The position numbers and the translations under genes were made by a program. Under the pieces are notes generated by a model. The model did no database searches and was not told where the DNA came from. It was given only the letters and a program-made list of their open reading frames with translations. Of a stretch of DNA of 35,570 nt, positions 1 through 35,570 are shown piece after piece (the first letter of the stretch is position 1; the number at the start of each line of letters is the position of its first letter). Source of the stretch: Nitrosovibrio sp. Nv4 (GTDB lineage: Bacteria > Pseudomonadota > Gammaproteobacteria > Burkholderiales > Nitrosomonadaceae); contig CAMDAX010000004.1 of assembly GCA_945888885.1 (NCBI GenBank), forward strand, positions 1-35,570. The letters run 5' to 3'.

Positions 1-75
1 GGTAACGCACTGACGGAAGACGTGTAATGGCAGGTACTCCATCAATTGTGAAAATACCGGTTTCCCTGCGTTCAT
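1..75 (-). mobile_element. IS4-family transposase (DUF4372-type) N-terminal fragment, runs off the window
   Basis: Reverse complement of 1-75 reads ATG...=MNAGKPVFSQLMEYLPLHVFRQCVT, typical of the N-terminus of IS4-family transposases with a DUF4372 domain; preceded by a purine-rich 'CAGGAGCGCACAT' RBS-like sequence. Confidence 0.8.
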
Positions 76-135
76 ATGTGCGCTCCTGACAAAAATCAGA
101 AGTTTGGCGCAAGTTGAAATCGATTACAGAAAAAT

Positions 136-468
136 ATGCCATTTAATAAGTGTTATTCAATGAGTTACCGTGCGCTAAAACTCGTATCTCCGGACAGTAC
201 TGATAATCTACATGGAATGCCGGGGATATTGGGTACATTGATCGCTATCATGGTAGTGCCTGGTATAGCAGGGGTCCAATTCATTGGTATTATTGTCAGC
301 GTGACGCTGGCTCTAGGGTGCGGTCTCCTTGCTGGCAAGTTAATCAAGGCCACAGGTACAACCCAGCTAGCTTATGAAGATAGCGATGAATTCACTCACC
401 TCGCCCCCCGGGAGCTGAATCCAAAGGCCATACCTAAGTTCTCTACGCAGGTTTTTTACGTAGCGTAG
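136..468 (+). pseudogene. C-terminal remnant of Rh/Amt-type ammonium transporter, N-terminus lost at IS junction
   Basis: ORF with DNLHGMPGILGTLIAI...GIIVSVTLALGCGLLAGKLIK, resembling the Rh C-terminal 'NLHGMPG' region plus the last TM helices; in-frame stop at 115-117 and IS transposase immediately upstream; real Rh homology may begin only near position 200. Confidence 0.7.
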
Positions 469-492
469 TAATCGTCCCCTGAAGTACCTTAA

Positions 493-520
493 CCCCCGCT
501 GCAAATGGCGGGGGTGTTTT
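493..520 (+). terminator. Rho-independent terminator after Rh remnant
   Basis: CCCCCGC-tgcaaatg-GCGGGGG perfect 7-bp GC stem followed by TGTTTT. Confidence 0.85.
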
Positions 521-563
521 ATCAGGATCTCCCGGCGTTATCATATAACTCAACGCTGGGCTG

Positions 564-714
564 TAATTCCAGCCCCGTTTCATTAGTGACACTTGGTTGA
601 TATCCTCACTCGCACCTTGCCGTACTGTTCGCCCTGAAGGAAGTCCTCCTGGGGGATGTACTATCTGTGGTATTCATCCGTCATCGCCTTGTTTTACTTT
701 CGTAACTGGAATTA
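564..714 (+). repeat. MITE-like dispersed repeat, copy A
   Basis: TAATTCCAG...CTGGAATTA 9-bp terminal inverted repeats; interior CATTAGTGACACTTGGTTGATATCCTCACTCGC...GGAAGTCCTCCTGGGG shared with 5826-5985 and partly with 1718-1828. Confidence 0.75.
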
Positions 715-751
715 GAATAACTGCGATGGTTAGGGTCACGGCTTGATACCG

Positions 752-1651
752 TTATTCCGGGGCGAGCAAGAAATTCCGCGCGATCGCAATCTGATCATCG
801 CTTATCAACATGGGTGCATGACCGATGCCAGGCAGTTCGATTAGCTGCGCCCTGGCACCGCGTACTTGCATTTCCCTTGCTGTTTCGGCCTGCAACAAAT
901 CCGATTCCATGCCGCGTAATATCAGCGTGGAGACTTTCAACTCATCCCATTGCGCCCATAAATCGATATCCTGGGACAGATGTTTTTTGAAGCTTGCGGC
1001 GATTCCCGGGTCATAAAGGAAACCGTAGGTTCCATCATCAAGCTCTCGGACACTATGTAGCGCGAGATGGTGCCATTGGGCCTCGGTCAGAGGACCGAAT
1101 GAGACTGATATCTTTTTCATGTAGGTTGCGAATTCGTCGAAACTGGCGAAGTGCGGATCTTTTCCGAGATATTGCGCAATTCGCGCCAGTGCCGCAGCCG
1201 GAATCAACGGGCCGATGTCGCTCATGATTAGTCGACGTATGGGTATCGGCAGTGGCAGGGGTAACCCCGGCTGGATTGCCAGCATCATGCCCATCAATCC
1301 ACCCATCGAAATACCTACCCAGTCTAATCGGATACGATCGTTACCCAAGGCGCCGATGTGCTTCAGCAACGCAACTGCATCTGACAGATACAACGAGTAA
1401 TTGTCATAATCTGCCACGTCGGCCAGCCAGTCGCTTTGTCCGCGTCCTACCACGTCCACACAGATCACGCGGCAATCGGCTGCCAATGCCTCTGCCAGGA
1501 AATCGAAGTCACGGCAATTGCGTGTCAGGCCATGAACACAAACGACAATGTGCAGATTGTCCGGTTCCCCCCATTCGGTGTAAGCGATATGGCGGGCATT
1601 ATTGGCATCTCCAGCGTGGTTGGAAGAAATGGGGAAGCGCTTAAATCGCAT
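752..1651 (-). CDS. alpha/beta hydrolase
   Basis: 299 aa; VCVHGLTRNCRDFD oxyanion region, GISMGG nucleophile elbow, GIGHAP C-terminal His. Confidence 0.85.
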   Translation of the reverse strand: MRFKRFPISSNHAGDANNARHIAYTEWGEPDNLHIVVCVHGLTRNCRDFDFLAEALAADCRVICVDVVGRGQSDWLADVADYDNYSLYLSDAVALLKHIGALGNDRIRLDWVGISMGGLMGMMLAIQPGLPLPLPIPIRRLIMSDIGPLIPAAALARIAQYLGKDPHFASFDEFATYMKKISVSFGPLTEAQWHHLALHSVRELDDGTYGFLYDPGIAASFKKHLSQDIDLWAQWDELKVSTLILRGMESDLLQAETAREMQVRGARAQLIELPGIGHAPMLISDDQIAIARNFLLAPE

Positions 1652-1717
1652 CGTTATTATTTTGCATAATCAGGTGTTACAGTTTAACCTGCCTTTAATT
1701 TATCAGGGCACACTATT

Positions 1718-1828
1718 CCAATTTCAGTTCGAAAACAAAACGAGAGGATGACGAACGAATGCCGCAGACAGTACGGCCAGGCGCGAGTGAGGATATCAAT
1801 GAAGTGTCACTTGATGAGATGGAAATGG
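1718..1828 (-). repeat. MITE-like dispersed repeat, copy B (inverted, internally deleted)
   Basis: Reverse complement TCAAGTGACACTTCATTGATATCCTCACTCGCGCCTGGCCGTACTGTCTGCGGCATTCGTTCGTCAT...TTCGAACTGAAATT aligns to copies A and C but lacks the segment between two GTACT direct repeats. Confidence 0.7.
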
Positions 1829-1836
1829 CATTGCAC

Positions 1837-2412
1837 TCAATCCTTGTAAGCCTCTACTTCAAGCGTCAGCTTGAGATCATCGCCCACGCCCGGCAATGCG
1901 TATTTCATACCAAAATCCGAGCGCTTCAGATTCGCGATGGCATCAATGCCGCACATGGCCCTCTTATTCATGGGGTTGACGCCACACTTGAATGCAATAA
2001 TGGTAAGCGTCACTGGTCGGGTAACGCCAAGTAGTGTGAGGTTACCTTCAACCATTGCTGGGGTATCGCCGTTGAATCTCACCGCAATGGATTTGTAGAT
2101 CGCTTGGGGGAACTCTGCTGTATTGAAAAAATCCGGTGAGCGTAGATGATCGTCACGTTTTTGCAAACCGGTGCTAAGTGAAGCCGTCTCGATAATCGCC
2201 TCGACTGACCCGGTTCTGGCGGCACGATCGATAGTAAATCTACCGCTGGTTCTGTCGAAACGGCCATGCATGCTGGAAAATCCCAAGTGGCTGATAGCGA
2301 AGTGAGGGTAAGTATGCGTAGGATCGAGCGTATAACTCTCTGCTGCCGCTGACACGCCAGCACTTGATAGCAGGATGGACAAAGCTAGTAATGCAGTCGT
2401 AGTACGGAGCAT
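1837..2412 (-). CDS. YceI family periplasmic protein
   Basis: 191 aa with signal peptide; YTLDPTHTYPHFAISHLGFSSMHGRF and VEGNLTLLGVTRPVTL motifs. Confidence 0.9.
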   Translation of the reverse strand: MLRTTTALLALSILLSSAGVSAAAESYTLDPTHTYPHFAISHLGFSSMHGRFDRTSGRFTIDRAARTGSVEAIIETASLSTGLQKRDDHLRSPDFFNTAEFPQAIYKSIAVRFNGDTPAMVEGNLTLLGVTRPVTLTIIAFKCGVNPMNKRAMCGIDAIANLKRSDFGMKYALPGVGDDLKLTLEVEAYKD

Positions 2413-2536
2413 AGCGTCTCCCTTTTCTATGGATGAAAATAATTGATCCCTATCGGTGCCTCTAAAAATTCAAAGTTCTAAACAAGTCAAATTTAGAGAT
2501 GCCTATATGCTTAACGGATAGCTCCGGTCATGCTGG

Positions 2537-3358
2537 CTATAGTGCAAGATCGCCGATCTTGCACCACACCAGAAAAATACAGGTGGCGGCACTGACCAGT
2601 GTAAGTAAGGATAGCATGATGATCTGCTGCCGTAGTGACCAGCTCTGCGGTAGCGGCATGAGTGCAATGACTGGAATTGCAGCCAGCACTGGCAGGCAAT
2701 ACCACGGCAGCTTGGCGAGCATCATCGCAGCAGGCGCAAGCAGTCCACACAGCAGTGATAGCGGCACAGTGAACGTCCTGCCGCAAGACAAGGATTTCCC
2801 GCTTAGTATCTGGATCAGGAGATAAGCGCCGCAGGATACGCCAATGGCGAACCCCAGTTGCCCAAGTAATGCTGATGTTCCGAGCAGCGCCGATGCACCA
2901 ACAGCAATACCTAAACCTATCCCCGCAGATCCTGCACGTGCTGGCATGTCGGCAAGACGATCCATAAATACTGCCAGCCAGATTGCATAGGTAGTTATGC
3001 CGGCACCGTATGCCGCCGCCTTCCATATTCCTTGTTGTTGCAGAACTGGCCACAATACCCACAGTGCTGCAGCGCCGCCGACTGCTGCGATCAGATAGCG
3101 CACCGAACGCCAGTTACTTGGTGCCAAGTTAAGCAGCGGCGCAATGGCTGCAGCAATCAGTCCACACAGTATGATCTTTTTGACAGCGGAAAGCGGCTCA
3201 AAAATGAAATCGGCAACAAGATAAACTGTAGTGCAAAACCCTGCGATCACTGCCAGCCCGGACAGATGCAGGCGATTGAAGAGTCCCGCAGCAATCAATG
3301 CAGCGATAAAGGGTGCGATGCCACTTTGCACAGCAGGGTGGTTTAACCACTCGTTCAA
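2537..3358 (-). CDS. hypothetical multi-pass membrane protein
   Basis: 273 aa ORF with many hydrophobic segments; no family recognised. Confidence 0.6.
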   Translation of the reverse strand: MNEWLNHPAVQSGIAPFIAALIAAGLFNRLHLSGLAVIAGFCTTVYLVADFIFEPLSAVKKIILCGLIAAAIAPLLNLAPSNWRSVRYLIAAVGGAAALWVLWPVLQQQGIWKAAAYGAGITTYAIWLAVFMDRLADMPARAGSAGIGLGIAVGASALLGTSALLGQLGFAIGVSCGAYLLIQILSGKSLSCGRTFTVPLSLLCGLLAPAAMMLAKLPWYCLPVLAAIPVIALMPLPQSWSLRQQIIMLSLLTLVSAATCIFLVWCKIGDLAL

Positions 3359-3838
3359 AGTCTAATTCCAAGATTATGATTAAAAACCTGATTAAGCTCC
3401 ACATGAGCGCAGCGGCGGCTTTGCAGGAAGGGCCGTATGAAAAGCGAGGATACGGATGATTGCCCTCCTCCCCGCTACGAGCCTGACACCGCAGATCACT
3501 CGCAAGGTACTGTCTAATATGACTTGAGGCCATCCCGATTTCACCTGCGATGCGCTCCACGGGGGAATCTGTTTCGAGGTTCCATTCTTTGGCAATTATG
3601 CAGGGTTTTTAGCCATTGCTGAGAATTGTCAGAAATATGAATACACTCTGTTGCAGGGCTTGGAATATAGCCTGACAGGAATTACTCAATATTTCGATTG
3701 ATCCGGTCAACAAAATTGAAATCTGATGTATGCACAAATGATCTCTGTACAGTCATCTCTGGTGCGCTATACTGGTCATGAAGCTTGGTGGCTCTCTAGC
3801 CATCGGTGCAATGGGTCAAATATTTAAGGAGTGAAGGA

Positions 3839-4162
3839 ATGAACGCTGAAATGACAGAAACCCCTGATGAGGCCAAAGATAAACTTGTAACAGATTTGAA
3901 GGTGGTAGTGGCAGATGCAGAAGAGCTACTCAAGGCAACCGCCGGACAAGCTGGTGAAAAGGTCGCGGCAGCCCGCGAAAAAATTAGCGTCAGCCTACAC
4001 GAAGCCAAACAACAGTTATGTAAAGTGGAAGATATGGTGGTCGACAAGACCAGCCAGGCTGCAAAAATTACATGTCATTATGTTCAAGAGCATCCTTGGC
4101 AGGCTGTGGGTATTGCCGCTGGTGTCGGCCTTATAATTGGACTGCTGATCGGGCGGCGTTAA
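3839..4162 (+). CDS. DUF883 / ElaB-YqjD family membrane-anchored protein
   Basis: Coiled-coil N-terminus, C-terminal HYVQEHPWQAVGIAAGVGLIIGLLIGRR; RBS AAGGAGTGAAGGA before ATG at 3839. Confidence 0.9.
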   Translation: MNAEMTETPDEAKDKLVTDLKVVVADAEELLKATAGQAGEKVAAAREKISVSLHEAKQQLCKVEDMVVDKTSQAAKITCHYVQEHPWQAVGIAAGVGLIIGLLIGRR

Positions 4163-4175
4163 ACTCCCCCACATC

Positions 4176-4559
4176 ATGGTCGAAAAAGATCCCGGGAGCG
4201 AAGGCGGATTGCTTGACTCCATCAGGAAGCTGGCAACAACGCTAGTTGGCGTTCTGCAAACCCGGCTGGGAATTTTTGCCACTGAACTTGAGGAAGCAAA
4301 GCTGCAGTTAAGCCAGTTGCTTCTGCTAGGGCTGGTTGCACTGTTCTGCCTTGGCTTAGGAATTATTTTGCTGGCCGTTTTTTTCGTGGTGCTGTTCTGG
4401 GACAGCTACCGTCTTGCTGTATTGGGTATTATGGCAGCTGTTTTTCTTGGCATAGGGATATTTGCGGTGCTGGCGTTGCGCGCCAAAGCGGCAGAAAACA
4501 CGGAAATGTTTTCTGCTACCCTGGCAGAACTGGCAAAAGACCGTGAACAACTTAAATAA
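4176..4559 (+). CDS. phage holin family / YqjE-like membrane protein
   Basis: LLDSIRKLATTLVGVLQTRLGIFATELEEAKLQLSQLLLLGLVALF; downstream of the ElaB-like gene. Confidence 0.85.
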   Translation: MVEKDPGSEGGLLDSIRKLATTLVGVLQTRLGIFATELEEAKLQLSQLLLLGLVALFCLGLGIILLAVFFVVLFWDSYRLAVLGIMAAVFLGIGIFAVLALRAKAAENTEMFSATLAELAKDREQLK

Positions 4560-4562
4560 TCC

Positions 4563-4952
4563 ATGAGCGCCAGTCTGGATGATATCCGCTGGCGGCGAAC
4601 ACAACTGGTAGCGCGTGCCGCCGTGCAACGCGGCGAAGTGTCAGCAGTTTTGCAACATATGGCCGAGCCATTATGCATAGTAGCTACGGCCGCAACCTGC
4701 ATGCGTTATGTTAAAGCACATCCGCTCATCTCTATTGCTGCTTTGGTGAGCATAGGCATGGCCATAGCGTTTATGGTATCGCGTAACCACAGAATCTTCC
4801 GGCTAGTTCAGCCTGTCCTGATCCGCGCTTTTACCATCTGGCGGACATATCGTTCATTGGGTGTCTGGATTACTCGCGGCCGGGCTGCCTGGTCGCGTAT
4901 TGAGACAACGAAACAGAACAGCAGAAGAAGTATTTCATCCAGTACCCGCTGA
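4563..4952 (+). CDS. YqjK-like hypothetical protein
   Basis: Third gene of the elaB/yqjE-type cluster; MSASLDDIRWRRTQLVARAAVQRGEVS and one central TM segment. Confidence 0.65.
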   Translation: MSASLDDIRWRRTQLVARAAVQRGEVSAVLQHMAEPLCIVATAATCMRYVKAHPLISIAALVSIGMAIAFMVSRNHRIFRLVQPVLIRAFTIWRTYRSLGVWITRGRAAWSRIETTKQNSRRSISSSTR

Positions 4953-5152
4953 TTTCTGGCCAAACTTGAGCAGCAGGTGCAGCGGATTGCCCGCTTGAGG
5001 TCTCCTGCTTCGCGGTGATCGTGCTTCCTTGGTTCTTTTCTGCTGTTACTTGCACTTGATCGTAGTAGAAACCGCATAAAACCATCAGTTAATACGGGGT
5101 AGGGTTTCACAAAAACCGTCCTGGAAGAGTGCCTGGATTTTTTAGAAGCACC

Positions 5153-5845
5153 TTATAGCGGCACTCGGTAGCGCGTTGGGTCAGGCACCTCCGCTGCCGC
5201 AAATCCCGCCCGGCGCAATCGGCAGGAATCACACACTCCGCAGGCTAACCCTGCTGCATCTGCCTGGTAGCAGGACACTGTCGAGCCATACTCCACTCCC
5301 AGCAAAATTCCTTGCTGGATGATTTCCGCCTTGGACAAACTGATAAGCGGCGCATGGATGCTCAACTTATTGCCTTCAATTGCGGCCTTAGTAGCCAGAT
5401 TCGCCATTTGTTCGAAAGCTGCAATGTATTCGGGCCGGCAATCCGGGTAGCCAGAGTAATCCACTGCATTGACACCGATAAAAATGTCGCGGCTTCCAAG
5501 CACTTCGGCCCAAGCCAGTGCCAGCGATAACATGATGGTATTGCGGGCGGGAACATACGTGATCGGGATATCTGCCTTAACCCCTTCTGTGGGTACTGCG
5601 ATGGATTTGTCGGTAAGAGCCGATCCACCAAACGCCGCGAGATCAACTTTGACGACCCGGTACTCACACACTCCCATGAATCGCGCTATCTTTTCTGCTG
5701 CTGCCAGTTCCGCGCGGTGACGTTGAGTATAATCGATACTCAGAGTGTAACACTCGTACCCCCTGTTGCGAGCAATGGCGAGCATGGTGGCCGAGTCCAA
5801 CCCGCCCGACAAAAGTATCACCGCCTTATTCCGATTACATTTCAT
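5153..5845 (-). CDS. queC: 7-cyano-7-deazaguanine synthase
   Basis: [20 protein letters not shown]-loop; [14 protein letters not shown] Zn site; likely start MKCNRN at 5845 (ORF open to 5956). Confidence 0.93.
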
Positions 5846-5985
5846 TAGTGACACTTGGTTGATATCCTCACTCGCTCCTGGCCGTACTATGCGCTCCGAA
5901 GGAAGTCCTCCTGGGGAATGTACTGTCTGCGACGTTCGTTCGCCATCGCATCGCATCGCCTCGTTTCGCTTTCGAACTGGAATTA
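5826..5985 (+). repeat. MITE-like dispersed repeat, copy C
   Basis: TTATTCC...CATTTCATTAGTGACACTTGGTTGATATCCTCACTCGC...GGAAGTCCTCCTGGGGAATGTACT...TTCGAACTGGAATTA aligns to copy A; overlaps the 5' end of queC. Confidence 0.75.
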
Positions 5986-6030
5986 GTCATATGACCCAGA
6001 AATGAATCGTGCCGTGCCCTTGCTGTCTGT

Positions 6031-6663
6031 TCATCGCCCCGGCCCTTCACCCCACAGCAGTTTGTGCAACTGGATCTGCATTCGAACTGGCAAGCGGTCA
6101 CGCAGCACCCATGTAGCCAGCATTACCGGATCAAGCTTGCCATAAACTGGCGAAAATAAAATTGGACATATTAGATCCAGGTGGCGCTCACATAGCATTT
6201 TGAGCGCCCATTGGTAGTCCGTTTCATCACACAGCACAAACTTCAGCTCATCATGACGCGTGAGATGCTCCAGATTAGCCCAGCGGCTCTTCTGCACTTC
6301 ACCTGAACCAGGGGTTTTGATGTCCAGAACTTTGGATACACGCATATCCACTCCGGATATATCCAGTGCACCGCTGGTTTCGAGCGATACTGAATAGCCC
6401 GTATCACACAATAACCTGAGTAGCTCCAGGCACTCCTTCTGTGCCAGAGGCTCGCCGCCAGTAACCGTGACATAGCGCGGCGCGTAACCGGAAATTTTTT
6501 CCAGAATAGCGGAGATTGACATACTTTCGCCGCCGTAAAAAGCGTATTCGGTATCGCAATAACCGCAACGTAAAGGACAGCCAGTCAGACGCACAAACAC
6601 TGTGGGCAGTCCGACGCGACTGGTCTCCCCCTGCAGGGAAAAAAATATTTCACTGACGCGCAA
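6031..6663 (-). CDS. queE: 7-carboxy-7-deazaguanine synthase (radical SAM)
   Basis: FFSLQGETSRVGLPTVFVRLTGCPLRCGYCDTEYAF; CxxxCxxC-type radical SAM motif. Confidence 0.93.
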   Translation of the reverse strand: MRVSEIFFSLQGETSRVGLPTVFVRLTGCPLRCGYCDTEYAFYGGESMSISAILEKISGYAPRYVTVTGGEPLAQKECLELLRLLCDTGYSVSLETSGALDISGVDMRVSKVLDIKTPGSGEVQKSRWANLEHLTRHDELKFVLCDETDYQWALKMLCERHLDLICPILFSPVYGKLDPVMLATWVLRDRLPVRMQIQLHKLLWGEGPGR

Positions 6664-6765
6664 AATTCTGCCCTCGGGTGTTCATGTAATTTTGTATCGC
6701 AATGGGGGAGGGAAGACGAACCATAGCACTGGGTGTAATTGTTACCACCATTAACGGGTGCTGCT

Positions 6766-7587
6766 CTACTGTCTGTTGATCAACCGTTGCCTGGCTTTAT
6801 CTGCGGCATCGCTGGCTGGATACCTGGCGATCAGTTCTTCCAGAGTTTTTCTGGAGGCGGTAATTTTATTTGTCTCACGCTGGCTGCTGGCGATGTTGAG
6901 TAGCGCATCGGGAGCTTTGGCGCTATCGGGAAAAGCTTTGATCAGATTTCGCTGGGTATCGATAGCATTGTCGAAATCCCGTCGCGCGTAATAAGCATTA
7001 CCGATCCAATACTGAGCACTGGGTGCAAATCTGGATCTAGGATAGCTCTCGAGAAAGCTTTTGAATCTGGTAATGGTAGCCTGGTAATTGCCGGCCTTGA
7101 ATAGAGCATAAGCTGCCTCGTAGGCGCCATTCTCTGCAACTTCCACCGTCGCAGTGCTTGCAGCAGGCGCAGCCACTGCTGCGGTCGGGGATAGTGTCGT
7201 CGCATCAGCCGCCGGTTCGGTGGCAGCTGGTGGAACAGAGGATGTAGATGCGGGAAGGTCGGGCTGTTCAATCCGCCTCAACCGGTTGTCCAGATCAATG
7301 TAAAAATCTCGCTGCCGCTTCTGTGTCAGCCCATTTTCATTGACCAGCACCTCGACTTGACCGCGCAGCTTGTTGACATCCTGCCCGAGTGCTTCGATCT
7401 GGGTATGGAGATTAAGCAACGACTGGTTATTAAGCACTTCTTCCAGTTTTGTGATGCGTGTGAGCAGATCGCTGATCAGCACTTGCTGGTCAGCGATCTG
7501 TCTGCGTGCTTCATTGTCGTCGAGCAATCCGGCATAGACCGGATTACAAACTATCAATAACGATAATAATAGTGCGCGCACGCGCAT
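6766..7587 (-). CDS. cpoB: Tol-Pal system protein CpoB/YbgF
   Basis: N-terminal coiled coil and C-terminal TPR repeats (YEAAYALFKAGNYQATITRFKSFLESYPRSRFAPSAQYWIGNAYY); last gene of the tol-pal cluster. Confidence 0.9.
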   Translation of the reverse strand: MRVRALLLSLLIVCNPVYAGLLDDNEARRQIADQQVLISDLLTRITKLEEVLNNQSLLNLHTQIEALGQDVNKLRGQVEVLVNENGLTQKRQRDFYIDLDNRLRRIEQPDLPASTSSVPPAATEPAADATTLSPTAAVAAPAASTATVEVAENGAYEAAYALFKAGNYQATITRFKSFLESYPRSRFAPSAQYWIGNAYYARRDFDNAIDTQRNLIKAFPDSAKAPDALLNIASSQRETNKITASRKTLEELIARYPASDAADKARQRLINRQ

Positions 7588-7589
7588 GG

Positions 7590-8108
7590 TTACTCGCCTT
7601 GGTAGCGGATATCCGTGCGACGGTTCTCGGCCCATGAAGCCTCTTCATGCCCGGTCGCGCGGGGCTTTTCTTCGCCCAGGCTGACGGCCTCGATCTGGCT
7701 TTCCTTGGCACCGGATAGAGTCATTGCGCTCCTCACGCTATCGGCACGTTTCTGACCTAGCGCAAGGTTGTACTCGCGACTGCCGCGCTCGTCGGCATTG
7801 CCTTGCAACATCACTCTGGCACCAGCGTTGTCGCGCAAATACTGAGCATGAGCCTGCACCAGTGGTCTGTATTCATTCTTCACCACGTAACTATCGTAAT
7901 CAAAATAAACGCTACGTTTGGACAGAATATTTTTTGGATCCGTCAGGATAGGGTTAAGGTTGGGATTGGTCACTGCCGAAGTTACCGCAGCAGACGCTGC
8001 CGCTGCTGGAGCAGCAGATCGGTCTTCCGCTGTGGCGGTGGGTTTGGTGGTATCGCTAGCGCATGCCGATAGCAAACCAATTAATAATACGCTCATTACT
8101 TTTTTCAT
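7590..8108 (-). CDS. pal: peptidoglycan-associated lipoprotein
   Basis: Lipobox LLSAC; OmpA-like VYFDYDSYVVK...GNADERGSREYNLALGQKRADSV. Confidence 0.96.
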   Translation of the reverse strand: MKKVMSVLLIGLLSACASDTTKPTATAEDRSAAPAAAASAAVTSAVTNPNLNPILTDPKNILSKRSVYFDYDSYVVKNEYRPLVQAHAQYLRDNAGARVMLQGNADERGSREYNLALGQKRADSVRSAMTLSGAKESQIEAVSLGEEKPRATGHEEASWAENRRTDIRYQGE

Positions 8109-8156
8109 GTTTTACTCCTTTTAAGTCAAATTGAAATATTCTTGTATTGCTGAGGA

Positions 8157-9461
8157 TTACCGCACCCTCGGCAAAGGCCCCCATGCCGGTTCTCTTATAT
8201 CACCCGCTTGCATCGAGAGCTCTTGTCTTGTTTTGCCATCACTTGATACTACGGCTAATATACCACGCCCCTTTACCTCGGTTGCATATAAAATCATCTT
8301 GTCGTTGGGAGCGGGGCTGGGCGACTCATCAAAACGTGAATCGGTTAGTAACTGCACCTGGCGGGTGGCCAGGTCCTGCACCGCAACATTGAATCTTGCG
8401 CCATTGCGGTGAACAAAGGTAAAACTTTTCCCATCCCGGCTATGATGTGGACTAACATTGTAGCTACCTTCAAAGGTAAGGCGCTCAGCCGTTCCAGATG
8501 CAACCCCTGCTACCAGCATACGATAGATTTGCGGGCTACCACCGCGATCAGAAGTAAAGATAATCGATTGGCCGTCGGGTGAAAAATTGGGCTCGGTATC
8601 GATCCCGGAACTTTGACTGAGCCGCTGCAGACCACTCCCGTCTGCATTTATCAGAAATATTTGTGAACCGCCCTGTAGGGACAGCACTACCGCAAGCTTC
8701 TTACCGTCGGGCGACCATGCCGGGGCACTGTTGCTTCCCTTGAAATTGGCTACCGCCTTGCGCGCCCGAGTTGCAAGTGTCTGAACATAGACCACCGGCT
8801 TCTTGTTTTCAAACGATACATAGGCAATCTGAGTGCCGTCGGGCGACCATGCAGGTGAAATGATTGGTTCGCCGTATTCAATTATCGACTGGGCATTAAA
8901 GCCATCGGCATCTGCCACTTGCAACGCATACTTGTTACCCTGCTTCATTACATAAGCGATGCGACTGCTGAACACGCCCATATCACCCGTCAGTCTTTCA
9001 TAAATAATATCGGCTATTTGATGGGCAGCGGCACGCAACCGATCTGCCGGGACGGTGATAGTATGGTCAAATAACTGCACCTGCTTTGCTACATCCATCA
9101 GGTGAAAACCTATTTCCACTCGTCCATCCGGCAGCATCACCGTGTTGCCTATCAGCAGCGCATCAGCACCTCGGTTTTTCCAGTCAGGGTAGACAACCTG
9201 CCGAGGATCACGTAGAGCAGGACCAGATGAGTTAACCAGTCTGAAAAGGCCGGTGCGCTGCAGATCAGCTGCCACCACTGCAGTGACGCTTTGCTTGAGC
9301 TTTTCTTCGGCGGCAAAAGGAGCGATGGCGATGGGGATCTGTGTTGCACCACCGCCGAATATTTCAATATCGAGCGCAGCCTGGAGCGGCGTACTGGTCA
9401 GCCATAACAAAAAGACAAGTGTGAGTGTCTGGCGAGAAGATTGATGAGACCTCATTAGCAT
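8157..9461 (-). CDS. tolB: Tol-Pal system beta-propeller protein TolB
   Basis: Repeated SPDGxxI/L beta-propeller blades (AWSPDGTQIAYVS, AWSPDGKKLAVVLS, NFSPDGQSIIFTSDRGG). Confidence 0.96.
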   Translation of the reverse strand: MLMRSHQSSRQTLTLVFLLWLTSTPLQAALDIEIFGGGATQIPIAIAPFAAEEKLKQSVTAVVAADLQRTGLFRLVNSSGPALRDPRQVVYPDWKNRGADALLIGNTVMLPDGRVEIGFHLMDVAKQVQLFDHTITVPADRLRAAAHQIADIIYERLTGDMGVFSSRIAYVMKQGNKYALQVADADGFNAQSIIEYGEPIISPAWSPDGTQIAYVSFENKKPVVYVQTLATRARKAVANFKGSNSAPAWSPDGKKLAVVLSLQGGSQIFLINADGSGLQRLSQSSGIDTEPNFSPDGQSIIFTSDRGGSPQIYRMLVAGVASGTAERLTFEGSYNVSPHHSRDGKSFTFVHRNGARFNVAVQDLATRQVQLLTDSRFDESPSPAPNDKMILYATEVKGRGILAVVSSDGKTRQELSMQAGDIREPAWGPLPRVR

Positions 9462-9670
9462 AAAAAAACTTTCATTATGTTACGGTAGGGCGCCTTTAAT
9501 AATCAGAAGCTCTAACAAGAGTGGGTGGGAACAAAAACATGAATACAACATATGCGTGGATATGCGAGCAAGTATTTTTTGTGAACAAAAAGGTATTGTG
9601 GCGAAATCTGAATTTTTAAAGGTACCTGTTAGCCAATTATAACGCGAATAATGCCCCCAGGTTTTACCAG

Positions 9671-10429
9671 TCATTCGCGATAATGCACCTTGAGACTCAA
9701 ATCGCGAAATTTAGGGAACAAGGCCGGATCGGGTGGCAGCGGCAGCGGCTTGGCCAGAAAAATTGCGCGTTCCACAGCATTGTCGAAAGCAGTATAGCCA
9801 CTGCTCTTTCGCAGCCTCACATTAAGAATATCGCCGCCCGGCAGTAATGTGACATCGAGTTCCACCACCGAATCATCCGGTATATTGGGCGGCAAGATAA
9901 TGCGGCTCCTGATCTTGGCCATGATTTTTGCCTTATATTCGGCGATCACATCCAGCGCCCGGGATTGTGCCGCCTGCTGTACTCGCTGTTTTTCAAGTGC
10001 TTCCTGGTCACGCACCAACTGTTCCAGATCATCAGCTATCTTCGCCTTTTTCTCTTCCGGCACCGGTTGCTTTTTCTCCACCGGCACGGGCGGTTTTTTC
10101 TCCATTGGCTTGGGTTTTTCGATCTTTTCCTTGAACGCGATGTCTGGTTTCATGGGTGGCAGCGCTTCCGGCTTTGGCGGCAGAGGCTTTGCCTCGGGGG
10201 GCGATGGCACCGGTTTGGGTGGTGAAGGTTTTGCCACAGCAGGCGGCGGAGCTGGCGGAGGTAGACTGCTCCACAAGTCCACTACCATGCCTTCGGGTGG
10301 ATAGCTTTTCCAACTGAGACCGAAAATCATAAAGATAAAAAATACCACGTGCACCAGCAGTGCCAGCACTCCCGCCGGCAATAGTCCCGGTTCAAGGTGT
10401 GCGGAATCTCGCAACGCCGTCGCACTCAT
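9671..10429 (-). CDS. tolA: TolA-type energy transducer
   Basis: Single N-terminal TM, Pro/Lys-rich linker, C-terminal TonB-like domain; between tolR and tolB. Confidence 0.92.
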   Translation of the reverse strand: MSATALRDSAHLEPGLLPAGVLALLVHVVFFIFMIFGLSWKSYPPEGMVVDLWSSLPPPAPPPAVAKPSPPKPVPSPPEAKPLPPKPEALPPMKPDIAFKEKIEKPKPMEKKPPVPVEKKQPVPEEKKAKIADDLEQLVRDQEALEKQRVQQAAQSRALDVIAEYKAKIMAKIRSRIILPPNIPDDSVVELDVTLLPGGDILNVRLRKSSGYTAFDNAVERAIFLAKPLPLPPDPALFPKFRDLSLKVHYRE

Positions 10430-10445
10430 CTTGTGCTTGTATTGC

Positions 10446-10871
10446 TCATTTCGATCTGGCTAGTAGCCCGACTTTTTTCACTTGCTGCTGTTGCAGAATG
10501 TCCATTACGTTCATCACTTCTTCATAACGTACACTTTTGTCAGCAGCGATCACCACAGGTTGCTCAGCGTTTTGTGCCTGCTTCTGCTTGATTGCCTCGA
10601 CCAGTTGAGTGCGACTGATTGTTTGTTCGGTGCCCGGCTTGTCGCGATCATGCAGCGTCAGGCTGCCATCGGCCTTAATGATCACTTCCAGTGGCGCTAC
10701 TGGCGGTGTCAGGGATTTACCGATCTGCGGCAATTCGACCTGACCGGGACTGATGAGCGGTGCCGTAATCATGAAAATCACCAGCAATACCAACATCACG
10801 TCGATGTATGGTACGACGTTGATCTCGTTCATTTGGCGACGTTTAGCGCGGCGCTCAGTCACGATACCCAC
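10446..10871 (-). CDS. tolR: Tol-Pal system protein TolR
   Basis: MNEINVVPYIDVMLVLLVIFMITAPL ExbD/TolR signature. Confidence 0.96.
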   Translation of the reverse strand: MGIVTERRAKRRQMNEINVVPYIDVMLVLLVIFMITAPLISPGQVELPQIGKSLTPPVAPLEVIIKADGSLTLHDRDKPGTEQTISRTQLVEAIKQKQAQNAEQPVVIAADKSVRYEEVMNVMDILQQQQVKKVGLLARSK

Positions 10872-10889
10872 CCCATAAAGTCACCTTCA

Positions 10890-11573
10890 TCAGGCCGCTT
10901 GCCGCTGCAATACATTGGACAGTTCTTCCATGAAACTCTCAAAACGAGTTGCCAACCGGTCAACATCATGCGCGTACCGGTTGTAAGCAATGACTGCGGG
11001 AATTGCGGCAAACAACCCCATTGCGGTCGCTATCAGCGCCTCAGCAATACCAGGAGCGACATGGGCGATGGTAGCCTGGGTGACGTTGGACAATCCACGA
11101 AAAGAATTCATGATTCCCCAAACCGTGCCGAACAGACCGACGTAAGGACTCACTGACCCCACAGTCGCCAGGAAAGAGAGATGTGATTCAAGACCATCCA
11201 TTTCCCGTTGGTAAGTTGCGCGCATTGCCCGGCGTGTGCCATCCATCACCGTGCTGATATCCATTCCCGGTTGGCGCTTGTTTTTGACGAACTCACGAAA
11301 ACCCGCCTCAAAAATCCGCTCCATACTGCCCGTCGTGTGGCGCGCGTTGCTAGCGCTTTGGTAAAGCTTGTTGAGGTCTGGCCCCTTCCAGAATACATCC
11401 TCGAATTCATCACTCTGCTTTATCGCCAACCGGATGCTGAACATCTTGCGAAAAATGTACCACCATGACAGAAATGAAGTCAGCAGCAATAGCGCCATCA
11501 CCAGTTGTACCGGTAAACTGGCACTACCAATAAGATGTAGAAGAGATAAATCCTGCGTAACTGATGTATTCAT
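10890..11573 (-). CDS. tolQ: Tol-Pal system protein TolQ
   Basis: LSFLATVGSVSPYVGLFGTVWGIMNSF MotA/TolQ/ExbB motif. Confidence 0.96.
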   Translation of the reverse strand: MNTSVTQDLSLLHLIGSASLPVQLVMALLLLTSFLSWWYIFRKMFSIRLAIKQSDEFEDVFWKGPDLNKLYQSASNARHTTGSMERIFEAGFREFVKNKRQPGMDISTVMDGTRRAMRATYQREMDGLESHLSFLATVGSVSPYVGLFGTVWGIMNSFRGLSNVTQATIAHVAPGIAEALIATAMGLFAAIPAVIAYNRYAHDVDRLATRFESFMEELSNVLQRQAA

Positions 11574-11992
11574 AAGAGTTTCCCGAGTTTATGACGCAAT
11601 GGCGCTGGCACGCTCACTGGCATGAGAGTGTCAGCACCCACACACACTGCATTAACGGTAGCGCCAGCCAGCACGGTCTGGTCGCGCAATACTTGCTGGG
11701 AAAGTGTCAGGCGGCTTCTGCCTACTGCCGTTACTTGCACGGTCACATGCAGCAGATCGTCCAGCAACGCAGGTTTGAAATATTCAATATTGAGAGAACG
11801 TATCATAAAAATCGACTTGTGTATCTGAACCAACGAGTGAATATCAAACCCCAGTTCCCGCAGCCATTCATAACGGGCGCGCTCCATAAAATTGAGATAA
11901 GTCGAATGATAAACTACTCCGCCCGCGTCTGTATCCTGATAATAGACGCGCACGGGAAGGAAAAAAGTTGAATCAGGTGTAGGGTCAGGCAT
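11570..11992 (-). CDS. ybgC: acyl-CoA thioesterase YbgC
   Basis: VYYQDTDAGGVVYHSTYLNFMERAR hot-dog thioesterase motif; upstream of tolQ. Confidence 0.95.
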   Translation of the reverse strand: MPDPTPDSTFFLPVRVYYQDTDAGGVVYHSTYLNFMERARYEWLRELGFDIHSLVQIHKSIFMIRSLNIEYFKPALLDDLLHVTVQVTAVGRSRLTLSQQVLRDQTVLAGATVNAVCVGADTLMPVSVPAPLRHKLGKLL

Positions 11993-12223
11993 CTGTATAT
12001 CTTAAAAAATCGAGCCACTGAAAGTCTGGTGCACTATACCCAAATCATGCCGTTAATACCATCGCCCCCTTGCGTATCCACTGTCTATATTTTACGACAA
12101 ACCAATTTGTTGCCACCCAACTCCGACGGATAGTCGTGCCGATTGCAACTTGTGCGCAATCCCTTGGCGGCCAACCAGATAATAACAATGTTTGCGACTT
12201 CATGACCTGTAGTCAAATTATAT

Positions 12224-12253
12224 GTTTATTATCTAATGCACTGGATAATAAAC
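12224..12253. repeat. perfect 10-bp inverted repeat (hairpin) downstream of the defence operon
   Basis: GTTTATTATC-TAATGCACTG-GATAATAAAC. Confidence 0.8.
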
Positions 12254-12305
12254 TTGCCTACCCTGATGACTGACGCCGACCTGTGCGGAATATTCTTTGA
12301 TCGTC

Positions 12306-12923
12306 TCAGGTATGAGTACCACAGGCCATGAGTTTATTCTCGAATCGTACAAACGAAACAGACCTACGCAGTCTTCTCCAATTCGGCGGATTCTTGGAGA
12401 GTATCTTGACAGCATGAACTTTATCGTCATAACGCCACCCGCGAGCCGTCTTGAAATGATCTATCATGGCCGACTTCGGGTTTTTCACTCTGTCAGGCTT
12501 GCTGACTTTCTTGACAGCATAGAGATGCGTCGCCACTGAAAGAAAATCTGAAATACATTTCTCGTCAGCCAAAACCCAACTTTCCAGTTCCTGCTCAATG
12601 CACACCAGATATACTGGCTGAGTTGCTGTAATTCCGGCTTGTGCTAATGCTTGTAATAATGCCTGCCGTTCATCATACCGACAGGGCTTGTTCTTCCTGT
12701 CAGGCCATGCGGGGCGCAAATCCCAGACGATCAACACACAATTACAACCATCTGCTAACAGTGATGTGGCCACCCTGCCCGCATCGGTGAGCAGGGTGGG
12801 CTTGTTGTCGAGTGTGCGCGAAATCAGCTGTACCCCAGGCCGCAGCTGACTGGCAAGATATTCACACACTTGTTTGTCCGCACCTTGAGGCCCGCATTCA
12901 AAGATGAAACCTATCTTCATCAT
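12306..12923 (-). CDS. DUF4276 / TOPRIM-like protein, last gene of defence operon
   Basis: 205 aa; IGFIFECGPQGADKQ..., CVLIVWDLRPAW, VCIEQELESWVLADE; start overlaps the stop of the ATPase gene by 4 bp. Confidence 0.6.
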   Translation of the reverse strand: MMKIGFIFECGPQGADKQVCEYLASQLRPGVQLISRTLDNKPTLLTDAGRVATSLLADGCNCVLIVWDLRPAWPDRKNKPCRYDERQALLQALAQAGITATQPVYLVCIEQELESWVLADEKCISDFLSVATHLYAVKKVSKPDRVKNPKSAMIDHFKTARGWRYDDKVHAVKILSKNPPNWRRLRRSVSFVRFENKLMACGTHT

Positions 12924-14044
12924 GCACCGCCACCAGCAAGATTGCCCATGGTGTAGAGCTTGCCAGGGGCGAAGTCAGCCGCCCAACGCTGCAAGTTGTC
13001 GCTATCGGCTGGTCGCAAAAAGCGTGGCTGCCCTTTACTGTCGCGTTCCACCAGCACCAGATGTTCCAGCGTCAGCAAATCCAGCAAATAGGGCGAGTGC
13101 GTCGTCACAATAACCTGCGTAATGCCGCTCAATACCGCATTGCGAATTTCCTCGACAATCAAGTGAATGCTACGCGGATCAAGGCCGTTCTCGACTTCCT
13201 CCACCACAATCAGCGGCGGGGGACTCGGGTGCCGCAATAAAGCCAGCAAGGCCAGCATGCGCAACGTACCCGTGGAAAGCATCCAGCCAGGCACCTTGAA
13301 ATCCGCCTCCGTTAATTGCAGGTAAGCCTTGCGTTCCAGCTCCGAAGTAACAGACGGCTGCAAATCGCGTGCATAGGGCAGCACGTAAGACATGGTCTCG
13401 ACGATGCCATCGAATGCCGCCTGATCAAGCCGACGAATGTCGAGCAGAAAATCAGCAATGTTTGAACCGTCTTTCGCCAAGCGTACAGCGCCGCCAGTGC
13501 GCTGCTGAGGTTGGGGTGTACCCATGCGCTCGGGTTGAAGGGTAAGGAACTGCCAATTTTGTATCTGGTTGGCAATCTCGCCATGCTTGCCCCGTGCCCG
13601 CGAAAGGATGGACTGGCCAGCATCGCTATCCAAGACTACTCGCGCCATGGCACTCTCGATGCACCACCCATTGGCATGGTGCGAGGATTCTTGGGAAATG
13701 AAAATGCGGTTGGCTGCTGGGTCGTTATTCACCTTCATTTCAATGCGAGTGGATTTTAGTACCGATTTTCCGATGGCCAAGTTGAAAGCTATTGGATTCA
13801 CTGCCTCGCCTGCCCGCTCTTTCGCCTCCACCGACTTGTGGCGCGCATGCTCGATACCCATCCAACGCTGCATAGCGGAGTCCAGCCCATAGCGCACGAT
13901 AGTCTGGTAGGTTTCCAGTGCCTCGATCAGACTGGACTTGCCGCTGCCGTTATGGCCGATAAAAACAGTGAGCGGCCCTAGCCGGATCGTCTTGCTATCG
14001 ACAATCGCTTTGAAGTTACGCACACGGACACTTTGCAATCTCAC
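12920..14044 (-). CDS. AAA/ABC-type (OLD/RecF-like) ATPase
   Basis: Walker A GHNGSGKSS, signature-like LSTGTLRMLALLAL, Walker B LIVVEEVENGLDP, H-loop TTHSPYLLD. Confidence 0.9.
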   Translation of the reverse strand: MRLQSVRVRNFKAIVDSKTIRLGPLTVFIGHNGSGKSSLIEALETYQTIVRYGLDSAMQRWMGIEHARHKSVEAKERAGEAVNPIAFNLAIGKSVLKSTRIEMKVNNDPAANRIFISQESSHHANGWCIESAMARVVLDSDAGQSILSRARGKHGEIANQIQNWQFLTLQPERMGTPQPQQRTGGAVRLAKDGSNIADFLLDIRRLDQAAFDGIVETMSYVLPYARDLQPSVTSELERKAYLQLTEADFKVPGWMLSTGTLRMLALLALLRHPSPPPLIVVEEVENGLDPRSIHLIVEEIRNAVLSGITQVIVTTHSPYLLDLLTLEHLVLVERDSKGQPRFLRPADSDNLQRWAADFAPGKLYTMGNLAGGGA

Positions 14045-17000
14045 CTTACTAATCCCCTTTCTACATCGCGGTATGCGTTGAGTGCCGCTAGTTTGACAGG
14101 TTCGGCGACCAGCGGGAAGGTAGTGAGGATGTGGGCAAACTCGGATTCGGTGAGGCCGTACAGGTGGGCGATCAGGCCGTCGAGTTCGGCGCGCAAACGG
14201 GCACGTTCGAGGGGCTCCAGAGGCTGGTGGCGTTTAAGGCCGACTTCTTTGGCGAGATCGTCGAATTCTGGGGTGGTGCAGATCAGGTGGGCGGCGCGGG
14301 TGGCGATGGGGGGAAAACGTGGATCGGTAGAGCTTATACGCGGAGCTGGTAACTGATAAAACGCATACATTGAAATCGTTGTTGTTACGCGCTGCCTGAT
14401 CATGAAATCGAATATAAAGCTATTCAAAACAGCAACTACAAACAATTGTTCTTGTGGTGACAAAGCAGAGTCTCGCCTTTCAACCATCAGCTTGTGGTTA
14501 GCGAATACCTGCCTAGGCAAGATTGACGAAATCAAGCTACGTTCATTAGTGTTGGATGCAATTTCGCGGAATGCCAAACGGTAGTCCTGATAGTGAAACC
14601 CAATTTCCCGTTGCACTTTACCCAGCTTATTTTTGGCTTCTGTTTCAATGAGCCAATATTTTGGGTCAGCATATTTTGAATCAAACTGCCAGATCATCTT
14701 GCCTTCATACAACGGCAACCGACCAACCCCCGGCTCAGTCTTGAACAGTTTGCTGTCATTGGTCATGTGGAATTCGTTGCTTAAGCGAAGATTCCACGTC
14801 CCTTCAATTTCCTCGCCCAGCAGCGGAAAGCGCAGCATCTTTTCGGCAATATGCACGTCGAGTTCGCTCCTGAATTCCATCACCGAATGCGAATCGGGCG
14901 AAAGGCGCTTAATCAGGTCAGTCGAAAGACGAACAAAGTTGGAATCCGTGTAGATGAAATTCGCAAGGTCTCTAGGTTGCACAGCCTCGCGCGGGTTGAT
15001 GCGGAAGGTGGCTGGAAACTCATTGGTCACCCCGCCTTTTTCGAAGACAAGGAAACAGAATTTTTGGGCGTGATGCACACCTTCAAATATATATTTCTCG
15101 TTTGAGAGGGAGATCAAAACTTCGACACTGGAATGTTCGAACAACATTTGCCGCAGGCCGGTTGCGCCAAGGTCTGTGTAAATGCTCCCCGGTACGACGA
15201 TTCCACAGTGGCCACCCGTTCTTAACAAGGAAAAGCAGCGCTCAGTAAAGAGCTTATAGAGATTGATGTCGCTGCCGGTCTTCTTACCGTTGACCACGGC
15301 GGACTGAAAGCCGAATTCCGGCGTAGCACGGAAGTAGGCACTGATATGTGGAAACCGGCTTTCGTAGACCAGCCAGGCATCGCGCACCGCCTTGTCCTTT
15401 AGCAGCATGCCTTGTTCTTTCTCAAACTCCTTGATGGTCATCTTGTTCTTGCTGACCAGTTCGGAATGCTCGGCGAAAAACTCCTTGGCTTGTGGTTTGA
15501 ACACTTCCCACGGCGGATTGGTGAGGATGATGTCGAAGCCGCCATTTTTCTGCATGATCTGGTCGAACATATAACCCCAGTGGAACGGAGTTTGAGCGTC
15601 AATGTGTTCGCGCGCGACTTTGATCTTTTTCGGTTTGCCCAAAGCGTTTTTAGTGGCGTCCCAAGTAGCTTGTTCGTATTTCACGCCGAGCGCTTCGAAC
15701 TGGTCGCGCAGCAATTCGTTGAGCGTGCTTGTGGCCTCCTTCATGGATTGGTCAATATCATCGCGTAGATTGCGCAAATTGATCTCACGCCCCAACAAAC
15801 CTGCAGTGTAGCGGTAGGCTTGCAGCTTGCGGTTCTTCTCCTCCAGTAGTCTGCGGAAAGGGATCTTGAACAAATCGTCCTGCTTACGCTCGAATTCGTG
15901 TTCATCCACACGCATCAACCCGATCAGGGAGTTACCGGGCAGGATGTTGAAGTCTATGTTGGGCAGCGGCTCCAACTCTTCCACCTTGCGCACCGAGGAC
16001 ACCATGGTAAGAAACAGCCGCAGTTTGGCGATTTCAGTAGCCTCTTGCATAGCATCCACACCGTAGAGGTTGTCGGTGACAATGCGGCGTTTGATGTAAT
16101 AGGCGACGCTGGGGTGTTCCTGTTGAATAGACTTCAACCAAAATTGCAGGGCATCGCTGGCACTCATTTCGGCACGCCCCACTACGGCGGAATAAATGTT
16201 GATGAGCACCTTGAGCGCGGCCACCAGAAACGCGCCCGAACCCACCGCTGGGTCAAGAATGTTGATGGCGGGCAGCACTTCATGTACCAGCTTGAGCGCG
16301 GTGACGTTGTCCATTTTTGCCAGCATGTCGGGCACGCTGGCAAAGCTTACTTCCTTCAAACCCAGTTCCGGCACGGCTGGCGCATGGATGCGTTCCAGTA
16401 CCAGTTTGTGGATGCTGCGCTCAGCCAGATAGTTGGTGATTTCCGGGCGGGTATAGTAAGCGCCAAAGGCTTTCTGGTTGATGTATTTCTCGAAGATGTA
16501 GCCCAGCACGTCCGGGTTGATTTCGTCGGCATTACCACCGGGTGTATCGTCCAGATTCCACGAGAATGAGGCGAACAGCTTGAACACGCCTTCAAAGGCG
16601 CGGTCTGGAATGCGCAAGGTCGTACCCAGCCGGGGCTGTTTGTCTACATCGAGTTCCAGCGTGTGGTGCAGAAATAAGCCGCCGTTGAGATAGGGAATGT
16701 CGCCCGTCAGTGCTTGCACGGCGGCGGAGCGATCTGCCTTGGGTTTGGCGAATGCCTCGAAGAACAACGCATTCAGGAATTCACCGAAAAAACGATCCTG
16801 CCCGCACGTCTGTGAAGCGGCAAATTTTTTAGGCAGGTAGTCATAATCGGCGTGATCGAGAAAACCTTTTTTTTGCATGAACCAGACGAACATCAGTCGG
16901 TTGAGGATGACCGAGGCATACCAGCGGCGGTCGCGCTCATTGTCTATGCCTTCGATTTCCGCGAGCAGGTTGCCGTGCTGTTCCTGATAGGCAGTAAAAA

Positions 17001-17538
17001 ATCGCTTGGTGGTTTTTTCCACATCCAGCGCGGATTCCATGCGACGCGCCACTTCCAGCACGGGCAGGCGACCTGTCGCATCCAGCTCGTAAAGCTCCAC
17101 CACCATGGCCTGCAACTTGGAGGCAAACAGATCAACTGGCTGGCCGCGAAAGTATTCGTGGCGGCGGGGTATGGTTTTGGGTTTGCCAGTTTCGCTATCC
17201 TTGGTGCGTTTGACCCAGTACCACAGGCTTTGGGTGGGCTGCTCGGCACGGTCGAGAAAGATCAGCAGGTTTTCATAATGCGATTGCGACACCTGCCGCC
17301 AGATCGCTATGCGCTGCGCCTCATCCGGCCAGCCTGTTTCGGTGATGATTTCCAGCACGGCCACGCCTGACAGTTCGGCGACCATGCGCCGCTGGTAGCG
17401 GATGTCTTTGGCTGCATCGTCTCGCCAAATGCGCTCACCCGCAGGTGGATGATTCCAACCCAGCACGTCGGTGAATAGCAAATTGAAATTCAGTTGCTGG
17501 AGGTGGGTGCTGAATTGTTCGAGGTTGAGGCCGGACAT
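14041..17538 (-). CDS. Eco57I/PglX-like N6-adenine DNA methyltransferase
   Basis: 1165 aa; motif I NILDPAVGSGAFLVAAL, motif IV DIILTNPPWEVF; long N- and C-terminal extensions (C-terminal specificity-like region). Confidence 0.92.
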   Translation of the reverse strand: MSGLNLEQFSTHLQQLNFNLLFTDVLGWNHPPAGERIWRDDAAKDIRYQRRMVAELSGVAVLEIITETGWPDEAQRIAIWRQVSQSHYENLLIFLDRAEQPTQSLWYWVKRTKDSETGKPKTIPRRHEYFRGQPVDLFASKLQAMVVELYELDATGRLPVLEVARRMESALDVEKTTKRFFTAYQEQHGNLLAEIEGIDNERDRRWYASVILNRLMFVWFMQKKGFLDHADYDYLPKKFAASQTCGQDRFFGEFLNALFFEAFAKPKADRSAAVQALTGDIPYLNGGLFLHHTLELDVDKQPRLGTTLRIPDRAFEGVFKLFASFSWNLDDTPGGNADEINPDVLGYIFEKYINQKAFGAYYTRPEITNYLAERSIHKLVLERIHAPAVPELGLKEVSFASVPDMLAKMDNVTALKLVHEVLPAINILDPAVGSGAFLVAALKVLINIYSAVVGRAEMSASDALQFWLKSIQQEHPSVAYYIKRRIVTDNLYGVDAMQEATEIAKLRLFLTMVSSVRKVEELEPLPNIDFNILPGNSLIGLMRVDEHEFERKQDDLFKIPFRRLLEEKNRKLQAYRYTAGLLGREINLRNLRDDIDQSMKEATSTLNELLRDQFEALGVKYEQATWDATKNALGKPKKIKVAREHIDAQTPFHWGYMFDQIMQKNGGFDIILTNPPWEVFKPQAKEFFAEHSELVSKNKMTIKEFEKEQGMLLKDKAVRDAWLVYESRFPHISAYFRATPEFGFQSAVVNGKKTGSDINLYKLFTERCFSLLRTGGHCGIVVPGSIYTDLGATGLRQMLFEHSSVEVLISLSNEKYIFEGVHHAQKFCFLVFEKGGVTNEFPATFRINPREAVQPRDLANFIYTDSNFVRLSTDLIKRLSPDSHSVMEFRSELDVHIAEKMLRFPLLGEEIEGTWNLRLSNEFHMTNDSKLFKTEPGVGRLPLYEGKMIWQFDSKYADPKYWLIETEAKNKLGKVQREIGFHYQDYRLAFREIASNTNERSLISSILPRQVFANHKLMVERRDSALSPQEQLFVVAVLNSFIFDFMIRQRVTTTISMYAFYQLPAPRISSTDPRFPPIATRAAHLICTTPEFDDLAKEVGLKRHQPLEPLERARLRAELDGLIAHLYGLTESEFAHILTTFPLVAEPVKLAALNAYRDVERGLVR

Positions 17539-20500
17539 TTAGTTAAGGCTTCCGTTTCTTGAGGCAATCAGCCCCATAGAGCAAACGATCTTTGGCTCAT
17601 GTTGTTTTGCGTCGTCTTCGGCGTAGGTGAGCTGGTTTTCCTCGCGCATGGATTTTACGGCATCGCTCAGTTGTTCATCATTTACGCCGCCGCGCATCAG
17701 GCGGTTGAGTGTGTCCGCAGCACTTTCCAGCAAGGGGCGGGCGTAAATGTCTTCGATGGCGCGCTCTAATTCGACGTCTGCGAACAGTGAGTTGTGCAGA
17801 CTGCGAGCATATTCCTTAAGACGGTCATAACACTTGCGGCGCGGGCTGGAAGGCCGCCCCAAACCGCCGCCTATAGCCTTGTCCTGAGTAACGGCCAGAT
17901 TGAGTCCGATAGCGACCAGTTCGTGATGGTTTTCGGCACGTTCTAGTGCTGACTCTTCAGGTGTGCATTCCGCCACGCGCAGAATGGTGAATTGCGATTC
18001 GGTGATGGCATGGCCTTGCGCATTGACCCAGGCGAGGTGGTCGTTGCCTTCGGGAGATTTGACGTAGACGAGGGCGCTGTCGCCCGCAACCCTCTCCCCT
18101 AGTCCCTCTCCCGCCTGCGGGTAATAACCAGCGACTTGCCCGCTTGCGGGTTTAATCGAATGGCTAGTAGTCCTATCAGCGAAACTTAAATGCTTGGCGG
18201 TATAAATTACGGGTGGCAATGCCTCGATCTTGCGCGCCAGTTCAGGGTTGTCTTGTGTGGCAGTTTTCCAGATTTGCCAGGCGTAAGAAGCCAAGTCAAC
18301 TTCATCATCCTGATCATCCAGCGCACCAGCGGTTTGTAGAGAAAGTTTGCGCAAACGCTCGGCATCTTCGTCCTCAAAAAACGCTTCGTCCGTGCCTACC
18401 ACTTCGGCATTTTCATGCAGGCGTTGCGTGATGCGCGCACGCAGGTTGATGATACGTTCCACGCCATCGGCAGGCAGGAAGGAATAGCAACGAATTTCCT
18501 CAGCTTTCTGGCCGATGCGATCCACGCGGCCTGCGCGCTGTATGAGGCGAATGATCGCCCAAGGCAGGTCGTAATTCACCACCACGGCGCAGTCTTGCAA
18601 GTTTTGCCCTTCGGAAAGCACATCGGTACAGATCAACACGCGCAATTCATCCGTCTTGCTGACTTGCGCATGGTTAGATTGCGGCGAGAAGCGGCAAGCG
18701 ATGGCATAGGGGTCGGCAGATGCGCCGGTGACTGCCGCCAGCGCCTTGATGCCGCGCGCTTGCAACGCGCGCCCAAGGTAACGTGCGGTATCGGCAAACT
18801 GGGTGAATACCAGCACCTTGTTTTTGCCATGGGTGTGCGTAATAAGGTTTTCCAGTTGAGTGAGTTTGCGGTCTTGCTCGATATTCCATGCACCGTTACG
18901 TTTGAGCAAATCGCGCAATGCGGAGATGTCGTCGGCAAGATGTTCGCGCAGTTCTTTTTTGAACAGATGCGAGTCGATCCATTTGAAGCGTTTGCAGTAT
19001 TGATCGGCATACTGGCGGTAGCTGGATGCAGCAGGGCTGTTTGCGTTGCTTTCAGCTTCTTCGATCACGCCATCTAGCAAGTCTTCCTGCTCGGCATGCA
19101 AACCTTCGGCATCTTCGTCAAAACGGTCTGCGTCGAGAATGCCCGCATCCAGTGTGCCGATGGGCAGCTCCAAGCCGTTATCAATCGCGTACAGGTAAAT
19201 TTCATTGCGCAGGATGTGCCGTTCGATGGATTGCATAAATGAGAAGCCGCTGGATTCGAGGCGCTTGAACAGGTTGGTGCGGCAAAACCCGATCAGCCGC
19301 TGACCCGCCTTGCCAAGATCATCCATCTGTTTACGTTCGGCGGCGCTGGCGGATTTAAGCAGCAGAGAATCGCCATATTTTCCCAGACCATAACGCGAGA
19401 GGCGCAGGCGGCTGATGACATCTACCACTTCCAACGAGTACAGTTTGGCATACTGGTCGGCAGGATCATTTTCATCCACGGCAAACCCGAGCGAAATCGG
19501 CTTGCGTGTCGGAAAATAGAGTTTTTCGCCAGTGTGCACCTTGAGGTAACGGCGGCCTGTTGTGGCATCCTGCTCGGTGTAGTGCTGGAGGATAAAGCTG
19601 CGCGTGCGGCGCACCATGTAGAGGCGGATCAGTTCGCGCCAGTCATCCAGCACATCGCTTTTTTCCATCGCCAGAATCGAATGCGGCGGACATTGATATT
19701 GCCGCTCGAATTGCGCGTCGGTAATATTCTTTGTGCGCATGAAGTGTTCGGGCCGCACGCCGATATTGGCGCGCTCTTCCACGAATAACCGCAGTTGCGC
19801 GGAAAGGTCGGTGAGTGTTTTGTTGTAGGGGGTGGCCGTCAGCAGAATGACCCGTGAGTCGCATTGCTTCACGTATTCGTGGATAGCCTTGTAACGCCTG
19901 CCTTCGCGGTTGCGCAGGTTGTGACTTTCGTCGATCAGCACCAGCTTGTAGGGCTTGAGGTCTTTCAATCCTCTAGTCTTGTGTACCACCTCTGTCAGCG
20001 ATTTAACCGTGCCACGCAGGCCATACTCCTTGCGGTAATGCTCCCACATCGGCACGAGGTTTTTCGGGCAGATGATTAGCGTTTCATAGTTTTGTTCGTC
20101 TTCCACCATGCGCGCCAAGGCGGTGGCCATCATGGTTTTACCCAACCCCACCACGTCGCCGATGATGACGCCACGGCGCTTATGTAAATGGCGCGCGGCG
20201 ATTTTCACCGCCGCCTTCTGGAAGTCGAACAATTCTTCCTCAAAACGAACCGGCAAACGGAACTGGCTCAAGCCCGCACGCGCTTCGACGCTGAGGTGAT
20301 AAGCCATGTTCAGGTAGATGTGGTACGGCAGCACCAGCTCTACGCGCGCCCAGCTTTGCTCGATCACTTCTGCCAATTCAGCGGAAAGATCAATACACCA
20401 GTTGTCCCTCCAGCGAGCATCGAACCATTCTGAAAGTTTAATGGTCGCATCGTGATCAAGCACGTCAATGTTGAGTTCGCCCTGTTTGGAAAGCCCGGAG

Positions 20501-20994
20501 AAAGTCAGGTTGCTGCTGCCGACAAAACCAGTGATCGGATTGTTAGCATCTTTGCGAAACAGGAGATAAAGCTTGGCATGCAGCGGATAAGGCAGAAATA
20601 ATTTGACCTGTACCTTACCTTCGCGCAGTTGCCTGGCGAGGCGTTGCAAACCTTTTTCGTCAGCGGAAGTAGGAAGACCAAAGGTGATTTGTTCGCGTAA
20701 GTGAGCAGCAAACTTGTGCTTGATTTCGCTGGCGTGCGCATTGTCCATCAGCGCGTTATCACCAGCTGCTTGGTACAGCGCACGCACTTCTTCATGCGGC
20801 GGACGTTGCATACCAATCAATACGCGGCATCGCTGCCCTGCATCGGGCTGCCACTCAGCAATCAAATCATCAATCGTGCGCCATCCGCGTAGATTGAAAT
20901 AGCCCACACAAAAATCAGCACGCTCGGAAACAGCAAGTGTGGCACGAAGCGCAGGCAATAGGGACTGGTCTATATTGTCAAAAACACGCGGCAT
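17539..20994 (-). CDS. SNF2/HepA-type helicase with N-terminal phospholipase D-like domain
   Basis: 1151 aa; PLD-like HAKLYLLFRKDANNPITGFVGSSNLTFSG; Walker A GDVVGLGKTMMATA; LIDESHNLRN; VFTQFADTARYLGRAL; LIQRAGRVDRIGQK. Confidence 0.92.
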   Translation of the reverse strand: MPRVFDNIDQSLLPALRATLAVSERADFCVGYFNLRGWRTIDDLIAEWQPDAGQRCRVLIGMQRPPHEEVRALYQAAGDNALMDNAHASEIKHKFAAHLREQITFGLPTSADEKGLQRLARQLREGKVQVKLFLPYPLHAKLYLLFRKDANNPITGFVGSSNLTFSGLSKQGELNIDVLDHDATIKLSEWFDARWRDNWCIDLSAELAEVIEQSWARVELVLPYHIYLNMAYHLSVEARAGLSQFRLPVRFEEELFDFQKAAVKIAARHLHKRRGVIIGDVVGLGKTMMATALARMVEDEQNYETLIICPKNLVPMWEHYRKEYGLRGTVKSLTEVVHKTRGLKDLKPYKLVLIDESHNLRNREGRRYKAIHEYVKQCDSRVILLTATPYNKTLTDLSAQLRLFVEERANIGVRPEHFMRTKNITDAQFERQYQCPPHSILAMEKSDVLDDWRELIRLYMVRRTRSFILQHYTEQDATTGRRYLKVHTGEKLYFPTRKPISLGFAVDENDPADQYAKLYSLEVVDVISRLRLSRYGLGKYGDSLLLKSASAAERKQMDDLGKAGQRLIGFCRTNLFKRLESSGFSFMQSIERHILRNEIYLYAIDNGLELPIGTLDAGILDADRFDEDAEGLHAEQEDLLDGVIEEAESNANSPAASSYRQYADQYCKRFKWIDSHLFKKELREHLADDISALRDLLKRNGAWNIEQDRKLTQLENLITHTHGKNKVLVFTQFADTARYLGRALQARGIKALAAVTGASADPYAIACRFSPQSNHAQVSKTDELRVLICTDVLSEGQNLQDCAVVVNYDLPWAIIRLIQRAGRVDRIGQKAEEIRCYSFLPADGVERIINLRARITQRLHENAEVVGTDEAFFEDEDAERLRKLSLQTAGALDDQDDEVDLASYAWQIWKTATQDNPELARKIEALPPVIYTAKHLSFADRTTSHSIKPASGQVAGYYPQAGEGLGERVAGDSALVYVKSPEGNDHLAWVNAQGHAITESQFTILRVAECTPEESALERAENHHELVAIGLNLAVTQDKAIGGGLGRPSSPRRKCYDRLKEYARSLHNSLFADVELERAIEDIYARPLLESAADTLNRLMRGGVNDEQLSDAVKSMREENQLTYAEDDAKQHEPKIVCSMGLIASRNGSLN
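18083..18150 (-). repeat. in-frame palindromic mini-repeat inside helicase CDS
   Basis: CCCGCAACCCTCTCCCCTAGTCCCTCTCCCGCCTGCGGG plus CCCGCTTGCGGG hairpin; encodes PASGQVAGYYPQAGEGLGERVAG. Confidence 0.65.
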
Positions 20995-21056
20995 ATTTCT
21001 CTTGTTGTTTCGTGTAAATACGGGGTAGCGTTAGTTATTCTTCATCTTGATGAGCA

Positions 21057-21076
21057 AGGCGGGGCATATGCCGCCT
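21057..21076. promoter_or_regulatory. palindrome upstream of the defence operon, candidate operator or UTR hairpin
   Basis: AGGCGG-ggcatatg-CCGCCT, also containing the perfect palindrome GGCATATGCC; 63-82 nt upstream of the helicase start. Confidence 0.4.
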
Positions 21077-21236
21077 CTATAAATTTCCCCTTGCTGTTTA
21101 ACATTCCATTCTCATAATTCACCAGCCCTGCTCACATTTACTATTCACCGCGACCATTCACTGTGACTTGGCTGTACGCTCTGGGGTAATCCTCTTCATC
21201 CGAATAAGCCACCACTGTGACTGAAAGTTTTTAGGC

Positions 21237-22280
21237 TCACGGGTTATCTTCCCACAACTCTCCGCACAGTCCGTTCTTCGGTAATGCCATGCCGAAATGC
21301 TGGTAGGCGATAGCCGTGGCCATGCGCCCGCGCGGAGTACGCTTCATGTAACCCTGCTGGATCAGGTAAGGCTCCAGCACATCCTCGATGGTACCGCGCT
21401 CTTCGCTGATGGCAGCGGCGAGATTATCCACCCCCACCGGACCACCGCCGAATTTTTCCATCACTGCCAGCAGCAACTTTCTGTCCATCACATCCAACCC
21501 GGCAATGTCCACATCCAACATGATCAGGGCTGCATCCGCCACCGGACGAGTGATATGGCCATCAGCTTTGACTTCGGCAAAATCGCGCACCCGCCGCAGC
21601 AGGCGGTTGACGATGCGTGGTGTGCCACGTGAGCGGCGCGCGATTTCTATCGCACCGTCGGGAGAAATTTCCACGTTGAGCAATCCGGCTGAACGCGTAA
21701 CGATGCGGGTCAATTCCTCTACCGAATAAAACTCCAGCCGCGAAATAATGCCGAAGCGGTCGCGCAACGGGTTAGTTAGCATACCGGCGCGGGTAGTGGC
21801 GCCCACCAGTGTAAATGGTGGCAGGTCGAGCTTGACTGAACGCGCAGCAGGGCCTTCACCGATCATGATGTCGAGCTGGTAATCCTCCAGCGCCGGGTAG
21901 AGAATCTCTTCCACTACTGCAGAGAGCCGGTGGATTTCGTCGATGAACAAGACATCGTTAGGTTCGAGATTGGTCAGCAGCGCCGCCAGATCGCCGGGGC
22001 GCTCCAGTACCGGGCCGGACGTGTGCCGCAAATTCACGCCCATCTCCCTGGCAATAATGTGCGCAAGGGTGGTTTTGCCTAATCCGGGCGGACCAAACAA
22101 CAGGACGTGATCGAGTGCTTCCTTGCGCCGCCGCGCCGCTTCGATGAAGATCTGCAATTGTCCGCGAACTTTTTCCTGGCCGACATACTCATCCAGAAAC
22201 TTGGGGCGCAGCGCCCGTTCCAGATCTTCTTCCTGGGTAGAGGCCGGTGCGGCAGCGATCAGTCGATCAGTCTCAATCAT
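21237..22280 (-). CDS. ruvB: Holliday junction branch migration DNA helicase RuvB
   Basis: [73 protein letters not shown]. Confidence 0.98.
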
Positions 22281-22357
22281 TCATATGGCATAGATAATTT
22301 GTCCGCCTGACACGTAGACAGACAGGTTTTCATAGAGGTACAGACAAGGTAGCTGCA

Positions 22358-22951
22358 CTACTTTTCTTTTGATAGAAGTTTCAATGCCTGCCGTATGCCG
22401 TCGGACACGGCAGCGCCAGCAGGTAACTGCTTGATCGCCCAGTTGGCTTCACGGTCATTATAACCGAGCGACAGCAGCGCATTGAGTATGTCGCTGGCGC
22501 TCGCTGAAGAAAGCGTGATGCCAGTTGCACCGGTACCACCAGTCATGCCAGAATCAAGTTTGTCACGCAACTCCAGCAGCAAACGTTCGGCCGTTTTTTT
22601 GCCGATGCCAGGGGTTTTGATGAGCCGGACGCTGTCCTGAGCCGCCACTGCCTGATGCAGGTCAGCCACACTCAGGCCGGACAGTACAGCCAACGCAGTT
22701 CTTGCGCCCACACCGGAAATTTTCACGAGCTGGCGGAAAGCTTGCCGCTCGGCCTCAGTGCTAAAACCAAACAGCAGGTGTATATCTTCACGCACCACCA
22801 GATGAGTGTGGAGTATAACTTGCGCACCGATAGCGGGCAGCTGATAAAACGTACTCATGGGCACATCGATTTCATAACCGACCCCTTGCACATCAACCAG
22901 CACCAGCGGTGGATGTTTTTCCAGCAACAGCCCCGTTATCCTGCCGATCAT
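22358..22951 (-). CDS. ruvA: Holliday junction DNA helicase RuvA
   Basis: [35 protein letters not shown]; Hh[25 protein letters not shown] overlap with ruvC. Confidence 0.97.
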
Positions 22952-23466
22952 ACCAACCGCCCCCGTTTCATACGATAACCCGCCGTTGAGATCCCACCCA
23001 GCCCTTGTCCGCCATGAGCATGGCAGATGGCGCAAGCAAGCGCATCCGCTGCATCCGCGCTGGGGCTGCCAACAAGTTTCAGCAGACGCTTCACCATTTC
23101 CTGCACCTGTTCTTTTTTTGCGTGACCGTTACCGACTACCGCTTGCTTGACTTGCAGCGCGGTGTATTCGGCGACGGTAAGATTATTCAGCACTGCCGCG
23201 CAAATCGCTGCACCCCGCGCTTGTCCGAGCATCAGTGTGGATTTGGGATTGATGTTAACGAACACTTGCTCTACTGCGACCTGATCGGGACGATGTTGGG
23301 CAATGACTTCATTGAGATGATCCATGATGGATTTCAGGCGTAGCGGCAGCTCGCCGTCCGGTGTCTTGATGCAGCCGCTACTGACGTAAGTCAGACTGCT
23401 GCCAGCTTTATCGATGATCCCAAAACCAGTGATGCGTAAACCGGGGTCTATGCCAAGGATACGGAT
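22948..23466 (-). CDS. ruvC: crossover junction endodeoxyribonuclease RuvC, apparent non-canonical ATC start
   Basis: Reverse strand from 23466: ATC CGT ATC CTT GGC ATA GAC CCC GGT = (M)[21 protein letters not shown]...; intact to the end; no ATG/GTG/TTG in frame between the yebC stop (23490) and the catalytic IDPG motif. Confidence 0.85.
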
Positions 23467-23487
23467 TTTGTCACCTGCCGGAGATAA

Positions 23488-24213
23488 CTATCCATCAATC
23501 ACTGCCGTCGTATAAACCTCTTGTACATCGTCGATATTTTCCAGTGCGTCCAGCAGCTTTTGCATTTTCACCGCATCGTCGCCGGTCAGTACGGCCTCAT
23601 TTTCAGGTTTCATTGTCACTTCGGCTAGTTCTGCCTTGAAACCGGCTTTCTCCAGCGCCGCCTTGACGCTGGCAAATTCATACGGTGCGGTGATCACCTC
23701 AATGCTGCCGTCATCGTTGCTGATCACGTCCTCGGCACCTGCCTCCAGTGCTGCTTCAATCAACCTGTCCTCGTCGGTACCCGGAGCAAAAAACATCTGC
23801 CCGCAATGCTTAAACAGGAACGCGACCGAACCGTCAGTACCAAGGTTGCCGCCGTATTTGGTGAAAGCATGACGCACATCAGCTACTGTACGCACGCGGT
23901 TGTCGGTCATGCAATCAACCAGTACAGCCGCACCGGCAATACCGTAACCCTCATAACGTATCTCTTCGTAATTTACACCGTCCAGTTCGCCGCTGCCTCG
24001 TTTGACCGCTCGCTCGACATTGTCCTTGGGCATGTTGTGCTCGTAGGCCTTATCGATGGCTAACCGCAGGCGCGGATTGCTGGCGGAGTCCCCGCCGCCT
24101 AGTCGTGCAGCAACGGTAATTTCCTTGATGAGCCGCGTAAAAATCTTGCCGCGCTTGGCATCTGTCGCGGCTTTCTTGTGCTTGATATTCGCCCACTTGC
24201 TGTGACCAGCCAT
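23488..24213 (-). CDS. yebC: YebC/PmpR family DNA-binding regulatory protein
   Basis: [40 protein letters not shown]. Confidence 0.97.
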
Positions 24214-24311
24214 GATGCCTATGCCCTGTGTTGGAGTAATGCAATGTTACCACCCCGCATCCTGCGGATAAAGCACCGGATAAATATTAAGCACTACGAG
24301 CGATGGTGGCT

Positions 24312-24875
24312 TTACGAACAACTGGTAATCTTGGATGCGCGTGGTCTGCCGCTGGCGCTGACTACAACTTCCCATCCCTGGCCGGATGCTGCGGGTGGAG
24401 GGGGGCAAAGCGTGAAAGTGCCCGTCTGAAAAGCGCCGCTGGTTTGCTGGGTCATACCCTGCGAATCATAAGAAACATAGCTGCTGATGAGAGAGTTCCC
24501 TTCCAAAGTGTAGCCGTTTTGCAAAGTGGACATCGTATGCACTATTGGCTCACCGGCATCCCGGCTCGCATTATTGTTTGGGTCAGCAAATACAATCCAG
24601 CCTTGACTCCAGTCTCCTGCGCTCGCACAGGCTTGCCCGTCTGCACTTTTGCATAGCACCACCCGGCCATTGCGCTTGATGGCTTCCGACCTTGCCAGGA
24701 ATAAGGCAGAAAACATGTCACTGGAATAAGCGTTCAGACGGCTGCTAACCACGAACTGGTTGAAGGACGGCACACCAATAGCCAACAAAATTGCCAGTAC
24801 CGACAGGGTTACCAGCAACTCAATCATTGTCATTCCTCGGCTCGACAGAATGCGCATGTCAGGACGCATACCCAT
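24312..24875 (-). CDS. fimT: FimT/GspH-type minor pseudopilin
   Basis: SRGMTMIELLVTLSVLAILLAIGVPSFNQFV type III signal; LFLARSEAIKRNGRVVLCKS. Confidence 0.88.
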   Translation of the reverse strand: MGMRPDMRILSSRGMTMIELLVTLSVLAILLAIGVPSFNQFVVSSRLNAYSSDMFSALFLARSEAIKRNGRVVLCKSADGQACASAGDWSQGWIVFADPNNNASRDAGEPIVHTMSTLQNGYTLEGNSLISSYVSYDSQGMTQQTSGAFQTGTFTLCPPPPAASGQGWEVVVSASGRPRASKITSCS

Positions 24876-24959
24876 GGCTTTAGGGAACTCTCCGAACGGG
24901 TGCTATGCGGGCGTGAGGATGCGTCACGCAGCACTTATTCAAAGATTCTCTGGTCATCA

Positions 24960-27900
24960 TCATTGTTTAAGCAGCCAGTAAACACGGGATTTGGCACTGG
25001 ACAGCGTAGCTACAGGAAGTGGAGCGGATCCTTCCAGTGCAGAGGTCGGACTGGCGCCAATGATGAAAGGTACTGTTATGGTTGACCCGGGAGAAATGGG
25101 GTTATTCACAGTTACCATACCCGCTACTGGCGAAGGCGATAAACCGCCGCCAGTGACCATAATATACCGTGTTGCGCCAACGGCTGCGGCATTAAGAAAC
25201 CTGACATTGTAAACACTGGCCGTGCCCAGATTAGAGCCGCAGATGCTTGGATTCGCTGCCGTTGCGGTATGTGTACTGAAAGTAAGTACACCCAGCGCAA
25301 CCACTGCAGATGTCACCACCTGCTCTCTATCATGCACCCCGGAACCGAACGCCAGATACCAGCCTTTTTTAGCATCGAATTGTGCCTGGATGGGCGAGGT
25401 GGCACTGTCCGGGCCGATTGCCAGCAGCGAATTCATGCATGCCAGAGGCTGGGATTGGCAGTTAGCAGCTTCAGACGGCCACCAGCTCACATCGGTAGGA
25501 TTGTCTTTGATCATGAAAAATGCATTGTCCACACTTGCTGTAACCGTGTTACTGAGCAGTGGATGTTCACGATCGCCCGAGCCAACCAGCACCGCATTAT
25601 AGTCGGGGGTTACCACCACCTCTGGAGCAAACAGAAATTTACGATTAGCGACCCCAGCAGGGCAGACAGAGGTATCGCATCCCAACGAAGCGATCCTGGA
25701 GATGGTCCAGCTTGCAGGCACGGCTGAACCGATAGTGATACGATAAACGTTTCCACCTGTATCCACTGCATAGGCATATTGTGCGAGGCCGGAACTGTTG
25801 GCGACAATGGTGATGTCTGCCGCCACACTGCGATCAGTGTTCAGAGTAGTCAGCAAGGTGCCATCATTCGCATCCAGCACGTACACCATGTTGCCCTTGG
25901 GCGAGGTACAGGTATTGGGTTCGGCGTCTTCGCAGGTATCGTACCCGCCGCCCATGATCAGCAACGGCGCATTACCCGAAGAATACCCCGATGCCTTCAA
26001 CACCTTGGGTACCGACCAGGATTGCCCGATACCAGCGAGGTCCGCCGAAGTGCAGCCGGTGTCATCGGTCAGATTGGGGCAACCTTTGCGCCATTTCAGA
26101 CTGGGGGTGGCCGGCGAGCTTACATTGAACGCATATACCATCCGTCCACCGCGCCGCTGGGAGGCGTAAATCCATACTGTGCCTGCACCACTATCCTGAT
26201 AGGCGGTCACGGAACCGTCAAAGAAATATGGTTTTGGCTGCGCTACTGGTGTGGTTACTGGCAGGCCGGGATAACTCACCATCGGGCTGTTATCATAGAT
26301 CCGCTTCAACCTGCTGTAGTGTTCCGGTGCAACGAACGACCACAGTTCGCTGCCCGCCGGATAGATACCAATGCTGGCAGTCTGATTGCCATTGATCGCG
26401 CGCAGCATACCGTCATTGGCGCCGTAAAACACCACCACTCCGGTGGAGCCGCCATAATCCACCGCCACTGGGCGCGAATGCACCACATCGCCATGAACGG
26501 AGGGTCGCATTTCCGTAGTGCTGGCATTGCTGTTCTCGTTTTGGGTGTCTGTCCCGCGTGTCCAGTTGATGATGTTGGTACGCTCCGTACTGTCTGCCGC
26601 AGTGAGCAACGCCTGGGTGATCGCGCTATTGGCGTTATTGAAATTGGTCAGGCTCACGCAGTTACTGGGGTCACAAGTATTCACCGTGCGTCCCACTGGC
26701 GTGATCGTTCGCAAACTGTATGCCGCTGCGCCTTTTTCCACGATATCACCATCCGGATAATTGGACGCCTCCGAGTTAGCGATTGCCGTACATGAACCTT
26801 GTGGGCTGAACGACCAGTAGTTATCTGTAACAGTGGGTGTCCAGAAACTGCGTGCGCATGGGGCGATAAAGCCGGTGTTGTTGTTGATGGCGAGACTGCC
26901 ATTCGCATCGGCCAGGTTCAGCACAATCTTGCCGGCCAATAAACTGGCCACAAACTGATACTGTTTCAGGTTACCGTTCCAGCGTGGTGCGGCGTTGGCA
27001 TCGGGGCGGAAAAAACCGATAAATATCTGATTGAGGTAAGTCCCTTGCGCATTGACGCTTACCGGCAGACTAGTTGAGGCAAACGCATTGTTGACCGCCT
27101 GGATTTCAGCGAAAATCTGGTTGAGTGCGTCAATGATCTGCAAACCATTATTAACCGAGGAATCAACTTTAAAGTATTTTCCCTTGCCAACACCCGCCAT
27201 GCTTTGAAGCAGCGCAGTAAATCCCGGCCCCTGACCAGTACTGATTGGATTTACATCCAACGTATACGTTACAACCTTGGTTGGGGCCGCGATGGCCATA
27301 AACCGCGCCCATTCGTCACCTGCGTTGGCTTGAGACCCGCTGGGTGAAAGAGTGATTTGCGTTGTACTGCCACCAGCAGCTGCCAGTTTGGTGTTGGCCG
27401 TGGATGTGTCGGAACTGTTATCCTGCACCGCGCCGTTACTGATGTAAATGATGAAATTCTTTTGGCAGCCCGAGTTCACCGGATTCTGATAGATCGTACT
27501 CGAAGAAGAGGCGAAGGCATTGCCAGTCAAGGCATAAACGGCATTGGAAGACGGGTATCCCCCTACCGAGTTGCCAGCGTAATCCCGCTTGGCCTTGTTA
27601 TGACCCGCATAGGCGCTAGCCCCGGAAAAATAGTAATAGGCTTCCGCCATCGTCAGACCCAGTTTGCCGCTATTCGATTTATCATTGATTACATGCAAAC
27701 TGCCAACCAGACTCTGATACAACGGCTTGTTGGTGGCATTCATCAAACGTAGCGCGGCGCGCACATAACCCCCGTCCGGGTTACTGTTGCCAGAGCCCGT
27801 CTCGCTGAACATCATCAGGCCGACCTTGAACTTGTCTTGTGCTAGGCCGCTCAATACGGATGCCAGCGCTAATTGCTCGTTGGTAAATGCAGTATTCCAG

Positions 27901-28061
27901 TTGGCCGTGTTATCCATGATAATCAGCACATTGGGAGCATCCTCCGCTAATGTCGGCGTGGCCCCGACGAACAGGTCGATATCTTCCGCCAGCGCGGCAG
28001 TGCTGATAACAGTCAGAATGACAGCCAGAAAATTCTTTTTCCAGCAAGATAGCGATGACAT
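24960..28061 (-). CDS. pilY1: PilY1-type pilus tip-associated adhesin / assembly protein
   Basis: Signal peptide, vWA-like NVLIIMDNTANW, C-terminal propeller GVVFYGANDGMLRAING...; in minor pilin operon. Start taken at MSSLSCWKKN (alternative upstream starts exist). Confidence 0.9.
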   Translation of the reverse strand: MSSLSCWKKNFLAVILTVISTAALAEDIDLFVGATPTLAEDAPNVLIIMDNTANWNTAFTNEQLALASVLSGLAQDKFKVGLMMFSETGSGNSNPDGGYVRAALRLMNATNKPLYQSLVGSLHVINDKSNSGKLGLTMAEAYYYFSGASAYAGHNKAKRDYAGNSVGGYPSSNAVYALTGNAFASSSSTIYQNPVNSGCQKNFIIYISNGAVQDNSSDTSTANTKLAAAGGSTTQITLSPSGSQANAGDEWARFMAIAAPTKVVTYTLDVNPISTGQGPGFTALLQSMAGVGKGKYFKVDSSVNNGLQIIDALNQIFAEIQAVNNAFASTSLPVSVNAQGTYLNQIFIGFFRPDANAAPRWNGNLKQYQFVASLLAGKIVLNLADANGSLAINNNTGFIAPCARSFWTPTVTDNYWSFSPQGSCTAIANSEASNYPDGDIVEKGAAAYSLRTITPVGRTVNTCDPSNCVSLTNFNNANSAITQALLTAADSTERTNIINWTRGTDTQNENSNASTTEMRPSVHGDVVHSRPVAVDYGGSTGVVVFYGANDGMLRAINGNQTASIGIYPAGSELWSFVAPEHYSRLKRIYDNSPMVSYPGLPVTTPVAQPKPYFFDGSVTAYQDSGAGTVWIYASQRRGGRMVYAFNVSSPATPSLKWRKGCPNLTDDTGCTSADLAGIGQSWSVPKVLKASGYSSGNAPLLIMGGGYDTCEDAEPNTCTSPKGNMVYVLDANDGTLLTTLNTDRSVAADITIVANSSGLAQYAYAVDTGGNVYRITIGSAVPASWTISRIASLGCDTSVCPAGVANRKFLFAPEVVVTPDYNAVLVGSGDREHPLLSNTVTASVDNAFFMIKDNPTDVSWWPSEAANCQSQPLACMNSLLAIGPDSATSPIQAQFDAKKGWYLAFGSGVHDREQVVTSAVVALGVLTFSTHTATAANPSICGSNLGTASVYNVRFLNAAAVGATRYIMVTGGGLSPSPVAGMVTVNNPISPGSTITVPFIIGASPTSALEGSAPLPVATLSSAKSRVYWLLKQ

Positions 28062-28084
28062 CTTTTGACTCCTTTGTCTGTGCT

Positions 28085-28585
28085 TTATGGGCTTGAACAT
28101 GTGGATGCGCTGTACTGACTTTGCGTAAGGCGCTGGCTGACTCCTTGCTTGACCACCACCGAAGCACCCGTTGCCTGACTTGTTACAGTGGCGGTAATCT
28201 CCCATAAGGTCAGATAGTCACTCGTGTTGGGAATGTTTGAACTCACTCCACTGAGGGCTGTGAGACTGACAGAGGCAGGCGGGGCCTGGATGCAGACGGG
28301 TGCCGCTACATCAACCACGTAATCGGTCGTGTTGTCCTGATCGATATCGACATTAATAGAATTTGGAGAATTAGCGGTGGTGAAGGGGCTGCTGAGTGTC
28401 TGCTCAATAGCCATGTTTGCTGCCGCAATGGCTTCGTTGCGAAACTGCATGTTACCCGCTGCCTTGAGATTATTGCCGCTGAGCGTAAAAGCCGAAATAA
28501 CCAGCAGCGTAACCATGACTAGTGTGATCAGCCCAACAATCAAGGTGACCCCACGCTGCCTTCTGGCGAAGCGATGGTTTCTCAT
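28085..28585 (-). CDS. pilX: PilX-type minor pilin
   Basis: RRQRGVTLIVGLITLVMVTLLVISAFTLSGNNLKAAGNMQFRNEAIAAAN. Confidence 0.88.
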   Translation of the reverse strand: MRNHRFARRQRGVTLIVGLITLVMVTLLVISAFTLSGNNLKAAGNMQFRNEAIAAANMAIEQTLSSPFTTANSPNSINVDIDQDNTTDYVVDVAAPVCIQAPPASVSLTALSGVSSNIPNTSDYLTLWEITATVTSQATGASVVVKQGVSQRLTQSQYSASTCSSP

Positions 28586-29655
28586 GGTGCCACTCCTGTT
28601 TTATCCCTGCGTCCAGAGGGATTGACCAAGCGTATGTAACTGGAATAAACATGGCGCTTGAAGCCCTCGTTAAAGGGCCCCAGAACGGTTGAGCCAAGCG
28701 TGTAGGTTTTGCTATCGGTATATCCCATCGAAGTTTCTCGATTACGTGCCAGCACATGAACCTGGACCGCCATGACGTTGCCCCAGTCGATGGCAGTGCA
28801 GGATGCACAATTCTCAAACACATCCGGGCTACCATCATCGTCTATATCCCGGCCATACTCCAGCTTGAGACTTTGTACCCCGTCTATCAATGCCTGCGCA
28901 CTCTGCATAACCACGTCACCGCCCGAGAGATCCAGATCGGCACGTACCAGAGTAGGAATGCCGTCACCCGCAGTGGTGGCATAATTGCGCACGTAAAAAA
29001 TGGAGGTGATCAGCTTGCGTTTGTCGGCGGGCGTTGTACAGTTCTTCTGGTACACCGTCGCCCCTGGTGTACCCAAAACCGGGTTGCTGGCAGCGCTGGG
29101 ATTATAGTTGGCGTGACCGGTGTTCACACACCCCTGGTTTTGCAGATAAAGCTTATCTTGGTTATAAGCCTCGCAATCTGCATCACCCACCACACAGGTG
29201 GCAGCATGGCGCACTACCAGAACATCGGAATCTGGCTGAGGATTGGTGATACAGCTTGGCAAACTGCCCGGCATATAACCCTGTACCGGTATCGAATACA
29301 TGAGAGTGATATAAGAGGCATCCCAACTGGAAAAGGCGGCACAGGGATCCGGGATGGTAGCGGGAGGGGAGGCATACAGCAGGGATGGCGCATTATACGT
29401 ACCCCAAAAACCAGCATGCCATAGCTCCTGCTGTAACACCTGAATGGTAAAGCGACCATTTTCAATTTGCCAGTTCATTTTTGCCAGTTCAGAATTGTTC
29501 CGTGACAGATTCAGATAAAGTGTCAGCACCACCGCCATGATCAGTAGCCCCAACGTGATGGAAACCATTAATTCAATCATGGAAAAGCCGGCTTGATGAC
29601 GATGTACGGCACAACCTGACCGGGTAACACTCGTCATCAGTTTATGCTGACTCAT
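28582..29655 (-). CDS. pilW: PilW-type minor pilin
   Basis: QAGFSMIELMVSITLGLLIMAVVLTLY; ATGA overlaps with both neighbours. Confidence 0.9.
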   Translation of the reverse strand: MSQHKLMTSVTRSGCAVHRHQAGFSMIELMVSITLGLLIMAVVLTLYLNLSRNNSELAKMNWQIENGRFTIQVLQQELWHAGFWGTYNAPSLLYASPPATIPDPCAAFSSWDASYITLMYSIPVQGYMPGSLPSCITNPQPDSDVLVVRHAATCVVGDADCEAYNQDKLYLQNQGCVNTGHANYNPSAASNPVLGTPGATVYQKNCTTPADKRKLITSIFYVRNYATTAGDGIPTLVRADLDLSGGDVVMQSAQALIDGVQSLKLEYGRDIDDDGSPDVFENCASCTAIDWGNVMAVQVHVLARNRETSMGYTDSKTYTLGSTVLGPFNEGFKRHVYSSYIRLVNPSGRRDKTGVAP

Positions 29656-30227
29656 GGCGTTCCCAGATTGGCGACGCGCAGGATGCTGCTTATGGCACGT
29701 CGGCATAAATCATTGATGCAACTTGATCCGGCCGCTCCGTTATAAAGCCCTGCACCGCAACCCGATGCGGGCGCCGATATCGGCGTCAAACCTTGCCATA
29801 CCACGGTGATCTGAAATTGATCCGCTCCCAGATTCTCAATACAACCACGTGCACCTATCATGGCACCCACGTTATTTAACCCAGACTGCTCAGCCACTCC
29901 CTTCAGTGCATTGCTCCATTGACATGAATCGAAACCTTGACCACTACCAGCACAGATAGCTGACTGGCCATCTCCAGTACCCAAAGGACTGGCGGAAACG
30001 GTTACATAACTCGCAGCATTTTTACGATTGGCACTCATCCGGTTTACCATGTCTTCCAGCAACAACGATGCCTGTGTTCGCTGATACGCCTCGACCTCAG
30101 AGGATTGCAGGCGCATTTGCAGACCCGCGAGTCCCAGAAGACCGACGGCCAGAATAATCATGGTTACAAGAACCTCTATGAGGGACACCCCCCGTACCGA
30201 ATATGACTTGAATGAAGTGCTACCCAT
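29652..30227 (-). CDS. pilV: PilV-type minor pilin
   Basis: RGVSLIEVLVTMIILAVGLLGLAGLQMRLQSSEVEAYQRTQA. Confidence 0.9.
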   Translation of the reverse strand: MGSTSFKSYSVRGVSLIEVLVTMIILAVGLLGLAGLQMRLQSSEVEAYQRTQASLLLEDMVNRMSANRKNAASYVTVSASPLGTGDGQSAICAGSGQGFDSCQWSNALKGVAEQSGLNNVGAMIGARGCIENLGADQFQITVVWQGLTPISAPASGCGAGLYNGAAGSSCINDLCRRAISSILRVANLGTP

Positions 30228-30236
30228 GGCTACTCG

Positions 30237-30629
30237 TCACCACTTTGCTGCTGGAGCTTTAACCCCTTCGTTGTTGATGGTCAGGGCGCCATCACCTATC
30301 TGTGACCCGATCGGCGTAAATGTGATGGTGTAGGAAGGCACGGCACCAATTCCCAAGTCAATGGTGTAGCTGTATCTGGCGCTTACATCGGCTGGTAGAC
30401 TGTAGCCACTGGACTCCAATTCCGTTTTGCTGGCATAACTCCGGTTAGCCAGCAGGAACTGCTGTTGGCGATTGGCAATATCCATCATCTGTGCCTGCGC
30501 TGCCGTGCGGTTCGCCTTGACAACATATTGCGTATACGACGGGTAAACGATGGCAGCCAATATACTGACGATCACCACCACGATCATCAGTTCGATCAGG
30601 GTGAAACCACGTTGATTAACTTGCTTCAT
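30237..30629 (-). CDS. pilE: type IV pilin-like PilE
   Basis: QRGFTLIELMIVVVIVSILAAIVYPSYTQYVVKANRTAAQAQMMDIANRQQQFLLANRSYA. Confidence 0.9.
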   Translation of the reverse strand: MKQVNQRGFTLIELMIVVVIVSILAAIVYPSYTQYVVKANRTAAQAQMMDIANRQQQFLLANRSYASKTELESSGYSLPADVSARYSYTIDLGIGAVPSYTITFTPIGSQIGDGALTINNEGVKAPAAKW

Positions 30630-30671
30630 TACATTCCTTTTTTCACGGTCAATTAATATATAGACAATACA

Positions 30672-30697
30672 TTGGGTAAACCGCCAGAGTTACCCAA
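30672..30697. promoter_or_regulatory. 8-bp inverted repeat upstream of pilE
   Basis: TTGGGTAA-accgccagag-TTACCCAA, 43-68 nt upstream of the pilE start codon. Confidence 0.35.
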
Positions 30698-30813
30698 CAA
30701 GCGGCAGATTTATTGAAATGAGCAGCTAGATTACGCAAATGTATGAAACATTCAGGCTAGCGTATTATGCGCAGTCTTACCAGACAGTGCCAATGATAGG
30801 CTAGATTATTAGG

Positions 30814-31941
30814 ATGAGCAGTAATAACGAGATGAATCAGGATTTTATTGTAATAGGAGCAGGCATCATCGGCCTGGCCACAGCAGAGCGATTGCTGGCC
30901 CAAGGGGCAGCGGTAACCATACTCGAGCGCGGCACAGTCGGGCAAGAGTCATCATGGGCAGGTGGGGGAGTCCTGTCACCATTGTGCCCATGGAATTATC
31001 CGGATGAGGTGACGCGCCTGACCAGTTACAGCGCGTCCTTATTCGCCGCCTGGGTGCACAGCTTGCACGCGGCAAGCGGGATTGATCCAGAATATGAGAT
31101 GAGCGGGATGCTGGTGCTACCACCGTTCGATGCACATGCTGCACAGCAATGGTGCGTAGCGCATGAAGTCAAGGTAGAAAAAAACTTCTCTGCCCCCAGC
31201 GCCACCGTACCTTCTTTTCCCACAATAGGGAGAGATGTTTGGGAGCAGGGCGATGCGCTGCTGTTACCGGAAGTAGCGCAAGTACGCAATCCGCGCTTGT
31301 TGCGCGCCTTGCACAGCCGGGTTAAAGCGCTGGGCGGACACATTATCGAACAGTGCGCCGTGCATGATATCGTGACCGGGGGTAGTCGGGTACAAACACT
31401 TACTACTGCGTGCGGCACGTTTAGTGCAGCACAAGGTTACATCGTCACTGCCGGAGCGTGGAGCAAACAAGTGCTGGGGCAGCATGCCCTCAATCTGAAT
31501 ATCAAACCAATGCGCGGGCAAATGTTGTTATTCAGGTTTGCTACTGCACCGTTACGTCCTATCCTGTTACAGGATGACTTATACCTGATTTATCGACGCG
31601 ATGGACATTTGCTGATCGGCAGCACGCTGGAAGATGTCGGTTTCAACAAACAGACCACTATTGCGGCGCGCAACGACTTACTTGAACGGGCACAAAGGCT
31701 AGTGCCCGCCTTGGGTAACATGCCGCTGATGCAACACTGGGCTGGCCTGCGTCCCGCTTCACCACACAACATCCCTACCATCGGACGGCACCCGCAACTG
31801 GACAACCTTTACATCAACAGTGGGCACTTCCGTTATGGCGTGACTATGGCTCCGGCTAGCGCATCAATCCTACTGAACGAAATTACTGGCATGCCGCAAC
31901 CATTTGATGTTGCGCCTTACCAGGCAGGGTGGGGGATATAG
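30814..31941 (+). CDS. thiO: glycine oxidase ThiO (FAD-dependent)
   Basis: DFIVIGAGIIGLATAERLLAQGAAVTILERGTVGQESSWAGGGVLSPLCPW. Confidence 0.92.
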   Translation: MSSNNEMNQDFIVIGAGIIGLATAERLLAQGAAVTILERGTVGQESSWAGGGVLSPLCPWNYPDEVTRLTSYSASLFAAWVHSLHAASGIDPEYEMSGMLVLPPFDAHAAQQWCVAHEVKVEKNFSAPSATVPSFPTIGRDVWEQGDALLLPEVAQVRNPRLLRALHSRVKALGGHIIEQCAVHDIVTGGSRVQTLTTACGTFSAAQGYIVTAGAWSKQVLGQHALNLNIKPMRGQMLLFRFATAPLRPILLQDDLYLIYRRDGHLLIGSTLEDVGFNKQTTIAARNDLLERAQRLVPALGNMPLMQHWAGLRPASPHNIPTIGRHPQLDNLYINSGHFRYGVTMAPASASILLNEITGMPQPFDVAPYQAGWGI

Positions 31942-31976
31942 ACCAGCTTGGAAGCGGTTATTTGCTTGCCACCCAG

Positions 31977-32918
31977 TCAGCTTTTAGGTAACGGAAATAC
32001 CACTGCTTCAATCACGCCACTCAACTCTTCCACTGATACACCTCCCTCCTGCTCTGCGCCGATTTGTTTCAAGCGTGATATTACTTCCTGAACCAACACT
32101 TCCGGGGCAGAGGCTCCAGCGGTGATACCGATCCGAGTTTTCCCCTCCAGCCATTTTTCCTGTAATTGTTCGGCACGGTCTATCATGTATGCGTCCACGC
32201 CGGCATTCCGCGCTACCTCACACAGACGGTTGGAATTGGAACTGTTGGGTGAGCCAACTACAATCACCAAATCGCATTGCTTTACCATCATCTTGACAGC
32301 ATCCTGCCGGTTCTGTGTGGCATAACAAATATCGTTTTTTTTCGGTCCGACGATTTCTGGAAAGCGTTTTTTTAGAGCCTTGATCACTCGCGTGGCATCA
32401 TCCACCGACAGTGTAGTCTGAGTGACATAAGCCAAGTGGTTCGGATCCTTGACTTGCAAGTTAGCAACATCATTTTCCGTTTCAACCAGGTACATGCTCG
32501 GACCGTCTCCCTCAGCTTGTCCCATGGTGCCTTCCACTTCCGGGTGACCTTGATGACCAATCATAATGATCTCCCTACCTTGGTCACGCATCTTCGCCAC
32601 TTCAATATGAACTTTGGTAACCAGCGGACAGGTGGCGTCGAATACCTTGAATCTGCGTGCGTCGGCTTCCCGTCTCACTTCATGGGAGACACCGTGGGCA
32701 CTAAAGATAAGGATGCTGCCATTTGGCACTTCATCAAGGTTTTCGACAAATACCGCACCCTTTTTCTCCAGATTTTCCACCACGAAACGGTTATGTACTA
32801 CCTCGTGGCGTACGTAAATCGGCGCGCCATGCATGGTCAGTGCCCGCTCGACAATCTCGATGGCACGATCCACCCCGGCACAGAAACCTCTAGGGTTTGC
32901 AAGTAATACTTTAATCAT
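31977..32918 (-). CDS. ispH: 4-hydroxy-3-methylbut-2-enyl diphosphate reductase
   Basis: [59 protein letters not shown]. Confidence 0.97.
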
Positions 32919-33154
32919 TAATCATTCTCCATAAAAATGCTGCCCATTGGCAACATACAGGTAAATCAGATGCCCCGGCAAGTCTCCGAGTCTCTGAATA
33001 AGCCCCGTGCGAATACGATGACGGCTTTATCCAAAGGTTCCTGAGTTCATTCAGCGATTATTCTAAAGCATTCGTGTCTTCCTCTAAGGAGATTTTTCCA
33101 CCAGAGTAACTCAATCCAGCTTAACAAGGTGACTACAGGGACTCTTCTCTTCTC

Positions 33155-34060
33155 TTATCCTGTCCGAACCCGATCCAGTTGCTCACAGATCACTTTCGCT
33201 GCCTGCAACATACGCGGCGTTTGTCGATGGAGCAGATCAGGGTGGACAAAAAATAAATGGTTATTCCTAACTGCACGAATATGCGAGAACTCCTGCCACA
33301 ATTCCTCTGCCCCGGATTCGGGCAGCACACTACTGATAATTGCTTGGGGATCTGCCTTCAGCAAACTTTCTGCCGATATCACCGGCGCCAGGAAAGGCGT
33401 GGAGCCAAATATATTAACACCGCCGCAAAGGTTGATAATGTCACTAATGATATGGGCACCGTTCACCGTCATCAGCGGTTGATGCCAAATTAACAGGAAT
33501 ACACTGATCCGCTGTCGGCCAGCATAGCTGCGCTTAATCTGCTCCAGTTCCGTTTCATAAGCGCGTGCTGCGGACTCCGCTTGAATTGATGTTGCGGCTA
33601 ACTGGCCAGTTAGCCGCAATAATCTCGGAATATCCTCCAGCCTGGTTGCTTCCGTGACAAAAACAGGCAAGCCCAGCTTCTCAAGTTTGTCGATATCTGC
33701 AACGGCGTTGCCGCTACGCCACGCAATCACCAGATCGGGCCTGAGCATAGCGATCCTCTCCAGATCGAGTCCAGCTATACCCCCAATTTCCGGTACGGAT
33801 TTGGCAGCTGCAGGATAGTCACTCTGGTTGCTGACACCCACGAGCTTGTCGCCAGCACCGGCGGCGTACAGCAGCTCGGTGATATTCGGAGAGAGTGAGA
33901 TGATGCGTCTGGCGGAATGCTCTAGACGCACATTGTGGCCCCGATCGTCGATCAGGTTAAGCGGAGTATCTACAGCTGCGTCGGCAATACCGACAGACAT
34001 ATACAAGGTCAGCGAAAGCACCAACAGCAGCGCCTGAACATCACGCCTTATTGCGGACAC
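33155..34060 (-). CDS. btuF: cobalamin-type ABC transporter substrate-binding protein (BtuF-like)
   Basis: Signal peptide; RRIISLSPNITELLYAAGAGDKLVGVSNQSDYPAAAKSVPEIGG; LRPDLVIAWRSG. Confidence 0.82.
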   Translation of the reverse strand: MSAIRRDVQALLLVLSLTLYMSVGIADAAVDTPLNLIDDRGHNVRLEHSARRIISLSPNITELLYAAGAGDKLVGVSNQSDYPAAAKSVPEIGGIAGLDLERIAMLRPDLVIAWRSGNAVADIDKLEKLGLPVFVTEATRLEDIPRLLRLTGQLAATSIQAESAARAYETELEQIKRSYAGRQRISVFLLIWHQPLMTVNGAHIISDIINLCGGVNIFGSTPFLAPVISAESLLKADPQAIISSVLPESGAEELWQEFSHIRAVRNNHLFFVHPDLLHRQTPRMLQAAKVICEQLDRVRTG

Positions 34061-34126
34061 CCCGCTGGCACTGAAAAAATAGTCACAAGAAAACCTGAAA
34101 ATGATATTCGCCTTGAAGAATACGAA

Positions 34127-35254
34127 CTATATCTCCTGGTCTTGCCGATAGCGTCTGGCCAGGGCCTCGCGTTGTTGGTAGGCTTCCCGCGCAATGCGGA
34201 TGTCTTCCAGAAAATGTGGCAGCTCTCTGATCAGTAGCGCCTGTGGCCCATCCACCAGTGCCTTACTTGGTGCCGGGTGAAAATCTACCAGCACCATGTT
34301 GGCGCCCGCTATCACGCCTTGTGCAGTGACATGCATGATATCGAGTATGTCATCTGGCGCGCAGGTACGCGCGCCGACCGAATGCGAAGGATCAATGCAC
34401 ACCGGCATGCGTGTCAGTCGTTTGACCACCGGCACATGTGCGAAATCCACAAAATTGCGATGCGGGTCGGCCATGTTGGTCTTCATCCCGCGCAGACCGA
34501 ACACCACCTTGCGGTTACCTCCGGAAGCCAGATATTCGGCTGCGTTGAGTGACTCGTCCAAGGTGATGCCGAAGCCGCGTTTGATCAGCACCGGAAAGTC
34601 CTGCTGGCGTCCGACGATTTTTAGTAACTCGAAATTCTGTGTATTGCGCGTACCGATCTGCAGCATCACACCGGTGGGACTGCGGGTCTGGTTGAGCGCC
34701 TCGCGAATTTCATCGACATGAGATTCGTGGGTAATCTCCATGGCAATGACCTTGATGCCGTATTTCCCAGCCAGATCGAACACATAAGGCAGGCAGGCCT
34801 TACCGTGGCCCTGAAACGCATACGGACTGGTGCGTGGCTTGTAGGCGCCCATGCGGGTGCAGACTTGCCCGTGGTCGCGTAGCGCTTTCATCATCATCTC
34901 GACATGTTCCGGTGTATCCACCGCACATAATCCGGCGAATACATTAAGTGTATCCTGACCGAAGCGCACGCCGTTATAGTCAAAATAAGTAGGGCGGTCA
35001 TCACCCTTGTGCCGCCCGAGAACACGATACTCTTCCGAAATCCGCACCACCCTCTCGACACACGGCAGGCTTTGCATATCCTCAAGGGGCAGCACCATGG
35101 TGTTGCCGATCAAATATACCTCCGTCAGCGTCTGCTCGATCCCAGCTTCGGTATGCACACGGGTGGCGATGCCTGGCAAGCTGGCGAGGTGTGCTAACAA
35201 CTGCCTGTACTCAGGGCTGTCAGAATGTGTGTCCGGGGTCAGGATAAGAATCAT
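34127..35254 (-). CDS. 3-deoxy-7-phosphoheptulonate (DAHP) synthase, AroF type I-beta-like
   Basis: GAYKPRTSPYAFQG, PVLIKRGFGITLDESLNAAEYLASGG, CIDPSHSVGAR; start MILILTPDT at 35254. Confidence 0.92.
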   Translation of the reverse strand: MILILTPDTHSDSPEYRQLLAHLASLPGIATRVHTEAGIEQTLTEVYLIGNTMVLPLEDMQSLPCVERVVRISEEYRVLGRHKGDDRPTYFDYNGVRFGQDTLNVFAGLCAVDTPEHVEMMMKALRDHGQVCTRMGAYKPRTSPYAFQGHGKACLPYVFDLAGKYGIKVIAMEITHESHVDEIREALNQTRSPTGVMLQIGTRNTQNFELLKIVGRQQDFPVLIKRGFGITLDESLNAAEYLASGGNRKVVFGLRGMKTNMADPHRNFVDFAHVPVVKRLTRMPVCIDPSHSVGARTCAPDDILDIMHVTAQGVIAGANMVLVDFHPAPSKALVDGPQALLIRELPHFLEDIRIAREAYQQREALARRYRQDQEI

Positions 35255-35435
35255 GGGGTGGTACCAAAAGAGAGCAGATAGGCCGTGCCAGCGGGCAGTG
35301 TAAAGCAAGCCAAGGCTTGAATTCTAACCGAAAAACCCACTACTTGCCACGTCATCGAATCTGGCGTTTAATCGCGTTGCATGTTATGCGGGCTATACTC
35401 CAAATAAATGACTATGCAAAACCACTAGTGTCCGG

Positions 35436-35570
35436 TTAAAAATCAAATAGAATCATTTGGTTATTGGGTTGTGGTGTAATGATTCTGCTGGTATTGGGCT
35501 GCAAGGCGCATGAAATAGGGGTTTTCTCGAAAACAGAGACCGACAATATCTGTAGCAAAGTGTAGAGCGA
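35436..35570 (-). mobile_element. IS4-family (DUF4372-type) transposase C-terminal fragment, runs off the window; IS end near 35426
   Basis: Reverse complement reads SLYTLLQILSVSVFEKTPISCALQPNTSRIITPQPNNQMILFDF*, typical of this transposase C-terminus; followed by terminal CTAGTGTCCGG at 35425-35435. Confidence 0.75.

What the first reader, a model, noticed from the sequence alone, without database searches (positions are those of the whole stretch)
12306..20994. Four-gene helicase-methylase-ATPase-DUF4276 operon: candidate restriction-like anti-phage system
Seen: four minus-strand genes packed without gaps. Transcription order is PLD-SNF2 helicase (1151 aa), N6-adenine methylase (1165 aa), AAA ATPase (374 aa), DUF4276/TOPRIM-like (205 aa). 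The junctions are direct abutment (17538/17539), a 4-bp overlap (14041-14044) and a 4-bp overlap (12920-12923), which implies translational coupling as one system. Established: Eco57I/PglX-like methylases with SNF2/PLD helicases occur in DISARM and BREX, and OLD-like ATPases with TOPRIM partners occur in abortive-infection systems. Inference: this combination lacks the other signature genes I would look for, with no DrmA, no DUF1998/DrmB, no PglZ and no BrxL in the window. It may be a hybrid or a less-characterised system. It may also match a 'restriction-like' (RL-type) entry in defence catalogues, which I cannot verify here.
Basis: partly seen in the sequence, partly recalled or inferred. 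Interest (0 to 1): 0.9.

Follow-up and report, generated by a model that had tools for sequence, protein, structure and literature searches.

The report
Restriction-modification core with plug-in defence module
A bacterium carries a four-gene anti-virus cassette made of two separable parts, a two-gene DNA-cutting and self-marking core and a swappable two-gene ATPase-plus-partner add-on, inserted at a spot where a sister species keeps a different defence system.

Summary
In detail: four intact minus-strand genes (12306-20994) with the stated junctions. They are not one obligate system. Related loci show a stable two-gene core, a PLD-nuclease/SNF2 helicase plus an Eco57I/BrxX-like N6-adenine methylase, spread over many phyla and plasmids. 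A separable ATPase+DUF4276 pair matches PADLOC's candidate HEC-01. It sits directly downstream of the methylase in 13 loci. It is missing from most other core loci, where the same slot can hold a fused OLD-like ATPase-TOPRIM. Trees of core and pair conflict strongly (AU p<1e-38), while the two proteins of the pair agree, so the pair moves as a unit.

The cassette lies between ruvB and ybgC. That site is empty in six of eight same-genus genomes, and one other carries a Type III restriction locus there. Against the sister cassette, the methylase target-recognition region has been replaced (48% versus 95% identity), as expected of restriction-modification. A second hypervariable patch lies in the ATPase.

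It is not DISARM, BREX, Hma or Gao-RL; defining parts were tested and absent. Best mechanism: ATP-dependent restriction by the core, with the pair as a back-up, possibly a PARIS/PrrC-like guard (inferred). New variant of a known kind.

The parts
17539..20994 (-). Core gene 1: PLD (BfiI/NgoFVII-type) nuclease fused to SNF2/RapA-like helicase-translocase, 1151 aa
   Evidence: PLDc_2, SNF2 and Helicase_C above cut-off. H139, K141, N162, E173, Walker A GxGK, DESH box and QRxGRxDR invariant in 27 homologues. Best PADLOC model C3a139 'HKD+Snf2'.
14041..17538 (-). Core gene 2: N6-adenine DNA methylase (Eco57I/BrxX-like), 1165 aa; motif I DPxxGSGAF, catalytic NPPW 674-677; N-terminal domain with endonuclease-like strand order but no conserved ExK
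14299..15318 (-). Target-recognition region of the methylase (residues about 741-1080), replaced between two sister cassettes
   Evidence: About 48% identity to the sister cassette against 95% (residues 1-740) and 90% (1085-1165) on either side
12920..14044 (-). Accessory gene 1: RecF/OLD/SMC-type ABC ATPase, 374 aa (HEC-01A)
   Evidence: Best PADLOC hit HEC-01A, 2.6e-48; AAA_21 4.6e-27; Walker A, ENGLDP and TTHSP motifs conserved in 10 homologues
13550..13804 (-). Hypervariable patch of the ATPase (residues about 81-165)
   Evidence: About 40% identity to the sister cassette against 93% in the rest of the ATPase; dN 0.51 against 0.03-0.08
12306..12923 (-). Accessory gene 2: DUF4276 protein, 205 aa (HEC-01B); invariant E9, D68, E112, E114
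   Evidence: PF14103 35.5 bits above cut-off; HEC-01B 6.6e-10; alignment; AlphaFold2 pLDDT 91
20995..21236 (-). Left flank between ruvB and the helicase; likely promoter region (inferred)
   Evidence: Shared with the sister cassette L119, absent from empty sites
11993..12305 (-). Right flank between DUF4276 and ybgC, with a 30-bp inverted repeat at 12224-12253

Best explanation
A mobile anti-phage cassette made of two modules in one transcription unit. Module 1 is an ATP-dependent restriction-modification system. The methylase recognises an asymmetric site through its exchangeable target-recognition region and marks host DNA with m6A. The PLD-SNF2 protein is recruited to unmarked DNA, translocates along it and cuts it with its PLD nuclease. 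Module 2 (HEC-01) is a portable ATPase plus DUF4276 pair translationally coupled to the methylase. It most likely acts as a second line: the ATPase senses infection or interference with module 1 and releases or activates the DUF4276 protein, a predicted TOPRIM-like nuclease, to stop the phage or the cell, in the manner of PARIS or PrrC. Shown: anatomy, intactness, separability, module exchange, recognition-region replacement, insertion at a site that carries another defence system in a sister genome. Inferred: enzymatic activities, the restriction route, and everything about how module 2 is triggered.
For: Core pairing: the helicase lies upstream of the methylase in nearly all close relatives whose contig allows the test. 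Catalytic residues of PLD, helicase and methylase are invariant. The methylase fold is closest to BrxX/PglX, CamA, DrdV and MmeI. The recognition region is replaced between sister cassettes and its identity is uncorrelated with the methylase core across loci (Spearman 0.07). A plasmid relative in Synechocystis (helicase plus methylase on pSYSX) corresponds by exclusion to M.Ssp6803IV, which makes GA(m6A)GGC. Insertion site: empty in six same-genus genomes, same cassette in G152, Type III restriction locus in G157. Module 2: pair congruent with itself and incongruent with the core. The downstream slot is filled instead by a fused OLD-like ATPase-TOPRIM in L009 and L039, with the same 4-bp overlap.
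Against: No phage assay or methylome exists for this locus. The DUF4276 fold search found no significant TOPRIM match, so nuclease activity is unproven. The ATPase hypervariable patch does not covary with the methylase recognition region (Mantel r -0.11, P 0.70), which gives no support to a specificity-matching role. The guard reading rests on analogy. The methylase assignment in Synechocystis is by exclusion and that locus lacks HEC-01.
Confidence: 0.6

Rival explanations
1. Two independent defence systems merely share a transcript: a restriction core and an autonomous abortive-infection pair that gains expression and mobility by riding in the core's operon, with no functional contact.
For: Relatives of the pair occur alone beside an AIPR gene on a Nostoc plasmid, and between a SNF2 gene and a methylase on an Aeromonas plasmid. 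Core and pair trees conflict. Unrelated modules (SLFN_AlbA, PIN, HipA-like, DUF3800, DUF6932 pair) also embed in these loci.
Against: In this subfamily the pair always sits at the same place, in most loci with a 4-bp overlap to the methylase. The methylase C-terminal tail tracks the ATPase (Mantel r 0.63, P 0.008), although close linkage alone could give that.
Confidence: 0.3
2. All four proteins form one restriction complex, with the ATPase-DUF4276 pair as an essential clamp or second nuclease.
For: Tight packing, repeated in 13 loci from several phyla.
Against: Most core loci lack the pair and are intact (18 of 26 with enough downstream sequence have no HEC-01); the trees are strongly incongruent.
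Confidence: 0.07
3. The core is an epigenetic regulator rather than a restriction system.
For: Stand-alone adenine methylases such as CamA, a structural match, are regulators.
Against: Close partner with an intact PLD nuclease and helicase; recognition-region replacement; hotspot shared with a Type III restriction locus; carriage on plasmids.
Confidence: 0.03

Closest known systems
HEC-01 (PADLOC Hma-embedded candidate 01: HEC-01A ATPase + HEC-01B DUF4276)
   Same: Both proteins match their PADLOC models and are adjacent in the same order
   Different: Here it follows a PLD-SNF2/N6-methylase core instead of sitting inside an Hma locus; the second protein matches HEC-01B only weakly (37 bits)
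Type IIG/IIL restriction-methylases, Type ISP enzymes and BREX BrxX/PglX
   Same: Methylase sequence and fold; asymmetric m6A marking expected
   Different: No recognisable active nuclease on the methylase; nuclease and translocase are on a separate PLD-SNF2 protein
ATP-dependent PLD restriction enzymes (SauUSI, NgoAVII/CglI type; from general knowledge)
   Same: PLD nuclease working with a helicase motor
   Different: Here fused to a SNF2/RapA-like motor and paired with an Eco57I-type methylase; no SRA or B3 domain was found by Pfam
Gao RL-type system (NCBI NF042963 + NF042964 loci)
   Same: PLD-SNF2 protein together with a methylase and ATPases
   Different: Distant PLD-helicase (146 bits against 1100), no DUF1156 methylase, different ATPases
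PARIS (AriA ATPase + AriB TOPRIM) and OLD/Gabija ATPase-TOPRIM
   Same: ABC-type ATPase with a predicted TOPRIM-like partner; a fused OLD-like protein fills the same slot in L009 and L039
   Different: DUF4276, not DUF4435; no AriB hit
Hma (helicase, m5C methylase, ATPase)
   Same: Helicase + methylase + ATPase make-up
   Different: Methylase is N6-adenine; HmaB absent from the genome

Membership tests
HEC-01 | AAA ATPase matching HEC-01A | tested here: met
   2.6e-48, the best of all PADLOC hits
HEC-01 | Adjacent HEC-01B (DUF4276) | tested here: met
   6.6e-10 to HEC-01B, Pfam DUF4276 above cut-off, 4-bp overlap. PADLOC's own score thresholds not available here
Hma | m5C methyltransferase HmaB | tested here: not met
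   No HmaB in the genome; the methylase is Eco57I/NPPW; definition from PMC8565338
DISARM | DrmB (DUF1998/MZB) | tested here: not met
   PF09369 absent from the 81%-complete genome
BREX | PglZ in the locus | tested here: not met
   Only PglZ is on another contig, C99
Gao RL (NF042963/NF042964) | PLD-helicase above the NF042964 cut-off | tested here: not met
   146 bits against 1100; own genome has no match at E<=1e-60
Gao RL (NF042963/NF042964) | DUF1156 methylase NF042963 | tested here: not met
   Present in L129 (1392 bits), no hit for the window methylase
BREX-related (BR) systems | DUF499 ATPase and DUF1156 methylase | tested here: not met
   No such Pfam domain in the four proteins; definition from PMC12839542
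PARIS | AriB (DUF4435) partner | tested here: not met
   No hit for the 205-aa protein; AriA hits look like generic AAA_21/AAA_15 profiles
Type IIG restriction-methylase | Active PD-(D/E)xK nuclease on the methylase | tested here: not met
   Strand order fits that fold, but no conserved ExK; position 63 varies (E/Q/H/L/M) and 65 is Lys in only one sequence
Restriction-modification (general) | Exchangeable target-recognition domain | tested here: met
   Replacement between sister cassettes
Restriction-modification (general) | Restriction of unmodified DNA and protective methylation | not testable with these tools
   Needs phage plating and a methylome

The most novel reading that the evidence does not exclude
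The methylase 3' end is a conserved docking slot into which different ATPase-nuclease guards are plugged, either the split HEC-01 pair or a fused OLD-like ATPase-TOPRIM. These guards watch the restriction core or its phage inhibitors through a fast-evolving ATPase patch, so one restriction core serves as a platform for exchangeable back-up immunity.
Probability: 0.35. Interest if true: 0.72.

Novelty: new variant of a known kind. Interest (0 to 1): 0.5.

Why it matters
The core is a widespread two-gene restriction-like unit, found in this survey in Proteobacteria, Cyanobacteria, Actinomycetota, Planctomycetota, Chloroflexi and others. In the sources held here I found it only under generic names (PADLOC's candidate C3a139, 'REase_MTase_IIG', 'helicase-related protein'). 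The loci show a restriction core acting as a host for portable defence modules, and give HEC-01 a consistent position next to a methylase. That makes the question 'are embedded modules guards of restriction?' directly testable with a compact system.

Tried and rejected
Single obligate four-gene system: rejected on presence/absence and tree conflict. Gao-RL, Hma, DISARM, BREX and BR membership: tested and rejected. PARIS membership: no AriB. The idea that the ATPase hypervariable patch co-specifies with the methylase recognition region: tested, not supported. DUF4276 fold search against the PDB: no significant match, so the TOPRIM label stays unproven. Search of viral contigs with the ATPase profile: only weak, mostly short ATPase-motif matches; phage records with the DUF4276 protein: no match. 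Papers on DUF4276 with phage ATPases: none found in the library. PADLOC model PDLC00663, tried as a possible HmaC, turned out to be an unrelated effector; HmaC was not tested.

Full report
OBSERVATION. The four ORFs, sizes, abutment and 4-bp overlaps are exactly as reported. Pfam places PLDc_2, SNF2-rel_dom and Helicase_C in the 1151-aa protein, Eco57I in the 1165-aa protein, AAA_21/AAA_15 in the 374-aa protein and DUF4276 in the 205-aa protein, all above curated cut-offs. The rest of the window that I looked at is housekeeping (ruvAB, ybgC-tolQ-tolB, queC, lytB, DAHP synthase, a pilus gene).

INSERTION SITE. The cassette lies between ruvB and ybgC. Eight same-genus genomes were examined. In six, ruvB and ybgC are about 70 bp apart with nothing between them. 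G152 has the same four genes. G157 has a different insert at the same site: a Type III restriction locus (methylase in two frames, ResIII-type helicase), a Schlafen-AlbA protein, and a DUF6932 protein with a partner. The site is therefore one where defence cargo is exchanged. I saw no integrase beside it. The window, G152 and G157 share about 230 bp upstream of ybgC that the empty sites lack.

CORE MODULE. Close relatives have a helicase homologue upstream on the same strand in nearly all cases where the contig is long enough. Exceptions (for example L021, L040, L053) have other or unrecognised upstream genes, and distant relatives (below about 500 bits) mostly lack it. PLD residues H139, K141, N162 and E173, the Walker A lysine, DESH box and QRxGRxDR motif are invariant in 27 homologues. 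Key methylase motif I residues and NPPW are invariant in 25. The methylase model (pLDDT 76) matches BrxX/PglX, CamA, DrdV, BsaXI, BpuSI and MmeI. Its first 130 residues have the strand order of a PD-(D/E)xK domain but no conserved ExK, so the PLD domain of the helicase is the likely nuclease (inference). The core is also on plasmids of Synechocystis, Anabaena, Pelobacter and Rhodococcus, and a more distant version on a Gordonia plasmid. On pSYSX, two papers place M.Ssp6803IV on that plasmid and give its motif as GA(m6A)GGC (PMC6604393; PMC7296061). The only other annotated methylase there is the Type I enzyme (about 2 kb of the plasmid not viewed), so the core's relative is probably M.Ssp6803IV. 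From memory, the original 2018 paper assigns it to slr6050 and reports it essential; that paper is not held and this is unverified.

RECOGNITION-REGION REPLACEMENT. Window and sister cassette L005 (same site, another genome of the same genus) are 99% identical in the helicase. The methylase is 95% identical in residues 1-740, about 48% in the recognition region (741-1080) and 90% at its C-terminal end. Across 11 loci the identity of this region is uncorrelated with the methylase core (Spearman 0.07), the signature of exchanged target-recognition domains. Silent divergence is 0.045 in the helicase, 0.43-0.78 around the recognition region and about 0.9 in the ATPase, against 0.08-0.23 in flanking housekeeping genes. 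A recombination tract thus probably spans the methylase and ATPase. dN/dS in conserved parts is 0.03-0.13, so both alleles are maintained.

ACCESSORY MODULE. PADLOC names the pair HEC-01A and HEC-01B. HEC stands for Hma-embedded candidate, found by 'guilt by embedding' (PMC12988326). Thirteen loci carry the full pair directly downstream of this methylase: the window, L005, L006, L008, L010, L011, L012, L015, L020, L032, L127, and the Anabaena and Calothrix plasmids. Of 26 core loci with enough downstream sequence, 8 have the pair and 2 have a fused 590-aa ATPase whose C-terminus has VEGESDER and DYD motifs of an OLD-type TOPRIM. The slot starts with ATGA or GTGA overlapping the methylase stop in most pair loci and in both OLD-like loci. 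A broader HEC-01 family also occurs alone next to AIPR (Nostoc plasmid) and between a SNF2 gene and a methylase (Aeromonas plasmid). Exchange is clear. L127 has a core 54% identical to the window but an ATPase 81% identical in its conserved part, while L011 and L012 have cores at 72-73% and ATPases at 48-51%. Mantel: core versus ATPase r 0.14, P 0.27; ATPase versus DUF4276 r 0.78, P 0.004. AU tests reject the core tree for the pair and the pair trees for the core at p<1e-38. The combined pair tree is not rejected by either ATPase or DUF4276 data.

SECOND HYPERVARIABLE PATCH. ATPase residues 81-165 are about 40% identical between sister cassettes against 93% elsewhere (dN 0.51 against 0.03-0.08). 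This patch follows the ATPase phylogeny and not the methylase recognition region. A surface that meets changing phage proteins is the natural reading, but untested.

DUF4276 PROTEIN. AlphaFold2 gives pLDDT 91. Strand order and the positions of E9 (end of strand 1), D68 (end of strand 3) and E112/E114 (after strand 4) resemble a TOPRIM layout, but Foldseek found nothing significant. I treat TOPRIM-like nuclease as plausible, not shown.

OTHER EMBEDDED GENES. Between helicase and methylase, or just upstream of the methylase, relatives carry Schlafen-AlbA proteins (L007, L009, L010, L011, L013, L017), PIN, DUF3800 and HipA-like genes. L013 has a DUF6932 pair downstream of the methylase whose partner protein is 54% identical to that in the G157 Type III locus, so the same add-ons travel with different restriction cores.

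MEMBERSHIP. The locus fails defining tests of DISARM (no MZB/DUF1998), BREX (PglZ only on another contig), Hma (no HmaB; N6 not m5C), BR systems (no DUF499/DUF1156) and the NF042963/NF042964 system that I take to be Gao's RL (the RL name rests on my memory). The pair passes as HEC-01. The core works like a restriction-modification system and has the exchangeable recognition region expected of one; cleavage and protection are untested.

MECHANISM. Shown by sequence: intact motifs, module separability, exchange, site. Inferred: (1) asymmetric m6A self-marking; (2) PLD-SNF2 translocation and cutting of unmarked DNA, as in ATP-dependent restriction enzymes; (3) the pair as second line, by analogy with PARIS and PrrC, which link an ATPase-nuclease effector to anti-restriction or restriction systems (from general knowledge). 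Step 3 is the weakest (about 0.45); an independent rider is the main rival (0.3).

LIMITS. The genome is an 81%-complete metagenome assembly. The scan used near-exact peptide words, so distant loci are under-sampled. Counts are of loci, not independent events.

Noticed in passing
window 12224-12253; L124 9804-9833: A 30-bp inverted repeat (10-bp arms, 10-bp spacer) lies in the shared right flank. In G157 the arms and surroundings have the same orientation but the spacer is reverse-complemented with one mismatch, as if it had flipped.
   Followed up: partly
L124 1291-9690: At the same ruvB-ybgC site G157 holds a Type III restriction locus with its methylase apparently split in two frames, plus Schlafen-AlbA and a DUF6932 pair.
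   Followed up: partly
G000 contig C99:4215-4742 (L162): A PglZ-family gene (218 bits) elsewhere in the window's genome, suggesting a separate BREX-type locus.
   Followed up: no
L009 6985-8049 against L007 6298-8007: The embedded Schlafen-AlbA protein in L009 lacks about 215 central residues, including the HATPase-like region, relative to L007.
   Followed up: no
L013 13570-15172 and L124 8153-9690: A DUF6932 protein plus an uncharacterised 325-332-aa partner travel with two different restriction cores; PADLOC matches only the first (PDC-M63A).
   Followed up: partly
L160 8001-15348 (Gordonia plasmid): A distant actinobacterial version: NgoFVII-type PLD-helicase, methylase and an ATP-binding protein with 4-bp overlaps, but no detected HEC-01 homology.
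   Followed up: no
L164 2217-8266 (Aeromonas media plasmid): HEC-01-like ATPase and DUF4276 embedded between a SNF2 gene and a methylase behind a WYL gene, an Hma-like context.
   Followed up: no
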